From: Salegentibacter mishustinae
GTDB taxonomy: Bacteria; Bacteroidota; Bacteroidia; Flavobacteriales; Flavobacteriaceae
DNA: 64,000 nucleotides
Assembly: GCF_002900095.1 (NCBI RefSeq)
Contig: NZ_LLKN01000002.1
Location: 2,108,001 to 2,172,000, forward strand
Reading direction: 5' to 3'
The notes under the pieces were generated by a model. The model was not told the origin of the DNA. It saw nothing but the letters and a program-made list of their open reading frames with translations, and ran no database searches. The translations under genes were made by a program, and so were the position numbers. Positions 1 to 64,000 of this stretch are shown here, in pieces. How positions within the stretch are numbered: position 1 is the first letter of the stretch; every line of letters starts with the position of its first letter.

Positions 1-97
1 AGATTCTATTCCTCAATTAAAGAAACCCCAGTCGCTTCTAAGAGCTGAAAAAGATAATGGGGCCGAACCTGAAACTAAAGAGAATAAGGATGAATAA
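1..97 (+). CDS. 3' end of an upstream gene (partial, product not identifiable)
   Basis: An open frame enters from the left edge (codons from base 2) and ends at TAA 95-97. The visible 31-residue tail is polar and charged, ending KENKDE. Its last eight bases overlap the ATG at 90 of the next gene, which suggests co-transcription and supports the choice of that start. In related flavobacteria I recall an OstA-like outer-membrane biogenesis protein in front of this aminotransferase, but nothing in these 31 residues proves it. Confidence 0.6.
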   Translation, partial: DSIPQLKKPQSLLRAEKDNGAEPETKENKDE

Positions 98-1289
98 AGA
101 TTTCCTTACCTACCAGGCGCAAACCACTCCGCATCCTTTAGGTTTGGAAGTAGCCTCAGCCAAAGGTTCTTATATTTTCACCACCGATGGAAAAAAGCAC
201 CTGGATTTTGTAGCGGGTGTTTCGGCCTGCAGTTTAGGCCATTGCCACCCTAAGGTTGTAAACGCCATTAAAGAACAGGCCGAAAAGTACCTGCATGTAA
301 TGGTTTACGGCGAATATGCCCAGCAACCGGCCGTTGAGCTAACTAAATTGCTAGCAGAACATTTTCCAAAGCCACTGGAAAAAACTTACCTCACCAATTC
401 TGGTACAGAGGCCATAGAAGGCGCTTTAAAACTCGCCCGGCGCTATACCGGTAGAGCTGAGATTATAGCGACTCACCAGGCTTACCACGGTAATACCATG
501 GGCTCACTTAGTTTAATGGATTATGAAGAACGTCAAAAACCTTTTAGACCTCTCTTAGGCGGAATTTCTTTTATTCAGTTTAACGAAGAGAAAGATCTGG
601 AAAAAATTACTGAAAAAACCGCAGCTGTAATCCTGGAAAGTATCCAGGGAGGTGCGGGATTTATTATTCCGAAGAATAATTATTTAAAAAAGGTCAAACA
701 ACGTTGCGAGGAAGTTGACGCATTATTAATTCTGGATGAAATTCAACCCGGTTTTGGGAGAACAGGAACACTGTTTGGATTTGAGAATTTTGACATGGTT
801 CCAGATATCGTTGCTTTAGGAAAAGGAATGGGCGGCGGAATGCCTATTGGTGCTTTTTCGGCCTCAGCTAAAATGATGGATAGCCTTTCAGACAACCCAA
901 AAATGGGACATATTACTACGTTTGGGGGAAATCCTGTAATTGCCGCTTCAGCTCTGGCTACATTAAAAGAAATTACCGGTTCAGACTTAATGACAGAAAG
1001 TCTTGAGAAAGAAAAGCTATTCAGAAAATTGCTGGTGCATCCGCTAATTTCAGAAGTTAGAGGAATGGGCTTAATGCTTGCTATTATTACCACTTCCGAA
1101 GAAATAGCGAATCAATTAGTTTTAAAAAGTAAGGAAGAAAACCTCATTCTCTTTTGGTTATTATTCGAGAAAAAAGCCGTGCGAATTACTCCTCCCCTCA
1201 CCATTTCAGAAGAAGAAATAAAAGAAGGCTGTGGCATCATTATTGCCGTATTGGATGAAATAATGAAGCAGGTTAAAACTGTTAATTAG
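90..1289 (+). CDS. Class III PLP-dependent aminotransferase (acetylornithine/4-aminobutyrate type)
   Basis: Fold-type I, PLP-dependent omega-aminotransferase, which moves an amino group between an amine or amino acid donor and a 2-oxo acid. Numbered from ATG 90: the phosphate-binding stretch NSGTEAIE is near residue 103, the aspartate that contacts the pyridine ring is in LILDEIQ (about D216), and the Schiff-base lysine is in ALGKGMGGG (about K245). The length of 399 residues fits the family. An upstream in-frame ATG at 57 would add 11 residues, but ATG 90 overlaps the stop of the preceding frame and directly follows TAAGG, so I prefer it. The substrate cannot be told: no arg or gab genes are adjacent. 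The neighbours are a TPR protein and envelope-lipid genes. Confidence 0.88.
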   Translation: MNKDFLTYQAQTTPHPLGLEVASAKGSYIFTTDGKKHLDFVAGVSACSLGHCHPKVVNAIKEQAEKYLHVMVYGEYAQQPAVELTKLLAEHFPKPLEKTYLTNSGTEAIEGALKLARRYTGRAEIIATHQAYHGNTMGSLSLMDYEERQKPFRPLLGGISFIQFNEEKDLEKITEKTAAVILESIQGGAGFIIPKNNYLKKVKQRCEEVDALLILDEIQPGFGRTGTLFGFENFDMVPDIVALGKGMGGGMPIGAFSASAKMMDSLSDNPKMGHITTFGGNPVIAASALATLKEITGSDLMTESLEKEKLFRKLLVHPLISEVRGMGLMLAIITTSEEIANQLVLKSKEENLILFWLLFEKKAVRITPPLTISEEEIKEGCGIIIAVLDEIMKQVKTVN

Positions 1290-1424
1290 TTTGTTAACAA
1301 CAATCTTGGTATTTGAGCTTTTAAAGCAGATTCATTTTTAATTTTAAGAAATGCCTTGAGGTTTAGCCGCAAGACAGAAAGTTCAAAAGATCAAGCAATT
1401 TCAACTTAAGCGTTGAAATATTTT

Positions 1425-1442
1425 AAATCTCACTTAGTGAGT
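1425..1442. repeat. 18-bp sequence containing the palindrome CTCACTTAGTGAG, copy 1
   Basis: The bases aaatctcacttagtgagt contain a perfect inverted repeat with a 5-bp stem and a 3-base centre. The same 18 bases occur again at 30239-30256, next to another dispersed repeat. It lies 27 bases upstream of the TPR gene start. It could be an operator, a transcript hairpin or repeat debris. Confidence 0.5.
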
Positions 1443-1468
1443 AGTAGAAATCCCGTAATTACCTACGT

Positions 1469-2866
1469 ATGCAATTAAGCCATAACGACGAAAACAATTT
1501 CTCACTTTCCCGATTTGAATCCATGCTTAAAACAAATGATGTTTTATTCTTTGATTCAGCAGAATTTGAGGACATTATTAATTATTATTTAGAGAACGGG
1601 AAATTTGCACTGGCTAAAAAGGCAGTTAAATTAGGCCTGGCTCAACATCCAACTTCTACAAACTTAAAGCTCTTTAAAATTGAGATTCTGGTTTTTGAAG
1701 ATAAACTGGATGTAGCCGAATCTATGCTTACCGAATTACAACAATTAGAATCTTCTAACGAAGAAGTATATATACAAAAAGCACAAATTCTTTCTAAAAG
1801 AGATCGCCACGCTAAGGCCATAGAGGTTTTGGAAATGGCGCTTGATATTACCCTGGATCCTGCCGAAATTTACTCGCTAATTGGGATGGAACACCTGTTT
1901 CTTGAAGATTTTGAAAATGCGAAGTTCAGCTTTATGAAGTGTTTGGAGGCCGATGAAGAAGATTATTCGGCACTATACAATATTATGTACTGCTTTGATT
2001 TTCTGGATCAAAAAACCGAAGCCATCGAATACCTGAATATGTATTTAGATAAAAATCCTTACTGCGAGGTAGCCTGGCACCAGGTAGGAAAACAATATTT
2101 TGATCTAAAAGATTATGAAAAGGCTTTATCGGCTTTCGATTTTGCAATAATTAGTGACGATTATTTTATTGGTGCTTACCTTGAAAAAGGAAAAGTACTG
2201 GAGAAATTGGGCCGTTACCACGAAGCCATAGAAAACTACCGTTTAACTTTAGAGTTAGACGACCCTACTTCTTTTGCTTATTTACGAATCGGAAAATGTT
2301 TCGAAAAACTTGGTTTAAACGAGCTTGCACTTAAACATTATAAAGATTGCGTTCACGAAGATCCGCTTTTGGATAAAGGCTGGATTGCGATCACCGATTT
2401 TTATATCAAAAAGAGAAACTACCAGAAGGCGCTTTACTATATCAACAAAGCGATAAATATAGACGAAGAAAACGTGCTTTACTGGAAGCGCTACGCTAAA
2501 ATAAATAACCGCTTAAAGTTTTACGAAGAAGCAGAGCGGGGTTATAAAAAAAGTCTGGATCTTGGAAACTACGAATTAGAAACCTGGATTAGACGTTGCG
2601 ATATCTTAATAGACCTTGGAGAATTTGATACTGCTATTCAAAATTTGAATCAGGCGCTGGAGTTTTACCCGGATACTGCCGAGATTGAATTCCGTTTGGC
2701 CGGACTTTATTTTAGTCATAATGAAGGTGAAAAAGCTTACTTCCACCTAAATAAAGGTTTAAAGTTAGATGCCGAGTATTATATAGTTATCGAAGAATTA
2801 TTCCCTCAAATCTTTAACCGAAAAAGCGTAAAGCAAATTATAAATTCCTTTATAAATCTCTCTTAG
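1469..2866 (+). CDS. Tetratricopeptide-repeat protein
   Basis: A 465-residue protein made almost entirely of TPR helix pairs, about ten units, recognisable from repeating patterns such as AIEYLNMYLDKNP and ALSAFDFAIISDD. There is no signal peptide or transmembrane segment, so it is probably a cytoplasmic scaffold. Tandem TPRs form a superhelix that binds peptides or partner proteins, and the partner is unknown. The 179-base gap upstream holds a 13-bp palindrome (see repeat at 1425) and probably its own promoter. The gene sits 40 bases upstream of the DUF368 pair. The family is clear, the function is not. Confidence 0.85.
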   Translation: MQLSHNDENNFSLSRFESMLKTNDVLFFDSAEFEDIINYYLENGKFALAKKAVKLGLAQHPTSTNLKLFKIEILVFEDKLDVAESMLTELQQLESSNEEVYIQKAQILSKRDRHAKAIEVLEMALDITLDPAEIYSLIGMEHLFLEDFENAKFSFMKCLEADEEDYSALYNIMYCFDFLDQKTEAIEYLNMYLDKNPYCEVAWHQVGKQYFDLKDYEKALSAFDFAIISDDYFIGAYLEKGKVLEKLGRYHEAIENYRLTLELDDPTSFAYLRIGKCFEKLGLNELALKHYKDCVHEDPLLDKGWIAITDFYIKKRNYQKALYYINKAINIDEENVLYWKRYAKINNRLKFYEEAERGYKKSLDLGNYELETWIRRCDILIDLGEFDTAIQNLNQALEFYPDTAEIEFRLAGLYFSHNEGEKAYFHLNKGLKLDAEYYIVIEELFPQIFNRKSVKQIINSFINLS

Positions 2867-2875
2867 TTATTTTAC

Positions 2876-2883
2876 TAACTTTG
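2876..2883 (+). promoter_or_regulatory. Candidate Bacteroidota sigma-70 -7 element for the DUF368 operon
   Basis: TAACTTTG matches the TAnnTTTG consensus known for Bacteroidota primary-sigma promoters and lies 23 bases upstream of the first DUF368 ATG. No good TTTG -33 element is visible at the expected spacing, so support is partial. Confidence 0.35.
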
Positions 2884-2906
2884 ACCCGGAATTTTAATTT
2901 GTACAC

Positions 2907-3845
2907 ATGCAGAAAAGCTTTAAAGACCATCTTTCAGTAACCTTAAAAGGTATGGCGATGGGCGCGGCAGATGTGGTTCCTGGAGTTTCAGGAGGCACGA
3001 TCGCTTTTATTTCAGGAATTTACGAAGAACTGATCTCTACCATTAGCGGGGTTAATTTTTCACTAATCACTACCTGGAAAGAGCAAGGCTTTAAAGCCAT
3101 GTGGCAGCAGCTTAACGGGCCTTTTATTTTAGCACTTTTTACCGGCATCCTCATCAGCGTGTTCTCACTGATGCGAATCGCAAATTATTTATTGGAAAAT
3201 CATCCAATATTAATATGGTCCTTTTTCTTTGGCCTTGTGCTTGCCAGCATCTGGTTTGTAGGTAAACAAATTCCCAGGTGGAATGTAAAGATCTTTCTCG
3301 CCCTTTTAATAGGAGCTGCCGTAGCTTTCTACATCGTTTCCCTACCTCCAATGGCAGCAAATGACAGCTATTTATACATCTTTTTTTCTGGAGCTATTGC
3401 TATTTGCGCTATGATCTTACCCGGAATCTCGGGTGCGTTTATCTTAGTACTACTTGGAGCTTATAAAAGAATTACAGAAGCCGCTCACGATTTCGATTTT
3501 CAAACATTGGGAGTATTTGGCATTGGAGCCATAATTGGCTTACTTAGCTTTTCTAAAATTTTAAAATGGCTGTTTGTACATTACAGCAATCTAACCCTGG
3601 CTGTCTTAACCGGTTTTATAGCAGGATCGCTAAACAAGATCTGGCCCTGGAAACACGTATTGCAAACAGAAATGTACGGAGATAAGGAAGTTGTGCTAAA
3701 AGAAGCCTCGGTTTTACCCTGGAATTTTAATGGTGAACCACAAACGGTATATGCTATCGTTTTAATGCTGGCAGGATTTTTCTTAATTCTAGGCCTGGAA
3801 ATTTTCGCCTCAAAAAGCTCACAAAACGCCAATGCAACAAACTAG
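2907..3845 (+). CDS. DUF368 membrane protein (PopT-type polyprenyl-phosphate translocase family), copy 1
   Basis: A polytopic inner-membrane protein of 312 residues with eight or nine hydrophobic segments. The family hallmark GAADVVPGVSGGT is near residues 18-35, and a second related hairpin, LPGISGA, lies around 171, giving the two-fold internal repeat of the family. DUF368 proteins have recently been linked to recycling of undecaprenyl phosphate across the membrane for wall and surface polysaccharide synthesis; applying this here is by family only. It overlaps the next gene, a paralogue, by 14 bases, and aroE follows. Confidence 0.85.
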   Translation: MQKSFKDHLSVTLKGMAMGAADVVPGVSGGTIAFISGIYEELISTISGVNFSLITTWKEQGFKAMWQQLNGPFILALFTGILISVFSLMRIANYLLENHPILIWSFFFGLVLASIWFVGKQIPRWNVKIFLALLIGAAVAFYIVSLPPMAANDSYLYIFFSGAIAICAMILPGISGAFILVLLGAYKRITEAAHDFDFQTLGVFGIGAIIGLLSFSKILKWLFVHYSNLTLAVLTGFIAGSLNKIWPWKHVLQTEMYGDKEVVLKEASVLPWNFNGEPQTVYAIVLMLAGFFLILGLEIFASKSSQNANATN

Positions 3846-4857
3846 AACCTTTACAGATAAAGTGCTTTTAGTGCTTAAAGGTTTGGCTATGGGAGCAGCT
3901 AATAAAGTTCCCGGTGTGTCTGGTGGTGTAGTAGCTTTTGTTGCAGGTTTTTACGAGGAATTTATCTATTCTCTCCAAAAAATTAATTACAAGGCTTTTA
4001 TATTGCTAATAAACGGGCGATTTAGAAGCTTGTATCATTATACCAATGGAAAGTTTCTGAGTTTGCTTATCCTGGGGATGCTTATTAGTTATTTTAGTGT
4101 TTCAAAATTACTCGATTATTTAATACTTCATTACGAACTCTACGTGTGGGCCTCTTTCTTCGGAATGATTATAGGCTCTATATATTATATCAGTAAAGAT
4201 TTTGACGAATGGAGTAAACGCTCCCTGGTTTTCGTTTTCCTCGGAATAATTGCCGGGGTGGCCATTAGCTTCCTGGAGCCGGCAAAGGAAAACGATAATC
4301 TTTGGTTCGTATTTTTTTGCGGAATGGTAGGCGTTTCCGGAATGACCTTACCCGGACTCTCAGGTTCCTTCATACTTATCTTATTTGGAAATTATGTATT
4401 GCTTCTCGTAGATTCAGTAAATGCACTTTACGATACTCTTGCCGATTTGGTAGTGCTAGATTTTAATTTTATAAATAATCCCGATAGAATTAGATTATTA
4501 GAGGTGATATTGGTGTTTGGCGCTGGTTCCCTGGCCGGTTTGGTTACGCTTTCCCATTTTCTGGGTTATGTTTTAAAACACTATAAAAAAGATACTTTCG
4601 CCGCGATTATTGGTTTTATTACCGGCTCTCTTGGAGTGGTTTGGCCCTGGAAAGAAAAGATCTTTAAACTAAACCAGAACGGAAAAATAATTCTGGACAG
4701 CCAGGGCAATGGTGTAATAGATTATTACGACCGTTATTTCCCAACTTTTTCTTCTGCGGAAACCTGGCTGGCAATTTTCTTTATCTTTGTAGGTATACTC
4801 ATTGTATTAGGACTCGCCTGGTACGAAAAGAAAAACCAAAAACCCGCAACGCGATGA
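3832..4857 (+). CDS. DUF368 membrane protein (PopT-type family), copy 2
   Basis: A paralogue of the preceding gene, 341 residues, with the same layout. The first hallmark reads GAANKVPGVSGGV, so the acidic residue of copy 1 (AADVVPG) is replaced by Asn-Lys. The second motif is LPGLSGS. It has a longer loop near residues 200-220 and a longer loop before the last membrane segment, where both copies share the string WPWK. ATG 3832 lies inside the end of copy 1, and the stop overlaps the aroE start as ATGA, so translation is probably coupled. Likely role: inner-membrane lipid-carrier translocation. The two copies have diverged and may have different substrates or partners. Confidence 0.85.
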   Translation: MQQTRTFTDKVLLVLKGLAMGAANKVPGVSGGVVAFVAGFYEEFIYSLQKINYKAFILLINGRFRSLYHYTNGKFLSLLILGMLISYFSVSKLLDYLILHYELYVWASFFGMIIGSIYYISKDFDEWSKRSLVFVFLGIIAGVAISFLEPAKENDNLWFVFFCGMVGVSGMTLPGLSGSFILILFGNYVLLLVDSVNALYDTLADLVVLDFNFINNPDRIRLLEVILVFGAGSLAGLVTLSHFLGYVLKHYKKDTFAAIIGFITGSLGVVWPWKEKIFKLNQNGKIILDSQGNGVIDYYDRYFPTFSSAETWLAIFFIFVGILIVLGLAWYEKKNQKPATR

Positions 4858-5582
4858 AAACTTTTGGCTTAATTGGAAAAAACATCAGCTACTCATTTTC
4901 CCGAACTTATTTTACCGAAAAATTTAAGAAAGAGAATATTGACGCTAAATACTATAATTTCGACCTGGAAGAAATCAATCAATTTCGGGATGTAATTAAA
5001 GAAATGCCAGATCTTGGCGGCCTAAACGTTACCATTCCTTACAAGCAGATGATCATTACATTTTTAGACGATTTAGCTCCTGAGGCCAGAGAAATTGGCG
5101 CGGTAAATACTATTAAGATAAAAGGCAATCGGCTTATTGGTTACAATACAGATTATATCGGGTTTTCAGAATCTATAAAACCCCTGCTTAAATCTCACCA
5201 TAACAAAGCACTTATTCTGGGGACCGGCGGAGCTTCGAAAGCTATAGCCTACGCCTTAAAAAAACTGGATATTGAATATAAATTTGTCTCAAGATCTTCA
5301 GGAAAAGGCAAATTAGGGTACGATGATCTTTCCGAAGAAGTTATAAAAGATCACAATATTATCATCAATACTACACCTGTAGGGACCTTTCCAGACGTAG
5401 AAGAATATCCGGAATTCCCAGTCGAATATCTTACCAAAAATCATCTGGTTTACGACCTTATCTACAATCCGGAAATCACCCAATTATTAGCATTGGCAAA
5501 AAAACAGGGAGCCACGGTTAAAAATGGTTTAAAAATGCTGGAATTACAGGCCGAAAGCGCCTGGAACATTTGGAATAAATAG
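4854..5582 (+). CDS. aroE: Shikimate dehydrogenase
   Basis: NADP-dependent reduction of 3-dehydroshikimate to shikimate, the fourth step of the chorismate pathway. The catalytic lysine is in NVTIPYKQM (about K64), the paired aspartate in GYNTDYIGF (about D100), and the nucleotide-binding turn in GTGGASKA (123-130). At 242 residues it is shorter than the roughly 270-residue E. coli enzyme, as is usual in Bacteroidota. The start overlaps the DUF368 stop by four bases, placing it at the end of that operon. The link to lipid-carrier genes looks positional rather than functional. Confidence 0.95.
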   Translation: MKTFGLIGKNISYSFSRTYFTEKFKKENIDAKYYNFDLEEINQFRDVIKEMPDLGGLNVTIPYKQMIITFLDDLAPEAREIGAVNTIKIKGNRLIGYNTDYIGFSESIKPLLKSHHNKALILGTGGASKAIAYALKKLDIEYKFVSRSSGKGKLGYDDLSEEVIKDHNIIINTTPVGTFPDVEEYPEFPVEYLTKNHLVYDLIYNPEITQLLALAKKQGATVKNGLKMLELQAESAWNIWNK

Positions 5583-5623
5583 CGCTAATTTTTCTTTTTA
5601 AATTCTACAAAAAAAGGGAATTG

Positions 5624-5655
5624 TTTGCCCAATTTTAGTGGAGTTACTATCTTTC
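5624..5655 (+). promoter_or_regulatory. Candidate promoter of the DUF349 gene
   Basis: TTTG at 5624-5627, a 20-base spacer, then TATCTTTC at 5648-5655, close to the Bacteroidota consensus TTTG-N19/20-TAnnTTTG. It lies 31 bases upstream of ATG 5687. This is the best-spaced promoter match I found in the window. Confidence 0.5.
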
Positions 5656-5686
5656 AGGCTAATTAAGAACCTTAACATTGAAAGAT

Positions 5687-7939
5687 ATGTCTCAGCAAGA
5701 AAATGATAAAAGCAAAGAAGAGTTTTCTAACGAAGCTACTAATAATTCTGAAAAAGCTAAGAATGAAAAGAAGCTTACCGAAGAAAACCAGGATGAAAAT
5801 GTAGAAGAAAAATCATTTTCTGAAAAGTCTGAAGCCGAAGAAACCTCAACAGAGAAAGAAACGGTTATAGAACCTGCCGAAACTGCTTCTGAAATTAAAA
5901 CTGATGATGATAAACTGGAAGATGCTATGATCGCTGAGGCCGGTGACAAGAAGAACACTTCAGAAGAAAATAAAGCAAGCAGCGAGGAAGACGATGAGAA
6001 CGACGCTATTCTTGAAGAAAGCAGAAAAAAAACCCGTCCGGAAGAAGAAAAGGTTCAGGCAGAAACAGGAGCTAAAGCTGAAGATACATCTCATGAAGAT
6101 GATGAGGACGAAGATGAAACTTCTGAAGAAGAAGGACGCACATCAAAACACCACCAGGAGCATATAGACGATTCAGTTGCTGAAGACAGTGAAGATGAGT
6201 CAAAAGCTGAGCGCCACGATATTCCGAAGAAAGATTATCACGCTATGAGTAAAGAGCAACTCGTAGATGAGTTTGAATCTTTGCTAAAAAAGGAAAAAGT
6301 ACAGGCTATTAAAGAGCACGTGATTGAAATTCGTGCTGAATTTAATGCCAAGTTTAATGAAGAGGAAGAGGAGAAAAAAGAGGAATTCCTTGCCGATGGC
6401 GGGAATATTATAGACTTCCACTACTCCACTCCGATTAAAAAACGTTTTAATTCCCTTTATTTCGATTATCGGGAAAAACGCAATAATTATTACAAGCAAC
6501 TTAAACAAGACCTTAATAAAAACCTGGATAAACGCTTGGAAATAATTGCAGAATTAAAAGGTCTTATTGATGTTGAAGAAAATATAAACACCACTTACAA
6601 GCACTTTAAGGAACTTCAGGATCGCTGGCGCGTTGCAGGGCCTATTCCGCGAGAAAAATACAACGATGTTTGGAATACCTATCACCATCATGTAGAGAAC
6701 TTCTATGATTTTCTGCATTTAAATCGTGAGTTCCGGGATTTGGATTTTAAACATAATCTTGATCAAAAATTAAAAGTAATTGACCGTGCTGAAGAATTGG
6801 CACAGGAAGCCGATGTAAACCGTGCATTTAGGGAATTACAAATGCTTCACAAAATGTGGAAAGAAGAGCTTGGGCCGGTTGCCAAAGAGTTTCGTGAAGA
6901 TATTTGGGATCGTTTTAGCAGCGCCACCAAACAAATTCACGATAAACGCCAGGAGTATTTCAATACGTTAGATGAACGCTACGAAGAGAACTGGAAAGCC
7001 AAGCAAGTTATTATTGAGAAGATAAGAGTAATTGCCGACGAAGATTATAAAAGCCACAATAAATGGCAACAGAAGATTAAAGAGATAGAAGCGCTTCGGG
7101 AAGCATTCTTTAATGCGGGGAAAGTTCCGCGTAGTAAAAATGAAGAAACCTGGACAGATTTCAAACAAACCGTTCGCCGATTTAACCGAAATAAAAACGC
7201 ATTCTATAAAAATCTAAAAAAACAACAATACGATAACCTCGAAAAGAAAAAAGAGCTTATTCAAATTGCCGAAGACAATAAAGATAGTGACGATTTTAAA
7301 ACGGTCACACCTTTAATGAAAAAGATCCAGGCAGACTGGAAGAAGGTTGGCCACGTACCTAGAAAAGATAGCGACAAGGTTTGGAAACAATTTAAAGCGG
7401 CCTGTAACCATTATTTTGAACGCCTCCACGAAACACGTAAAGACGAGAATAAAGAAGAATTCGAAGCTTTTGATAAGAAGAAGGAATTATTGGAGCAGGT
7501 AAAATCTTTTGAACTTAGCGGTGATAAAAAAGAAGATCTACCTAAAATAAAACAATTTATTGAAGACTGGAAAAATTTAGGCCGTGTACCTTATAACAAG
7601 CGTTTTATTGAAGGGAAATTCAATAAAGCTTTAGATCAGCTTTTCAATAAACTGGACGTAGATCATACCAAAGCTGAAATGCTTAAATATGAGAACAAAG
7701 TACAGGCTATAAACGATGCAGATGATGATAAAAAGCTTCGCAACGAGCATTATTTCTTAACCAAAAAAATAGAAGAAACCAGAGCTGAAATTAGACAGTT
7801 GGAAAATAATCTGCAATTCTTCTCAAATGTAGACGAAGACAATCCTTTGGTACAGGACGTACACAAAAATATAGCTGACCACAAAGAGCAGCTTGAAGTC
7901 TGGAAAGAAAAATTACGTAAAATCAAGTCGCTTTATTAA
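5687..7939 (+). CDS. DUF349 repeat protein with a long acidic N-terminal tail
   Basis: About 750 residues. The first 190 are a disordered-looking tail of Glu, Asp, Lys and Ser with acidic runs. The rest is helical and carries five DUF349 units, each with a Trp, a Gly and a VPR-type turn: DRWRVAGPIPREK, the degenerate WKEELGPVAKE, FFNAGKVPRSK, WKKVGHVPRKD and WKNLGRVPYNK. It ends in a coiled coil. No enzymatic motif is seen and DUF349 has no firm role. A TTG at 5678 is also in frame, but ATG 5687 is preferred. It is transcribed alone from its own promoter-like element, with a methyltransferase gene 11 bases downstream. Confidence 0.85.
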   Translation: MSQQENDKSKEEFSNEATNNSEKAKNEKKLTEENQDENVEEKSFSEKSEAEETSTEKETVIEPAETASEIKTDDDKLEDAMIAEAGDKKNTSEENKASSEEDDENDAILEESRKKTRPEEEKVQAETGAKAEDTSHEDDEDEDETSEEEGRTSKHHQEHIDDSVAEDSEDESKAERHDIPKKDYHAMSKEQLVDEFESLLKKEKVQAIKEHVIEIRAEFNAKFNEEEEEKKEEFLADGGNIIDFHYSTPIKKRFNSLYFDYREKRNNYYKQLKQDLNKNLDKRLEIIAELKGLIDVEENINTTYKHFKELQDRWRVAGPIPREKYNDVWNTYHHHVENFYDFLHLNREFRDLDFKHNLDQKLKVIDRAEELAQEADVNRAFRELQMLHKMWKEELGPVAKEFREDIWDRFSSATKQIHDKRQEYFNTLDERYEENWKAKQVIIEKIRVIADEDYKSHNKWQQKIKEIEALREAFFNAGKVPRSKNEETWTDFKQTVRRFNRNKNAFYKNLKKQQYDNLEKKKELIQIAEDNKDSDDFKTVTPLMKKIQADWKKVGHVPRKDSDKVWKQFKAACNHYFERLHETRKDENKEEFEAFDKKKELLEQVKSFELSGDKKEDLPKIKQFIEDWKNLGRVPYNKRFIEGKFNKALDQLFNKLDVDHTKAEMLKYENKVQAINDADDDKKLRNEHYFLTKKIEETRAEIRQLENNLQFFSNVDEDNPLVQDVHKNIADHKEQLEVWKEKLRKIKSLY

Positions 7940-7950
7940 ATAAAGCGGCC

Positions 7951-8577
7951 ATGAACTGCATCCTTTGCGAAGGCACTACTAAAAAATTTTGGGAGAGTAA
8001 AAACAGGGAGTTTGTTGAATGCACCAATTGCGGTGGCATTCAACTTCTACCTCAATTTTATATTTCAGAAAAGGCAGAGGAAGCACGTTATCTTACCCAT
8101 AATAACGATGTAAATGATCCAGGATACCAGGATTTCGTAAAGCCCATAACTTCAAGAATCTTAAAAGATTTCTCTCCAAAGCATACCGGTTTGGATTACG
8201 GTTGTGGTAACGGTCCCGTTATAACTGCTCAATTAGAAAAAATAGGATATACTATCTCGTTGTATGATCTTTACTTTTATCCCAATACAGAAGTATTAAA
8301 GACCCAATACGATTTTATAATTTGCTGCGAAGTAATGGAACATTTCTCTGCTCCAAAACGGGAATTTAGTGAATTAGCTTCCCTTTTAAAACCTGGCGGA
8401 AAACTCTACTGCAAAACCTCTCTCTATTCTAAAGAAATTGATTTTGATAACTGGTACTATAAAAATGATGTCACCCACATCTTTTTTTACACAGTAAAAA
8501 GCCTCGAATGGATAAAAACCAATCTTACTTTTTCAGCTTTGGAAATTCATCCAAATACAATTATTTTTAGCAAGTAG
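7951..8577 (+). CDS. Class I SAM-dependent methyltransferase with N-terminal zinc-ribbon-like motif
   Basis: 208 residues. Two CxxC pairs (C3/C6 and C24/C27) suggest a small zinc knuckle ahead of the methyltransferase core. The SAM-binding loop is LDYGCGNGP at 81-89, and the post-core motif FIICCEVMEHF follows. This layout is seen in methyltransferases that act on small molecules or surface sugars, but the substrate here cannot be told. It starts 11 bases after the DUF349 gene and converges with mazG, with only two bases between the stops. Confidence 0.8.
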   Translation: MNCILCEGTTKKFWESKNREFVECTNCGGIQLLPQFYISEKAEEARYLTHNNDVNDPGYQDFVKPITSRILKDFSPKHTGLDYGCGNGPVITAQLEKIGYTISLYDLYFYPNTEVLKTQYDFIICCEVMEHFSAPKREFSELASLLKPGGKLYCKTSLYSKEIDFDNWYYKNDVTHIFFYTVKSLEWIKTNLTFSALEIHPNTIIFSK

Positions 8578-8579
8578 TT

Positions 8580-9353
8580 CTACAAAAGCTTAGCTTCATT
8601 CCAAAAGACATCCATTTCAGCCAAAGTCATATCTTTTAAAGCTTTATTTTTCTCAGCTGCTTTAGCTTCCAAATACTGAAAACGAGATATAAATTTCTTG
8701 TTAGTACGTTCTAAAGCATTTTCAGGGTTTATACCAAGGAAACGGGCATAATTGATCATGGAGAACATCACATCGCCAAATTCGGCTTCCATTTTATCTT
8801 TGTTTTCTGTCTCTATCTCGTGCTGCAATTCTCCCAGTTCTTCCTTCAGTTTCTCAAAAACCTGTTCTGGTTTTTTCCAGTCAAAACCAACACCCGCTAC
8901 TTTCTCCTGAATTCTACTTGCCTTCACAACAGCCGGCAAAGAACGTGGCACACCTTCTAATACGCTTTTCTTGCCCTCTTTTAATTTTAGATTTTCCCAA
9001 TTTCTTTTTACTTCTTCTTCATCGGCAACCTCAACGTCTCCGTAAATATGAGGGTGACGATCTATTAATTTATCGCAAATTCCATTGGCAACATCAGCAA
9101 TATCAAAATCATTGGTTTCACTACCTATTTTAGCATAAAAAACCAGGTGAAGCAAAAGGTCCCCTAACTCTTTTCTCACTTCCTCCAGATCCTTGTCTAA
9201 AATCGCATCTCCGAGCTCGTAAGTTTCTTCAATAGTAAGATGCCGCAGCGATTCCATCGTTTGCTTTCTATCCCAGGGACATTGCTCTCTAAGCTCATCC
9301 ATAATAGTGAGTAAACGATCAAATGCTTTTAGCTGCTCTTCTCTGGAGTTCAT
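8580..9353 (-). CDS. mazG: Nucleoside triphosphate pyrophosphohydrolase MazG
   Basis: All-alpha NTP pyrophosphatase that hydrolyses (d)NTPs to monophosphate and pyrophosphate, clearing abnormal nucleotides. 257 residues fits the two-domain MazG form. The N-terminal domain carries the opening CPWDRKQTMESL, the metal-binding IEETYELGDAI and LGDLLLHLVFYAKIG. The second domain carries KEELGELQHEIE and EFGDVMFSMINYARFLG, so both metal-binding helix pairs are intact. It is monocistronic and convergent with the methyltransferase gene. The 607 bases upstream hold repeats and tRNA-His. Confidence 0.93.
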   Translation of the reverse strand: MNSREEQLKAFDRLLTIMDELREQCPWDRKQTMESLRHLTIEETYELGDAILDKDLEEVRKELGDLLLHLVFYAKIGSETNDFDIADVANGICDKLIDRHPHIYGDVEVADEEEVKRNWENLKLKEGKKSVLEGVPRSLPAVVKASRIQEKVAGVGFDWKKPEQVFEKLKEELGELQHEIETENKDKMEAEFGDVMFSMINYARFLGINPENALERTNKKFISRFQYLEAKAAEKNKALKDMTLAEMDVFWNEAKLL

Positions 9354-9435
9354 TGGTAGTAATTTTTGATTTCGGTAAAAATAAGGATTGCTTTTAGGAT
9401 TTTAGAAACTTAGGCGGGAAAATAAATACTTGAAA

Positions 9436-9531
9436 CTGTCATTCTGAATTCACATCAGAATCTAAGCTCGTCTAATTCAAAACTTAGAAGATGCTGAAAC
9501 AATCCCGAAGCATTTGGGCAGCATGACGTTA
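9436..9531. repeat. Dispersed palindromic repeat family B, copy 1
   Basis: Begins gtcattctgaattcacatca and ends agcatgacg. The outer arms are complementary in the style TCATxCTGAA...TTCAGxATGA, so the element can form a long imperfect hairpin. Related copies lie at 37592, 42768, 43028, 45885 and 49474. All are between genes. Confidence 0.6.
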
Positions 9532-9575
9532 TTTCTTTATTCTCCTTCTTCAAAGCTTATTCTCAAATTTATCCC

Positions 9576-9606
9576 ATAAAAAAAGCCTTCAGTAAACTGA
9601 AGGCTT
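9576..9606 (-). terminator. Rho-independent terminator, distal to tRNA-His
   Basis: AAGCCTTCAG / CTGAAGGCTT forms a perfect 10-bp stem with a 4-base loop. On the minus strand it is followed by a run of seven T. It lies just beyond the truncated copy of the tRNA-His 3' end. Confidence 0.75.
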
Positions 9607-9630
9607 GAATAAAGGGTGGAAGACCGGTTT
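9606..9630 (-). repeat. Truncated duplicate of the tRNA-His 3' end
   Basis: The 25 bases here are identical to 9733-9757, which spans the last 16 bases of tRNA-His plus nine downstream bases; the offset is 127 bp. Beyond this point the match stops and no other tRNA part is recognisable. Each copy is followed (minus strand) by its own terminator hairpin. This could be a site-specific integration scar, an imperfect tandem duplication, or the remains of a second tRNA-His gene. Confidence 0.7.
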
Positions 9631-9704
9631 TCCCGATATTTCGTCTGTAAGACTCCAATCGGGACAGGCTTCTCAACCGTATTTGATATCATTGATTTTA
9701 GGGA

Positions 9705-9733
9705 ATAAAAAAGCCCCTCGTTTCCGAAGGGCT
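9705..9733 (-). terminator. Rho-independent terminator of tRNA-His
   Basis: On the minus strand AGCCCTTCG, a GAAA loop and CGAGGGGCT form a 9-bp stem with one G-T wobble, followed by six T. It starts nine bases after the tRNA 3' end. Confidence 0.75.
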
Positions 9734-9741
9734 GAATAAAG

Positions 9742-9816
9742 GGTGGAAGACCGGTTTCGAACCGGCGACCTCCGGAACCACAATCCGGCGCTCTAACCAG
9801 CTGAGCTACAACCACC
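9742..9816 (-). tRNA. tRNA-His (anticodon GTG)
   Basis: The cloverleaf is readable: D arm with GCTC/GAGC, anticodon arm CCGGA-TTGTGGT-TCCGG giving anticodon GTG, T arm GCCGG-TTCGAAA-CCGGT, and the extra 5' G (G-1) opposite the discriminator C that marks histidine tRNAs. CCA is not encoded. By my alignment the acceptor stem has two adjacent U-U mismatches (positions 5-68 and 6-67: GTGGTTG against CTTCCAC). A 93-residue open frame crossing this tRNA is spurious. Confidence 0.92.
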
Positions 9817-9960
9817 ATTTTAATTGCGGTTGCAAATGTAGTTTATTTTAGCAATTTCCCAAAGAAAAAATTTCAATATTAAATTGAAATTTAAAGCTAT
9901 TTCAAGTCTATGCGGCTAAAAAGCTTCAAATTAAATAATTAGCAAATGCTAAAAATCAAC

Positions 9961-10677
9961 CTAAATTAAATCAAAGATCGAATCTACTGCGGGATATCGT
10001 TCAACAGTATAGCCTTCGGCGTGCTCGGTATTGATCAATCTTCCCAGGTCTCTTGCTCTATAGGTAATACTTTCCAGGAAATTACTGCTGGAAATGGGAG
10101 TCTGCGGTTCTTTACTGTTTTCATCAAAAAACTGACTCTTATAAGCTTTTACCGCCTCCATTTTTTTATCAATATAGCCCGAAATGTCTACCACTACATC
10201 GGGTGTTAAGTTTTTCCACTGAATATAATGATACACATGCTTTGGACGCCAGGCCTGCTGGCTCTCGCCATCGTAGATAGTTTCAATCTTTCGAAGCCCG
10301 CTTAAAAAACAGGCATCACTCGTGAGTTTTGATCCTTTGCCGTGATCTATATGCCTATCGTCTACCGCGTTGCACAAGACAATTTCAGGGCGATATTTTC
10401 GCAATATTTTTATAATTTCCAGCTGATGTGCGGTGTTATTTATAAAAAAAGCATCGCTAAATTCCAGGTTTTCCCTTACAGAAACCCCTAAAATTTCAGC
10501 TGCATTTCTTGCCTCTTTATCCCTGGTTTCTGCCGTACCACGGGTTCCTAATTCTCCCCGGGTAAGATCTAAAATTCCTACTTTTTTACCTCTGTCTACT
10601 TCTTTTGCTATAGTGCCCGAACAACTTAGTTCAACATCATCGGGATGCGAGCCTATAGCCAATATATCTAGTTTCAT
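9961..10677 (-). CDS. bshB1: Bacillithiol biosynthesis deacetylase BshB1
   Basis: Zinc-dependent LmbE/PIG-L family deacetylase that removes acetate from GlcNAc-malate, the second step of bacillithiol synthesis in the cytoplasm. Zinc ligands are visible in GSHPDDVE (H11, D14) and DRHIDHG (H112). Other family features are DLTRGELGTRG near 37-47 and a 238-residue length. bshA and bshC are not in this window. The gene stands alone; its neighbours are tRNA-His upstream on the map and a trans-sulfuration enzyme 88 bases away on the same strand. Confidence 0.93.
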   Translation of the reverse strand: MKLDILAIGSHPDDVELSCSGTIAKEVDRGKKVGILDLTRGELGTRGTAETRDKEARNAAEILGVSVRENLEFSDAFFINNTAHQLEIIKILRKYRPEIVLCNAVDDRHIDHGKGSKLTSDACFLSGLRKIETIYDGESQQAWRPKHVYHYIQWKNLTPDVVVDISGYIDKKMEAVKAYKSQFFDENSKEPQTPISSSNFLESITYRARDLGRLINTEHAEGYTVERYPAVDSIFDLI

Positions 10678-10765
10678 AATAATTACTTTGTCATTTCCGT
10701 CCCTATAAAAAATCGGGACGGAAATCTAATTTAAGTTAGTTCTTTAAACGTCTCTACTCGTCTTT

Positions 10766-11920
10766 CTAGCCTCTAATTTCTTTTAAAGCCTGTTCCAGGT
10801 CTTCCATTAAATCTTCTTTCTCCTCTATCCCTACAGAAAATCGCATTAAACCATCTTTGATTCCCTGGGCTTCCCGTTCTTCAGGAGAAAGCAACCCGTG
10901 CGAGGTTTTTGAGGGAGAAAGAATAGTTGATTCTACTCCTGCCAGGCTCATAGAAGATTTTATTAATTTTAATTTCTTCTGAAAAAGGTCAAAATCAAGT
11001 CCGTCACGCAGTTCAAAAGACATCATGCCTCCAAAACCTTTCATTTGAGATTTAGCCAGTTCGTGATCGGGGTGAGACTCAAGTCCGGGATAAAAAACCC
11101 TTGAAATATCTTCATGTTTTTCCAGAAAACGAGCTAATTCCAATGCATTTTCATTCTGAGCTCTTACCCTTAAGCCCATGGTTTTTAAGCTGCGTTCCAG
11201 CATCCAAACCGTAAAATCGCTTAAGTTACCGCCAAAATTCTTAGCCAGCTGAAAGATCTTATCTATATGTTCTTCAGAAGCTATAACGGTTCCCGCAAGA
11301 ATATCACTATGTCCACCCATATATTTTGTTGCTGAATGCAAGACTACATCAATTCCAAAATCTATAGGATTCTGGTTCACCGGGGAAGCAAACGTATTAT
11401 CTATCATACTTACCAGGTTGTGCTTTTTAGCAATTTCAGCAATCGCTTTAATATCGGTTACGGTAAGCAGTGGGTTTGAAGGTGTTTCTATATAGATCAC
11501 CTTTGTATTTTTTTTGATTTCGGCTTCAAAAGATTCAGGTTTTGAATCTTTAGTAAATGAATATTCCAATCCGAATTTCTCAAATTCCTCGGTGATCAAA
11601 TTACTGGTTCCGCCATAAAGGGTATTTTGAAAAACCACGTGATCTCCCTTTTGGGCAAAAGCCATAAGTGAAGTACTTACCGCTGCCATTCCGCTGCCAA
11701 AGATCAATGCAGCTTCCCCGTGTTCCAGAGCTGCCATTTTTTTAGCTAAGGCAACCTGGTTTGGAGTATTGAAATAACGTGGATAACGCTTTACCTCTAC
11801 ATCTTCAAAAGCATAAGAAGTAGCCATATACAATGGCGAAACCGCGCCTTTAAATTGTTTGTCTTCCAATTCTCCGCTATGGGTGCAAATAGTATTTATT
11901 CCGGGATGTTTTTTTGTCAT
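10766..11920 (-). CDS. Trans-sulfuration family PLP enzyme (cystathionine gamma-synthase / methionine gamma-lyase type)
   Basis: 384 residues from ATG 11920. A TTG 15 bases upstream is in frame but less likely. The Schiff-base lysine lies in SATKYMGGHSD (about K199), the cofactor phosphate loop in GSGMAAVS, and the pyridine aspartate in MIDNTFASP. The family moves the gamma- or beta-substituent of cysteine, homocysteine, cystathionine or acylated homoserine. Sequence alone does not separate synthase from lyase here, and no met or cys genes adjoin. Cytoplasmic. Confidence 0.88.
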   Translation of the reverse strand: MTKKHPGINTICTHSGELEDKQFKGAVSPLYMATSYAFEDVEVKRYPRYFNTPNQVALAKKMAALEHGEAALIFGSGMAAVSTSLMAFAQKGDHVVFQNTLYGGTSNLITEEFEKFGLEYSFTKDSKPESFEAEIKKNTKVIYIETPSNPLLTVTDIKAIAEIAKKHNLVSMIDNTFASPVNQNPIDFGIDVVLHSATKYMGGHSDILAGTVIASEEHIDKIFQLAKNFGGNLSDFTVWMLERSLKTMGLRVRAQNENALELARFLEKHEDISRVFYPGLESHPDHELAKSQMKGFGGMMSFELRDGLDFDLFQKKLKLIKSSMSLAGVESTILSPSKTSHGLLSPEEREAQGIKDGLMRFSVGIEEKEDLMEDLEQALKEIRG

Positions 11921-12100
11921 TTCTAGTGCTTTCAAAATTCGCCCTAATGTAAAAAGAAATATTCTAAATGTCCTGCGTTTTCAGGCTGTTTCCTATATGC
12001 GGGAAATTATTATTTGAAACAATAGTTAAATAAAGTTAAAGCAATATTTGTATTAAAAATTGCTCTCCTAATTTCTTTATCTTTAAGAAAAACAATTGAT

Positions 12101-13150
12101 ATGAGTAAAGTAAAAGCATATGGCGCGCAAGCCAGCGACGCCAAGTTAGAAGCCCTGGATATTGAACGCAGGGAAATTACTGCGGACGATGTGAAGATAG
12201 AAATAGATTACTGTGGTGTTTGTCACAGCGATATTCACCAGGTTAGAAACGACTGGAAGAATTCTAAATATCCTGTTGTACCGGGTCACGAAATTATAGG
12301 CCGTGTAACCCAGGTTGGGAAAAATGTGAGCAACTTCAAAGAAGGTGATCTTGTAGGAGTGGGCTGTATGGTAGATTCCTGCCAGGAGTGTGATTCCTGT
12401 AAAGAAGACCCGGAGCAATTTTGTGAAAATGGTGCCACATTAACTTACAATAGTAAAGATGAGCATTTAGGTGGGCATACTTTTGGAGGTTACGCAGAAC
12501 AAATTGTGGTAGACAAAGAATTTGTACTTAAAGTTCCAGAAAACATTGATGCTAAAGCAGCTGCACCATTACTTTGTGCAGGGATTACCACCTATTCTCC
12601 ACTACGCCACTGGAATGTAAAAAAAGGAGATAAAGTTGGTGTAATTGGTCTTGGCGGACTTGGCCATATGGGAGTTAAATTTGCGCACGCTATAGGCGCG
12701 CACGTGGTAATGATCACTACTTCTCCCTCCAAATCTGAAGACGCGAAAAAACTTGGCGCCGATGAAGTGCTGATCTCGAAAAATGAAGAAGATATGAAAA
12801 AGCAAGCCGGTACTTTCGATTTTCTTCTGAATACAGTTCCGGTTGGTCACGATATGAACCCTTACGTAGCTTTACTAAAAAGAGATGCCACTATGGTTCT
12901 GGTTGGTGCAATTGAACCTCTTGATCCTGTTCACGGCGGCGGATTGATTGGCGGCCGTAAACGTATTGCCGGTTCTGTGATTGGCGGCATTAAAGAAACC
13001 CAGGAAATGCTGGATTTTTGCGGTGAGCATAATATTGTTTCAGATATTGAAATGATCGATATGCAAAATATCAACGAAGCTTTTGATAGGGTGGTAAAAT
13101 CTGATGTAAAATATCGTTTCGTGATCGATATGAAATCGCTGAAGAATTAG
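12101..13150 (+). CDS. Zinc-dependent NAD(P) alcohol dehydrogenase (cinnamyl-alcohol dehydrogenase-like)
   Basis: 349-residue medium-chain dehydrogenase. Catalytic zinc ligands are in CGVCHSD (C38), PGHE (H63/E64) and LLCAG (C159). The structural zinc site is the four cysteines C94, C97, C100 and C108. The Rossmann turn is GLGGLGHMG at 183-191. This YahK/AdhA-like subfamily reduces aldehydes with NADPH and often serves aldehyde detoxification; the substrate here is unknown. TATCTTTA at 12078-12085 may be its -7 promoter element. A strong terminator follows, so it is monocistronic. Confidence 0.92.
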   Translation: MSKVKAYGAQASDAKLEALDIERREITADDVKIEIDYCGVCHSDIHQVRNDWKNSKYPVVPGHEIIGRVTQVGKNVSNFKEGDLVGVGCMVDSCQECDSCKEDPEQFCENGATLTYNSKDEHLGGHTFGGYAEQIVVDKEFVLKVPENIDAKAAAPLLCAGITTYSPLRHWNVKKGDKVGVIGLGGLGHMGVKFAHAIGAHVVMITTSPSKSEDAKKLGADEVLISKNEEDMKKQAGTFDFLLNTVPVGHDMNPYVALLKRDATMVLVGAIEPLDPVHGGGLIGGRKRIAGSVIGGIKETQEMLDFCGEHNIVSDIEMIDMQNINEAFDRVVKSDVKYRFVIDMKSLKN

Positions 13151-13182
13151 AATTCATAAAAAGTTAACTAAAGAGCTTAGTA

Positions 13183-13219
13183 TCGTCAGTCAAAATAATT
13201 TTAGACTGACGATTTTTTT
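13183..13219 (+). terminator. Rho-independent terminator after the alcohol dehydrogenase
   Basis: TCGTCAGTC and GACTGACGA form a perfect 9-bp stem around a 12-base loop, followed by seven T. It lies 32 bases after the stop codon. Confidence 0.8.
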
Positions 13220-13239
13220 ATATTTAATGGGAAGCTAGA

Positions 13240-13505
13240 AATAATGCATCATTGTGCGGAGACATTAGCCAACGTGGGAATCTGTTCTGCTTCAGTTTTC
13301 GGTTTTGAGATTTAGGTTTATTGATCAAAACGGTGCGTCAGTTCGAGTAGCGTTACTTGAGCCAGGGGCGAAAATAACGGCATATCGAGAACCAATAGAA
13401 GTTCTGATTAAGAAACATTTCTCGATATATCCCGATTCTATCTGGATACTCGAAATGACGGCCAGGTCTTAAACAAAAGATCGCCGCGCTACGTTTTACT
13501 TCGAT
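13240..13505. repeat. Dispersed repeat family A, copy 1
   Basis: Shares ordered blocks with 29991-30212 and 32231-32540: cgtgggaatctg, cgtcagttcgagtagcg, gcgaaaataacggc, tatcgagaacc, cttctcgata-type, catcccga-type, and tactcgaaatgacg. Two inverted pairs (cgtcagttcgagt / actcgaaatgacg and tatcgagaa / ttctcgata) predict a large nested hairpin. It has no open frame of interest. It fills most of the 488-base gap between adh and hutI. Confidence 0.65.
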
Positions 13506-13583
13506 TGCGATGATTTCTATAATTTCCTATTAATTCAACCTGTTTGTTTCTGCTGAAAAATCGAGTTTTCACGGCTTAGTTTT

Positions 13584-13591
13584 TATCTTTG
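13584..13591 (+). promoter_or_regulatory. Candidate -7 promoter element of hutI-hutG
   Basis: TATCTTTG matches TAnnTTTG exactly and lies 47 bases before the hutI ATG. No TTTG at the ideal -33 distance is seen. Confidence 0.4.
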
Positions 13592-13638
13592 TTTAACTGG
13601 AGTTTTCAACAGAGAACAAATACCAAAAACTAACCACA

Positions 13639-14874
13639 ATGAAACAATTATTCACTAACATAAAAGAACTTCTTCAGGTAAGGGAAAACACGATAGATAA
13701 ACTATCTGGTGTTGAGATGAAGGAGTTACCAACTATAAAAAACGCCTGGTTACTTATTGAAGATGATAAGATCGCCGATTACGGCGAAATGAATTCAATC
13801 CCAGAAATCAAGGCAGATAAAACTATTGATGCTGAAGGAAAAATAATCCTGCCCAGCTGGTGCGATTCTCATACGCATATTGTTTATGCCGGAAACAGGG
13901 AATTAGAATTTGCAGACCGAATTAACGGACTTTCCTACGAGGAAATAGCCAATCGCGGTGGCGGAATTTTAAACTCTGCTAAAACCCTACAGGAGACTCC
14001 AGAAGAAGAAGTTTATAAGCAGTCGGCAAAAAGGCTGGAAGAAGTAATGAAGCTTGGTACCGGTGCGGTAGAAATCAAATCGGGTTACGGTTTAACCGAA
14101 GAAGGCGAGTTAAAAATGCTTCGGGTCATAAAGAAACTTCAGCAAAATTATGAAATTCCCATTAAAGCTACTTTCTTAGGAGCACACGCTATTCCGAAGG
14201 AATACAAAGAAAAACCAGATGCTTATATGGATTTGGTTATTGAAAAAATCTTACCAAAAGTAGCCGAGGAAAACCTGGCAGAATACATAGATATTTTTTG
14301 TGAAAAAGGATATTTCAGCGTGGCGGATACTCATAAACTGCTTTCCGCAGCGAAAAATTTTGGTTTAAAACCTAAAATACACGTTAATCAATTTAATCCT
14401 ATTGGCGGCATTCAGGCCGGAATAGAACACGAAGCTTTAAGCGTAGACCACCTGGAAGTAATGCGCCCGGAAGATATTGAAAGTTTAAAAGGAACAACTA
14501 CAATGCCGGTTGCGCTTCCCTCCTGTTCTCTGTTTCTAAGTATTCCTTACACCCCGGCACGGGAAATACTGGACGCTGGATTGCCATTAGCCTTAGCTAC
14601 CGATTTTAATCCGGGAAGTACACCCAGCGGAAATATGAATTTAGTAGTTTCCCTGGCTTGTATAAAAATGAAAATGACTCCCGAAGAAGCCATAAACGCT
14701 GCCACAATAAACGGCGCTTACGCCTTGGAACTTAGCGAAACCCACGGTAGTATCACCAAAGGAAAACAAGCTAATTTTATACTAACTAAAGAAATTCCTT
14801 CTTATACCTTTTTACCCTATGCTTTCGGTACAAATTCTATTGAGTCGGTTTTTATAAACGGAAAAGCGGTATAA
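13639..14874 (+). CDS. hutI: Imidazolonepropionase
   Basis: Third step of histidine degradation: hydrolysis of 4-imidazolone-5-propanoate to N-formimidoyl-L-glutamate. 411 residues of the amidohydrolase superfamily. Metal ligands include SHTHIVYAG (H78, H80). Further family blocks are GTGAVEIKSGYGLT, KATFLGAHAIP and LALATDFNPGS, the last with the catalytic aspartate. hutG starts two bases after its stop, so they form an operon. hutH and hutU are absent from the window. Confidence 0.95.
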   Translation: MKQLFTNIKELLQVRENTIDKLSGVEMKELPTIKNAWLLIEDDKIADYGEMNSIPEIKADKTIDAEGKIILPSWCDSHTHIVYAGNRELEFADRINGLSYEEIANRGGGILNSAKTLQETPEEEVYKQSAKRLEEVMKLGTGAVEIKSGYGLTEEGELKMLRVIKKLQQNYEIPIKATFLGAHAIPKEYKEKPDAYMDLVIEKILPKVAEENLAEYIDIFCEKGYFSVADTHKLLSAAKNFGLKPKIHVNQFNPIGGIQAGIEHEALSVDHLEVMRPEDIESLKGTTTMPVALPSCSLFLSIPYTPAREILDAGLPLALATDFNPGSTPSGNMNLVVSLACIKMKMTPEEAINAATINGAYALELSETHGSITKGKQANFILTKEIPSYTFLPYAFGTNSIESVFINGKAV

Positions 14875-14876
14875 CA

Positions 14877-15884
14877 ATGGACGGTTTAAAATTATCCAAC
14901 TATAAAACCATAGAAAAACTGGTCTCGAAAAGAGAGGGTGAAACGCGCCTGGGAGAAAAAATCAGTTTTATTGAAAACCTTGAAGATATATCAAAGAGTA
15001 AGGCCAAATTTGTGCTTTTTGGAATTCCGGAAGATATTGGGATTAGAGCTAACCACGGGAAACCTGGTGCTTCAAAAGCCTGGGAAGCCTGTTTGAATTC
15101 ATTTTTAAATATTCAGGAAAACGAATTTACCAATGCTGAAAATATTATTCTGCTCGGTGAAATTGACTGCAAAACCGAAATGCAAAAAGCAGCCAATATA
15201 GATGATGAGGATCCTAATTATTATGCGAAACTTGGTGACCTGGTAGAAAAGATCGATGAGAAAGTAAGCTTTCTTGTAGAGAAAATAGTTTCCGCAGGAA
15301 AAATTCCAATTATAATTGGCGGGGGTCACAACAATGCTTTTGGTAATATAAAAGGCACTTCTAAAGCGATAAAAAAACCACTGAATATTTTAAATATAGA
15401 CGCGCACACCGATCTTAGGAAGTTAGAACACCGGCATAGTGGCAATGGTTTCAGTTTTGCCCAGCGTGACGGGTTCCTCGGGAAATATGCAATTTTCGGT
15501 TTACATAAAAATTACACCCCACAATATATTTTCGATGAAATAAAGTCCGTCTCCAATATTAAATTTCATCTTTTTGAAGACCTTATTTTACAAACTCACC
15601 AGGGGAAAATGGCCGCTTTTAATTCCCAGCTTGAATTTATAAATAAACAGCCTTTTGGTTTAGAATTAGATTGTGATGCGATCATAAATTTTCCCAGCAG
15701 TGCACAATCTCCTTCAGGGTTTGCTTTAAATATGGTTCGCAACTTTCTTCAGCTTACTTCTGAAGAAAAGAATTGTAAATATTTACATATTTGCGAAGCT
15801 GCTCCAAGCTCTGCAAGTCCGGTGCAGGTTGGCAAAGCATTATCGTTTTTTATCACAGATTTCATCAAAGAACCTTATAAATAA
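14877..15884 (+). CDS. hutG: Formimidoylglutamase (arginase/ureohydrolase family)
   Basis: Last step of one histidine-degradation route: N-formimidoyl-L-glutamate to glutamate plus formamide at a binuclear manganese site. 335 residues. The ureohydrolase metal motifs are present with variations: GGGHNNAFG, NIDAHTDLR and ELDCDAI. The first motif has Asn-Asn where many relatives have Glu or Ser, as in the divergent Bacteroidota branch. Its position two bases after hutI supports this call over arginase or agmatinase. It converges with the trehalase gene. Confidence 0.88.
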   Translation: MDGLKLSNYKTIEKLVSKREGETRLGEKISFIENLEDISKSKAKFVLFGIPEDIGIRANHGKPGASKAWEACLNSFLNIQENEFTNAENIILLGEIDCKTEMQKAANIDDEDPNYYAKLGDLVEKIDEKVSFLVEKIVSAGKIPIIIGGGHNNAFGNIKGTSKAIKKPLNILNIDAHTDLRKLEHRHSGNGFSFAQRDGFLGKYAIFGLHKNYTPQYIFDEIKSVSNIKFHLFEDLILQTHQGKMAAFNSQLEFINKQPFGLELDCDAIINFPSSAQSPSGFALNMVRNFLQLTSEEKNCKYLHICEAAPSSASPVQVGKALSFFITDFIKEPYK

Positions 15885-15982
15885 TAAGCTACAAAAACAT
15901 AATAAAATAATGTTATAGTTACTGAATCTATAAGCTACAGCCTATCAGATCGAATAAGAAAGGAAATTCTGGATTTTCTTTT

Positions 15983-17587
15983 TCATTCTTCTTTTGACAG
16001 TTTTTGATAAACTCCATTGGTCCATCCAAAACCATCCTGGGTAGGGTATTCTCCGCCTCCGCTTTCTTTACTCAAGTCTTCCACATTATATTTTTCTAGC
16101 AACTTATAAGTATTTTCATACACGTTTTGGTTAAGATCTAACCACCGCCGCTTGATCTCTGAAGCTAGCTCAGCTTTACCATAATTACGAAGCCCTTCTA
16201 TACTCATATATTGCAACGGCGCCCAGCCATTAGGCGCATCCCACTGCTGCCCTGTATTATGCGGGGTGCTTACCAGGCCACCGGGCCTAAGGAAAACCCT
16301 TTCAAGAGAATTGGCGACTTTATTTGCCTGATCTTCTTCTGCAATTTCAAGAAAAAGCGGGTAGATTCCGGCCAGGGAATAGATTCCTGTGGTATTTTCA
16401 TTTTTAAAATTATAATCGAAATAAAAACCTGTCTCTTCTTCCCACAGATATTTCTGAATAGCAGCTTTTCTATTTTCTGCTTTTCTTCGGAAGGTTTCAG
16501 CCTTTTCTACAGCATCATCTAATTCATACGCATGAGCAAGTGTTTCCTCCAGGTTAAAGAGCAAGCTGTTAAGATCTACCGGAATTATTTGCGTAGTATG
16601 AATGCTGTAAAGATTAAAATCGCCATTACCGTTAATACTTAGCCACCTGCTTGAAAAATCCCATCCAGATTCGGCGGCGGCTCTTAAGTCTCGATATGCT
16701 TCTTCCCTGCTTCGATCTGGATTTTTAATCACCGCTTTTTCAGCGGTTTCCACATCCTCGCGATAACTCTCAGGTCTTGGGGTGTTTTTATCATCCCAAT
16801 AGCGATTAAGGATTTCGCCACCCGGAAGTTTCACAACTCTTTTGTAAGCCTCTAATTCTTCATTTTCGTTGCCTTTCATCCAGAAATCATATTCTGTTTG
16901 CAAAGCGGGAAGATATTCTGAATAAACTTGTTCTCCCTCAATATCGGCTAGTAGTTCTATCATTTTTGCGAAAAATGGTGGTTGAGAACGACTTAAATAA
17001 TAGGTGCGATTTCCGTTAGGAATGAAACCATAGGTTTCGATGAGCCAGGCAAAATTATCTACCATATTTCTAATGGTTTTAATTTCCCCATCTTCCTGAA
17101 GCCCCAGCATCGTAAAATAACTATCCCAATAATAGATCTCACGAAACCTCCCGCCGGGAACAATATACGGATTTGGCAAAGGGATCAAAGTACCTGAAAC
17201 CTGTTCATCGGCAGGGCGTTTAAGCACATCCCATAATTTTTTTATATGCAGGTTAATCGAAGAAGAATCGGTTTTATAAGTGCTGGCTTCTTCCGGAATT
17301 CTAAAATTCTGGTTTATAAAATTTTTTAATTCAGCATTGGTTTCCGGTTGTTCTTCCGCATATTTTTCCCTGATCACTTTGGGAGCGGTACGTGGCACCG
17401 CATCTACGAAAGTCTTACTATCGGCAAACAAATTTTCATTTTCCTGCACTTCATAAAACAAGTCGCCATAAAGTTCTTCAGGAGGAAAAATACTAACCGA
17501 TTTCTCCTCGGTCTTTACTGCTGAAGAGCAGGCATTCAATAGTATAAAAGAACACAGAAACAGGAAATTCAACGAAAGCTTTTTCAT
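15983..17587 (-). CDS. Trehalase, lipoprotein
   Basis: Glycoside hydrolase family 37: splits alpha,alpha-trehalose into two glucoses. Both family signatures are visible: PGGRFREIYYWDSY (about 144-157) and QWDAPNGWAP (about 446-455), plus GGGEYPTQDGFGWTNGV near the C-terminus. The N-terminus is a lipoprotein signal ending LLNAC (C20), so the enzyme is anchored in the periplasm or outer membrane, comparable in role to TreA rather than cytoplasmic TreF. 534 residues. No sugar transporter or phosphorylase is adjacent. It is convergent with hutG and divergent from the GNAT gene. Confidence 0.94.
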   Translation of the reverse strand: MKKLSLNFLFLCSFILLNACSSAVKTEEKSVSIFPPEELYGDLFYEVQENENLFADSKTFVDAVPRTAPKVIREKYAEEQPETNAELKNFINQNFRIPEEASTYKTDSSSINLHIKKLWDVLKRPADEQVSGTLIPLPNPYIVPGGRFREIYYWDSYFTMLGLQEDGEIKTIRNMVDNFAWLIETYGFIPNGNRTYYLSRSQPPFFAKMIELLADIEGEQVYSEYLPALQTEYDFWMKGNENEELEAYKRVVKLPGGEILNRYWDDKNTPRPESYREDVETAEKAVIKNPDRSREEAYRDLRAAAESGWDFSSRWLSINGNGDFNLYSIHTTQIIPVDLNSLLFNLEETLAHAYELDDAVEKAETFRRKAENRKAAIQKYLWEEETGFYFDYNFKNENTTGIYSLAGIYPLFLEIAEEDQANKVANSLERVFLRPGGLVSTPHNTGQQWDAPNGWAPLQYMSIEGLRNYGKAELASEIKRRWLDLNQNVYENTYKLLEKYNVEDLSKESGGGEYPTQDGFGWTNGVYQKLSKEE

Positions 17588-17712
17588 AAATTTAATTTTG
17601 ATTAATCAGCCAAGCGTGAATGTAAAGAATAATTTGCAATTCGCTCTTTACTTTAAGGCAATCTACTTAAAAAGCTTTATTTATTATTTTAGCCAGAAAT
17701 TTCAGTAAAAAA

Positions 17713-18171
17713 ATGGAAATAATCTCTTACCAATCACAATATGCCGAAGATTTTAAGAACCTTAACCTGGCCTGGTTAGAAAAGTATTTTTGGGTAGAAC
17801 CCCACGATGAAGAAGTGCTGGGGAAACCTAAAAAATATATTATTGAAACCGGGGGAAATATTTTTTTCGTAAAAGATGACGAAAAGATCATTGGTTGTGT
17901 AGCTCTAATGAAAATGGAAGAAGGTGTTTTTGAACTTACTAAAATGGCAGTTAGCCCCGAATACCAGGGAAAGAAAATAGGCCAGAAATTAATGGAACAC
18001 ACTCTAAATTTCGCTAAAAAGCAAGGTTGGGATCATCTTATTATTTTTTCTAATCGAAAGCTTGAAAATGCGATCTATATCTATAAAAAACATGGGTTCA
18101 GGGAAATTCCTATTGGAGAAAATAATCCTTACTCACGAGGCGATATCAAAATGCGATTGAATCTTTCTTAA
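17713..18171 (+). CDS. GNAT family N-acetyltransferase
   Basis: 152 residues. The acetyl-CoA-binding motif A reads MAVSPEYQGKKIGQKLMEH (the R/Q-x-x-G-x-G/I loop), preceded by the beta-strand VFELTKM and followed by the motif B region ENAIYIYKKHGF. It transfers an acetyl group to a small amine or protein; the substrate is unknown. It lies between the divergent trehalase and an MBL-fold lipoprotein gene 63 bases downstream that has its own promoter-like element. Confidence 0.88.
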   Translation: MEIISYQSQYAEDFKNLNLAWLEKYFWVEPHDEEVLGKPKKYIIETGGNIFFVKDDEKIIGCVALMKMEEGVFELTKMAVSPEYQGKKIGQKLMEHTLNFAKKQGWDHLIIFSNRKLENAIYIYKKHGFREIPIGENNPYSRGDIKMRLNLS

Positions 18172-18195
18172 AATTTTACAAATCCTAAGTCAGTT

Positions 18196-18203
18196 TATCT
18201 TTG
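18196..18203 (+). promoter_or_regulatory. Candidate -7 promoter element of the MBL-fold lipoprotein
   Basis: TATCTTTG is an exact TAnnTTTG match, 31 bases upstream of the ATG. The -33 side is only T-rich. Confidence 0.4.
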
Positions 18204-18234
18204 GTTCCTTATTTTTAATACAAAACAACCAAAT

Positions 18235-19044
18235 ATGAAATATTTATTGACTTTACTTGCAGTGGGAATTCTATTTACTGGCTGTAAAAATGAAAACAAA
18301 GAAAACGAAGATACAGAAGCAAAAAAAGAAAACACTTCTGAAGTAGCACAAAACGAAACAGCGGCTGACACTGCTTCTATAGACATTCAGCCCATTTCTC
18401 ACGCTACCGCAGTAATAAATTGGGGAGACGCAACTTTTTACCTGGATCCCGTTGGAGGTGCTGAAGCATTTGAGGGAATGGAAAAACCAGATTTCATTCT
18501 TATAACCGATATTCACGGGGATCATATGAGTGCCGAGACTTTACAGGCTATGGATCTTGAAGGCGTTCATGTAATCGTACCACAGGCCGTAAAAGAACAA
18601 TTGCCTGAAGAATTAAACAGCGTTCTTAGAACTTTAGACAACGGCGCGACTACAAAGGTAATGGACTTTTATATTGAAGCCATTCCTATGTATAATCTTC
18701 CGGAAGATCCCAATGCTTTTCATACTAAAGGCCGTGGTAATGGCTATGTAGTTGAAAGAAACGGACAAAGACTTTATATTGCCGGCGATACCGAAGATAT
18801 TCCTGAAATGCGAAATATGGAGGATATAGATATCGCTTTGGTGCCTATGAATTTACCATACACCATGACCGTAGAAGATGCGGCAGATGGAGTTTTAGCT
18901 TTTGCCCCTAAAAAGGTAATTCCTTTCCATTTTAGAGGTAAAGATGGTTTTGCCGATGTGGAAAAATTTAAGACGCTGGTTAACGAAGGAAACCAGGATA
19001 TTGAAGTGGAAATGCTAGAATGGTATCCCGATAGAGCAGAATAA
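18235..19044 (+). CDS. MBL-fold metallo-hydrolase, lipoprotein
   Basis: 269 residues. Lipoprotein signal ending LFTGC (C17), then a 35-residue Glu/Lys/Thr linker, then a metallo-beta-lactamase fold. The metal motif reads DIHGDH (92-97), so the first His of canonical HxHxDH is Asp. Later ligands are in YIAGDTED and in IPFHFRG near the C-terminus. It resembles UlaG-like hydrolases, and the substrate is unknown. The linker and lipobox place it in the periplasm or outer membrane, unlike the cytoplasmic UlaG enzymes. A hairpin terminator follows. Confidence 0.85.
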   Translation: MKYLLTLLAVGILFTGCKNENKENEDTEAKKENTSEVAQNETAADTASIDIQPISHATAVINWGDATFYLDPVGGAEAFEGMEKPDFILITDIHGDHMSAETLQAMDLEGVHVIVPQAVKEQLPEELNSVLRTLDNGATTKVMDFYIEAIPMYNLPEDPNAFHTKGRGNGYVVERNGQRLYIAGDTEDIPEMRNMEDIDIALVPMNLPYTMTVEDAADGVLAFAPKKVIPFHFRGKDGFADVEKFKTLVNEGNQDIEVEMLEWYPDRAE

Positions 19045-19068
19045 ATTTGGATCTCTTATAAAAAATAG

Positions 19069-19094
19069 AACCCGGTGATGAACCGGGTTTTTTA
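19069..19094 (+). terminator. Rho-independent terminator after the MBL lipoprotein
   Basis: AACCCGGT, loop gatga, ACCGGGTT, followed by a T run. The A-rich 5' side may let it also serve the convergent gene at 19124. Confidence 0.8.
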
Positions 19095-19123
19095 TTTCTT
19101 TTCATTTTTTGATTGAAGCAATA

Positions 19124-19459
19124 CTAGGCTTTTAATCTTACTGGCAGCTTATAGGTTTTAATTGAAGGATCTAAAACAGTTTTTATCTCTTTATTGTTTA
19201 AACACTTTTTAATCTTTTTTCCGGCTTCCACATTTTTTGACCCAACGTAAAGAACTTCCATTTCATTCTTGCAATTAAACCTAACTATTAAATAGGCAAC
19301 TACATCTTTTTCAACCGTGATCTCAACGTTTTTCAATAACTGCTGAATTTCCTTGTTAAAAGCAACTTCTGAGGTTTCGGGCAAATCTTTTGGTGCAGCG
19401 TGAAGTAGGCTTCCGGCGCTAATAGCTAATGCAAATAATACTACTTTTAAGGTTTTCAT
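19124..19459 (-). CDS. Small secreted protein of unknown function
   Basis: 111 residues with a typical Sec signal peptide (MKTLKVVLFALAIS, cleavage after LLHAAP or nearby). The mature part is about 88 residues, basic at its end, with two cysteines (in FNCKNE and KKCLNN) that could form a disulfide. The pattern of strands, VVAYLIVRFNC, EMEVLYVGS and TYKLPVRLK, is what one sees in small TonB-C-like or periplasmic beta-domains, but I do not recognise the family. Monocistronic, convergent with the MBL gene. Confidence 0.7.
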   Translation of the reverse strand: MKTLKVVLFALAISAGSLLHAAPKDLPETSEVAFNKEIQQLLKNVEITVEKDVVAYLIVRFNCKNEMEVLYVGSKNVEAGKKIKKCLNNKEIKTVLDPSIKTYKLPVRLKA

Positions 19460-19561
19460 AATATAAATTTTAAAGGTTATACATTTTAAAGACTGGGTTA
19501 AACCTCTAAATGTTACAGGTTTATATTATTTTAACAGAAACAACCACTTAAAATTAGCGCA

Positions 19562-19604
19562 TAAAAAAACTGTCTAAAGTTTATCTTATTAAACTTTAGA
19601 CAGT
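19562..19604 (-). terminator. Rho-independent terminator of sucC
   Basis: A perfect 15-bp stem (19569-19583 with 19590-19604) and a 6-base loop. On the minus strand it is followed by seven T. It lies 45 bases past the sucC stop. Confidence 0.85.
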
Positions 19605-19648
19605 CTTTGATTCAACAGGAAATAAATTCCTATCCCGAAGCTTCGGGA

Positions 19649-20842
19649 TTATTTAAGTACTTCCTGTACTTTATCTGCAGCTTCCTGGAATTGAACAGCA
19701 GAGTGGATCTTAAATCCGCTATCGTCAATTAATTTCTTGGCAATATCTGCATTAGTTCCCTGTAAACGCACAATAATTGGCACATTCACAGCGTCACCCA
19801 TATTCTTATAAGCATCTACAATTCCCTGTGCCACACGGTCACAACGAACAATACCTCCAAAGATATTTACCAGGATAGCTTCTACTTTATCATCTTTTAA
19901 GATCAAACGGAAAGCTTCTTCAACTCGCTTGGCATCGGCTGTACCACCAACGTCAAGGAAGTTTGCAGGTTCTCCACCAGCTTGCTTAATAAGGTCCATT
20001 GTTGCCATTGCAAGTCCGGCACCGTTTACCATACAACCAACGTTCCCGTCAAGGTCTACATAGTTAAGTCCAACTTCCTTAGCTTCAACTTCAGTTTGAT
20101 TTTCTTCACGAATATCACGCATTTCAGCATAGTCTTTGTGACGGAAAAGCGCATTATCATCAAGTGTTACTTTGGCATCTACTGCAAGAATTTTATCATC
20201 ACTTGTTTTTAAAACCGGGTTAATCTCAAAAAGAGAAGAATCAGATTTATCAAAAGCTGTGTAAAGTGACATTACAAACTTGGTCATCTCTTTAAAAGCA
20301 GTACCGCTAAGCTTAAGGTTAAAAGCTATTCTTCTAGCCTGAAACGGCATAAGTCCTGTTGCAGGATCTATTTCTTCGGTGAAAATTAAATGCGGAGTTT
20401 CCTCAGCAACAGTTTCAATATCTACACCACCTTCAGTAGAATACATAATCATATTACGCCCGGTTGCTCGGTTAAGCAATACAGACATGTAGTATTCTTC
20501 TGGTTCGTTATCTCCAGGATAATAAACATCCTCGGCAACCAACACCTGGTGTACTTTTTTACCTTCGGCAGAAGTTTGTGGTGTTACCAGGTCCATTCCA
20601 ATAATGTTTCCTGCAACTTCTTCTACCTCCTTTAAGTTCTTGGCAAGTTTTACACCACCACCTTTTCCACGGCCTCCCGCGTGTACCTGGGCCTTTATAA
20701 CGTGCCATCCGGTACCGGTTTGTTCGGTTAGTTCTTTAGCGGCATCTACGGCCTCTTTTGCATTATGTGCAACTAAACCACGCTGAATGCGTACGCCAAA
20801 ACTGCTTAAAATTTCTTTTCCTTGATATTCGTGTATGTTCAT
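19649..20842 (-). CDS. sucC: Succinate-CoA ligase (ADP-forming) subunit beta
   Basis: TCA cycle: with SucD it converts succinyl-CoA, ADP and phosphate to succinate, CoA and ATP. 397 residues, the usual length. It opens MNIHEYQGKEILSSFGV, carries the ATP-grasp domain with HVIKAQVHAGGRGKGGGV, and ends in the ligase domain with NIFGGIVRCD and QGTNAD. sucD is not adjacent, as is common in Flavobacteriia. The promoter-like element at 20877 and terminator at 19562 suggest a single-gene transcript. Confidence 0.97.
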   Translation of the reverse strand: MNIHEYQGKEILSSFGVRIQRGLVAHNAKEAVDAAKELTEQTGTGWHVIKAQVHAGGRGKGGGVKLAKNLKEVEEVAGNIIGMDLVTPQTSAEGKKVHQVLVAEDVYYPGDNEPEEYYMSVLLNRATGRNMIMYSTEGGVDIETVAEETPHLIFTEEIDPATGLMPFQARRIAFNLKLSGTAFKEMTKFVMSLYTAFDKSDSSLFEINPVLKTSDDKILAVDAKVTLDDNALFRHKDYAEMRDIREENQTEVEAKEVGLNYVDLDGNVGCMVNGAGLAMATMDLIKQAGGEPANFLDVGGTADAKRVEEAFRLILKDDKVEAILVNIFGGIVRCDRVAQGIVDAYKNMGDAVNVPIIVRLQGTNADIAKKLIDDSGFKIHSAVQFQEAADKVQEVLK

Positions 20843-20876
20843 AATCAGCTATTTCTTCAGTATTAATTACGGTTAG

Positions 20877-20908
20877 CAAAAGTAACAAATGTATAGCTAT
20901 TGTACCAA
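20877..20908 (-). promoter_or_regulatory. Candidate promoter of sucC
   Basis: Read on the minus strand: TTG (20906-20908), 21-base spacer, TACTTTTG (20877-20884), an exact TAnnTTTG match 34 bases upstream of the ATG. It sits inside a 73-residue open frame, which argues against that frame. Confidence 0.45.
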
Positions 20909-21075
20909 TCTTTTTTAGGATATCCCCAGCCCTGCTATAATCTATTTCCACAGAAAAATTTAGCTTTTCTTTAAGGATTGCCAATTTTCAAAATGTGCGC
21001 CATTACTGCGATTTAGCAACTATAAGCTTATCGTAGAATTTTAGCCATTTTATATTTTATTAGTATTATCTCTTT

Positions 21076-21083
21076 TAATTTTG
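21076..21083 (+). promoter_or_regulatory. Candidate -7 promoter element of the MFS gene
   Basis: TAATTTTG matches TAnnTTTG, 27 bases before the ATG. The -33 element is not clear. Confidence 0.35.
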
Positions 21084-21110
21084 TCCTTTGCTAAAAACTG
21101 AACCTAAAAA

Positions 21111-22283
21111 ATGAATAAAGCACTTATTGCCCTTGCTATTGGAGGCTTCGGAATTGGAATGACCGAATTCGTGATCATGGGAATTCTGCCAGATGTAGCT
21201 TCGGCTTTAGACATCAGTATTCCGCAGGCCGGGCATTTTATTTCTGCCTATGCTTTAGGGGTGGTGATTGGTGCTCCAATATTAACTGCTTTTGGCGGTA
21301 AGTGGCCTGCGCATAAAACCCTACTCCTACTTATGGTTTGGTTTACAGTGTTTAATTCGTTTTCGGCTTTTGCTAATTCTTATGAACTTTTATTGGTTTC
21401 CCGTTTCTTATCGGGTTTACCGCACGGAGCTTTCTTCGGAATTGGCGCCGTAGTTGCCGGGCAACTCGCAAAACCCGGGAAATCGGCCCAGGCGATCGCT
21501 ACAATGTTCACCGGATTAACCTTAGCCAACGTAATTGGCGTACCGCTGGGCACTTATTTAGGGCATAACTTTAGTTGGAATGTTTCGTTTATGCTCGTGG
21601 GTGTAGTAGGTTTAATGGCTATTGCCAGTGTAAAATTCTGGATGCCAGAATTACCAAAATCTTCTTCTGAAGGAATTAGAAAAGACCTGAACGTTTTGAA
21701 ACGCGGCGAACTCTGGATGGTGATCTTGCTTACTACTATTGGCACAGGAGGCTTTTTTGCCTGGTATAGTTATATCGCTCCCTTAATTACCAAAGTAGCC
21801 GGGCATCCCGAATGGATTGTAAGCTACGTAATGATCTTAGCGGGACTGGGAATGGTTATCGGAAATTTGATAGGCGCAAAACTGGCCGAGAAATTTTCAC
21901 CGATCTATGCTGTGATTATGAGTATGATCTTAATGGTTATCGCTCTTATCACCAATGCCTATGTTGCCGAAAATCAAATCGCAATTTTGGTCATGACTTT
22001 CCTTATTGCCACGATCGCTTTTTGTCTTTCCACTCCAATTCAAATGGTCATGATCAACTCTGCTAAGGGCTCAGAAAGTTTAGGATCTTCTATGAATCAA
22101 AGCGCTTTTAATATGGGGAATGCCTCCGGTGCTTATTTTGCCGGCCTACCTATTGCCTTTGGGTATAGCTTTACTTCGGCCTCGCTGGTAGGAGCAATTA
22201 TGGCCGGACTCGGTGTTTTTATCGCCACGGCAATTATTCTTTTAAGAAAACGAAGAGAAAGCGCCATAGCCGCTGCAAGCTAA
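21111..22283 (+). CDS. MFS transporter, AraJ-like (drug/sugar exporter subfamily)
   Basis: 390 residues with twelve hydrophobic segments. It opens GIGMTEFVIMGILPDVA, the typical motif of the AraJ/YdhP/Bmr-like exporter branch; motif-A-like residues are weak. It pumps small molecules by proton antiport; the substrate (drug, sugar or amino acid derivative) cannot be told. It has its own promoter-like element. lysA starts 123 bases downstream with a separate element, so co-transcription is not certain. Confidence 0.87.
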   Translation: MNKALIALAIGGFGIGMTEFVIMGILPDVASALDISIPQAGHFISAYALGVVIGAPILTAFGGKWPAHKTLLLLMVWFTVFNSFSAFANSYELLLVSRFLSGLPHGAFFGIGAVVAGQLAKPGKSAQAIATMFTGLTLANVIGVPLGTYLGHNFSWNVSFMLVGVVGLMAIASVKFWMPELPKSSSEGIRKDLNVLKRGELWMVILLTTIGTGGFFAWYSYIAPLITKVAGHPEWIVSYVMILAGLGMVIGNLIGAKLAEKFSPIYAVIMSMILMVIALITNAYVAENQIAILVMTFLIATIAFCLSTPIQMVMINSAKGSESLGSSMNQSAFNMGNASGAYFAGLPIAFGYSFTSASLVGAIMAGLGVFIATAIILLRKRRESAIAAAS

Positions 22284-22335
22284 GACCCTGGAAAAAGATG
22301 TGTTTCTTTAATCTTAACAATTTAAGGGAATTCGT

Positions 22336-22343
22336 TATTTTTG
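22336..22343 (+). promoter_or_regulatory. Candidate -7 promoter element of lysA
   Basis: TATTTTTG matches TAnnTTTG, 62 bases upstream of the lysA ATG at 22406. Confidence 0.3.
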
Positions 22344-22405
22344 GAACTTGCGTTTGTAAGAGTTGATATTTCTCCTCTTTTTTGCCAACTAATTTTTTAG
22401 CTGTT

Positions 22406-23638
22406 ATGACCAATCAAGATCTACTTGCTGTTGCCCGGGAATTCGGAAGCCCGGTATATGTATACGATGCCGAAAAAATTGCTTTTCAGTACAATCGTTT
22501 AAAAAATGCTTTTTCAGAAATTAAAGATCTGCGCATTCATTACGCCGTAAAAGCACTTTCTAATATTTCTATTCTAAAATATTTAAACTCTCTTGGCAGT
22601 GGGATGGATACCGTTTCTATCCAGGAAGTAAGACTTGCACTGGAAGCCGGGGTTGCACCAAAAGATATTATTTACACTCCAAACGGAGTTTCCTTAGAAG
22701 AAATTGAACAAGTAGTAAGATTGGGCGTTCAAATAAATATAGACAACCTTTCTATTTTGGAACAATTTGGAGCCAAGCATCCAGAGGTGCCGGTTTGTAT
22801 TCGTATAAATCCGCATATTTTAGCCGGTGGAAACTCCAAAATTTCAGTAGGTCACGTAGATTCAAAATTTGGAATTTCTATTCATCAAATGCCGCTTTTG
22901 CTGCGTATTGTTGAAAATACGGGGATGACCATAAACGGGATCCATATGCACACCGGAAGCGATATCCTGGATATTGAAGTTTTTCTTCGCGCTTCTGAAA
23001 TTCTTTTTGACTCGGCTAAAAATTTTAAAAACCTTGAGTTCCTTGACTTTGGGAGTGGTTTTAAAGTGCCTTACCGGGAAAATGATATTGAAACCGATAT
23101 AGAGGAATTAGGAGAAAAGCTCACGCAGCGTTTTGAAAATTTCTGTGAAGAATACGGCCGTGAACTTACCCTGGTTTTTGAACCGGGAAAATTTTTGGTG
23201 AGCGAAGCCGGTAAATTCCTTGCTAAAGTAAACGTTATAAAACAAACAACCTCCACGGTTTTTGCCGGGGTAGACTCAGGTTTTAATCATTTAATTAGGC
23301 CTATGTTCTATGGGTCCCACCACGATATTAAAAACATTTCCAATCCCGATGGGAAATTCAGATTTTACTCGGTGGTAGGTTATATTTGCGAAACCGATAC
23401 CTTCGCCAACAACCGTAGAATAGCCGAAATTACCGAAGGCGATATCCTCGCTTTTAGCAATGCCGGCGCCTATTCTTTCTCTATGGCCAGCAATTTTAAT
23501 TCCCGCTACCGTCCCACCGAAGTTTTATGGTATAACGGCAAAGCGCATTTAATTAGGGAGCGCGAAACTTTTGAAGATCTGCTGAGACATCAAAAAATTG
23601 TAGATTTAGAAGCACCAGCCATAAAAGCTACAAAATAA
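22406..23638 (+). CDS. lysA: Diaminopimelate decarboxylase
   Basis: Final step of lysine synthesis: meso-diaminopimelate to L-lysine and CO2, PLP-dependent, fold type III. Numbered from ATG 22406: the PLP lysine is in HYAVKALSN, a glycine-rich phosphate site in DFGSGFKVP, and the substrate residues in GYICETDTFA and FSNAGAYSFSM, the last including the Cys-Glu-Thr/Ser-Asp signature. 410 residues. An in-frame TTG at 22382 would add eight residues but looks less likely. It shares the lysine/DAP pathway with dapA at 50 kb, though unlinked. A small membrane protein gene begins six bases after its stop. Confidence 0.95.
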   Translation: MTNQDLLAVAREFGSPVYVYDAEKIAFQYNRLKNAFSEIKDLRIHYAVKALSNISILKYLNSLGSGMDTVSIQEVRLALEAGVAPKDIIYTPNGVSLEEIEQVVRLGVQINIDNLSILEQFGAKHPEVPVCIRINPHILAGGNSKISVGHVDSKFGISIHQMPLLLRIVENTGMTINGIHMHTGSDILDIEVFLRASEILFDSAKNFKNLEFLDFGSGFKVPYRENDIETDIEELGEKLTQRFENFCEEYGRELTLVFEPGKFLVSEAGKFLAKVNVIKQTTSTVFAGVDSGFNHLIRPMFYGSHHDIKNISNPDGKFRFYSVVGYICETDTFANNRRIAEITEGDILAFSNAGAYSFSMASNFNSRYRPTEVLWYNGKAHLIRERETFEDLLRHQKIVDLEAPAIKATK

Positions 23639-23644
23639 GTCCCT

Positions 23645-24022
23645 ATGGAAATGGTTTTTAAAAATAAGTGGTTTTACCGACTGCTTATTGTTTATATTTT
23701 TCTTTTGCTAATATGGAACACCTATATGGTGGTTACCGGCAACCTCCTGGGATTAATTGCAGTAGTTATAGAATTAGCGCTGTTATATTTACTATTTAAT
23801 AAGCACAGACTGGCCAAAACGGCCATCCACTTTTGGGCGATTATCATGATGATTGGTCCCGGACTCTCCATACTTGGAAAACTCATAAAAGTAGCCACAG
23901 GAGACGATCTAAATTTTATGGTAGACAGCCTGGTGCAAAATCTACTGTTGTTCACTTTTGGTTTGATCATCTATTATTTTAATAAAAAAACCGTTTTTAT
24001 TGCTGAAAGAAGTCAGTTTTAA
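23645..24022 (+). CDS. Small four-helix membrane protein of unknown function
   Basis: 125 residues, mostly hydrophobic, with four predicted membrane helices (about 10-29, 32-48, 61-83 and 95-113) and a positively charged start. No recognisable domain. It begins six bases after lysA and is likely co-transcribed with it. Spacing and hydrophobicity support a real gene. Confidence 0.7.
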   Translation: MEMVFKNKWFYRLLIVYIFLLLIWNTYMVVTGNLLGLIAVVIELALLYLLFNKHRLAKTAIHFWAIIMMIGPGLSILGKLIKVATGDDLNFMVDSLVQNLLLFTFGLIIYYFNKKTVFIAERSQF

Positions 24023-24121
24023 ATTCCTGGCAGTTTGTGCAGGTAGTTAAAAGCGTTTTTCTAAGGGTTTGTAAAATTTTCTTCGGAAATTAAAGCAGTG
24101 TCAATTCAAATTTCAACTGAA

Positions 24122-24661
24122 ATGCCATTATATTTTCTCGCAATAATTCCTCCGGAAGAAATAAGTAAGCGAATAAAATCGCTAAAGCTGGAGATCGCTA
24201 AAAAATACGGGGCAAAACACGCGTTGAAACTGCCGGCGCATATTACGCTGCAAATTCCATTTAAAATTCCAGAAACCGAAGAAGGAAAGCTAATTGATAG
24301 TTTAAAAAGCTTTGCTGAAAATCAAAAAAGCTTCCCGCTCAATTTAAAAGATTTTGGTCGATTCGGTCAAAAAGTGATCTTTATAAATATTGAGAATCAC
24401 AAAGAAATAATCAACCTGCACGCCGAATTACAGCAAATTTCAATGAAACATTTCAGCTTAAAAAAGCACGAAACTTTTTCTAAGATCCATCCGCATATCA
24501 CCCTCGCATCTCGAGATCTTCATCATAAACAATTCCCCAAAACCTGGGCAGATTTTAAAACGCGCGAATTTAGTGATTCATTTTCGATCGAAAATTTCAG
24601 CCTTTTAAAGCATGATGGGAAAATTTGGCATGCTTACCGGGATTTTCACTTTAATCAATAA
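24122..24661 (+). CDS. 2'-5' RNA ligase / 2H phosphoesterase family protein
   Basis: About 179 residues. The two catalytic HxT motifs of the 2H superfamily are both intact: AHITLQ (about H40) and HPHITLAS (about H125). The family hydrolyses or forms 2',5'- and cyclic phosphodiesters in small RNAs or nucleotides, and the physiological substrate is usually unknown. I prefer ATG 24122; a GTG at 24098 would add eight residues. Cytoplasmic. It marks the left border of the small-membrane-protein cluster. Confidence 0.85.
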   Translation: MPLYFLAIIPPEEISKRIKSLKLEIAKKYGAKHALKLPAHITLQIPFKIPETEEGKLIDSLKSFAENQKSFPLNLKDFGRFGQKVIFINIENHKEIINLHAELQQISMKHFSLKKHETFSKIHPHITLASRDLHHKQFPKTWADFKTREFSDSFSIENFSLLKHDGKIWHAYRDFHFNQ

Positions 24662-24729
24662 AAATCAATTTTTCCAGTAGTTTTTTGTAACATTTTGATA
24701 TTTTTATCAACTTATCACGAAAACAAGCT

Positions 24730-24855
24730 ATGGAAAAACAGAAAACTCAAAAATTCTCCAAAACCAGTATTTTTTTAATAGGTGTAGCGCTTATCGTTGT
24801 GTATTTAATACTTTCAGATTGGGAGCATTTTAAACAAGGACTTTTAGGAATTTAA
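24730..24855 (+). CDS. 41-residue single-span membrane protein
   Basis: ATG 24730 to TAA 24853-24855. A basic N-terminal third (EKQKTQKFSKTS), one transmembrane helix (IFLIGVALIVVYLIL), then a short soluble tail SDWEHFKQGLLGI. The tail pattern D-W/F...G recurs loosely in the small proteins at 24863 and 26509. The layout, basic N-terminus with one helix and a compact tail, argues for a real micro-protein rather than chance. No function is recognised. Confidence 0.6.
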   Translation: MEKQKTQKFSKTSIFLIGVALIVVYLILSDWEHFKQGLLGI

Positions 24856-24862
24856 TACATCT

Positions 24863-24982
24863 ATGAAACGCAACTATACTTTCCTGGAAATCATAGGGAT
24901 CATCGGTTTAATAATTATGGCAGTTTACCTACTCGATTTCACTATAGAAGCCGCGTTAGACGGTTGGAATAACCCAATATAA
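24863..24982 (+). CDS. 39-residue single-span membrane protein
   Basis: ATG 24863 to TAA 24980-24982, seven bases after the preceding micro-gene. Short basic start (MKRNYTF), one helix (IIGIIGLIIMAVYLL), tail DFTIEAALDGWNNPI. It resembles the 34-residue product at 26509, which has VGIIFTAFMLVIFLDFALKA: both keep a helix, then L-D-F, then A-x-x-x-G. Together they look like a small family of related membrane peptides. No function is recognised. Confidence 0.6.
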   Translation: MKRNYTFLEIIGIIGLIIMAVYLLDFTIEAALDGWNNPI

Positions 24983-25007
24983 ATGCACTTTAAAAGTATC
25001 TTAAACC

Positions 25008-25400
25008 GTGATTATCTATTACCAAAAGAAAAAGCTTAATTATCAACTTTATTCCGGGATAGGATTTTTAATTATTGGAATTGCAATAGTGCTTCTAAAT
25101 AATTTCTCGCTTATTTATTATACCTGGGTTTTACTTGGGCTACTGCAGCTGGGCACCTGGTATTTTAAAAAGAAACATCAATACTTATATATTACGGAAG
25201 GCAGACTAACCAAAAATTCTCTTTTCCCTAAAAGCATAAAACTTAATGAACTTACCGCAATTTGGAAGTTTAAAAGCAGTTTTACACTTGAAACCAGGCA
25301 AGCTAAAATTAAGATCGACAAAGATTTAATGGAAGATGAGTCATTATTCAAACTCACCGATTTCTTAAACCAAATTGAACTGAAACCCCAAGAAACATAA
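25008..25400 (+). CDS. Small membrane protein of unknown function (intact paralogue of the 28160 pseudogene)
   Basis: 130 residues from a GTG start (V/M-IIYYQKKK). Two hydrophobic helices (about 15-32 and 35-52) are followed by a soluble beta-rich domain of about 75 residues with LTKNSLFPKSIKL and FKLTDFLNQIEL. A second version at 28160-28558 has the same GTG start and matching blocks, which supports both the start and reality of this gene. The arrangement recalls PH-like domains that follow a membrane hairpin; that is a guess. The CPBP protease gene starts 19 bases later. Confidence 0.75.
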   Translation: MIIYYQKKKLNYQLYSGIGFLIIGIAIVLLNNFSLIYYTWVLLGLLQLGTWYFKKKHQYLYITEGRLTKNSLFPKSIKLNELTAIWKFKSSFTLETRQAKIKIDKDLMEDESLFKLTDFLNQIELKPQET

Positions 25401-25419
25401 GCATTCCCAAATATTAAAA

Positions 25420-26271
25420 ATGGAAAGAGACGATAAAAAAATGGGGTGGATAAGAGTACTACTTCTTATTTTCCCTTATGTTATTATTGTAGGTATATTT
25501 CAAATAATAGGATATATAATTGGAGGTATATCTTTTGAGGAAGAATTACAACTAACCACCACCCAGTCATTTATTATAACCATAGCAACATTACTGGGAA
25601 CACTTACAGTCCTCTATCTCTTTATGAGATTTGTTGAAAAAAGAAAATTTAAAGAGCTGGGCTTAAAGATTAAAGATCGCGGGTTCGATCTTCTTGCAGG
25701 CGTTATAATAGGACTTATAGTAATGGCTACAGGCTTCTTTCTGCTCATAGTATTAAATGAAATTAATGTTCAAAATTTCAACCTCGATCTAGAGGAAGTT
25801 TTATTATCTATTGGAGTTTTTATGGCTGTAAGTATTAGCGAAGAACTATTGTGTAGAGGCTATATTCAAAGGAATTTAATGTATAGTTTTAATAATTATA
25901 TCGCTTTAATTGTTTCATCTTTATTATTCGCGCTGGCTCATAGTTTTAATCCTAATCTCAGCTGGATAGCGCTTGCAGGCCTATTTGGCGCCGGAATATT
26001 ATTGGGCCTTTCCTATATTTATACCAAAAACCTATGGTTTCCTATTTCCCTGCACTTTAGCTGGAATTTATTTCAAGCTTATTTTGGTTTTAATGTAAGT
26101 GGCCAGGAATTCTATTCTATCGTTGAATTTAATATTGCTGAAGAAAATATTTTAAACGGAGGAAAATTCGGGTTTGAAGCTTCTATTTTTTCTCTTATCC
26201 TACAAATAGCCTTGATTCTGCTTATTTTTAGGTACTATCAGAAAAGAAAAAATTTAACCGAAAATAGTTAG
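25420..26271 (+). CDS. CPBP family intramembrane glutamic endopeptidase
   Basis: 283 residues with about eight transmembrane helices. The CPBP (Abi/CAAX protease-like) motifs are complete: EELLCRG (E141, E142, R146), LAHSFNP (H174) and LHFSWN (H212, N216). Members cleave within the membrane; in other bacteria relatives mature peptides, confer bacteriocin self-immunity or control sigma factors. Flanked by several membrane proteins of 34-59 residues, which would be natural substrates or partners, but no direct proof is visible here. Probably in an operon with the gene at 25008. Confidence 0.88.
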   Translation: MERDDKKMGWIRVLLLIFPYVIIVGIFQIIGYIIGGISFEEELQLTTTQSFIITIATLLGTLTVLYLFMRFVEKRKFKELGLKIKDRGFDLLAGVIIGLIVMATGFFLLIVLNEINVQNFNLDLEEVLLSIGVFMAVSISEELLCRGYIQRNLMYSFNNYIALIVSSLLFALAHSFNPNLSWIALAGLFGAGILLGLSYIYTKNLWFPISLHFSWNLFQAYFGFNVSGQEFYSIVEFNIAEENILNGGKFGFEASIFSLILQIALILLIFRYYQKRKNLTENS

Positions 26272-26508
26272 CTTCTTTACCAAAGAAAGAATTTTGAAAA
26301 ACTTGTAATCTTTTAACCAAAACACATATAAAACACCTGTATTTAAGATTAAATTTGGATAAAACATATAGAATTCCTTATATTTACCGTTAGTTTTGTT
26401 AAAATTTGTTGAGAAAAACTGAATTTTTCAGGAATTAATGTTTCCAAAATCAAACTGATTTTACTTCGAAACATTTCTCAAAATCTTTGTGTAACTAAAA
26501 ATATAAAT
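26272..26508. other. AT-rich non-coding gap before the small-protein trio
   Basis: 237 bases without a plausible gene. TAGTTTTG at 26391-26398 fits the -7 consensus and may drive the genes from 26509 on. No repeat or strong hairpin is seen. Confidence 0.35.
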
Positions 26509-26613
26509 ATGAAAGATCGCATCAATACTTTAAAACTAGTAGGAATAATTTTTACCGCATTTATGCTGGTTATTTTCTTAGACTTTGCTTTAAAAGCTAT
26601 TGTAGCAGGTTAA
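26509..26613 (+). CDS. 34-residue single-span membrane protein
   Basis: ATG 26509 to TAA 26611-26613. MKDRINTLK, one helix (LVGIIFTAFMLVIFL), then DFALKAIVAG. Related in pattern to the 39-residue product at 24863 (helix, LDF, A-x-x-x-G). It lies 25 bases before a GTG-started 59-residue gene, so the trio is likely one transcript. No function recognised. Confidence 0.6.
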   Translation: MKDRINTLKLVGIIFTAFMLVIFLDFALKAIVAG

Positions 26614-26637
26614 TCTCACCCCATATTTTTTCAAACT

Positions 26638-26817
26638 GTGAATAAAGCAAGATTATTTGGCCTTTTTCTTATAACCGCCGGACTCATCTGGAGCTCTAAT
26701 TTTCAAGCTTTTAATTTAAATTTCTTTGCGGGTATGTTAGTCGGTGCAGGAGTGCCTTTTCTGCTCACCGGCAAATTTCGCTTTTGGAAGTGGAAATTTC
26801 CAGAGGCCAAACAATAA
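26638..26817 (+). CDS. 59-residue membrane protein, GTG start
   Basis: GTG 26638 to TAA 26815-26817. Two short hydrophobic stretches (LFGLFLITAGLIW and FFAGMLVGAGVPFLL) and a basic-aromatic tail (KFRFWKWKFPEAKQ). The hairpin plus positive tail would place both ends in the cytoplasm. The start codon is non-standard and no ribosome site is obvious, so the gene is likely but not sure. Confidence 0.5.
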   Translation: MNKARLFGLFLITAGLIWSSNFQAFNLNFFAGMLVGAGVPFLLTGKFRFWKWKFPEAKQ

Positions 26818-26845
26818 TTCGTTCAGTGCAATCCCGGTTTCAAAT

Positions 26846-27007
26846 ATGAATAAAACCACAAAAGCTGGCCTTTTAGTTCTATTGATCGGGATATTAATTT
26901 ATCTCGTGTTTAGTGATGGTATCGCCGGTATTACTCGTGCAATTATCATTGGATTTTTAATCGGGATTGGTTTTGTCTTAGGTGGTCAATTAGGAAAAAA
27001 CACCTGA
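26846..27007 (+). CDS. 53-residue two-span membrane protein
   Basis: ATG 26846 to TGA 27005-27007. The frame is open further upstream, to 26744, but that part overlaps the preceding gene and is not membrane-like, so the ATG is preferred. MNKTTKAGL, a helix (LVLLIGILIYLVF), SDG, then a second helix (IIIGFLIGIGFVLGG). The first helix and SD turn resemble the 24730 product (VVYLILSDW). No function recognised. Confidence 0.6.
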   Translation: MNKTTKAGLLVLLIGILIYLVFSDGIAGITRAIIIGFLIGIGFVLGGQLGKNT

Positions 27008-27115
27008 AATAATCTATAAGAATTCTAGATCAAGTTATTTCTCACAAAACCTTCATACATCCAATCTAGATTTAATGCTTATCTTCAACGCATTGCCCTT
27101 TAAATTCGTTAATCC

Positions 27116-28120
27116 ATGCGATTAGTTTTTATCATTTTCGGTATTCTGTTTATACTCACTCCGGTTCAGGCCCAGGAATCTACCTTTTCCTTAATAGGGA
27201 AAACTAAGGATATAAAAGATGGCAGCTGGCTGTATTTTCGGGACTTGGTTAACGGCGAAACTTTAGATTCCGCAAAAGTACAACACAACAGCTTTGAATT
27301 TAACACCAAACTCCCCGAGCCCAGAATGTGGGTAATGCTTCATACTAAAGATCGTTCTAAATTCAAAGAAGTATGGCTGCAGGATAAACCTATGTGTTTT
27401 AATGCCAGCAATGTAGATTTCCAGGATGCAGAAGTTACCGGCTCTGTTTCCCAACAACTAGTTGAGGAAGAAAAATCTATTTATAAGGGTTTTGATAAAA
27501 TTAGTGATGCCGAACTTAGAAAACGCCAGGAAACTTTCATTGAAAACAATCCTAGCGCTCTAATAAGCCTTCGTATGCTTTATGAAGTTTCCGGAAAATG
27601 GGGCCAGGAAACTACCGGCAAATATTTCGAAATGTTCCCGGAAGAAATCAAGCAGAGTTCTTTTGGAAAGCGGATCCTTTCCTTTTCGAATAACGATAAT
27701 ATCCCACAACTTGGAGAACAGTACACCGATTTTGAATTACCCAAACCCGATGGTGCAACAAAAAAATTTTCAGAATTAACCGGGAAAGTAACCCTTTTAC
27801 AATTTTGGGCATCTACCTGTTATCCCAGCAAAATGCAAAACCAAGAACTAAAAAAGCTATATCGAAAATATAAATCAGACGGACTTGAAATTGTTGCTGT
27901 TTCCCGAGACACAGAGCAGCAAGAATGGGTTAAGGCTATTGAAAAAGATAATTTAAAGTGGCCACAACTTAGCAGTCTTCAAGGCTGGGAAGGCCCGGTT
28001 TTTACCAATTACGGGATTAGAAAAACTCCTTCCAATTATCTTATAAATTCTGAAGGCAAAGTGGTTGCACGCAACCTTAGCGGAGATGAATTGGAAGAAA
28101 AAATTCAGGAATTACTATAG
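27116..28120 (+). CDS. TlpA-like thioredoxin-fold protein with CxxS active site
   Basis: 334 residues. Signal peptide ending PVQAQ (about 1-20), a DUF4369-like N-terminal beta domain, then a thioredoxin/AhpC-TSA domain from about 195 on. The active-site loop reads FWASTCYPSK, C235-Y-P-S238, where TlpA/ResA relatives have CxPC. Codons are TGT (27818) and AGC (27827). Losing the resolving cysteine leaves a monothiol site that cannot complete a dithiol exchange by itself. The conserved cis-proline region is KTPSNYLI. Periplasmic. It could trap mixed disulfides, act as isomerase-like or bind without catalysis. Confidence 0.85.
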   Translation: MRLVFIIFGILFILTPVQAQESTFSLIGKTKDIKDGSWLYFRDLVNGETLDSAKVQHNSFEFNTKLPEPRMWVMLHTKDRSKFKEVWLQDKPMCFNASNVDFQDAEVTGSVSQQLVEEEKSIYKGFDKISDAELRKRQETFIENNPSALISLRMLYEVSGKWGQETTGKYFEMFPEEIKQSSFGKRILSFSNNDNIPQLGEQYTDFELPKPDGATKKFSELTGKVTLLQFWASTCYPSKMQNQELKKLYRKYKSDGLEIVAVSRDTEQQEWVKAIEKDNLKWPQLSSLQGWEGPVFTNYGIRKTPSNYLINSEGKVVARNLSGDELEEKIQELL

Positions 28121-28159
28121 CAATAAGGTTTTTATTTATTTTAGATCAAAATTTTAAGC

Positions 28160-28558
28160 GTGATCATTTACTTCAAAAAGAAACGACTAAACTTCCGGCT
28201 ATTTAATGGTATAGCTTCTTTAGTAATGGGCCTTATATCATTATTATCCGATTTTCAATTTTTCTTTGTGTATGCCTGGCTTATTCTTGGGCTTCTGGAA
28301 ATTGGCACCTGGTATTATCAAAATAAATTTTAGTATTTACAAATAGAAAATAACGTTCTTACTAAAAATTCGCTTTTTCCAAAAAGTATTGAGCTATCCA
28401 AAATTACAGCGATACGAAAATACAGGAACAGTTTTCTTATAGAATCTAAAGAGAAAAACATTAAGATTTACAAAGATGTCATATCTACCGATTCCCTCTA
28501 TCAGCTCACCGATCTTCTTAACGAAATTCAAGTAAAAAGCTCCGAAGTAAGCACATAA
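28160..28558 (+). pseudogene. Amber-interrupted paralogue of the 25008 membrane protein
   Basis: From GTG 28160 the frame reads 57 codons, meets TAG at 28331-28333, and continues 74 sense codons to TAA 28556-28558. The translation on both sides aligns to the intact 25008 protein: IIYFKKKRLNF vs IIYYQKKKLNY, LGLLEIGTWYYQNK vs LGLLQLGTWYFKKK, and after the stop LTKNSLFPKSIEL vs LTKNSLFPKSIKL. The TAG sits where the intact copy has CAA-TAC; one change from CAG would explain it. No frameshift is needed. Either a recent pseudogene, a truncated 57-residue membrane hairpin, or readthrough. Confidence 0.8.
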
Positions 28559-28709
28559 GAACTATTATTGGAAAATAAATTTTGATTTTAAAGCAATCCC
28601 CGGAACATTTAATCCCGATTACCGGGTAAAACCTCAACAGCTATAGTCCTTTTTGTTACCAGGATAATTCATAAATCTGTATTTTTAGACCTTTCTAATA
28701 TCACAGAAA

Positions 28710-29987
28710 ATGAAAAAACTGCTTTGGTTAGTTTTTATCCTCCTTATCGGTTTTATAGGACTGATTTATTTTTCAGTTTCCAGCACAGATAAAGAATTTG
28801 AGACGGTCACTATTCAGGAAGTTGATGATCTGGAAAGCATAGATTTCCGAAGACATGATTCTGTAGAGGTAGCCGCCAGTAGCTTGTATAAAGCGAATGA
28901 ACTTAAGGATATCATGCAGGGTGACAATTACCGCGAAGCCTGGACTAGCCCGGTAAAAGTTCCCGTGCTTTTTCTAGATAGCCTGTATGGAGGAGTGGAG
29001 ATTGTAAAAGAAGGTGGCGGCACCCAAACCCACTCGCTTCGCTTAAAAGATAAAAACGGTTTTTTATATTCCCTGCGTAGTGTAAACAAAGATCCATCCA
29101 CCCACGTTCCCGAATTTGCTCGCAGCCTGGGCCTTCAAAATATCGTTATAGACGCCATTTCGGCCTCGCATCCTTATGGCGCAATTCTGGCAGCTTCTCT
29201 TTCTGAAAAAGCAGGAGTTCTGCATACTCACCCTAACGTAGTTTTTGTACCGAAACAGGAGTTTCTGGAAAAGCAATACAATGAAAAATATGGAAATCGT
29301 TTATTTCTGCTAGAGTATGAAACCGAAGGCGAAGAGAACTGGACAGACTATAAAAATGTATATAAAATCTTAGACACCAAAAACCTGCAAGAACTAAAAG
29401 AAGAAAATCCTGCACAGGTTTCCATAGATAAAAATGCATTTGTAAGAGCGCGCTTATTCGACATGCTTATTGGCGATTGGGACAGGCACGCCAAGCAATG
29501 GGGCTGGGTAGTTCAAAAGGAAGGCGAAAATTTTAAAGCCATTCCCCTGGCCGGAGATCGCGATAATGCCTTTTTTAATCTGGGCGGTGTAATTCCGGGG
29601 ATAATTGCTAATAAAAATATTGAGCCGGAAGTGAGACCATTTGAGAAAGAGATCAAGCATATGCCCGGGTTGGTTTATCCTAACGATGTTTATTTCCTCA
29701 CCAATACTCCGGTTGAAATCTTTACTGCGGAAGCAAAAAAACTGCAAGATTTATTGACCGATGATACTATTGCCGATGCTTTTAAAGTTTGGCCCAAAAA
29801 TATCGCGGAGCAGAACAGCAAAGAGATCACTGAGAAAATAAAATCCCGAAGGGATAATTTAGTGGAATATGCAAAGGAGTTTCACCGTATTATTAACGAA
29901 AGAGAATTACTAAATACACCTCTTAAAGGCTCTGAAGATATTAAAATAAGTCCTGAATTAATGAAATGCTTTGAGTGTGGGGATTAG
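28710..29987 (+). CDS. Membrane-anchored or lipid-side protein with kinase-fold-like motifs (unknown function)
   Basis: 425 residues. One N-terminal hydrophobic segment (LLWLVFILLIGFIGLIYF) serves as anchor or signal. Conserved-looking blocks follow: YSLRSVNKDPS (about 120-130), AISASHPYGA (149-158), ARLFDMLIGDWDRHAKQW (247-264) and LAGDRDNAFF (280-289). The pair D-x-D-R-H and D-x-D-N resembles the catalytic and metal-binding motifs of HipA/PI3K/FAM20-like kinases. I recall a similar domain in large Bacteroidota metallophosphoesterase proteins. The assignment is by motif only. It points to the periplasmic side. Ends CFECGD. Confidence 0.65.
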   Translation: MKKLLWLVFILLIGFIGLIYFSVSSTDKEFETVTIQEVDDLESIDFRRHDSVEVAASSLYKANELKDIMQGDNYREAWTSPVKVPVLFLDSLYGGVEIVKEGGGTQTHSLRLKDKNGFLYSLRSVNKDPSTHVPEFARSLGLQNIVIDAISASHPYGAILAASLSEKAGVLHTHPNVVFVPKQEFLEKQYNEKYGNRLFLLEYETEGEENWTDYKNVYKILDTKNLQELKEENPAQVSIDKNAFVRARLFDMLIGDWDRHAKQWGWVVQKEGENFKAIPLAGDRDNAFFNLGGVIPGIIANKNIEPEVRPFEKEIKHMPGLVYPNDVYFLTNTPVEIFTAEAKKLQDLLTDDTIADAFKVWPKNIAEQNSKEITEKIKSRRDNLVEYAKEFHRIINERELLNTPLKGSEDIKISPELMKCFECGD

Positions 29988-29990
29988 CAA

Positions 29991-30212
29991 GGCCATAGCG
30001 AGAAGGGAAGTGCCGACGTGGCAATCTGTATTTGAATAGTTAAGCGCGTCAGTTCGAGTGGCGATATTGGAGTGGAACGAAAATAGCGGCGTATCGAGAA
30101 CTTTTTGAAGTTGGAACTTAAAACACTTCTCGATACATCCCGACTCACGGCGGGCCACTCGAAGTGACGAAGTCTATTCACTTTTAACAACAAAGATTGC
30201 TGCGCTCACAAT
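29991..30212. repeat. Dispersed repeat family A, copy 2
   Basis: Contains gccgacgtggcaatctgt, gcgtcagttcgagtggcg, ttggagtgga, cgaaaatagcggcgtatcg, cttctcgatacatcccgact and ccactcgaagtgacg. The inverted pairs described for copy 1 are present. It fills the gap between the kinase-like gene and the convergent secreted-protein gene. Confidence 0.7.
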
Positions 30213-30238
30213 GAAGGTAAAGCCGAACTGCTATTATC

Positions 30239-30256
30239 AAATCTCACTTAGTGAGT
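30239..30256. repeat. 18-bp sequence containing the palindrome CTCACTTAGTGAG, copy 2
   Basis: Identical over 18 bases to 1425-1442. It ends at the stop-codon end of the 30256 gene. Confidence 0.5.
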
Positions 30257-31017
30257 TAATTAATAATAATATTAGTTTTATCTACGCCAGTGTTGCCGGT
30301 TACTGGATCAAAAGCATATACGGTGATGGTGTAGTAACCTTTATCTAAACTCGTTTCTGCCTCAAAAGTACTGGCCTTATCTGTTGGCTTGAGCGCTATT
30401 TCCCTGCTTTCTTTTCCTTCGGCAGCTAGAATTGCTTTCACCTCATATTGATTGGCATCCCAGGTACCGCCTTCGGTTACGGGGCAGCCGCACATCATTA
30501 CAATATTGGCTTTTAAACTTACTACTTCTGATGATTTTATACGCTCGTGGGTTTGTGGAGAAAGAATATCTACCACGAAACCGGGAACTTCCAGCACTAC
30601 TCCATCGCCGGTAATATTCTTCCCGGGAATCACCCAAAGCTGAGTACTGGACACCACCCTGGTTTGCTTTTTATTAAAAGGTGCGTGGGCTTCTATTTCT
30701 ATAAATATAGGTTCTGTTATATCTAATTCTGCTTTGAAACCGGCTGTTTCTTCATCGGTTAGACTACCATAACGTTCTTGCGGAGTTTTAAGAATTAGTT
30801 TGGTATCTCCAGTACTCCCGGAAGTAAAACCCTGGTCAAGGATTGCTCCTGTTTCAGCATTTCTAACAATAATTTTTGCCCCGCCAATAGAGCTTCCTAT
30901 AAATTTTGCATCTTTTGCCAGTGCTCTCACCATCACTGTGGTTTCCTGTGCAGCAAGGCTTCCGAAGCAAAATAAAAGAACACTTAATAAACTGAAAACA
31001 CGAAATCTGAATCTCAT
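30256..31017 (-). CDS. Secreted beta-rich protein of unknown function
   Basis: 253 residues. Sec signal peptide ending GSLAAQ (about 1-23). The mature part looks like two immunoglobulin-like or carboxypeptidase-regulatory-like domains: the first about 25-150 with GGAKIIVRNAETGAIL; the second about 155-253 starting VDILSPQTHERIKSSEVVSL, the last part AFDPVTGNTGVDK. A CxC pair (MMCGCP, about 177) is the only cysteine feature in the mature protein and could bind a metal or form a strained disulfide. I do not recognise the family. It stands alone, convergent with the kinase-like gene. Confidence 0.75.
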   Translation of the reverse strand: MRFRFRVFSLLSVLLFCFGSLAAQETTVMVRALAKDAKFIGSSIGGAKIIVRNAETGAILDQGFTSGSTGDTKLILKTPQERYGSLTDEETAGFKAELDITEPIFIEIEAHAPFNKKQTRVVSSTQLWVIPGKNITGDGVVLEVPGFVVDILSPQTHERIKSSEVVSLKANIVMMCGCPVTEGGTWDANQYEVKAILAAEGKESREIALKPTDKASTFEAETSLDKGYYTITVYAFDPVTGNTGVDKTNIIIN

Positions 31018-31135
31018 AAACCTAATTTCTTACTAAAATACAAAATGCCTTATTAAATCAAGAATCTAATGGCAGGCCAACGGGGAATGAACGGGAAAAC
31101 CCCTTTGAAATTAAGAATTAATGCCTCTGGAGGGG

Positions 31136-32053
31136 TTAAAGCACGATTTCTTTCTCGTTTAGATCTTCAAATTTAAAATTCAAAGGATCGTTTTTATAGC
31201 GCTGGGCATACACCTTAATCGTGTCCATTTCTTCAGGATTTAGCTCGTTAAACTTATTGTCTTCAGCAAGTTTTAGCCAGGGTTGAACTTCATTAAAATC
31301 ATATTCCCCAATGACCATAAACGGAGTACCATTTTGTACAATTACATCGTTCTCTAATTCCCACATACTGGCCCATTCGTAAATAAATTTAGCATCTTCC
31401 CTGTACATTCTTACACAACCGTGGCTGGCAGGATAACCCGGAAGGGTATATTCGTGGGTACCAATTCCTTCAAAATTCATAAAATTGAAATAATAAGGCA
31501 TTACCCAGGATTCGTCTATGGTGCTTATTTTTCGCTTAGCTTTATAATTTCCGTAATAAAGACCAGATGGTGTACCTGTAGTTTGTTTTCCGGTACTCAC
31601 AGGTCCCCATTGCAGTAAATTTCCGTTTTCATAAAGCGCGAATGCCTGGATACGCTGCGAAATTACCACGGTTTTCCCTATAGAATCTAAAGGATCTAAA
31701 CTCTTTGGAAATGGGGAATATAAATTAAGATCATTTACCAGGGAATCGGGGATTATAAGTTGGGTTCCGGGTTTAATTCGGTGCGCATCAATTCTATTTA
31801 GCGCATACACCAGTTTTCGCTCTTCTTCAGAGAAGCTGTTTTGCAGACTGTCAAGGTGCTCCCGGCTGGAAATAGAATCCAGCCTGTAGGTAGTTTTAAA
31901 AACCGGTGGTTCCATGGCAATGGTGTCCAGTTGCGTAGTTGGCATTTCCTTTTCCTTTTGTTTTTCCTGTGTATTATCGTTCTTACAAGCGGAAAAAATT
32001 ATTATAAAAAGCCCTATAAATAACAGGCTTAGTTTCGTGTATTTTTGTTTCAA
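31136..32053 (-). CDS. L,D-transpeptidase (YkuD domain), lipoprotein
   Basis: 305 residues. It forms 3-3 cross-links in peptidoglycan or attaches proteins to it. The catalytic signature is intact: IGTHEY (H200) and PASHGCVRM (H211, C213). The N-terminus KLSLLFIGLFIIIFSAC is a lipoprotein signal (lipid Cys about 23). The only start that keeps this signal is TTG 32053, as no ATG is in frame before the Cys. The segment before the catalytic domain includes HRIKPGTQLIIPDS, a LysM-like tail that may bind glycan. Envelope-located. Confidence 0.9.
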   Translation of the reverse strand: MKQKYTKLSLLFIGLFIIIFSACKNDNTQEKQKEKEMPTTQLDTIAMEPPVFKTTYRLDSISSREHLDSLQNSFSEEERKLVYALNRIDAHRIKPGTQLIIPDSLVNDLNLYSPFPKSLDPLDSIGKTVVISQRIQAFALYENGNLLQWGPVSTGKQTTGTPSGLYYGNYKAKRKISTIDESWVMPYYFNFMNFEGIGTHEYTLPGYPASHGCVRMYREDAKFIYEWASMWELENDVIVQNGTPFMVIGEYDFNEVQPWLKLAEDNKFNELNPEEMDTIKVYAQRYKNDPLNFKFEDLNEKEIVL

Positions 32054-32163
32054 GACAAGTAGGTTTAGGTTGCGTTCCCGGAAAAATCAACTTCCCGGTA
32101 TACCTAACGAAATTAGGCAGTAAGCTTATTTTTCGCTGCCAAAGAAGCGTTAATAATTTGTTG

Positions 32164-32224
32164 GGGGTTTGGTAAAATCAGTTGGCAGTTGACAGTTATC
32201 AGTTAGCGGTTATCGGTTATCAGT
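32164..32224. repeat. Short degenerate tandem motif (cagttatcag type)
   Basis: Repeats of a motif like cagttgacagttatcagtta and gcggttatcggttatcag. A related stretch on the opposite strand sense flanks the far side of the family A repeat (about 32545-32580, actactgactacagcctact). This gives the repeat an inverted-looking pair of flanks. Confidence 0.4.
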
Positions 32225-32230
32225 TTATAG

Positions 32231-32540
32231 AACGTCAATGCGAGGAGGCTATGGCCGACGTGGCAATCTGTGCTATTACAGTTCTAGGTTTGTTGCTAAT
32301 GGAGGCCGTCAGTTCGAGTAGCGATATTGGAGTGGAAACGAAAATAACGGTGTATCGAGAACCTTTAGAAGTGGAAACTACGAAGCACTTCTCGATACAT
32401 CCCGACTCTCGTCGGGACACTCGAAGTGACGAAGTACTCGATACATCCCGACTCGCCTCGGGCCACTCAAAGTGACGAAGTGCTCGATACATCCCGACTC
32501 TCGTCGGTACACTCGAAGTGACGGAGTGCTCGCAATGACA
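32231..32540. repeat. Dispersed repeat family A, copy 3 (expanded)
   Basis: The most complete family A element: gaggctatggccgacgtggc near the left, cgtcagttcgagtagcgata, aacgaaaataacggtgtatc, then the cttctcgatacatcccgact arm and a cgcaatgacaag end. It includes a 46-bp tandem expansion (next entry). No coding function is evident; open frames crossing it translate the repeat. Confidence 0.7.
32391..32528. repeat. 46-bp tandem repeat, three units
   Basis: Units start at 32391, 32437 and 32483, each beginning ctcgatacatcccgactc and ending actc(g/a)aagtgacg(a/g)agt. The inner stem (cgactctcgtcg) varies while the outer part is constant. It looks like slippage expansion of the right arm of the family A element. 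It is not CRISPR: there are no unique spacers. Confidence 0.75.
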
Positions 32541-32583
32541 AGAAAAAACTACCGGCTATCAATTACAGACTACTGACTACAGC

Positions 32584-35500
32584 CTACTGACTAATAATCA
32601 CCCTTTTTACCACTACTCCTTCATTGGTAAAGATCTGCAGGGTGTAAACCGATGATTCTACGCCTTCAATAGTCATTCTGTAGAAACGGGCGATGTCTTT
32701 ATACTCTTTCTGCAGAATAAAGCGTCCCCTGGAATCGAAAACACGCACCTGTTCTACTTGCATTCCTTCCGGGGTGGCGATGGTGAAAGTTCCGTTATTG
32801 GGATTAGGATAGATAAATAGAAATTCCAGGTCTTCGTTATCGGGAATTTCGCAAGCTTCCCCGTTAACTCTCACCTCAATATTTTTTTCGGCTATATTCC
32901 CATTTGCGTCTTCTACCTCAACATTTACCGTATTTAAACCTACATCTTCACAATTAAAAACCGACTTACTAAAACGGTAAATGAATTGCTGACCGCAATT
33001 ATTTTCAGCTAAAACATCATCTTCTTCCAAATAAGCAAAACCTTCATCACCTAAAGTAAGTTCTACAACATCTGTATTGATAAACGGCGGAATTTCATCC
33101 CGAACTTCAACATTTATTGAACAGCTGCCGGTTTGTGCGCCGGAATAATCCAATTGAATTTGCACCATACCAAGGTCGCTACAACTAAAGTTTAACCTGC
33201 TCGCCTCCAGGGTTAGTCCGCTGGCATTACCGGTGTAAAGCTCCTGCAGACTTAGCATAGCTTCGCCATTTTCATTAAGGCTAACCACCACATTTTCGCG
33301 ACACTCAAATTCACCCGAATTTTCATCTACCACTTCTACCGTGGTCTCGCAGGTATCCATATTTCCGGCATCGTCCCTAACCGTTAAAGTTATAGGCACT
33401 TCTCCAATATCGGCGCGGGTAAAATTAATTTGACTTAAAGCCATGGAAACAATTCCGCAGTTATCGGTAGAATTATTATCAAGCATTTCGGGAGCAAGAG
33501 TAGCATTGCCACTTTCATCTAAATTCACTACATAACCCGATACGCAATTCGCTACCGGGTTTTCATTGTCTACGAGGTTTACCATAAAAAAGCACTCGTC
33601 GGTTTCGCCATTTAGGGTAGCCGTAAGCTTTACCTGGGTATTTTCGTTTATCACGGTGCCTTCCGGAGGGCTCTGGGTAATAGTAGCTCCGGGAAGACTT
33701 ACTTCGGCAGTATCAGTATAATCCGGTAAGGTGAAACTACAATCTTCATCCGGACTTACATTTTGATCTATCTGGCAAAAAATATTAAGCACATTGGCTT
33801 CAGTAAGCTGCAATTCAAAACTGCAACTGGCCACCTGCTCGTTAGCATCTTCAGCAAAAAGTTGTACCGTAGTGTCTTGATAGATAATTTCACCAGCTTC
33901 GGGTTCCTGCCGGAAACTTACTTCCCCGCAGTTATCAGAAAAAGTGGCCCAACTTTCATAATTAGGAACTTCAAAACCTGTTTCGGGATCAAAGTTTTCT
34001 GTTTGATCTCCCGGGCAGGAAATATTGGGTGGTAACAGGTCTACGATATTTATTGAAAAAGTGCACTCTCCTACAAGATTATTATCTTCTGCATTTATAA
34101 CTTCCAGAGTAACCACAAGTGTTTCTCCAAAACGTTCTTCGGTTTGCTCAAAACGAGGCGTAAAATTTTCGGTTTCTACCAGGTAAGAATAATCGGGAAT
34201 AACATTAATCTCACAATTTTCGTCCAGCCTGAGGTCCGGAATATCACCCTCAAAACATGTATAACCGGGTTCAGTAGATTGGTCGTCTTCTGCTAAAATC
34301 TCTATAGACGTTGCACATTCATCGGTATTTCCGGCAGCATCCTCTACAAATAGAGTTATATTTTTGATGCCGGGAGTTGTAAAAGTATCTTCGGAAAGCC
34401 TCCTGGCGATCTCACAATTATCTTCGGAATTTAGATCTATGGCCGATGGCGAAATTGTAACACTACCATTTTGTAATCTAAATTCCCGTCCCGGTGCTAC
34501 ACAATTAGCCTCTGGAAAGATAGGGTCTATTACTTCCACTCCTGCAGAGCAGTTACTACTTAAACCCGTCACAGGATCTGTAGCGGTTAAAGTCACGGTG
34601 TTTGCTCCTAAATTAGAACAGTCAAAATTCTCCTGAGACAAACTTAATTCTAAATCATCTCGCTCTCCATTATAAACCTTATTAACATCCAAAATGGCCT
34701 GTCCGTCTTCATCCAGAAAAATTTCCTGGTTTATACATTCTATTTCGGGAGCAGAAGGGTCTGTAAAGTTTAAAATCACTTCAAAATTACAGTCTACTGA
34801 AACTCCCCGATCATCAACTGCGCTGAGAATAACAGTTGTATTTTCGTCTACCACAGTTCCTGCAACTGGACTCTGCGTTACATTAATATTACCGCAACTA
34901 TTTGCCAAATTGGCTAAATTGGTATAGTCAGGTATTTCAAAGGTATCATTGGCATTAGCATCTTCCGTTTGATCTCCAGGGCACGAAATTGCTAAAGCCG
35001 GACGCTGATTGGTAGCCTCAACTATAAAAGTACATTCCCGGGTTTCCCCATCAAGTTCTGCTGTTAAAGTGATCTCTGTATTTTCGGTTATAAAAGTTCC
35101 TTCCTCCGGAAATTGGGTTACCGTTGCTCCCGACGTAAAATTAGCATCATCGGTATAATCTGGAAGTTCGAATTCACATTCGCCTTGAAAATCTTCAGTC
35201 TGATCATCAGGGCAATCTATAAAAAGTTTTTCCTGAAAATTTAAAATCACTTCAAAACTACAGTCTACTGAAACTCCCCGATCATCAACTGCGCTAAGAA
35301 TTATGGTTGTATTTTCATCAATCTCAGTTCCTGAAACTGGGCTCTGCGTTACATTAATATTACCGCAACTGTTTGCCACATTGGCTAAATTGGTATAGTC
35401 AGGTATTTCAAAAATATCATTAGCGTCAGCATCTTCTGTTTGATCTCCAGGGCACGAAATTGCTAATGCCGGACGCTGATTGGTAGCCTCAACTATAAAA

Positions 35501-37374
35501 GTACATTCCCGGGTTTCCCCATCAAGTTCTGCTGTTAAAGTGATCTCTGTATTTTCGGTTATGAAAGTTCCTTCCTCCGGAAATTGGGTTACCTTTGCTC
35601 CCAACGTAAAATTAGCATCATCGGTATAATCTGGAAGTTCGAATTCACATTCGCCTTGAAAATCTTCAGTCTGATCATCAGAGCAATCTATAAAAAGTTC
35701 TTCTTCAACCACCAAATCAAACGTGCATGCTTCAGAAATATTTCCGGTTTCATCGGTAGCGCTTATGCTTACTGTAGTCGTTTGGGTAATAGTTTCTCCA
35801 ACTTCAGGAGTTTGGCTATAAGTTAGGTTTTCTACACCGCAATTATCATTAAAGCTCACTTCTCCATTTTCAATGTAATTTGGGATTACAAAACCGCTTG
35901 GAACTGTTATATCATCTTCAATGCAAATATCTCTAACCGGTTTAGTTTGATCCCATGTGGCAATAAAAGTATCTCCGTTGGCCGGAGTATTATTACATTC
36001 TGCATCTTCACCAACATTTGCACCAACACTAGCTTCTGCCGGAATACATTCATCAGTAATTTCTAGGTTTGCAGTAAAGGAATGTGGTAAACGGTTATAA
36101 TATTCAATATCTACATCTACCTGTGCAGCTATCACATTAGAGCCACTAAAAACCGTATTATGAACTAATAAGGAACTGCAATTATTTAAAGCAAGATCAA
36201 CCGGAAGATCAACCTCATTTTTAATAGATATTCGATAATTATTATTCTTGTCAAATACATCAATATTAAAAATTTCACCGTTAGCATCTATACCAGCTTT
36301 TATACTATTAAATACAATTGAAGCCTGAGCCGGATCAATTGTGAGAATATCCGATAAATTAATATTTTCACCAAAATCGGCCACATAAATAAAACCATAA
36401 TCATCAATCACTATGCTACCTGGTGATTTTAAATTTTCGTCTTCTAAAACATCTAAAAATATTTCATTTTGAAATGTACTTACATCAAAATATTGAACAC
36501 GTCCATTTCCCTCATTATCACCAAGATCAGCTATATATAAAATTTCATTATTAACAGCCAATCTATATGGGCTTTTTAACTTATTATCTCCACTTCCAAA
36601 AAACTCATCAAATTGGCCATTATCGTAGTAAATTTTTATTCTACTCGGCTCTGTAACCCCGCTATCAGTCCCATCGTAATAATCTGCTACATAAAGATTA
36701 TTAAATTCATCAAAAGCTAATCCTATCGGACCATAAAACTGATCTTTTCCGCCTCCTCGTCTTCCCTCTCCGAGATATTCGTCGAAAAGTGGATTTCCAT
36801 TTTCATCAAAAACTTTTACTCTTCTATCTTGAATTCGATTGTCGTTTTCATCTTCATAAGTTCCATTATCAGCAATATAAATTTTATCATCATTACTGAT
36901 TGCTAAATCGTATGGGGCTGTTAAAAATTCCGCATCAATAAAATCTTCCAATTCTCCATTTACCAATTGTTTTACTCCTTCGCCTTGGGTTAGTATAAAA
37001 ACTTCGTCGTTACTATTAACATCAATTGAAATGATAATTTTCTCAAATTGAAATAAGAAAAAATTACTTAAATCAACTGAATCAAGTCTTTTGTAATTTG
37101 GTGGATCTACAATAAAATCCGTAAGATCTCCATTATCCGTATTAATATCTCCCTCTTCAAAACCATTAATTGGTTCTTCAAATTCAAAAGTTAAAGGGAT
37201 AGTTTGTTGCTGAGTGAAAACAGGACCTTCATCACCGTCACTAGAAATAGTAACTCCCTGCCCAAATCCAAGCGTAAAATTCAATAAAAAAATAAGGAGA
37301 AAAAGGCTGGTGTTCCGGTATAAGGGTAGTAACCGAAAAGTAAAAGTGAAGTTTGTAGGGTAAAGTTGCTTCAT
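32584..37374 (-). CDS. Giant secreted protein: NHL-type propeller, HYR/Ig-like repeats, T9SS sorting domain
   Basis: 1596 residues. Signal peptide within the first 40 residues (LFLLIFLLNFTLGFGQG). Residues about 50-400 look like NHL/SMP-30-type propeller blades (FNNLYVADYYDG, ILYIADLGDNEG). About 440-1510 is a chain of HYR/Ig-like modules with conserved Cys and CPxDQTE starts. The last 80 residues are a type A T9SS C-terminal domain (FLFIYPNPNNGTFTI, ending VVKRVIISQ), so the protein is exported by the type IX secretion system to the cell surface or medium. Two adjacent 157-residue blocks are almost identical. Likely adhesion or gliding-related; the ligand is unknown. TATCTTTA at 37400-37407 on the minus strand may be its -7 element. 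Confidence 0.88.
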   Translation of the reverse strand: MKQLYPTNFTFTFRLLPLYRNTSLFLLIFLLNFTLGFGQGVTISSDGDEGPVFTQQQTIPLTFEFEEPINGFEEGDINTDNGDLTDFIVDPPNYKRLDSVDLSNFFLFQFEKIIISIDVNSNDEVFILTQGEGVKQLVNGELEDFIDAEFLTAPYDLAISNDDKIYIADNGTYEDENDNRIQDRRVKVFDENGNPLFDEYLGEGRRGGGKDQFYGPIGLAFDEFNNLYVADYYDGTDSGVTEPSRIKIYYDNGQFDEFFGSGDNKLKSPYRLAVNNEILYIADLGDNEGNGRVQYFDVSTFQNEIFLDVLEDENLKSPGSIVIDDYGFIYVADFGENINLSDILTIDPAQASIVFNSIKAGIDANGEIFNIDVFDKNNNYRISIKNEVDLPVDLALNNCSSLLVHNTVFSGSNVIAAQVDVDIEYYNRLPHSFTANLEITDECIPAEASVGANVGEDAECNNTPANGDTFIATWDQTKPVRDICIEDDITVPSGFVIPNYIENGEVSFNDNCGVENLTYSQTPEVGETITQTTTVSISATDETGNISEACTFDLVVEEELFIDCSDDQTEDFQGECEFELPDYTDDANFTLGAKVTQFPEEGTFITENTEITLTAELDGETRECTFIVEATNQRPALAISCPGDQTEDADANDIFEIPDYTNLANVANSCGNINVTQSPVSGTEIDENTTIILSAVDDRGVSVDCSFEVILNFQEKLFIDCPDDQTEDFQGECEFELPDYTDDANFTSGATVTQFPEEGTFITENTEITLTAELDGETRECTFIVEATNQRPALAISCPGDQTEDANANDTFEIPDYTNLANLANSCGNINVTQSPVAGTVVDENTTVILSAVDDRGVSVDCNFEVILNFTDPSAPEIECINQEIFLDEDGQAILDVNKVYNGERDDLELSLSQENFDCSNLGANTVTLTATDPVTGLSSNCSAGVEVIDPIFPEANCVAPGREFRLQNGSVTISPSAIDLNSEDNCEIARRLSEDTFTTPGIKNITLFVEDAAGNTDECATSIEILAEDDQSTEPGYTCFEGDIPDLRLDENCEINVIPDYSYLVETENFTPRFEQTEERFGETLVVTLEVINAEDNNLVGECTFSINIVDLLPPNISCPGDQTENFDPETGFEVPNYESWATFSDNCGEVSFRQEPEAGEIIYQDTTVQLFAEDANEQVASCSFELQLTEANVLNIFCQIDQNVSPDEDCSFTLPDYTDTAEVSLPGATITQSPPEGTVINENTQVKLTATLNGETDECFFMVNLVDNENPVANCVSGYVVNLDESGNATLAPEMLDNNSTDNCGIVSMALSQINFTRADIGEVPITLTVRDDAGNMDTCETTVEVVDENSGEFECRENVVVSLNENGEAMLSLQELYTGNASGLTLEASRLNFSCSDLGMVQIQLDYSGAQTGSCSINVEVRDEIPPFINTDVVELTLGDEGFAYLEEDDVLAENNCGQQFIYRFSKSVFNCEDVGLNTVNVEVEDANGNIAEKNIEVRVNGEACEIPDNEDLEFLFIYPNPNNGTFTIATPEGMQVEQVRVFDSRGRFILQKEYKDIARFYRMTIEGVESSVYTLQIFTNEGVVVKRVIISQ
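34753..35694 (-). repeat. Tandem duplication of a 471-bp coding unit inside the T9SS substrate gene
   Basis: Two head-to-tail copies of 471 bp (157 residues): 35224-35694 and 34753-35223. Each encodes a pair of HYR-like modules starting LFIDC(S/P)DDQTEDFQGE. By eye about 11 of 157 residues differ, far more similar than the other modules. The spacing was checked with the string gaattcacattcgcc at 35170 and 35641. Confidence 0.85.
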
Positions 37375-37399
37375 AACCGGAAATTAGCGCCTCCGGCAG

Positions 37400-37815
37400 T
37401 AAAGATAAAACTTGTGGTGGGAAAGCTTTAAAAATTACGTTAATTCTACGGTTTCCCGTAATTTAAAAGCAGCATAAAAATACCAGGCCAGGTAGTGGCC
37501 GGGAAGGTTTTGTAAAGAATTCCGGGTAGGAAAACAATGAGAGTAGCTTTTTTGCTAAAGCCTATCCTACACGTCAGGCATTCGTCTAAGTATCGTCATG
37601 CGGCCACGATAATTCGGGGACCACGTCATCCTGAACTTGTTTCAGGATCTAAGTTGTTGGTATTCCAAACATGCTAGATGCTGAAACAAGTTCAGCATGA
37701 CGATAGTACGACCCGCGTGGTGCTGAAATAAATTCAGCATGACGATAAATCTTAAATGGACTAAATATACATTTAAGCCACTCTCATTATTCCCGGAAAC
37801 TGAAAATCACCTCGC
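37400..37815. other. Intergenic region holding family B repeat and little else
   Basis: The 441-base gap between the T9SS substrate gene and the response regulator. It contains the family B copy at 37592 and a possible promoter at its left end. No small gene is supported. Confidence 0.4.
37592..37748. repeat. Dispersed palindromic repeat family B, copy 2 (longest)
   Basis: Core: gtcatcctgaacttgtttca then ggatctaagttg, and after a 25-base centre tagatgctgaaacaagttca gcatgacg. The arms pair over more than 20 bases. A further half-arm (gtgctgaaataaattcagca tgacg) follows, so the copy is one and a half units. Confidence 0.7.
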
Positions 37816-38538
37816 TTATGCTTCGGCGTTTTCCTGGTTTTTAACCACCAATCTAAATCCTTCGCCGTGAATGTTTAGAATCTCTACATTCTCGTCTTTC
37901 TTAAGGTATTTACGCAGTTTGGCGATATATACATCCATACTTCTGGAAGTAAAATAGTTGTCGTCTCTCCAAATTTTGGTAAGCGCCAATTCCCTTGGCA
38001 TCAAATCGTTTTCGTGCAGGGCAAGCAAACGCAACAATTCGTTCTCTTTTGGAGATAGTTTTTGTGCTTCTTCGTCTTTAAAAGTTAAGAATCTCAACTT
38101 AGAGTTTAAATGAAAAGCACCGATCTCGAATTCAAATTGCTTAGAATCTGCAACGCTATCTGTAGCTTTACGCTGCATAATAGCTTTAATCTTCATAAGC
38201 AATACTTCGCTATCAAAAGGTTTGTTCAGGTAATCGTCTGCACCAACTTTATAACCTTTAAGCACGTCTTCTTTCATCGCTTTGGCGGTAAGGAAGATAA
38301 TTGGAATTTCTTCGTTCTTTTCTCTTATCTCCTTAGCCAGCGTAAAGCCGTCTTTGTAAGGCATCATAACATCCAGGATACAAAGGTCGAAATCGTCTTT
38401 TTTAAACTTTTCAAATCCTTCCATTCCATTTTTGGCGTGCGTTACTTCGTAATCGTTCATCGCCAAATAATCTTTTAAGACAGTTCCAAAGTTTGGATCG
38501 TCTTCTACTAACAAAATTTTCTTGTCTTCAGTTTCCAT
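37816..38538 (-). CDS. rprY: OmpR/PhoB-family response regulator (RprY-type)
   Basis: 240 residues. Receiver domain with acidic pocket VEDD (D13, D14), phospho-acceptor in LCILDVMMP (D56) and FLTAKA switch lysine; then a winged-helix DNA-binding domain ending with the recognition-helix region RSMDVYIAKLRKYLKK. It is the partner of the sensor kinase whose stop lies three bases upstream. In Bacteroidota RprXY responds to envelope or stress signals; the regulon here is unknown. Symbol given by resemblance to Bacteroides RprY. Confidence 0.88.
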   Translation of the reverse strand: METEDKKILLVEDDPNFGTVLKDYLAMNDYEVTHAKNGMEGFEKFKKDDFDLCILDVMMPYKDGFTLAKEIREKNEEIPIIFLTAKAMKEDVLKGYKVGADDYLNKPFDSEVLLMKIKAIMQRKATDSVADSKQFEFEIGAFHLNSKLRFLTFKDEEAQKLSPKENELLRLLALHENDLMPRELALTKIWRDDNYFTSRSMDVYIAKLRKYLKKDENVEILNIHGEGFRLVVKNQENAEA

Positions 38539-38541
38539 ATA

Positions 38542-40113
38542 TTAAGATATTAGAGGTAATTTAATTATAAATGTGCTTCCTTTTCCTTTTTCGCTTTCTA
38601 CCGAAACCTGTCCGTGGTGGTCTTCTATAATTCGCTTGGCATAAGCCAAACCTAAACCGTGACCTTTCACGTTATGGATATCGCCGGTATGTTCGCGATA
38701 AAACTTTTCAAATATTTTCTTTTGAACCAGTTTACTCATTCCTGTTCCCTGGTCGCGAATCTTAAGAATGATGTAGTTCTTTACATTTTCGGTATAAATA
38801 TCAATCTTAGGCTCGTCTTCAGAGTATTTTACGGCGTTATCCAGCATATTCACGATCACATTGGTAAAATGGTCCTGGTTGGCTAAAATTGAAGAGCGCA
38901 GGGCTCCAAAATGGGTTTGTACATACCCGCCACGATCTTCTACAATAAGTTCTATGTGGGTAATGGCGTCTTCTACAATTTCGTGTAGTTGAACTCTTTC
39001 TTTTTTAAGATCAAGCTCGTTCTTTTCCAGCTTAGAAATACGCAATACATTCTCTACCTGGGCGTGCATTCTCTTATTTTCGTCCCTAATCATTTTAAGA
39101 TAGCGCTTTTTCTTTTCTTCGTCGCTACTAATCTTAGGGTTTTTAATCGCGTCTAAAGCCAGGTTGATGGTGGCGATAGGCGTTTTAAATTCGTGCGTCA
39201 TATTATTGATAAAATCGGTCTTTATCTGCGAGATCTGCCGTTGTTTTATCAATTGTGATAGGGCGCTGGAATACGCAATCACAATAATTAGCGTAAATAT
39301 TATAGAGAGTGCCGCCATTAAAGTTACAGATGAAAGCACTACTTTTTTCTTTTCGGTAAAATTTACCAGTAACTGGTAATTGCTATTCCCCAGGTCGTCT
39401 GCAAAAAGCGGTACGCCGTAAGTGGCTGGATGACTTAGTGAAAAATCATCACTATGTAAATTCGTTGAAATACTATTGCTATACACGCCATACTCAAATT
39501 CTGAAGCGATCTCCCGGTTGCTTAATTCTTTTGTTAAGAGCGTTTTTATAGTTTCTTCGCTTACTCTTTGGTGCAGTGGTAACCTGCTGGTATGATCGGC
39601 AATATATTCTTTCAGCAAATTCTTCTCATATTCGTCCATACGAATAATACGCTCTATTTGCTGTTGTGAACTAAGGCTGCTGCCATCCAAATTATTGCGA
39701 CTATTTACAATACTGGTCACCTTTTTATTGATAAGCTTGGTGAAGGGGATACTATCTCTTGCCGATTCTATAAAACCCGAAGAAACCTTATAATCTTCTT
39801 CCAGGATCGCATCAGAATGAAACAGGGTTTGATTCCTTAACTTATTTTGATTTACGTAAGAATATTCGGTAATGGTAGAAGATTCTAATCGGCTATTAGT
39901 GCTATCGGCATCCTTAAATTTCATCCAGTAATCTTCAATTTCCTGGTTTTGAATTTCGGAAGCTACGCGTAAAAGCACCTGTTTAACATCGTAGGTAAAC
40001 TGCTCTTCTTTATCATCTACAGTACTCTTAATCCAGTATCCCTGAACGAAAATAATGCCAATAAGGGAGAGGCTCATTAAGATTACAAGAAGTAAGAAAA
40101 GCTTTTTATTCAT
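38542..40113 (-). CDS. rprX: Sensor histidine kinase (RprX-type)
   Basis: 523 residues. TM1 about 5-24, a large periplasmic sensor region 25-257, TM2 about 258-282, then the kinase core: H-box MTHEFKTPIAT (H307), N-box NVIVNMLDNAVKYS, G1 DQGTGM, F-box IFEKFYREH, G2 GHGLGLAYAKRI. It phosphorylates the adjacent response regulator. A minus-strand TACTTTTG only five bases upstream of the ATG suggests a very short leader. The periplasmic sensor resembles no domain I can name. Confidence 0.9.
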   Translation of the reverse strand: MNKKLFLLLVILMSLSLIGIIFVQGYWIKSTVDDKEEQFTYDVKQVLLRVASEIQNQEIEDYWMKFKDADSTNSRLESSTITEYSYVNQNKLRNQTLFHSDAILEEDYKVSSGFIESARDSIPFTKLINKKVTSIVNSRNNLDGSSLSSQQQIERIIRMDEYEKNLLKEYIADHTSRLPLHQRVSEETIKTLLTKELSNREIASEFEYGVYSNSISTNLHSDDFSLSHPATYGVPLFADDLGNSNYQLLVNFTEKKKVVLSSVTLMAALSIIFTLIIVIAYSSALSQLIKQRQISQIKTDFINNMTHEFKTPIATINLALDAIKNPKISSDEEKKKRYLKMIRDENKRMHAQVENVLRISKLEKNELDLKKERVQLHEIVEDAITHIELIVEDRGGYVQTHFGALRSSILANQDHFTNVIVNMLDNAVKYSEDEPKIDIYTENVKNYIILKIRDQGTGMSKLVQKKIFEKFYREHTGDIHNVKGHGLGLAYAKRIIEDHHGQVSVESEKGKGSTFIIKLPLIS

Positions 40114-40118
40114 GTGGC

Positions 40119-40150
40119 CAAAAGTAATATTTTAACATTTAGGGCTTCAA
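40119..40150 (-). promoter_or_regulatory. Candidate promoter of rprX-rprY, near-leaderless
   Basis: Minus strand: TTG (40148-40150), 21-base spacer, TACTTTTG (40119-40126). The start codon is five bases beyond the -7 element, so the transcript would begin at or next to the ATG. Confidence 0.4.
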
Positions 40151-40180
40151 GCGTTTAACCAAATGTTAACAAAACTTCTG

Positions 40181-40771
40181 CTAATTTTTACCTCGTTTTA
40201 AGATAATCTCGTGTAATTCGTCAACACGAGTTCTGGTAAGGGCTAAATCGTGATTTTCTATTTCAAAATCGGCCAGTTTTTTCTTGCGTTCGTCACTCCA
40301 TTGTTTAGCCATTCGGGCTTCAATTTCTTCCAGCGTGCTTTGGTCCCGTTGCCGTAATCTTTTAAGCTTTTCTTCTTTGCTGGCGGTAACCAGGATATTT
40401 AGATCGCATTTCTTATAACCGCCGGCTTCAAAGAGAATGGCGGCTTCGTAAAGCACATAGGGTGAATTTTGCTTGCTATGCCAGTTTTCAAAATCTTTGG
40501 CTACCGCAGGATGAATTATCTTATTTAAAGCATCCAGTTTTTCTGATTCCTTAAATACTACGGAAGCGATGTGTTTGCGATTGGGCGATTTCCCGGTGTA
40601 TGCATCTTCACCAATTAATTCTATTACTTTTTCCCTTATTTCTGCTGAAGTTTCTAGGAGGCGTTTCCCGGCATCGTCTGCAATATAGACCGGTACGCCT
40701 TTTTCTTTAAAAAAACCAGCCACGGTGGTTTTCCCGCTGCCAATTCCGCCGGTAAGACCTACCACCATCAT
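40181..40771 (-). CDS. coaE: Dephospho-CoA kinase
   Basis: Last step of coenzyme A synthesis: ATP-dependent phosphorylation of the 3'-OH of dephospho-CoA. 196 residues. P-loop GLTGGIGSGKTT (5-16), then VYIADDAGKRLL with the substrate aspartate and RLRQRDQSTLEEI in the lid. The start overlaps the ybbR stop as ATGA, so it is the last gene of the GT2-ybbR-coaE operon. coaBC lies about 6 kb away on the same strand. Confidence 0.95.
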   Translation of the reverse strand: MMVVGLTGGIGSGKTTVAGFFKEKGVPVYIADDAGKRLLETSAEIREKVIELIGEDAYTGKSPNRKHIASVVFKESEKLDALNKIIHPAVAKDFENWHSKQNSPYVLYEAAILFEAGGYKKCDLNILVTASKEEKLKRLRQRDQSTLEEIEARMAKQWSDERKKKLADFEIENHDLALTRTRVDELHEIILKRGKN

Positions 40772-41724
40772 CGCTTTATTACAAATTGAATTTTACGCTC
40801 GTTAAGCCGAAGATTTCTTACAAAAGAGGGAGATTTAACGATGCTGGCAATTATAAAATCATCGCCTTCATCTATATCATTAAAATCACAAACCACTCTA
40901 AAATTTTCGGCTTCCACCATTTCATATTGCCTTAAATTCACCTGGAAATAGACTAAAACCTCTTTAGGGAATATAGAAATATTGGTATTCTCGGGCAGGT
41001 TCTTAATTTCTACCGGCACTGTAACGCTCCCTTCGGTAAATTTCTCTACTTCCTGGCTATAGGCAACCTCTGTGGTATAAAAGCTGAGCATCCCCAGGTT
41101 TGAGGTATCTACTTTTACGCTACCCGAAACATTAGATTTTATATTATTGATCTTTAAATAAACGGTATTTAGACTTTGTAAAGTATCAATAATCCCCTCG
41201 GGCCCGCTTACCTTTATGGAGTCGGGGCTTAATTTCACTTTCTCGCTAGCCGAATATCCAACCGCATAACTTAAATTGATTCTAGGATTGAGCTTAACCT
41301 TTTTTTCTTTTTTAGGCTGAAAATCAATAAAAAGATTGTCTTTAATAAACCTGGCTCTTTCAAAATCGATATTTACCTGGTCTTCCAGGCTCTCACGGTT
41401 AGCTTCAAAATTATAAACCAGCGCGCCGTTTTGTGTAGAAGCTTTCCCGAGGTCTAACTCTACTTCGGGTCTAAAGATCTGGTAATACCAGATAGCAAAA
41501 CCCTTATCCTGGATCCTTAATTTTAAATTCTCGGGCCTTTCTTTAGAGATACTTTTATCTAAGGGGATATTCACGTAAGAAACGGGAATATCTATTATTT
41601 GCGTATATTCTTTAGAAATTTGCACCGAAAACCATATAAAAGAAGAAAACAGCAAAAAGAACCCAAAGGTCTTTAGACTGGATCTTTTTATTGAAATGCG
41701 TTTGAATTTTAAGTTTTTAAGCAT
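40768..41724 (-). CDS. YbbR-like domain protein (CdaR-related)
   Basis: 318 residues. One N-terminal transmembrane helix (FGFFLLFSSFIWFSVQI, about 20-36), then an extracytoplasmic region with at least two YbbR-like beta modules (VPVSYVNIPL-type and VTVPVEIKNLPENTNISIFP). In Firmicutes YbbR/CdaR regulates the diadenylate cyclase CdaA; no cyclase gene is adjacent here. In Bacteroidota it is often next to coaE. It overlaps GT2 upstream by eight bases and coaE downstream by four. Confidence 0.82.
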   Translation of the reverse strand: MLKNLKFKRISIKRSSLKTFGFFLLFSSFIWFSVQISKEYTQIIDIPVSYVNIPLDKSISKERPENLKLRIQDKGFAIWYYQIFRPEVELDLGKASTQNGALVYNFEANRESLEDQVNIDFERARFIKDNLFIDFQPKKEKKVKLNPRINLSYAVGYSASEKVKLSPDSIKVSGPEGIIDTLQSLNTVYLKINNIKSNVSGSVKVDTSNLGMLSFYTTEVAYSQEVEKFTEGSVTVPVEIKNLPENTNISIFPKEVLVYFQVNLRQYEMVEAENFRVVCDFNDIDEGDDFIIASIVKSPSFVRNLRLNERKIQFVIKR

Positions 41725-42724
41725 TTTTAAAGAATAAATTCGGGAATTTGCGTTCCGGATCTTGTTTTAAAACTTGAATATACCAAACCGACTTTATAAA
41801 ACCGTTACCATAGCCAAAAAATTGTACCAGGGCGGCATAAACTGCCAGCAAACCAATTCCTAAACTTTTATTTTTAATTGTAGCATGAGTGCCAATAAGC
41901 ATAAAATATAAGGCATATAATAGAAATAGCCACCAAAATTCCAGTGCTGCAAGAATAATGGCAGTTAAAAGACCAAAAGTAAAAACCGTCGGAAACCAAT
42001 ACGTGATCTTAGCCGAACCCGGGTGCCACTTATTGAGAATAGGCCGTACGAGTCCGAATTTTTTGACTTGCATATAAAATTTAGACCAGTCAATTCGGCG
42101 TTTATGAAAAACCACAGCATTAGGAATTAAACACAATTTAAAACCCAGTTTTTTAAGCCTAAGGGAAAGGTCTGGATCCTCACCGGGATGAATCTGGCCA
42201 AATCCGCCTGATGCTTCAAAAGCTTTTTGGGAAATCCCCATATTAAAACTCCTGGGTTGAAAATCGTTAACCGAAGACTTCTTGCCACGAATTCCCCCGG
42301 TAGTAAAAAACGAGGTCATGGTATAATCTATGGCTTTTTGCGTATTGCTGAAAGAAGGATGTGAAGCATCTGGCCCGCCAAAACAATCGCAGTAATTTTT
42401 CTGAAGGAATTTATCTACTTCCAGCAGGTAATTTTGCGGGAGTAAAACATCTGAATCCAGAATAAGGCAATAATTGCCTTTTGCTTTTTTCATCCCAAAA
42501 TTTCGGGAATCTCCGGGCCCAGAATTAGGTTTAAAATAATAGCTGATATTCAGTTTCTTCTGAAATTCTTCTACGATCTCCTTTGAAGTAATACTGGAGC
42601 CGTCTTCTACAATTACGATCTCATAATCTCGGTAAAATTGCAGCTGAAGCATACTTTCCAATAATTCCCTTACCTCTTCCGGGCGGTTATATACGGGAAT
42701 TACAAAGGAATATTCCAGAGCCAT
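41717..42724 (-). CDS. Family 2 glycosyltransferase, membrane-associated
   Basis: 335 residues. GT-A fold: N-terminal SFVIPVYNRPEEV, VIVEDGSS, the metal-binding D-x-D in LILDSDVLLP (D90, D92), and GEDPDLSLRLKKLG with the catalytic-base region. The C-terminus has two or three hydrophobic helices (about 245-305), so it sits at the inner membrane. Donor and acceptor unknown; likely surface polysaccharide or lipid glycosylation. First gene of the GT2-ybbR-coaE operon. Confidence 0.9.
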   Translation of the reverse strand: MALEYSFVIPVYNRPEEVRELLESMLQLQFYRDYEIVIVEDGSSITSKEIVEEFQKKLNISYYFKPNSGPGDSRNFGMKKAKGNYCLILDSDVLLPQNYLLEVDKFLQKNYCDCFGGPDASHPSFSNTQKAIDYTMTSFFTTGGIRGKKSSVNDFQPRSFNMGISQKAFEASGGFGQIHPGEDPDLSLRLKKLGFKLCLIPNAVVFHKRRIDWSKFYMQVKKFGLVRPILNKWHPGSAKITYWFPTVFTFGLLTAIILAALEFWWLFLLYALYFMLIGTHATIKNKSLGIGLLAVYAALVQFFGYGNGFIKSVWYIQVLKQDPERKFPNLFFKNA

Positions 42725-42767
42725 GCTTTAATTAGAATTTGAAGATTTTAAATTAAATATTTCTTCT

Positions 42768-42855
42768 TATCGTCACCCTTTAACTTGTTTCAGGGTATAA
42801 GTTATGAGAACTTTTATTCATACTAGACGCTGAAATAAATTCAGCGTGACGTTAA
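42768..42855. repeat. Dispersed palindromic repeat family B, copy 3
   Basis: cgtcaccctttaacttgttt cagggtat at the left; tagacgctgaaataaattca gcgtgacg at the right. Imperfectly complementary arms as in the other copies. Confidence 0.65.
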
Positions 42856-42925
42856 TTGTGAACTCTTTATTCAAAATCAATATCACGCTGAAACTACTTT
42901 TCTACTTAGCCTGAACTGGTTTTAG

Positions 42926-42965
42926 TGCTTGCTCCGATTTCATCGGAGGTCTAAGTCGAGGAAAA
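42926..42965. repeat. Inverted counterpart of the core of family B copy at 45885
   Basis: The run ttgctccgatttcatcggag gtctaagt is close to the reverse complement of acttagacctccgacaaaaa tcgaagcaa at 45936-45964. It is also internally palindromic (ctccgat / atcggag). The two lie 3 kb apart in opposite orientation. Confidence 0.5.
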
Positions 42966-43027
42966 GTTTATATCATGCTAAATGCTTAAATACCCCGAAT
43001 TCTCGGAGCAGCATCACGTAAAAAAAA

Positions 43028-43092
43028 AGTCACCCTGAACTTGTTTCAGGGTATAGGCTCTGTTAAAATCCTATTTATGAAACAAGTCCAGT
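43028..43092. repeat. Family B partial copy 4, at the fabI 3' side
   Basis: gtcaccctgaacttgtttca gggtat and, less well matched, tatgaaacaagtccagtgtg. It sits immediately downstream of fabI and could act as its transcript end. Confidence 0.5.
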
Positions 43093-43103
43093 GTGAAGAA
43101 ATT

Positions 43104-43931
43104 TTACTTCTCTTCCTGCCCTTTTACAAAAGACTCCATCACTTCCTGGCTTACTCCCATATTTGAGAAACCACCATCGTGGAAAAGGTTTTGAAGCGTT
43201 ACTTTTTTAGTAAGATCAGAGAACAAGCTCACGGTATAATCGGCGCACTCTAATGCAGTGGCATTACCAAGCGGCGACATTTTATCGGCATAAGCGATAA
43301 ATCCGTCAAATCCTTTTACACCCTGTCCAGCAGTAGTTGGGGTTGGCGATTGTGAAATAGTGTTCACTCTTACTTTATGATCTTTTCCGAAGAAATAACC
43401 AAAACTACGCGCTATAGATTCTAAAAAGGCTTTATTATCGGCCATATCATTATAATCTGGGAATACACGTTGTGCGGCCATATAGCTAAGCGCTACAATA
43501 CTTCCCCACTCGTTCATCGCTTCTTTTTTGTAAAGCACCTGCATGGTTTTATGGAAAGAAACCGCAGAAATATCCCAGCCTTTTTGAGTAAAATCGTAGT
43601 TCTGCTCGGTATAATGATTTCCTTTTCTCACGTTTACCGACATCCCGATAGCGTGAAGTACGAAGTCAATTTTTCCGCCTAGAATTTCCATAGATTTTTC
43701 AACCAGGTTTTCCAGGTCTTCAATTTTAGTAGCATCGGCAGGAATAACTTCAGAACCGGTCTTTTCAGCCAATTCTTTAATAGTTCCCATTCTTAGGGCG
43801 ATAGGAGCATTGGTTAAAACAAATTCCCCGCCTTCTTCTTTAACACGTTCAGCAGTTTTCCAGGCGATAGAATTCTCATCTAAAGCGCCAAAAATAATTC
43901 CTTTTTTTCCTTTTAACAGGTTATATGACAT
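43104..43931 (-). CDS. fabI: Enoyl-[acyl-carrier-protein] reductase (NADH)
   Basis: Last reductive step of each fatty-acid elongation round. Divergent SDR enzyme, 275 residues. Opening GKKGIIFGALDENSIAW is the FabI nucleotide site with the characteristic N-S-I-A. The catalytic pair Tyr-x6-Lys is DYNDMADNKAF (Y160, K167). GxSxS-type and SQSPTPTTAGQG loops match the substrate-binding region. Monocistronic, with family B repeats downstream and a 123-base gap to recN. Confidence 0.95.
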   Translation of the reverse strand: MSYNLLKGKKGIIFGALDENSIAWKTAERVKEEGGEFVLTNAPIALRMGTIKELAEKTGSEVIPADATKIEDLENLVEKSMEILGGKIDFVLHAIGMSVNVRKGNHYTEQNYDFTQKGWDISAVSFHKTMQVLYKKEAMNEWGSIVALSYMAAQRVFPDYNDMADNKAFLESIARSFGYFFGKDHKVRVNTISQSPTPTTAGQGVKGFDGFIAYADKMSPLGNATALECADYTVSLFSDLTKKVTLQNLFHDGGFSNMGVSQEVMESFVKGQEEK

Positions 43932-44054
43932 AGTGATATATTTTTCTTGGTTGTTAGCCCATAAATTAGCTCTGCTCTTGATAATTTAATGGGAAAATTA
44001 TTTAAAAACTCTATTATCGGGTAAATATAATAAAATTAGTTTCGGAACATTGTC

Positions 44055-45707
44055 TTAATCTAAAAGTGCACGTGCGTGAGCCCGCGCCGATTCTCCAATA
44101 TTTTTGCCACCAAGCATCATCGCCAGCTCCTCTACCCGCTCGCCATCTTTTAGTTCTTCGATCTTGGTGGTAGTAGCATTAGCTGAATCTTCTTTAAAAA
44201 TTTTAAAATGACTATTTCCTTTCCCGGCAATTTGCGGCAGGTGGGTAATTGCAATTACCTGCATAGAATTCCCCATGCGCTGTAAAATCCCCGCCATCTT
44301 TTGGGCGATATCTCCGGAAACCCCGGTATCTATTTCATCAAAAATTATTGTGGGCAGTTTACTTTGCGCTGCCAGGATACTTTTTACGGCCAGCATAATC
44401 CTTGAAAGTTCCCCGCCAGAAGCCGCTTTTTTAATTTCCTTAAAATCTCCGCCTTTATTCGCCGCCAGGTACCAGAATAATTCATCCTGCCCGTTAGCGA
44501 GAAAGCTTCCTGATTTTTTAAGTTCTATTTTTAATCGGGCGTTGGGCATCCCCAGGTCGTCCAATAAAGTCTCGGCTTCCTTGATAAAAGTCGGGATAAT
44601 TGCCTTTCGTTTTTCGTGAAGTTTTGCAGCAACAGTTCCCAATTTGGTTTCTTGTTGTACAATGGCTTTCTCTAATTCTGAAAGTGCATTTTCGGCATTT
44701 TCACTTACCGAAACTTTTTCCTGCAATTCCTCTTTTATTTGTAGTAATTCGGCAATATTTTCTGCGGAATGTTTTTTCTGTAAATTATAGATCAACTGAA
44801 GCTTTTGATTGGTAGCTTCCAGTTCTTCAGGATTCGCTTCTACCCTATCTAAGGCATCGGTTACTTCAGTAGAAAGATCGTCCAGCTCAATAATTACACT
44901 TTCAATACGCTGATGTAAATTTTCATAATTTGAAGATAAACTGGCGATTTTGGCTAAAGCAGTGCGAGCCTGTTTTAAGCTGTCTAAACTTCCTATTTCT
45001 TCCTGCTCCAGCAAATTTAAAGCTGAACTCAGGTTTTCGGTTAACTCTTCAACATTACTCAGTTCTTCGTAACGGGTTTCCAGCTCTTCCTGCATCCCGT
45101 TTTCTAAACGTGCTTCTTCAAGTTCGTTTAGCAAAAACAAGTTATAATCGTATTCCTTGGTAGCCTGTGCCTGTTGTTCTTTTAATTCAACAAGTTGTTT
45201 TTGTAACTTTTTATAGGCTTTAAGTTCGGTTTTATATTCCAGGAGTAAAGCATCGCTATTAGCAATAGTATCGATTACCTGGAATTGGTAATCGTTATTT
45301 CCCAAACTTAAAGTTTCGTGCTGACTGTGAATATCTATTAAATACTCTCCTAGTTTATTAAGAGAAGTCAGTTTTACCGGCGTATCGTTTACAAAAGCCC
45401 GGGATTTCCCTGAAGCCAGAATTTCACGCCTAATAATGGTGTTTTCTTCATAATCCAGATCTTCGGTTAAAAAGAAATCTTTTAGCCTGTAATTAGAAAT
45501 ATTGAAAGAACCTTCTATCACGCATTTCTTATCGGCATCGCGAATACTTCCGTAGTCGGCACGGTTACCTAAAAGGAGACCAAGTGCGCCCAGCATAATA
45601 GATTTACCGGCACCGGTTTCTCCCGTAATAATGGTAAAACCTTCTTGAAGTTTAATATTGATATCTTCAATTAAGGCGTAATTTTTTATGGATAGAGCTG
45701 TGAGCAA
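44055..45707 (-). CDS. recN: DNA repair protein RecN
   Basis: SMC-like ATPase for double-strand-break repair. 550 residues. Walker A GETGAGKS (29-36), long coiled-coil middle (about 155-390), ABC signature ASGGELSRIMLA, Walker B PTIIFDEIDTGVSG, then AITHLPQIAGKG. Start is TTG 45707, giving the family-typical N-terminus LTALSIKNYALIED; no nearby ATG fits. The DUF4835 gene ends 350 bases upstream, and the gap holds a family B repeat. Confidence 0.95.
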   Translation of the reverse strand: MLTALSIKNYALIEDINIKLQEGFTIITGETGAGKSIMLGALGLLLGNRADYGSIRDADKKCVIEGSFNISNYRLKDFFLTEDLDYEENTIIRREILASGKSRAFVNDTPVKLTSLNKLGEYLIDIHSQHETLSLGNNDYQFQVIDTIANSDALLLEYKTELKAYKKLQKQLVELKEQQAQATKEYDYNLFLLNELEEARLENGMQEELETRYEELSNVEELTENLSSALNLLEQEEIGSLDSLKQARTALAKIASLSSNYENLHQRIESVIIELDDLSTEVTDALDRVEANPEELEATNQKLQLIYNLQKKHSAENIAELLQIKEELQEKVSVSENAENALSELEKAIVQQETKLGTVAAKLHEKRKAIIPTFIKEAETLLDDLGMPNARLKIELKKSGSFLANGQDELFWYLAANKGGDFKEIKKAASGGELSRIMLAVKSILAAQSKLPTIIFDEIDTGVSGDIAQKMAGILQRMGNSMQVIAITHLPQIAGKGNSHFKIFKEDSANATTTKIEELKDGERVEELAMMLGGKNIGESARAHARALLD

Positions 45708-45884
45708 AGTGAACTAAATTTGGGCTAAATATACGGGAGAAATTATTCCTAATCAACAATAAACTTTGGGTAAACCCGGAAGTTATATCAAAAGGAAAAA
45801 ATTCGATTATACAGACGTTTGCTAAAGAAATAATACTTTTTAAATTAATATCGATTTCCCTCATAAAAGTTAATTTATGAAAAA

Positions 45885-45990
45885 ATCGTCATGCTGAACT
45901 TGTTTCAGCATCTAACACGAATAGTACCTACCCAACTTAGACCTCCGACAAAAATCGAAGCAAACTCTGAAACCAGTTCAGGGTGACGTC
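45885..45990. repeat. Dispersed palindromic repeat family B, copy 5
   Basis: gtcatgctgaacttgtttca gcatctaa, then a centre with acttagacctccgacaaaaa, then tctgaaaccagttcagggtg acg. Outer arms complementary. Lies in the 350-base gap between recN and DUF4835. Confidence 0.65.
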
Positions 45991-46057
45991 TGAATTTTAA
46001 AGTATGAGTGTTTACGAATATTCAACTTTTAAACCGCGACGATCGAGTAAAAATCTA

Positions 46058-46945
46058 TTATTGAATATTTCTCCAGTTTCGGGCATATCGCGGTGCCAGG
46101 CTACTTAAAGTTTCGCTAAAACGAGGGCGATTAATATCTGGCCCTCCGCTAAAGATCTGGGTTACTTCATCGGCTTTGGCATCAAAGAAAGTTCTAACCA
46201 GCAAAGAATTTGCCCGCCTGGAATTCATAGTGGTTAAACCTTCTATCGCATCTGCAATAGCTATTTTCCCGACTTCAGGATCTTTATGCATTACATCTAA
46301 TCCCTGGCGATGATATTGATACAAAGCATTGCGATACTCGGTAAACATATTGGAAAGCAGATCGGAATTTAAACGAAAACGAGAGCTTTGACCATCGGCG
46401 CCACTCCAACCGGTTCTACCGCTTTGTTGCGCAAGATTTACAATTCGATTGGCTTCCTGGTAATACTCGGTGCCGCCTTCGGGTGCGAAGGAATCGGCGT
46501 CCATTCCTAAAATGGTATATACATAAAAAGAAACTACAGAAACCAGGTTGCTGGAATAAGAGTTTTGACTATAATTTAAAGGCTGATACTCCCTGTAATT
46601 AAAACTGAATTGATTATCATTAAAGTTAAAAATTGGGCTCACCATTCCAGACCCGTATACCGGCCTTGAAGATTGCACCTGGATAGTTCCACTAAAAGAC
46701 TCACCTTCAAAATCATTTATGGTGATGAACATACTGCAATTAATGCGTTCTCCCGGCTCGAATTCTTTATCGGTCCAGGAAGTTTGATTTACAAATTCCC
46801 TAAGCGAACTTTCTAAAGTTCTAAAAACAGAAAGGTTACTTTGCCCTGTTTGCTCGGTATTGATCACTATTTCACAGTTGAGTTCTTGGGCGACAGCAAA
46901 AGGCATCCCAGCCACTAAAAGAATAAGAAATAGCAATTTACGCAT
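46058..46945 (-). CDS. DUF4835 secreted protein
   Basis: 295 residues. Signal peptide ending FAVAQ (about 1-19), then one conserved DUF4835 domain: ELNCEIVINTEQ at the start, FNYREYQPLNYSQNSYSSNLVS in the middle split over two strands, and YARNWRNIQ at the end. The domain is almost restricted to Bacteroidota and sits here in the usual order after coaBC, with an eight-base overlap. Function unknown; periplasmic or surface by its signal peptide. Confidence 0.85.
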   Translation of the reverse strand: MRKLLFLILLVAGMPFAVAQELNCEIVINTEQTGQSNLSVFRTLESSLREFVNQTSWTDKEFEPGERINCSMFITINDFEGESFSGTIQVQSSRPVYGSGMVSPIFNFNDNQFSFNYREYQPLNYSQNSYSSNLVSVVSFYVYTILGMDADSFAPEGGTEYYQEANRIVNLAQQSGRTGWSGADGQSSRFRLNSDLLSNMFTEYRNALYQYHRQGLDVMHKDPEVGKIAIADAIEGLTTMNSRRANSLLVRTFFDAKADEVTQIFSGGPDINRPRFSETLSSLAPRYARNWRNIQ

Positions 46946-48143
46946 CTAACAAATGTACAATTTCGTTTAAAATATCGGCTGCAACCTCGGCCTTAGATTT
47001 TAGATCAAAAGCCTTTTCAGAATCTTTATAAACCAACGTGATCTTATTGGTATCCTTTTTAAAACCGGCGCCGGCATCGTTCATAGAATTCAACACGATA
47101 AAATCGAGATTTTTCTTAAGCAGTTTTCCCCGGGCGTGTTCCAATTCGTTATTAGTTTCTAAAGCAAAACCAATTAGTTTTTGATGGGTTTTCTTTTTCC
47201 CCATCGATAAGAGAATATCCTGGGTTTTGGTAAGTTCCAGGCTTAGGTTTTCTTCGGCCTTTTTAATTTTTTGCGCCGCTACAATCTTTGGCTTATAATC
47301 TGAAACCGCTGCAGCAGCAATAGCCACATCTACATTTTCGAAATGATTATGTACGGCAGTGTACATTTCTCTCGTACTAACCACTCTAATTAGGTTGATC
47401 TTTGGATCATCCATATCCAAATGTGTAGGACCGGAAATAAGGATTACCTCAGCTCCAAGTTCAGCGGCCTTTTTAGCGAGCTCAAAACCCATTTTACCGC
47501 TGGAATGGTTTCCAATAAAACGAACCGGATCTATAGCCTCGTAGGTTGGACCGGCGGTAATTAAAATTTTCTTTCCCTGCAGAGGTAAGTTTTCAGAAAA
47601 ATAAGCTTCCAGAAATTCGATAATCTCTTCCGGTTCTGCCATTCTCCCCTCGCCTTTTAAACCACTGGCAAGTTCACCGGTTCCTGCGGGGATCATGATA
47701 TTTCCGTAGGACTTAAGGCTCTTAAAACTATTTTTTGTGGAAGGATGCTTATACATATCCAAATCCATTGCAGGTGCAAAGAAAACCGGACACTTCGCTG
47801 AGAGATAGGTTGCGAGCAAAAAGTTGTCGCTGTTCCCCGACGCCATTTTAGATAAGGTATTGGCTGTGGCAGGGGCCAAAACCATAAAATCGGCCCATAG
47901 GCCGAGTTCTACATGGTTGTTCCATTGCTCATCTTCATCATCTTCTGTAAAAGAAGAAAAGACCTCGTTCTTAGAGAGGGTAGAAAGTGTAAGCGGAGTA
48001 ACAAATTCTTTGGCAGCCGGCGTCATCACAACTTTTACCTGTGCACCGGCTTTAATAAACAAGCGTACTAAAAATGCAGATTTGTAGGCAGCAATACCGC
48101 CACTTATGCCCAAAAGCACTTTTTTGCCTTTTAGTACAGACAT
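46938..48143 (-). CDS. coaBC: Bifunctional phosphopantothenoylcysteine decarboxylase / phosphopantothenate-cysteine ligase
   Basis: Two middle steps of CoA synthesis. 401 residues. N-terminal CoaC flavoprotein domain (about 1-185): GISGGIAAYKSAFLV, the active-site His region NNHVELGLWAD, and PAMDLDMYKHP. C-terminal CoaB (about 186-401): ITAGPTYEAIDPVRFIGN, SSGKMG, and AAAVSDYKPK. It starts five bases after rpoZ and overlaps DUF4835. Confidence 0.96.
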   Translation of the reverse strand: MSVLKGKKVLLGISGGIAAYKSAFLVRLFIKAGAQVKVVMTPAAKEFVTPLTLSTLSKNEVFSSFTEDDEDEQWNNHVELGLWADFMVLAPATANTLSKMASGNSDNFLLATYLSAKCPVFFAPAMDLDMYKHPSTKNSFKSLKSYGNIMIPAGTGELASGLKGEGRMAEPEEIIEFLEAYFSENLPLQGKKILITAGPTYEAIDPVRFIGNHSSGKMGFELAKKAAELGAEVILISGPTHLDMDDPKINLIRVVSTREMYTAVHNHFENVDVAIAAAAVSDYKPKIVAAQKIKKAEENLSLELTKTQDILLSMGKKKTHQKLIGFALETNNELEHARGKLLKKNLDFIVLNSMNDAGAGFKKDTNKITLVYKDSEKAFDLKSKAEVAADILNEIVHLLDA

Positions 48144-48148
48144 CTTAA

Positions 48149-48481
48149 TTAAGCTTCTGCTTCAGAATCTTTGGTGTTTCGGTAATAGATTTTACCGTCT
48201 AACCATTCCTGCATAGCAAGTGCATGTGGTTTTGGAAGTTTTTCGTAAAACTTAGAAACCTCAATTTGCTCTTTATTCTCAAAGATCTCGTCAAGACTGT
48301 CATTATAGGTAGCAAATTCGTCAAGCTTCTCCAATAATTCTTTTTTGATCTCAGAATTGATTTGGTTTGCTCTTTTTGCAACCACAGAAATAGCCTCGTA
48401 TATATTATTAGTTGGCTCGTCTACCTTGTTCTTATCGAAGGTAATTGTGTTAATTGGTGCGTCTGTCTTTTTAATATCCAT
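48149..48481 (-). CDS. rpoZ: DNA-directed RNA polymerase omega subunit (Bacteroidota type)
   Basis: 110 residues. The helix NIYEAISVVAKRANQINSEI matches the omega core around the conserved A-x-R-A-x-Q; the Glu-rich remainder is typical of the Bacteroidota form. It promotes RNA polymerase assembly by clamping beta'. Between bamD (13 bases upstream) and coaBC (five bases downstream), the family-typical position. Confidence 0.88.
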   Translation of the reverse strand: MDIKKTDAPINTITFDKNKVDEPTNNIYEAISVVAKRANQINSEIKKELLEKLDEFATYNDSLDEIFENKEQIEVSKFYEKLPKPHALAMQEWLDGKIYYRNTKDSEAEA

Positions 48482-48494
48482 CTTTCTTCTACTA

Positions 48495-49319
48495 TTAAAA
48501 ATTTTGTAAGCGTGATTTTATATCTTCTGCTGAAGCTTCCATAGGCTCAATATACTCGCCTTCCGGATAATACTTTTTGTAAGTTTGGTAATATTCCAGC
48601 GCTTCTCTAAGGCGCTCTTCCATTAAATCCCTAAAACTATTAATAGCTAATCGGTAAGCCGAATCGAACCTATAATAATGCGCGCCTTCTCTAAAGGGAG
48701 ACCCGGGATTATTAGCTAAAAAGTTTGTAAACGAAGTGATAGCAGCCCGGTAATTTCCGGCTCTTGCTTCTCCCGTTAAATGATATTGTTTGGCAATTTC
48801 GTATTCCTTTTTTTCCAGTTTTATACGCAATTCAGCTGCCATATCGTTGGCTTCCTCTACGTGTTCCCCTTCCGGATAAGTATTTAGATAAGCCTGAAGT
48901 TCTGCAACTGCCTTATCGGTATCGGTTTGATCCAGAGCATAATTGGGGGAAAGTTCGTAAAAACTTCTTGCCTTTTTAAACGCTGCCTCTTCTACTTTCT
49001 CACTATTAGGATAAGATTGCTGAAAACGCTCAAACTCGTATGAAGAAAGGTAATAATCGCCCAATTCATAATAAGTGTTCGCAAACAAAAAGCTAAGCTT
49101 TTCTCCCTGGGGTTTCCCGCGATATTCCGGAACAATTTGTTCAAACAACCTTAAAGCTTTGCGATATTTACGTTTGTCGCCTTCTTCCTGGGCTTCGTTA
49201 TATAACTGCTCGGCATAGCTATATTTCTTTCCGCTATCATCGCTTTTAAGTAATTCCTGATATTCCCCGCAGGACACTGTTAGCATTAAAACTGCCGCTA
49301 ATAAAATTGCTTTCTTCAT
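48495..49319 (-). CDS. bamD: Outer membrane protein assembly factor BamD
   Basis: Lipoprotein partner of BamA in outer-membrane beta-barrel insertion. About 274 residues from ATG 49319, giving MKKAILLAAVLMLTVSC with lipid Cys 17. Upstream ATGs exist at 49322 and 49349, but the latter would precede the promoter-like TACTTTTG and spoil the signal. Five TPR-like units follow, e.g. YNEAQEEGDKRKYRKALRLF and FERFQQSYPNSEK. It heads the bamD-rpoZ-coaBC-DUF4835 run. Confidence 0.9.
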   Translation of the reverse strand: MKKAILLAAVLMLTVSCGEYQELLKSDDSGKKYSYAEQLYNEAQEEGDKRKYRKALRLFEQIVPEYRGKPQGEKLSFLFANTYYELGDYYLSSYEFERFQQSYPNSEKVEEAAFKKARSFYELSPNYALDQTDTDKAVAELQAYLNTYPEGEHVEEANDMAAELRIKLEKKEYEIAKQYHLTGEARAGNYRAAITSFTNFLANNPGSPFREGAHYYRFDSAYRLAINSFRDLMEERLREALEYYQTYKKYYPEGEYIEPMEASAEDIKSRLQNF

Positions 49320-49338
49320 CATTTGTAAAAACATCTGG

Positions 49339-49346
49339 CAAAAGTA
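49339..49346 (-). promoter_or_regulatory. Candidate -7 element of the bamD operon
   Basis: Minus strand TACTTTTG, an exact TAnnTTTG match, 19 bases upstream of ATG 49319. It helps to choose that start. Confidence 0.4.
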
Positions 49347-49473
49347 CATTTTTCTTCAGTATAAAAAAAACTTTGTGTACCCGCCTTAAATAACCTTTTA
49401 ACTCCTTATTATACTGAAAATGGAAAAATGAAAGTACTTGCTGAAAAAATAAAACTATCTGAAAAGCTTTTAA

Positions 49474-49558
49474 ACCGTCATTCTGAATTCATTTCAAAAT
49501 CTAAGATGTTGATATTCAAAACATGTTAAAAGCTGAAACAAGTTCAGCTTGACGAAAC
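49474..49558. repeat. Dispersed palindromic repeat family B, copy 6
   Basis: gtcattctgaattcatttca at the left and agctgaaacaagttcagctt gacg at the right, with ctaagatgttgatattcaaa acatg as centre, close to copy 2. In the 284-base gap between dapA and bamD. Confidence 0.65.
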
Positions 49559-49633
49559 CAGACTTTATAGACAGTCTCTAAAATTAGTTTTTAAAATTTA
49601 CTCGATAATCGAGACTTAAATACCCCCGCTCGT

Positions 49634-50512
49634 TTATTTAAAATTTTTCAGGAAATCTTCAATTTGCTGTTGAAGTCCTAAAGTCGCTTTTACCAAAGGT
49701 AATCTTAGGTGATTTTTAATGCTTCCTTTTTGAGCGAGCAAAGCTTTAATTCCGGCAGGATTTCCTTCTGCAAAAATTAGATCTATAGATCGCTGCATTT
49801 TATAATGAAGCTCATAAGCTTTAGCCGGTTTCCCTTCTAAACCAAGTGAAACCATTTTAGAAAATTCTGCAGGTATTCCCTGCGCGATTACCGAGATTAC
49901 ACCTTTTCCTCCGGCTAAGGTCATAGGTAAAGTAAGCATATCGTCTCCCGAAATAACAAGGAAATCTTTTGGCACCAGGCTTATTAATCTCATAGCCTGC
50001 ACCATATCCCCGGCGGCTTCTTTCACACCGATAATATTATCAAAATCTCTAGCGATTCGGTTTATAGTTTCCGGAAGCATATTTGAAGCGGTTCTTCCCG
50101 GCACATTATAAAGAATTAAGGGCAGTGGTGAAGCAGCAGCTACAGCTTTAAAATGCTGGTAGATGCCTTCCTGGGTTGGTTTGTTATAAAAAGGCGAAAC
50201 CGAAAGTATAGCTTCAAATCCTGAGAAATCGCCGGACTCTAGCTCGTCGCATACCACGCGCGTGTTATTTCCCCCAAGACCTAAAACCAAAGGCAGGCGT
50301 TTATTATTCTGTTTAACTACGGTATCTATTACAAGTTGTTTTTCTTTTTTATCAAGACTGGCACTTTCGGCGGTTGTACCTAAAACCACCAGGTAATCTA
50401 CTCCACTTGCGATCTGGTTTTCCACCAGGTTCTCCAGTGCTTGCACATCTACAGATAAATCTTCCTTAAAAGGAGTTATCAAAGCTACACCGGTACCAAT
50501 AAATGACTTCAT
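49634..50512 (-). CDS. dapA: 4-hydroxy-tetrahydrodipicolinate synthase
   Basis: First committed step of lysine/DAP synthesis: aspartate semialdehyde plus pyruvate. 292 residues, TIM barrel. GTTAES (T46-T47), catalytic tyrosine in ILYNVPGRT (Y135), Schiff-base lysine in GVKEAAGDM (K164). Minus-strand TACATTTG at 50593-50600 may be its -7 element. It supplies the DAP consumed by lysA at 22 kb and by peptidoglycan synthesis. Confidence 0.96.
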
Positions 50513-50592
50513 TCTATTTTTTGTTTTGATGATAATCGAAAATTATTGCCCTATTTCCTGAAAAGAGTGAAAAATGCAAAATTTTCGGGCAG

Positions 50593-50600
50593 CAAATGTA
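50593..50600 (-). promoter_or_regulatory. Candidate -7 element of dapA
   Basis: Minus strand TACATTTG, matching TAnnTTTG, 80 bases upstream of the ATG. No clear -33 partner. Confidence 0.3.
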
Positions 50601-50717
50601 TTGATTTTGCCAATTTCAGAAAGTAAAATTCACTTCTGGTTTTCAAATGAAGCACATATTTAACAGCTTTGATTTTTCTGTTAAAAAATAAACAGAATTA
50701 AAACATCTTTGAGGAAA

Positions 50718-51422
50718 TTACACAAGGTTCATCAGGCGAAGTTTACGCTCTGGTGTGAGGAAAAAGAACAGGCAGAATAACAGGCCGGTAAACCAAAGAA
50801 AATTACCTGTTATTAGAATGGCAGAGTCTTTTAAATAGAAATGTGCCGCATCTCTAAAGACATCAGCGAATATAAAAGCCAGCACCAGGGTAATAAAATA
50901 AACCGATTTCTTTGAATAGGAGTTTAAATAATAAATAAGCGCTACAATACCAAGAATAAGCAAATTAAGGTAATAAAATATATAAATTCCAAACTCCAGG
51001 TCACTACTCATATAACCTTTTAATTCAATAACGTGCGTCAATAATAAATAGGTATTTACACCAATTAGCAAGATAAAATATACAAGTATGGTTTTAGTAG
51101 CAGTTTGCCGTTGTGTATGCTGAAAAGCTTCCCTGCTTAAGCCAAAATAGGCACCCATATAACATAACAATAAAAGAAGTTCTAAGTTAAAGCCCGGGAA
51201 GGTTAAGCAGATTATTTGGGCTAACAAGAAGAAGCTGAAAAATATAATTGCATTATAAGCTGGTTTTTTATTACGCTTTAAATAAATAGTAAAAACCCCC
51301 AGAATAAATATAAGCTGAGTGGCCCGCATTAACCAATCAATATCTCCTATGGTGGCATATAAATTCACCCCCAATAGCGGAAACAGAAGTAACAATAAAC
51401 ACTGAAAAAGACTCATTTCCAT
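50718..51422 (-). CDS. Seven-helix membrane protein of unknown function
   Basis: 234 residues, almost wholly hydrophobic. Seven predicted helices, e.g. LLLLLFPLLGVNLYATI, AIIFFSFFLLAQIICLTF and ILVYFILLIGVNTYLLL. It ends in a short basic tail (TPERKLRLMNLV). Size and pattern recall YhhN-like proteins, but I do not recognise specific motifs. Stands alone, divergent from the nucleotidase genes. Confidence 0.7.
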   Translation of the reverse strand: MEMSLFQCLLLLLFPLLGVNLYATIGDIDWLMRATQLIFILGVFTIYLKRNKKPAYNAIIFFSFFLLAQIICLTFPGFNLELLLLLCYMGAYFGLSREAFQHTQRQTATKTILVYFILLIGVNTYLLLTHVIELKGYMSSDLEFGIYIFYYLNLLILGIVALIYYLNSYSKKSVYFITLVLAFIFADVFRDAAHFYLKDSAILITGNFLWFTGLLFCLFFFLTPERKLRLMNLV

Positions 51423-51592
51423 TAAATTGCGAGCCGAAAATATAAAAATATTACGGCTATATTTATATTTTTTGCATTAGCATTGCCGTTTTTGAGATCA
51501 TGCAGGATTTTTTCGATATAATGCTCGATTTTTTCGCTGAATTACTGCCGAATTTTGAAAAGCAAAACTTTAGTTCAGCCAGATAATCTATT

Positions 51593-51600
51593 TATCTTTG
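51593..51600 (+). promoter_or_regulatory. Candidate -7 element of the split 5'-nucleotidase operon
   Basis: TATCTTTG, an exact TAnnTTTG match, 19 bases upstream of ATG 51620. Confidence 0.45.
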
Positions 51601-51619
51601 CTTTTTTAATAAAATTTAA

Positions 51620-52378
51620 ATGAAAGAACTCCGCTTAAGTATTTATCTGTTACTAGCCATAATCGTTCTAAGCTGCAAAGGAAATTCGATTAAAACTGCT
51701 GAAATTAAAGGCCAGCGCATCGCTATAGACGAAAAGATTGAAGCAAATGCTGAAATAGAAGAATTTATACAGCCCTTTAAACAGCATTTAAACAAAACTT
51801 TAGACAGCACCCTGGCTTACAATCCCCGCGCTATGGTAAAAAGTGACGGCGATCTAAATACTGCGATAGGGAATCTAATGGCCGATGTGGTTATGGAGCA
51901 AGCCGGCTCTGTTTTTAAAAGCAGAACAGGAAACGAGATAGATATGGTTTTGCTTAATCACGGCGGAATTAGATCTGGCCTAAACAAAGGAAATATTTCT
52001 ACCCGAAGTGCTTATGCCTTAATGCCTTTTGAAAATGAAATCGTGGTAGCTGAACTTTCCGGAGAAAAAATTAAAGAAATGCTTACTTACCTGGAACGAG
52101 CAAAAACCGCTCATCCCGTTAGTGGAATCCAGATTGAAATGGATCAGGATTACAAAGTTACCAGCGCAAAAATAAACGATGAAGAGATTGATGAAGATAA
52201 AACCTATTTTGTAGCTACTTCAGATTATTTGCAGCAAGGCGGCGATAATATGAGCTTTTTTAAAAATCCAATCGAATTGTATAAAGTAGACTATAAATTG
52301 CGAAATGCTATTATAGATTACTTTAAGAAAGTAGACACCTTAAAAGTAGATAAAGACAATAGGTTTATAAGAAAGTAA
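51620..52378 (+). CDS. 5'-nucleotidase C-terminal (substrate-binding) domain, lipoprotein
   Basis: 252 residues: lipoprotein signal ending IIVLSC (C19), then a single 5'-nucleotidase C-terminal domain with GNLMADVVMEQ, VLLNHGGIRSGL and ATSDYLQQGGDNM. In UshA-like enzymes this part binds the nucleoside. The catalytic metallophosphatase half is the next gene, four bases downstream. So the two halves of one enzyme are encoded apart and in reversed order. Probably periplasmic, lipid-anchored. Confidence 0.88.
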   Translation: MKELRLSIYLLLAIIVLSCKGNSIKTAEIKGQRIAIDEKIEANAEIEEFIQPFKQHLNKTLDSTLAYNPRAMVKSDGDLNTAIGNLMADVVMEQAGSVFKSRTGNEIDMVLLNHGGIRSGLNKGNISTRSAYALMPFENEIVVAELSGEKIKEMLTYLERAKTAHPVSGIQIEMDQDYKVTSAKINDEEIDEDKTYFVATSDYLQQGGDNMSFFKNPIELYKVDYKLRNAIIDYFKKVDTLKVDKDNRFIRK

Positions 52379-52382
52379 AGAG

Positions 52383-53291
52383 ATGAAAAGAAGAAATTTT
52401 ATACAACAAACCTCAGCAGCAACTGCTTTTATAGGAATTGGTGGCTTAAGCTCACTTTCATTTAAATCAAATTACAAGAAGCATATTACCATTCTGCACA
52501 CCAACGATGTGCATAGCCATATAGAACCTTTTGGACCCGATGATTCCAGGAATCCTAATATGGGTGGAGTGGCCAGGCGAGCGACTTTAATTCAGCAGAT
52601 TAAAAATGAAAACCCGAATACATTATTATTAGATGCCGGGGATATTTTCCAGGGAACCCCTTACTTTAATTTCTATGGCGGTGAACTGGAATTTAAGCTG
52701 ATGAGCAAGATGAAGTATGATGCAGCCACCATTGGAAACCACGACTTTGATAATGGGATAGATGGATTATATGCGCAACTTCCGCATGCCGAATTCGATT
52801 TTATCTCTTCCAATTATGATTTCAGCAATACGGTGATGGACGGGCACACCCACGATCATAAAATTTTCACTAAAGACGGAGTGAAAATTGGGATTTTTGG
52901 TTTGGGAATTGAACTACAGGGCCTGGTGAACGACAGTCTTTACAAGGAAACAAAATACCTGGATCCTATAGAAATTGCGCAGGATCAAAGCCGAATTCTA
53001 AAACAAGAAAAGAATTGCGACCTGGTTATTTGCCTTTCGCATTTGGGCTATAAATACAGCAGCGATAAAATTTCTGATATTAAACTAGCGCAAAGCACCG
53101 AGAATATAGATCTCATTATTGGCGGCCACACCCATACTTTTCTTGAAAAACCAACTGTAGAGACCAATAAAGCCGGCAAAAAAGTTTTGGTGAACCAGGT
53201 GGGGTGTTACGGACTTTTCCTGGGCAGAATTGATTTTTATTTAGACGATAAAAATAATATTGAAACAAACGGAGTCAAGATTGAGGTTTAA
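52383..53291 (+). CDS. 5'-nucleotidase N-terminal metallophosphatase domain
   Basis: 302 residues. The N-terminus MKRRNFIQQTSAATAFIG is a Tat-like or Sec-like export signal. Catalytic metal motifs of UshA-type metallophosphatases are complete: LHTNDVHSHI, LLDAGDIFQG, TIGNHDFDNG, and GGHTHTF. It lacks the substrate-binding domain, supplied by the preceding gene. Together they would hydrolyse extracellular nucleotides to nucleosides for uptake. The stop codon lies in the stem of a strong terminator. Confidence 0.9.
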   Translation: MKRRNFIQQTSAATAFIGIGGLSSLSFKSNYKKHITILHTNDVHSHIEPFGPDDSRNPNMGGVARRATLIQQIKNENPNTLLLDAGDIFQGTPYFNFYGGELEFKLMSKMKYDAATIGNHDFDNGIDGLYAQLPHAEFDFISSNYDFSNTVMDGHTHDHKIFTKDGVKIGIFGLGIELQGLVNDSLYKETKYLDPIEIAQDQSRILKQEKNCDLVICLSHLGYKYSSDKISDIKLAQSTENIDLIIGGHTHTFLEKPTVETNKAGKKVLVNQVGCYGLFLGRIDFYLDDKNNIETNGVKIEV

Positions 53292-53322
53292 ATTTTAAAA
53301 GTTTAAACCTCGATCTTTTTTT
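53279..53322 (+). terminator. Rho-independent terminator of the 5'-nucleotidase operon
   Basis: GAGGTTTAAA (53283-53292) pairs perfectly with TTTAAACCTC (53302-53311), extended by GAT/ATC with one mismatch, followed by seven T. It overlaps the stop codon. Confidence 0.8.
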
Positions 53323-53329
53323 GAATAAG

Positions 53330-56007
<2,678 letters not shown>

Positions 56008-56018
56008 AATGTTTTAAT

Positions 56019-56621
56019 TTAGGTCTGATCTTTATTCATCCATTTGGGAACCGGCATAGGTTTAAAATTATGCATTTTTTCCAGGAGCTCCTCTATATTT
56101 TCAGCGATAAGCAAAAGATCAAAGTTCTCTTTTCTAAGCAAACCTTTGCGAACCATTGTTTTAAGCATCGCGATAAGATCGTCGTAGAATCCGTTGATAT
56201 TTAGAAGCCCAATGGGATTTTGATGCAGCCCCAATTGACCCCAGGTTACGATTTCAAAAAGCTCTTCGAAAGTTCCAAAACCACCAGGAAGTGCTATAAA
56301 ACCGTCACTTAATTCGTGCATTTTCAACTTTCGCTCGTGCATATCTTTAGTAGTGATCAATTCGGTTAAACCGGTATGTACCACTTCTTTGGTTTTCAAA
56401 AAATCTGGAATTACCCCAATTACTTCACCTCCATTTTGCAGTGTTCCGGCAGCTACCTGCCCCATTAAACCAAGTTTACTTCCACCAAAAATGAGTTGAA
56501 TATTTTTTTGCGCTAAGACTTTACCTAAGCGATAAGATTCGGTATAAATCTTTTCATCATTACCTTCGCTGCTTGCGCAAAAAACAGCAATTCTTTTGAG
56601 TTGATTCTTATTATTTTCCAA
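56019..56621 (-). CDS. LOG-family protein (TIGR00730 Rossmann fold, cytokinin-riboside phosphoribohydrolase-like)
   Basis: 200 residues. Family signature LPGGFGTFEELFE (about 111-123) plus the R-K pair in HERKLKMHE (R97/K98) and the start IAVFCASSEGND. The family cleaves ribose phosphate from AMP or cytokinin nucleotides; the role in bacteria is mostly unclear. Start is TTG 56621, since there is no ATG before the Rossmann strand. Eleven bases from the VOC gene downstream. Confidence 0.88.
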   Translation of the reverse strand: MENNKNQLKRIAVFCASSEGNDEKIYTESYRLGKVLAQKNIQLIFGGSKLGLMGQVAAGTLQNGGEVIGVIPDFLKTKEVVHTGLTELITTKDMHERKLKMHELSDGFIALPGGFGTFEELFEIVTWGQLGLHQNPIGLLNINGFYDDLIAMLKTMVRKGLLRKENFDLLLIAENIEELLEKMHNFKPMPVPKWMNKDQT

Positions 56622-56748
56622 ATCGTTTCTTTTTTATTCTAAAAATTATATTACAAAAGGAACCTTTAAACTTTACCCCAGAAAAGTAAAAATAATTCCA
56701 ATTTATTAAGCCGTAACGCGATTTTCCAATACAACGCAGTCTAGCTAT

Positions 56749-57120
56749 TTAATAGTAATGTTCTGTACTAAAGTAGACTGTATCCCTTTCAATCTCAAAG
56801 ATTATTTTATGACTCATTGCAGCCCCATTTGAAAAATATCCATTCATATACTTCTCAATTTCTTCATTTTCTCTTTTAAATTCCAGGATATAACTTCCAT
56901 CATTTTTATCAGTATCCATTTTTAGAAATCCGGAAACTGATTTGCCTGATTCCACTTTATTGAAAATTGAAGTTTTAGAACCATCGGTTGTTTTAATCTG
57001 AACCTTATTTAATGTCCTGCCCGTATTATTTTGAATTTCAAAATCAACTCCGGTTCCTTCGAAAAAGCTACACGAAGTAATGACCAGACCACAGATTATT
57101 AGAATTATAAAGTTTCTCAT
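56749..57120 (-). CDS. Small lipoprotein of unknown function
   Basis: 123 residues. Lipoprotein signal MRNFIILIICGLVITSC (lipid Cys 17), then a beta-sandwich-like region: VDFEIQNNTGRTLNKVQI, then SGKSVSGFLKM and HKIIFEIERDTVYF. No family recognised. It starts two bases after the prmC stop and is likely co-transcribed with it. Confidence 0.7.
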   Translation of the reverse strand: MRNFIILIICGLVITSCSFFEGTGVDFEIQNNTGRTLNKVQIKTTDGSKTSIFNKVESGKSVSGFLKMDTDKNDGSYILEFKRENEEIEKYMNGYFSNGAAMSHKIIFEIERDTVYFSTEHYY

Positions 57121-57122
57121 AT

Positions 57123-57992
57123 TTAAATATTATGCGCGATTCCTTTTAGCATCCTGTAATTTCCAAAAATATCTTTTCGTTTCTCGGTAACAAACCCCTG
57201 CTCTTGCATCATCTTTTCAGTTTCATCTGCGAGGTATTGATTGATCTCAAAATAAAGCTTTCCACCAGGATTGAGACTTTCTTTGGCCAATCTCGTAATT
57301 TTATTATAAAAAAGTAAAGGATCTTCGTCTTTAACATACAAAGCAGTTTCGGGCTCATACTCCAAAACATTGCGATGCATTTCTTTTTTTTCCAGCTCCC
57401 GAACGTAGGGCGGGTTAGATACTATAATATCCCAGCTTCCAATGAAAGCGTCGGTTTTTAAAATATCCTCCTGGATAAAATTAATTTCAGCATTGTTAGT
57501 TTCAGCATTGTTAGTTTCAGCATTGATTTTCGCTATTTGCAAGGCTTTTTCAGAAATATCAATTGCTGAAATCTGAGCTTTTGGAAGATTTTTCGCCAGA
57601 CTTATGGCGATGCAGCCGCTGCCGGTTCCTATATCCAGGATCTTCAATGCTTTTTTCTCGGAAGCGAAATCATCTAAAATCCATTGCACCAATTCTTCGG
57701 TTTCCGGTCTTGGCACCAGTACATTTTTATCAACTTTAAAAGTCAATCCGAAAAATTCTGTTTCCCCAATAATATACTGAATGGGTTCATGATCTTTTAA
57801 ACGAACTAAGGCTGCATCTAATTTCTGAATCTGGTTTTCATCAATTTCAGTTTCAGGATTTAGAGCCAGGTCCAGACGTTTTATTCCAAAAAATGCTTCG
57901 GTTAATAAAAAGAAAAAGGAAAACACTTCTTCCGCCCGATACTCGCTTTCCAGCTCATTAAAGAAAATTTCTTTTTGTGCTTTTAGTTTCAT
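57123..57992 (-). CDS. prmC: Peptide chain release factor N5-glutamine methyltransferase
   Basis: Methylates the Gln of the GGQ motif in release factors. 289 residues. Motifs: PRPETEELVQW, SAM loop LDIGTGSGCIAI (119-130), catalytic NPPY in IVSNPPYVREL (193-196). A 5-residue tandem unit NAETN, 2.7 copies, lies at about 157-171 between the SAM-binding strand and the next one. Otherwise normal. Confidence 0.94.
   Translation of the reverse strand: MKLKAQKEIFFNELESEYRAEEVFSFFFLLTEAFFGIKRLDLALNPETEIDENQIQKLDAALVRLKDHEPIQYIIGETEFFGLTFKVDKNVLVPRPETEELVQWILDDFASEKKALKILDIGTGSGCIAISLAKNLPKAQISAIDISEKALQIAKINAETNNAETNNAEINFIQEDILKTDAFIGSWDIIVSNPPYVRELEKKEMHRNVLEYEPETALYVKDEDPLLFYNKITRLAKESLNPGGKLYFEINQYLADETEKMMQEQGFVTEKRKDIFGNYRMLKGIAHNI
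57485..57525. repeat. 15-bp tandem repeat inside prmC, 2.7 copies
   Basis: Units tttcagcattgttag at 57485-57499 and 57500-57514, then a partial unit to 57525. In frame, it encodes NAETN-NAETN-NAEIN in the minus-strand protein. It looks like replication slippage and may vary between strains. Confidence 0.75.
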
Positions 57993-58127
57993 CTTTCCAG
58001 TTGTGGATTGTGGATTGTCGGTTGTAAGTTCTCGGTTTGGTGTTTAAGCTATTCTTTTGTCTTGATTCTTTGCTCTCTTCTCTATTCTCTTTATTCTTGA
58101 ATCTTAAACTTTGAATTTTAAAAACTT
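57993..58127. other. Short gap with degenerate tandem motif
   Basis: 135 bases between GNAT and prmC. Starts with a simple motif (gttgtggattgtggattgtc) and then a pyrimidine-rich run on the + strand. No gene or clear terminator. Confidence 0.35.
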
Positions 58128-58613
58128 TCAAATATCCTTAATCATCCACATCGTGCAATTGTAATGACCGGTGTCTCCGAGAGGTTTTTCTAAAGATTTA
58201 AATCCGCTGCGGGCATAGAGTTTTCGCGCACTTTCCATATAGGGCAAGGTTTCAATATAGCACTGTTCAAAACCCTGGGCTTCCCCAAATTTTAAGCAAG
58301 TATCCATCATCTGCGCCCCCAAACCTTTACCTCGAGCTTCAGGGAGAAAATACATTTTTTGCAGTTCACATATTTTTTCTTCCAGTCCAATTAACGGGGC
58401 AATTCCGGCGCCACCAATAACCTTTCCATCTTCTTCTACCACAAAATAATTCATTCGCGGGTGCTGGTAAGTAGCGAACATATCGTCAAGTGCTTTGTCC
58501 TCATAGGCGGTGCCAACTTTAGGAACGCCCATTTCTACTAAAACCGTTCTAACTACTTCGGCAACTTGTTGATTGTCTTCGGGTTGAATTTCCCGTATTT
58601 TTAGCGTGCTCAT
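58128..58613 (-). CDS. GNAT family N-acetyltransferase
   Basis: 161 residues. Acetyl-CoA motif A: MYFLPEARGKGLGAQMMDT with the R-G-x-G-x-G loop, followed by CYIETLPYMESARKLYARSGF (read in two parts) as motif B. IRE(I)QPEDN at the start is the usual first strand. Substrate unknown. Divergent from ribD with 28 bases between the starts. Confidence 0.88.
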   Translation of the reverse strand: MSTLKIREIQPEDNQQVAEVVRTVLVEMGVPKVGTAYEDKALDDMFATYQHPRMNYFVVEEDGKVIGGAGIAPLIGLEEKICELQKMYFLPEARGKGLGAQMMDTCLKFGEAQGFEQCYIETLPYMESARKLYARSGFKSLEKPLGDTGHYNCTMWMIKDI

Positions 58614-58641
58614 TCTTGGTAAATAATCCTATTTTAGTGGC

Positions 58642-59682
58642 GTGAATATACACGAAAAATATATAAAACGCTGTATCGAACTGGCCAAAAACGGACTGGG
58701 AGCAACCTATCCCAATCCGCTGGTAGGCAGCGTAATTGTTCATAAAAATAGCATTATTGGCGAAGGCTGGCACCAAAAGGCAGGCGCTCCACACGCCGAG
58801 GTAAACGCAGTAAATTCTGTGAAAGATAAATCGCTTTTAAAAAAATCTACCATCTATGTGAGTCTTGAACCCTGCAGCCATTTTGGAAAAACGCCGCCTT
58901 GTAGTGATCTAATTATCGCCAAAGGCATTAAAAAAGTGGTGATTGGCGCTGTAGATCCTTTTGCTGAAGTTGCCGGACGGGGCATTAAAAAATTAATGGA
59001 AGCCGGTTGCGAAGTGCAGGTAGGAGTTTTGGAGCAAGAATGCCAGGACCTCAACAAACGCTTTTTCACTTTTCATCAAAAAAAACGCCCCTATATTATT
59101 TTGAAATGGGCGCAAACCGCCGATGGTTTTATCGCTCCGAAAATTCAGGAAAAAAGAGAACCGGTTTGGATCACGAATCAATATTCAAAACAACTAGTGC
59201 ATAAATGGCGAAGTGAAGAACAGGCTATTTTAGTAGGCACCAACACCGCGATTGCCGATAATCCTAAATTAAATACCAGGCTTTGGAAGGGCGAAAACCC
59301 GGTTCGGGCGGTGATAGATAAAAAATTAAAAATTCCGGAAGAATCTGCATTGTTTGATGGCACTATAAAAACAATTGTTTTAACCGAAAATGAAAAGAAG
59401 TCAGACAATAATAATTTAGCCTTTGAAAAATTAGATTTCCAACAGGACCTGCCGAATCAAATTTGCGAGGTGCTTTACCGGCATAACCTACAATCGGTTA
59501 TTATTGAAGGTGGTGCAAAAACGCTTCAGACTTTTACTGATAACAATCTTTGGGATGAAGCGAGAGTTTTTACCGGAATTTCTGAATTTCATAAAGGCGT
59601 AAAGGCACCGGAGTTTTCAGGAAAAATGTTTTCTAAAACCACTCTGGAGCGGGATACTTTAAAATTTTATAAGAATGATTAA
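58642..59682 (+). CDS. ribD: Bifunctional riboflavin biosynthesis protein RibD
   Basis: Deaminase and reductase steps of riboflavin synthesis. 346 residues from GTG 58642. N-terminal deaminase: zinc ligands HAEVNAV (H51, E53) and EPCSHFGKTPPC (C78, C87). C-terminal reductase from about 145: IILKWAQTADGFIA, LVGTNTAIADNP, IEGGAKTLQTF. It overlaps the HAD gene by eight bases. No other rib gene is in the window. Confidence 0.95.
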   Translation: MNIHEKYIKRCIELAKNGLGATYPNPLVGSVIVHKNSIIGEGWHQKAGAPHAEVNAVNSVKDKSLLKKSTIYVSLEPCSHFGKTPPCSDLIIAKGIKKVVIGAVDPFAEVAGRGIKKLMEAGCEVQVGVLEQECQDLNKRFFTFHQKKRPYIILKWAQTADGFIAPKIQEKREPVWITNQYSKQLVHKWRSEEQAILVGTNTAIADNPKLNTRLWKGENPVRAVIDKKLKIPEESALFDGTIKTIVLTENEKKSDNNNLAFEKLDFQQDLPNQICEVLYRHNLQSVIIEGGAKTLQTFTDNNLWDEARVFTGISEFHKGVKAPEFSGKMFSKTTLERDTLKFYKND

Positions 59683-60283
59683 AACTATAATATTCGATTT
59701 TGGAGACGTATTCATCAACCTGGACAAACCGGCTACGATGCGCGAAATGAATAAATATAAAATCGAAGAACTTTCAGAAAGTTTGCTGGATATTAACCAA
59801 CAATATGAAAAAGGGCTAATTTCTTCTACTGAGTTTGTAAAATATTATCAAACAGAACACTCTCAACTTCAGGAAAATCAGTTTAAAAATTCCTGGAACG
59901 CGATTCTAATAGATTTCCCGGAATATCGTTACCAGTTTTTAAAAAAGCTTTCTGCAGAAAAAAACTATAAGTTAATTCTTTTGAGCAATACCAACGAAAT
60001 TCATATTGATTGGGTTAAAGAAAATGTACCGTTTTTTGAAGATTTTAAAGCTTGTTTTGATGCTTTTTATCTTTCACACGAGATCAATTTTAGAAAACCT
60101 GATGCCGAAATTTATGAGTATGTGCTGGAGCAACACGATTTAAAGCCAGAAGAATGCCTTTTTATAGATGATACCAAAGAAAATACCGAGGCCGCTAAAA
60201 ATTTAGGAATTCACACCTGGAACATTGAACCTACCCGCGAAGATGTGATCGATTTATTTACTGCTAAAAAAGAGTTATTTTGA
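59675..60283 (+). CDS. HAD-superfamily hydrolase
   Basis: 202 residues. Nucleophile motif IFDFGDVFINLD (D8, D11), motif II LLSNTN, motif III lysine in NFRKPDAEIY and motif IV CLFIDDTKENTEAA. Resembles small-molecule phosphatases of the HAD subfamily I (YihX-like). Substrate unknown; a link to the dephosphorylation step of riboflavin synthesis is a possibility only by its overlap with ribD. Confidence 0.88.
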   Translation: MIKTIIFDFGDVFINLDKPATMREMNKYKIEELSESLLDINQQYEKGLISSTEFVKYYQTEHSQLQENQFKNSWNAILIDFPEYRYQFLKKLSAEKNYKLILLSNTNEIHIDWVKENVPFFEDFKACFDAFYLSHEINFRKPDAEIYEYVLEQHDLKPEECLFIDDTKENTEAAKNLGIHTWNIEPTREDVIDLFTAKKELF

Positions 60284-61152
60284 TCTATCTACTGCTTAGT
60301 ATACTTTCTTCCACGGTTATTTTTGTGGTTTTCAGGCTGTATAAAAAATATGGAGTAAACACCCTCCAGGCCATCATCGTCAATTATTTTATCGCCTGTA
60401 TCGTGGGCTTTTTCGGTTATATTGAAAGTGTTGACGACCTGGTTAGAATCCCTTCAGAATCCTGGTTCCTGGGAACAGTATTTCTGGGCGCTATGTTTAT
60501 AACCGTATTTAATCTTGCGGCAATTACCACACAGCGCAGTGGACTTTCGGTGGTTTCGGTAGCCACCAAAATGTCGGTTGCGATTCCTGTTTTCTTCGGA
60601 ATCTTTATTTATAATGAAAGCCTGGGTTTTTTAAAAGTCACCGGAATTATTCTCGCACTCGCGGCGGTTTATTTGAGTTCTATTAAAACGAAAAAAGGAA
60701 TTAGCATCAAGAAAGAAAATCTCATTTTTCCTTTACTGGTTTTTGTAGGCAGTGGGATTATTGACACAACAATAAACTACCTTGAAAATTTCTATGTTTC
60801 GGAAACCGATGTCGGGCTTTTCTCTTCCAGCATTTTCGGAATTGCAGGAATCATTGGAACCACGATCTTAATTGGACAGGCAGTTTTAGGAAAACTGAAA
60901 ATTACCTGGAAAAATATAGCGGGAGGAATTGCGCTGGGAATTCCCAATTATTTTTCGATCTATTTTTTAGTAATGGCACTGCGATCTCCGGGATTTGAAA
61001 ATTCGGTGATCTTTACCCTGAACCACGTGGGAATTGTTTTAGCCTCAACCATACTGGGAATCGTACTTTTTAAAGAAGTTCTCTTAAAGAAAAACTGGAT
61101 TGGAATTGCGCTAGCCGTGATAAGTATTATTTTGGTGGCGAGTAGCCAATAA
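60280..61152 (+). CDS. EamA/DMT-family transporter
   Basis: 290 residues, ten predicted helices in two five-helix halves. Start is TTG 60280, overlapping the HAD stop as TTGA; no ATG fits. Conserved pieces include VATKMSVAIPVFFGIFIYNE and the second-half TLNHVGIVLASTILGIVLFKE (read as two parts). Substrate unknown (amino acids, nucleotides or drugs in other members). Third gene of the ribD-HAD-EamA run. Confidence 0.85.
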   Translation: MIYLLLSILSSTVIFVVFRLYKKYGVNTLQAIIVNYFIACIVGFFGYIESVDDLVRIPSESWFLGTVFLGAMFITVFNLAAITTQRSGLSVVSVATKMSVAIPVFFGIFIYNESLGFLKVTGIILALAAVYLSSIKTKKGISIKKENLIFPLLVFVGSGIIDTTINYLENFYVSETDVGLFSSSIFGIAGIIGTTILIGQAVLGKLKITWKNIAGGIALGIPNYFSIYFLVMALRSPGFENSVIFTLNHVGIVLASTILGIVLFKEVLLKKNWIGIALAVISIILVASSQ

Positions 61153-61159
61153 CAGTTTC

Positions 61160-61265
61160 TATTAGTCATGGTGAAGCCATTTTTTTGTGGCTATAGCAAT
61201 CTCATTTGCGAATGCCTAACCAAATACAGATTACTTCTCCCGATAAAAATCGGGATCGTAATGAC
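61160..61265. repeat. Fragment related to family A repeats
   Basis: tggctatagcaatctcattt resembles the left part of family A, and gatcgtaatgacgtcgg resembles the end. The inner ctcccgataaaaatcgggat forms a hairpin. Most of the middle is missing. It lies between EamA and YigZ. Confidence 0.4.
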
Positions 61266-61288
61266 GTCGGATTTAAAATTCAGCTATA

Positions 61289-61903
61289 ATGAAAGACACC
61301 TATAAAACCATAACCAAAGCTTCGCCCGAAGTCCTGTTTAAGGATAGGAATTCAAAATTCTTTGGCTACGCATTTCCGGTTAGGACAGAAGAAGAAGCAA
61401 ATATTCATTTAGAAGAATTAAAAACAAAGCACCACAAAGCGAGGCACTGGTGTTATGCCTGGCAATTTGGAAAATCTGAAGCCGATTTTCAATATCGCGC
61501 CAATGATGATGGCGAACCTTCCAACTCTGCAGGAATGCCAATCTATGGGCAAATTCAATCTTTTGAGGTTACCAACATTCTAATTGTGGTGGTGAGATAT
61601 TTTGGCGGTGTAAAACTCGGTGTGGGCGGACTTATAAATGCCTATAAGACCGCAGCGCAAATGGCACTGGAAGAAGCCAATATCGTTAAACGAACCATAG
61701 ACGAGCTTTTCGAGATTAGTTTTGATTATCCTGAAATGAACATCGTGATGCGATTAATAAAGGAAAATAACCTCAATATTATTGAACAAAAACTGGAGTT
61801 AGATTGTAAGATCTATATTTCTGTAAGGAAAAAAGATGCAGCAGCTATTTTTGAAAAATTTGATACTACTTATAAAGTTGAAATTAAGAAATTAGAGGAT
61901 TAA
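61289..61903 (+). CDS. YigZ/IMPACT family protein
   Basis: 204 residues. The IMPACT N-terminal motif is clear: SKFFGYAFPVRTEEEA, HHKARHWCYAW, DDGEPSNSAGMPI and RYFGGVKLGVGGL. The C-terminal DUF1949 part (about 135-204) follows. In E. coli YigZ and eukaryotic IMPACT the fold is implicated in translation control, with no settled activity. Stands alone after the ribD run. Confidence 0.92.
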   Translation: MKDTYKTITKASPEVLFKDRNSKFFGYAFPVRTEEEANIHLEELKTKHHKARHWCYAWQFGKSEADFQYRANDDGEPSNSAGMPIYGQIQSFEVTNILIVVVRYFGGVKLGVGGLINAYKTAAQMALEEANIVKRTIDELFEISFDYPEMNIVMRLIKENNLNIIEQKLELDCKIYISVRKKDAAAIFEKFDTTYKVEIKKLED

Positions 61904-61916
61904 ATTTTCTAGAAAT

Positions 61917-61995
61917 TGTTATCGCAATGACAATTGAGAGAAGCAATTTATAAAATTCCAGTAAGCATTTAGAGATTACTTCGCTCCGCTCTTAA
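61917..61995. repeat. Second fragment related to family A repeats
   Basis: ttgttatcgcaatgacaatt and agattacttcgctccgct resemble pieces of the right end of family A. Short and degraded. Confidence 0.3.
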
Positions 61996-62052
61996 TAACG
62001 ATTCTTTTGAAAGAGAAAGTTTCTATAATTATCTAGATTGCATTATTAAAGT

Positions 62053-62448
62053 TTATTTCAATTTCTCTAAAATATATTGTGGACAACGAATTGGTTTTTT
62101 GGTTTTGGAATCCATAAAAACAAGAGTAGTAAATGCTTTAGTGAGCAACTCTTTATTTTGATTATAAATTAAATATTCAAAAGTAATTTTTACCGAGGGA
62201 AGTTCCTTCAGCTGCACTTCAATTTCTAATTCATCTTCAAAAACTGCAGGCCTTAAAAATTTTGTGTTCAATTCGTAAACCGGTAACATTACACCGTTTT
62301 CTTCCATCGTTTTATAGGAAATTCCTAGTGCTGAGAGCCAGTCAAGGCGGGCTATTTCAAAGTATTGAGCGTAATTCCCGTGGTGTACCACTCCCATTTG
62401 ATCGGTTTCCGCATAACGGACTTTAACATAAGATATGTGACTTTTCAT
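62053..62448 (-). CDS. Acyl-CoA thioesterase (4HBT hot-dog fold)
   Basis: 131 residues. Catalytic loop YAETDQMGVVHHGNYAQYF (D16, with H22/H23 and N25) is the signature of the 4-hydroxybenzoyl-CoA thioesterase/YbgC group. Cleaves acyl-CoA, possibly short chains; YbgC-like members also associate with Tol-Pal in other phyla, but no tol genes are here. Divergent from dnaA. Confidence 0.9.
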   Translation of the reverse strand: MKSHISYVKVRYAETDQMGVVHHGNYAQYFEIARLDWLSALGISYKTMEENGVMLPVYELNTKFLRPAVFEDELEIEVQLKELPSVKITFEYLIYNQNKELLTKAFTTLVFMDSKTKKPIRCPQYILEKLK

Positions 62449-62653
62449 ATTGAATTTAACAGGTAAAGTGAATGAGGTTTTGTACTTTCATAAGCGGATT
62501 TAAGTATGCATAAATTTTTCTTAAAATTCAACCCTAAACAGGTTTTTTTATTAGATAATTTGTTCACATATTTGCTCTACTCAAGTTGAAAGACCCCTAT
62601 ATCTTTTAACTGCTTATAAACCACTACTAATCTAAAATAATACAACACTAAGC
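62449..62653. promoter_or_regulatory. Intergenic region upstream of dnaA
   Basis: 205 bases between the divergent thioesterase and dnaA genes. TATCTTTT at 62600-62607 is a possible -7 element, and TTTG at 62571-62574 a weak -33 candidate with too long a spacer. One sequence, ttgttcaca (62569), differs from the DnaA-box consensus TTATCCACA at two bases. No cluster of boxes is seen, so the origin itself is not shown here. Confidence 0.35.
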
Positions 62654-64000
62654 ATGTCAAAAACTGCGCAATCAGTTTGGAATAGCTGTCTGGCTTTTAT
62701 CAAAGATAACATCACTCCACAAGCATACAAAACGTGGTTTGAACCTATACAAGCAGTAAAGCTTACGGATTGTGCACTTAGCATACAAGTGCCGTCTAAG
62801 TTTTTTTACGAGTGGTTAGAAGAACACTACGTAAAGCTTTTAAAAGTTTCGCTTACTAAAGAGTTAGGAGAAAAAGCGAAATTGGTCTACGTGATCAAAA
62901 TGGAGAATACCTACGGCAATAAAATGCCATTTACCGAGAAAATTCCAAGTACCCAGCGTAGTAACATGGCTTCCCAGGAAGTAGATGTCCCTATAAAGAA
63001 TAAAAATCCCGAATTAAAGAATCCTTTTATAATTCCGGGAATTAGAAATGTAAAGATCGAATCTCAATTAAACCCGAGTTACAATTTCGAGAATTTCCTG
63101 GAAGGAGATTCTAACCGATTGGCAAGATCGGCTGGATTAGCTGTGGCGAATAAACCGGGTGGAACTTCATTTAATCCGCTGCTTATTTTTGGTGGGGTTG
63201 GATTAGGAAAAACCCATTTAGCACACGCAATTGGGGTTGAAATTAAAGATAAATATCCAGAGAAAACCGTTTTATATATTTCGGCAGAAAAATTTACACA
63301 ACAGTATATTGAATCTGTAAAGAAAAATAACCGAAACGATTTTATTCACTTTTACCAGATCATTGATGTTTTAATTGTGGATGATATCCAATTGCTTTCA
63401 GGAAAAGCAGGAACCCAGGATGTATTCTTCCATATTTTCAATCACCTTCACCAAAACGGAAAACAGGTAATTCTCACCAGTGATAAGGCACCGGTAGATA
63501 TGCAGGACATTGAACAACGCCTGCTTTCAAGATTTAAATGGGGACTTTCGGCAGAATTACAACATCCAGATTTTGAAACAAGGATCTCTATTATTAAAAA
63601 CAAACTTTATCGCGATGGCGTTGAAATGCCAGAAGAGATCGTAGAGTTTTTAGCTAATAATATTAAAACAAATATTCGCGAACTGGAAGGCGCTATTATT
63701 TCTCTTATAGCCCACTCTTCTTTCAACAAAAAAGATATCACTTTAGAACTCGCTAAAAAGATCGTAGATAACTACGTGAAAAATACCAAACGCGAAGTTT
63801 CTATAGATTATATTCAAAAAGTGGTGAGTGATTATTTCCAGATGGATGTGCAAACTTTGCAGTCTAAAACCCGCAAAAGGCATATTGTACAGGCAAGACA
63901 ACTGGCCATGTTCTTTGCTAAAAAGTTCACAAAAGCTTCTTTAGCAAGTATCGGTTCACAAATTGGAAAACGCGATCATGCCACCGTTTTACACGCGTGC
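62654..64000 (+). CDS. dnaA: Chromosomal replication initiator DnaA (partial, cut by window end)
   Basis: Opens the origin for replication. 449 codons are visible from ATG 62654, without a stop. Domain I (about 1-85) starts MSKTAQSVWNSCLAFI; a short linker follows; AAA+ domain with Walker A GGVGLGKTHLA, Walker B LIVDDIQLLSG and sensor motifs; DNA-binding domain IV partly present, including RKRHIVQARQLAMFF and the family signature region IGKRDHATVLHA at the very end. About 25 residues are probably missing. Confidence 0.97.
   Translation, partial: MSKTAQSVWNSCLAFIKDNITPQAYKTWFEPIQAVKLTDCALSIQVPSKFFYEWLEEHYVKLLKVSLTKELGEKAKLVYVIKMENTYGNKMPFTEKIPSTQRSNMASQEVDVPIKNKNPELKNPFIIPGIRNVKIESQLNPSYNFENFLEGDSNRLARSAGLAVANKPGGTSFNPLLIFGGVGLGKTHLAHAIGVEIKDKYPEKTVLYISAEKFTQQYIESVKKNNRNDFIHFYQIIDVLIVDDIQLLSGKAGTQDVFFHIFNHLHQNGKQVILTSDKAPVDMQDIEQRLLSRFKWGLSAELQHPDFETRISIIKNKLYRDGVEMPEEIVEFLANNIKTNIRELEGAIISLIAHSSFNKKDITLELAKKIVDNYVKNTKREVSIDYIQKVVSDYFQMDVQTLQSKTRKRHIVQARQLAMFFAKKFTKASLASIGSQIGKRDHATVLHAC

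Follow-up and report, generated by a model that had tools for sequence, protein, structure and literature searches.

Leaderless membrane peptides beside a CPBP protease gene in Salegentibacter: a possible orphan immunity module

Why should a marine Salegentibacter bacterium carry five very small frames around the gene of a membrane protease, and do these frames belong with it? In the window (the whole analysed stretch of 64,000 nucleotides of Salegentibacter mishustinae DNA), frames of 41, 39, 34, 59 and 53 residues flank an intact gene for a CPBP intramembrane protease, all on the + strand, as described in a sequence-only reading made without database searches; the coordinates, given below, are confirmed. 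That reading took the small proteins for possible substrates, signals or partners of the protease. The interpretation favoured here, at a probability of roughly 0.4, is that the locus belongs to a peptide-conflict system as an orphan, immunity-type module that combines leaderless look-alikes of bacteriocin-like cores with the CPBP protein.

Two units of small genes

The genes form two units, s41-s39-p130-CPBP, with gaps of 7–25 bp, and s34-s59-s53. The first unit opens with two adjacent leaderless single-helix micropeptides, s41 (24730–24855, tail SDWEHFKQGLLGI) and s39 (24863–24982, tail LDFTIEAALDGWNNPI), encoded 7 bp apart. The next gene of the operon, p130 (25008–25400), which the earlier reading omitted, encodes a protein of 130 amino acids with two membrane helices and a predicted PH-like beta domain: the AlphaFold model has pLDDT 81.6 and pTM 0.60, the best 23 Foldseek matches all belong to PH/PTB/FERM proteins (lowest E 4.8e-3, above 0.001), and the VIA Z reaches 6.2 over 76 residues. 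The CPBP (Rce1-like) protease (25420–26271, 283 amino acids) matches Pfam PF02517 (E 2.4e-21; 76.3 bits vs the cut-off of 22.4) and retains the catalytic motifs EELLCR, FALAH and HFSWN, in agreement with EExxxR, FxxxH and HxxxN. Ahead of the second unit lies a region (26272–26508) with a AAATTTGG...TTATATTTA block that is alignable in eight Salegentibacter genomes and that we take to be a Bacteroidota promoter-like element. This unit consists of s34 (26509–26613), a single-helix micropeptide homologous to s39 but without the GWNNP tail, s59 (26638–26817), which starts with GTG and is probably a two-helix small membrane protein, and s53 (26846–27007), a small membrane protein of 53 amino acids.

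The small frames are genuine conserved genes. Under a fixed rule (ATG or GTG start, 30–75 amino acids, hydropathy >1.9), the two intergenic stretches yield three frames vs 0.16 expected, a number reached in none of 1000 simulations. The codon-level purifying selection proposed earlier as a check is seen in all five, with pN/pS of 0.15 for s39 (five genomes), 0.25 for s34 (11 genomes), 0.30 for s53 (one genome pair only), 0.31 for s59 (six genomes) and 0.33 for s41 (three genomes). A membrane helix, previously assigned to every frame, is supported by hydropathy maxima of 2.5–2.6 in s41, s39, s34 and s53; s59 is weaker, at 1.69. Neither the five peptides nor p130 match any Pfam family above the cut-off (rows at E 0.02 or worse), and the same proteins have zero matches in NCBIfam (the five peptides at E up to 1), including the class IIb bacteriocin family TIGR03949. 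A literature search over titles and abstract starts, outside most subscription journals and bioRxiv, returned nothing on these peptides, which is weak evidence of novelty.

Distribution in relatives and linkage to CPBP

The pattern (L)D(F/W)...G noticed in three of the peptides is real. Homology can be detected between s39 and s34, by tblastn in S. salarius at 7e-4 and with the s39 profile, which hits s34 at 1.2e-10, but s41 gave no cross-match to either in the s39 and s41 profile searches. Relatives of s41 are found in L055, L064 and G002:C52. At the same locus, s39 is present in five genomes (the window, L055, L057, L058 and L059), and the count rises to 8 of the 15 genus genomes once the s34 gene of G007 and more remote relatives at other positions in G001 and G002 are added. 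The order s41-then-s39 recurs in G420 (L126) and G266 (L134), and in G045 (L129) with a GWN-type partner. In an order-wide search of 395 genomes with a broader DW profile, in which up to 19 candidates were scored per genome, all matches below E 1e-3 belong to Flavobacteriaceae.

The second unit is kept more widely. The s34 gene is carried by 11 of the 15 Salegentibacter genomes, and seven of these 11 lack the window's CPBP at the locus, and in six of these seven no window-type CPBP is found anywhere. Among the seven, s59 is present in five, fragmented in one and not found in one; s39 is kept in three, and s41 is absent. Across the 19 fetched loci, s59 has matches in eight (in pieces in L069, distant, at 31%, in L065), and a similar protein of 54 amino acids, judged by eye, lies beside DW-type peptides in L154; a full-length match of s53 is confined to S. 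salarius (L055, 79%). The sequence-only reading had named occurrence without linkage to CPBP genes as evidence against its proposal, and this is what is found for s34; because s34 and s59 also occur where the window's CPBP is missing, a uniform reading in which all five peptides serve the protease is rejected.

Synteny with CPBP does hold for the s41/s39 type. At the Salegentibacter locus, s41 is present in three of the four genomes with CPBP and in none of the seven without it (Fisher 0.024). A CPBP gene is found no more than 2 kb from peptides of the s41/s39 type in 8 of 28 genomes; by genus, with peptide positions entered by hand and rounded, the count is 5 of 12 vs 0.13 expected (P 4e-8). 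For this count, 12 of 21 genomes of the s39-profile set and 11 of 26 of the s41-profile set were dropped because the match was weak or the tail motif was missing by eye; G151 (E 0.0066) and G336 (E 0.0083) were retained because the frame showed the motif. With Salegentibacter left out, the link is seen in 4 of 11 genera (P 8e-7), and in 3 of 9 when G151 and G336 are excluded as well (P 4e-5). The CPBP subfamily of the window is present in 26 of 397 family genomes (E up to 1e-30), and 19 of the 26 neighbourhoods show neither s41/s39-type peptides nor a pair of double-glycine (GG) peptides; five s41-type loci (L129, L135, L137, L139 and L145) show neither CPBP nor an exporter.

Likeness to double-glycine peptides

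All five small proteins lack a GG leader and begin with a basic stretch and a helix; no candidate is picked up by a GG sequence rule at up to 3 kb from the window's CPBP gene. Tails like those at the C-terminus of s41 (SDWEHFKxGLxG) and s39 (..DGWNNP) are also seen in a small number of GG-leader peptides that resemble class IIb bacteriocins; some of these are encoded next to C39 export ABC transporters, to CPBP genes and to leaderless one-helix peptides. With the Salegentibacter s41 profile, GG-leader peptides are hit at per-genome E-values of 2.5e-6 (G398), 6.6e-6 (G017) and 2.4e-5 (G045); when the profile is built from leaderless s41 peptides only, no GG peptide is recovered from 46 C39-exporter loci. 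With the s39 profile, the best of the 4736 small ORFs in these 46 loci is a GG-leader peptide (L252, 8620–8796, E 0.0018). The core tails are of the types YDWEHFKDGLLGR (G045) and EWFLEGWNEPK (L252). Two of the six related GG peptides tested pass TIGR03949. For s34, one of 16 hand-picked query peptides, no GG-like tail is detected (p 0.8, uncorrected).

A GG peptide, a C39 exporter and a leaderless one-helix peptide occur together in L136, L143 and L153; a PF02517 match is also present in L136 and L153, and in L153 it lacks a long ATG frame. In three genera (G132, G334 and G396), a CPBP of the window's subfamily lies directly 3' of two GG peptides, and the G334 locus also has a C39 exporter and HlyD. 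Searching 40 C39 loci with a CPBP model gives a match in only 3. Six C39 loci retrieved from Salegentibacter contain few GG peptides, none with an s41 or s39 tail, and the genome of the window has no PF03412 (C39) match at E up to 0.001. Identification of GG peptides relied on simple sequence rules or on inspection by eye; of the four that precede CPBP at L206/L210, the rule of the C39 survey recovered one and the CPBP-neighbourhood rule three.

Some tails match within a locus: GG LNDADNNPDDFLDGYNAV with leaderless INDAINHPSDFNDGFKFI in L186, FVSGLVMPFCNN with HFSNGLVSPFSDN in L217, and DWDGFKAGISGGI with NWNDFISGISGGI in L143. In tests that covered 13–14 loci, the fit between leaderless tails and the GG cores of the same locus exceeded that after reassignment (2/5000 permutations, with one 'leaderless' entry, L186 4765, being actually a GG peptide). 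A weaker variant places the best partner in the own locus for 4 of 23 peptides (P 0.007), for 2 of 19 without the s41-motif peptides (P 0.14) and for 1 of 8 in the survey-only loci; same-locus matching per peptide gives Fisher 0.061 overall and 0.42 in the survey-only loci. A bacteriocin-type peptide context is supported by the GG-peptide tail matches, the C39 loci and the GG pairs before window-type CPBPs.

Possible roles of the locus

Under the favoured reading of the locus as an orphan immunity module, s41 and s39 would be leaderless, membrane-held look-alikes of GG peptides carried by related Flavobacteriaceae. Judging from their charges, they would sit in the inner membrane as N-in/C-out proteins and expose the peptide-like tail to the periplasm. 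There they would either pair with secreted peptides of the same type that reach the cell or block them. The CPBP protein, placed in the slot of Abi immunity proteins in bacteriocin operons, would disable these incoming peptides, and p130 may assist at the membrane; s34-s59-s53 would be a companion unit, with a helix and without a bacteriocin-like tail in s34. The immunity role of the module is one that we infer, as are the pairing and the protection. It is favoured by the purifying selection, the tight operon, the recurrent CPBP neighbourhood, the tail likeness to GG peptides and the permutation result on tails within a locus; against it count the modest same-locus match per peptide, the empty result of the leaderless-only s41 profile, the small number of C39 loci with CPBP, the lack of a GG-like tail in s34, and the window-type CPBP neighbourhoods and s41-type loci in which the other components are missing. 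In PMC9298176, CPBP proteins are reported as bacteriocin immunity proteins, and SilX, the CPBP of a bacteriocin locus, is reported to confer no immunity. The window resembles class IIb loci with Abi/CPBP immunity in the position of its CPBP gene, with small membrane peptides alongside, and in the GG pairs and TIGR03949-type peptides found elsewhere; it differs in the leaderless one-helix peptides and in the lack of a GG leader and of a genomic C39 match. The GG relatives of s41 and s39 are also similar to bacteroidetocins, Bacteroidota GG-leader peptides that PMC6671954 describes together with a double-glycine-peptidase ABC transporter. Bacteroidetocins have four cysteines, and their loci are said there to have no obvious immunity gene; the window peptides have neither cysteine nor leader.

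A rival explanation, and an unlikely one, is that these are unrelated envelope micro-proteins, the CPBP linkage and the tail likeness being side effects of gene-poor variable islands and simple amphipathic tails. It would suit s34, which is stably kept as a trait of the genus and has a promoter-like block of its own, and the s41-type genes in other surroundings, such as those adjoining groEL in L139 and L145, but it sits poorly with the CPBP enrichment across genera, with the profile E-values linking s41 and s39 to GG peptides, and with the GG pairs that precede window-type CPBPs. A role for the peptides as CPBP substrates or regulated partners, for instance as membrane signals freed by intramembrane cleavage, is quite unlikely: s34 and s39 are kept in genomes without the window's CPBP, and likeness to GG cores accounts for the conserved tail at least equally well, against which stand the tight operon, the co-occurrence of s41 with CPBP, the intact catalytic motifs and the statement in PMC9298176 that SilX may process a signal peptide.

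EntDD14 and L50, leaderless two-peptide bacteriocins, offer the remaining comparison, and the window shares with them two adjacent leaderless peptides and a small membrane protein with a predicted PH-like fold. Export of EntDD14 is reported to require the PH-domain proteins DdE (141 amino acids) and DdF (PMC8657885), its intracellular peptides contribute to self-immunity (PMC7332713, PMC8657885), and ddAB alone left a sensitive strain unprotected (PMC7332713). Of these, the self-immunity speaks for the favoured immunity reading and the ddAB result against it. A bacteriocin operon of this kind, with s41 and s39 exported, p130 as a PH-domain transport helper and CPBP as the immunity protein, would fit the recurrent s41-then-s39 order and the modelled fold of p130. 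It is nevertheless the least probable of the readings weighed here: inspection by eye of the ORFs adjoining the operon revealed no ABC transporter gene, the helix with its basic N-terminus resembles a retained anchor, and s39 is kept without s41 or CPBP in three genomes. The CPBP gene and the clear anchor helix followed by a conserved DWEHFK/GWNNP tail further set the window apart from EntDD14/L50.

A broader form of the immunity reading, in which leaderless, anchored twins of toxin tails protect Flavobacteriaceae by mimicry against GG-type membrane peptides and have spread with CPBP as orphan modules among species that lack the toxin exporter, is doubtful at present. The surveyed loci supply concrete pairs of GG and leaderless peptides. 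Should leaderless membrane peptides of 34–45 residues give immunity at other loci in Bacteroidota, they may have escaped notice wherever gene callers discard short frames.

Two units of small membrane protein genes

The five small membrane proteins that the sequence-only reading placed around a gene for a CPBP intramembrane protease are confirmed at their positions on the plus strand. The locus splits into two units. The first consists of s41 (24730), s39 (24863), p130 (25008), a 130-residue gene overlooked in that reading, and CPBP (25420), with successive gaps of 7, 25 and 19 bp; the second, s34-s59-s53 (numbers are lengths in residues), lies on the same strand, with internal gaps of 24 and 28 bp. 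The 237-bp gap between the units contains a block that is alignable across eight Salegentibacter genomes and resembles a promoter.

Purifying selection at the codon level, which had been proposed as a check, is apparent among the relatives, with pN/pS of 0.15–0.33 across the five peptides: 0.15 for s39 (5 genomes), 0.25 for s34 (11 genomes), 0.30 for s53 (one genome pair), 0.31 for s59 (6 genomes) and 0.33 for s41 (3 genomes), all from overlapping pairwise counts that share history. Third codon positions are enriched among the variable columns, most strongly in s39 (7/5/28, P 2e-6) and most weakly in s34 (P 0.08), and a fixed rule for one-helix frames in intergenic DNA recovered 3 such frames vs 0.16 expected.

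Within Salegentibacter, s34 is present in 11 of the 15 genomes, four of which (G000, the genome of the window, G013, G007 and G006) have this CPBP in the same region. Among the others (G002, G004, G005, G009, G010, G012 and G014), window-type CPBP, i.e. proteases close to that of the window, is absent genome-wide in six; the exception, G002, carries a more distant CPBP gene pair on another contig, ~3–6 kb from s39-like and s41-like frames. At this locus, s41 goes with CPBP, occurring in 3 of the 4 CPBP-bearing genomes vs 0 of the 7 without this CPBP there (Fisher 0.024); s34 is kept without this CPBP in the region in 7 of its 11 genomes. In G010, G004 and G009, s39 begins within sequence matching the DNA upstream of s41 and, in the first two, the start region also matches the first codons of s41, a pattern as though a deletion had removed s41. 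The thioredoxin-like neighbour gene is interrupted by stops in G007 (locus L064, 3479–4067).

The AlphaFold model of p130 from thirteen sequences (pLDDT 81.6, pTM 0.60) predicts a pair of long helices, one short strand at the N-terminus plus six others, and a C-terminal helix. The first 23 Foldseek matches are all PH/PTB/FERM proteins, the best with E 4.8e-3 and none at ≤0.001, and VIA-align gave middling Z scores, up to 6.2 over 76 residues. The window also holds a p130 paralogue (28160–28576; 49% to S. salarius p130) whose reading frame is broken by a TAG stop after 57 codons; several other members of the genus have intact relatives at the equivalent place. Elsewhere, p130-like genes share a stretch with an exporter containing the C39 peptidase domain (L168, G002:C44, 10386–10898) or with window-type CPBP (L197, G336, 7082–7522).

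Relatives, CPBP genes and double-glycine peptides

Of 397 Flavobacteriaceae genomes, 26 have a match to the s41 profile, built from four Salegentibacter sequences, and 21 to the s39 profile (E ≤ 0.01); many of these rows are weak and spurious-looking and were set aside afterwards. Three s41-profile matches carry a typical double-glycine (GG) leader: those of G398 (2.5e-6), G017 (6.6e-6), where the peptide adjoins a complete C39 peptide exporter (529 bits with TIGR01193, cut-off 524), and G045 (2.4e-5), where it adjoins an exporter fragment. Leaderless one-helix peptides with like tails occur in the stretches carrying these GG peptides. Near the s41-type peptides of L139, L145 (genus g115) and L188 (Gillisia hiemivivida) there is neither CPBP nor exporter, and perhaps these peptides have a separate function; by eye, their neighbours are groEL-, cutC- or clpX-like genes. 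In L154 (G336, 4669–5351), two tandem peptides with YDWE/YDWD tails, followed by an s59-like two-helix protein, lie downstream of a DUF4369-thioredoxin-like gene similar to that of the window. Contig G001:C17 carries an s39-type peptide, a transposase-like gene and, in L066 (5900–7200), a repeated translated SCGQSxSPARTVFIRDV between short genes that, by eye, looks like a gene-cassette array.

When PF02517 genes were mapped in the 28 genomes whose peptides had been confirmed by their motif, CPBP lay within 2 kb of an s41/s39-type peptide in 8 genomes and 5 of 12 genera (expected 0.13, P 4e-8); the association persists without Salegentibacter (4/11 genera, P 8e-7) and on further omission of two genera retained by eye (3/9, P 4e-5). 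Loci L136 (Psychroflexus curvus) and L153 combine GG peptides and a C39 exporter with a CPBP match, which in L153 has no long ATG frame; the short contig of L144 has CPBP and GG peptides.

The CPBP subfamily of the window is found in 26 of 397 family genomes, with matching leaderless peptides in four neighbourhoods (G000, G417 and, weakly and by eye, G356 and G172). In three genera (G132, L210; G334, L206; G396, L204), it lies directly 3' of two GG peptides; these pairs look homologous to one another, and the G334 locus also has a C39 exporter and HlyD. Such loci are candidate two-peptide bacteriocin operons of Flavobacteriaceae. By the search rules used, the remaining 19 neighbourhoods have neither matching leaderless peptides nor a GG pair.

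Tail similarity in exporter loci

The C39 domain (E ≤ 1e-15) is present in 66 of 239 family genomes; the survey took 40 of the 96 listed C39 places, plus further loci from the other searches. The CPBP model was positive in 3 of the 40 (L217, L220, twice, and L234). With the helix masked, the tails of leaderless one-helix peptides lying close to GG peptides were scored against GG cores. Summed best scores within loci reached 602 vs 481 ± 29 upon reassignment (2 of 5000 permutations), and the per-peptide test gave Fisher 0.061 over all 25 peptides and 0.42 in survey-only loci. By simple count, same-locus matching is weak: the best partner came from the own locus for 4 of 23 peptides (P 0.007), for 2 of 19 once peptides with the s41 motif are left out (P 0.14) and for 1 of the 8 peptides from survey-only loci. 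L186, L217, L143 and L132 hold the clearest pairs.

When the s39 profile was run against the small ORFs of 46 C39 loci (4736 in all), its top match was a GG peptide with the C-terminus FLEGWNEPK (E 0.0018); a leaderless-only s41 profile matched no GG peptides in the same loci. Against shuffled tails in the survey set, the window tails gave p 0.02 for s41, its partner being the GG peptide that precedes CPBP in G132, and p 0.003 for s39; that of s34 was unremarkable.

A proposed orphan immunity-type module, or possibly a leaderless bacteriocin

A profile search of G000 found no C39 match; therefore, the peptides of the window do not form a conventional exported GG system. The closest alternative is a leaderless bacteriocin system, which would account better for p130 than an immunity module does. 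For the leaderless two-peptide bacteriocin EntDD14, export is reported to require PH-domain proteins (PMC8657885), and self-immunity to involve its intracellular peptides, ddAB alone giving a sensitive strain no protection (PMC7332713). CPBP proteins in bacteriocin loci are described as immunity proteins, processors or receptors, one of them, SilX, conferring no immunity (PMC9298176).

The economical reading is that the locus is an orphan immunity-type module, in which anchored look-alikes of GG cores are combined with a CPBP protease. The s34 unit, which is kept more widely in the genus, need not have such a role. The module itself would protect the cell.
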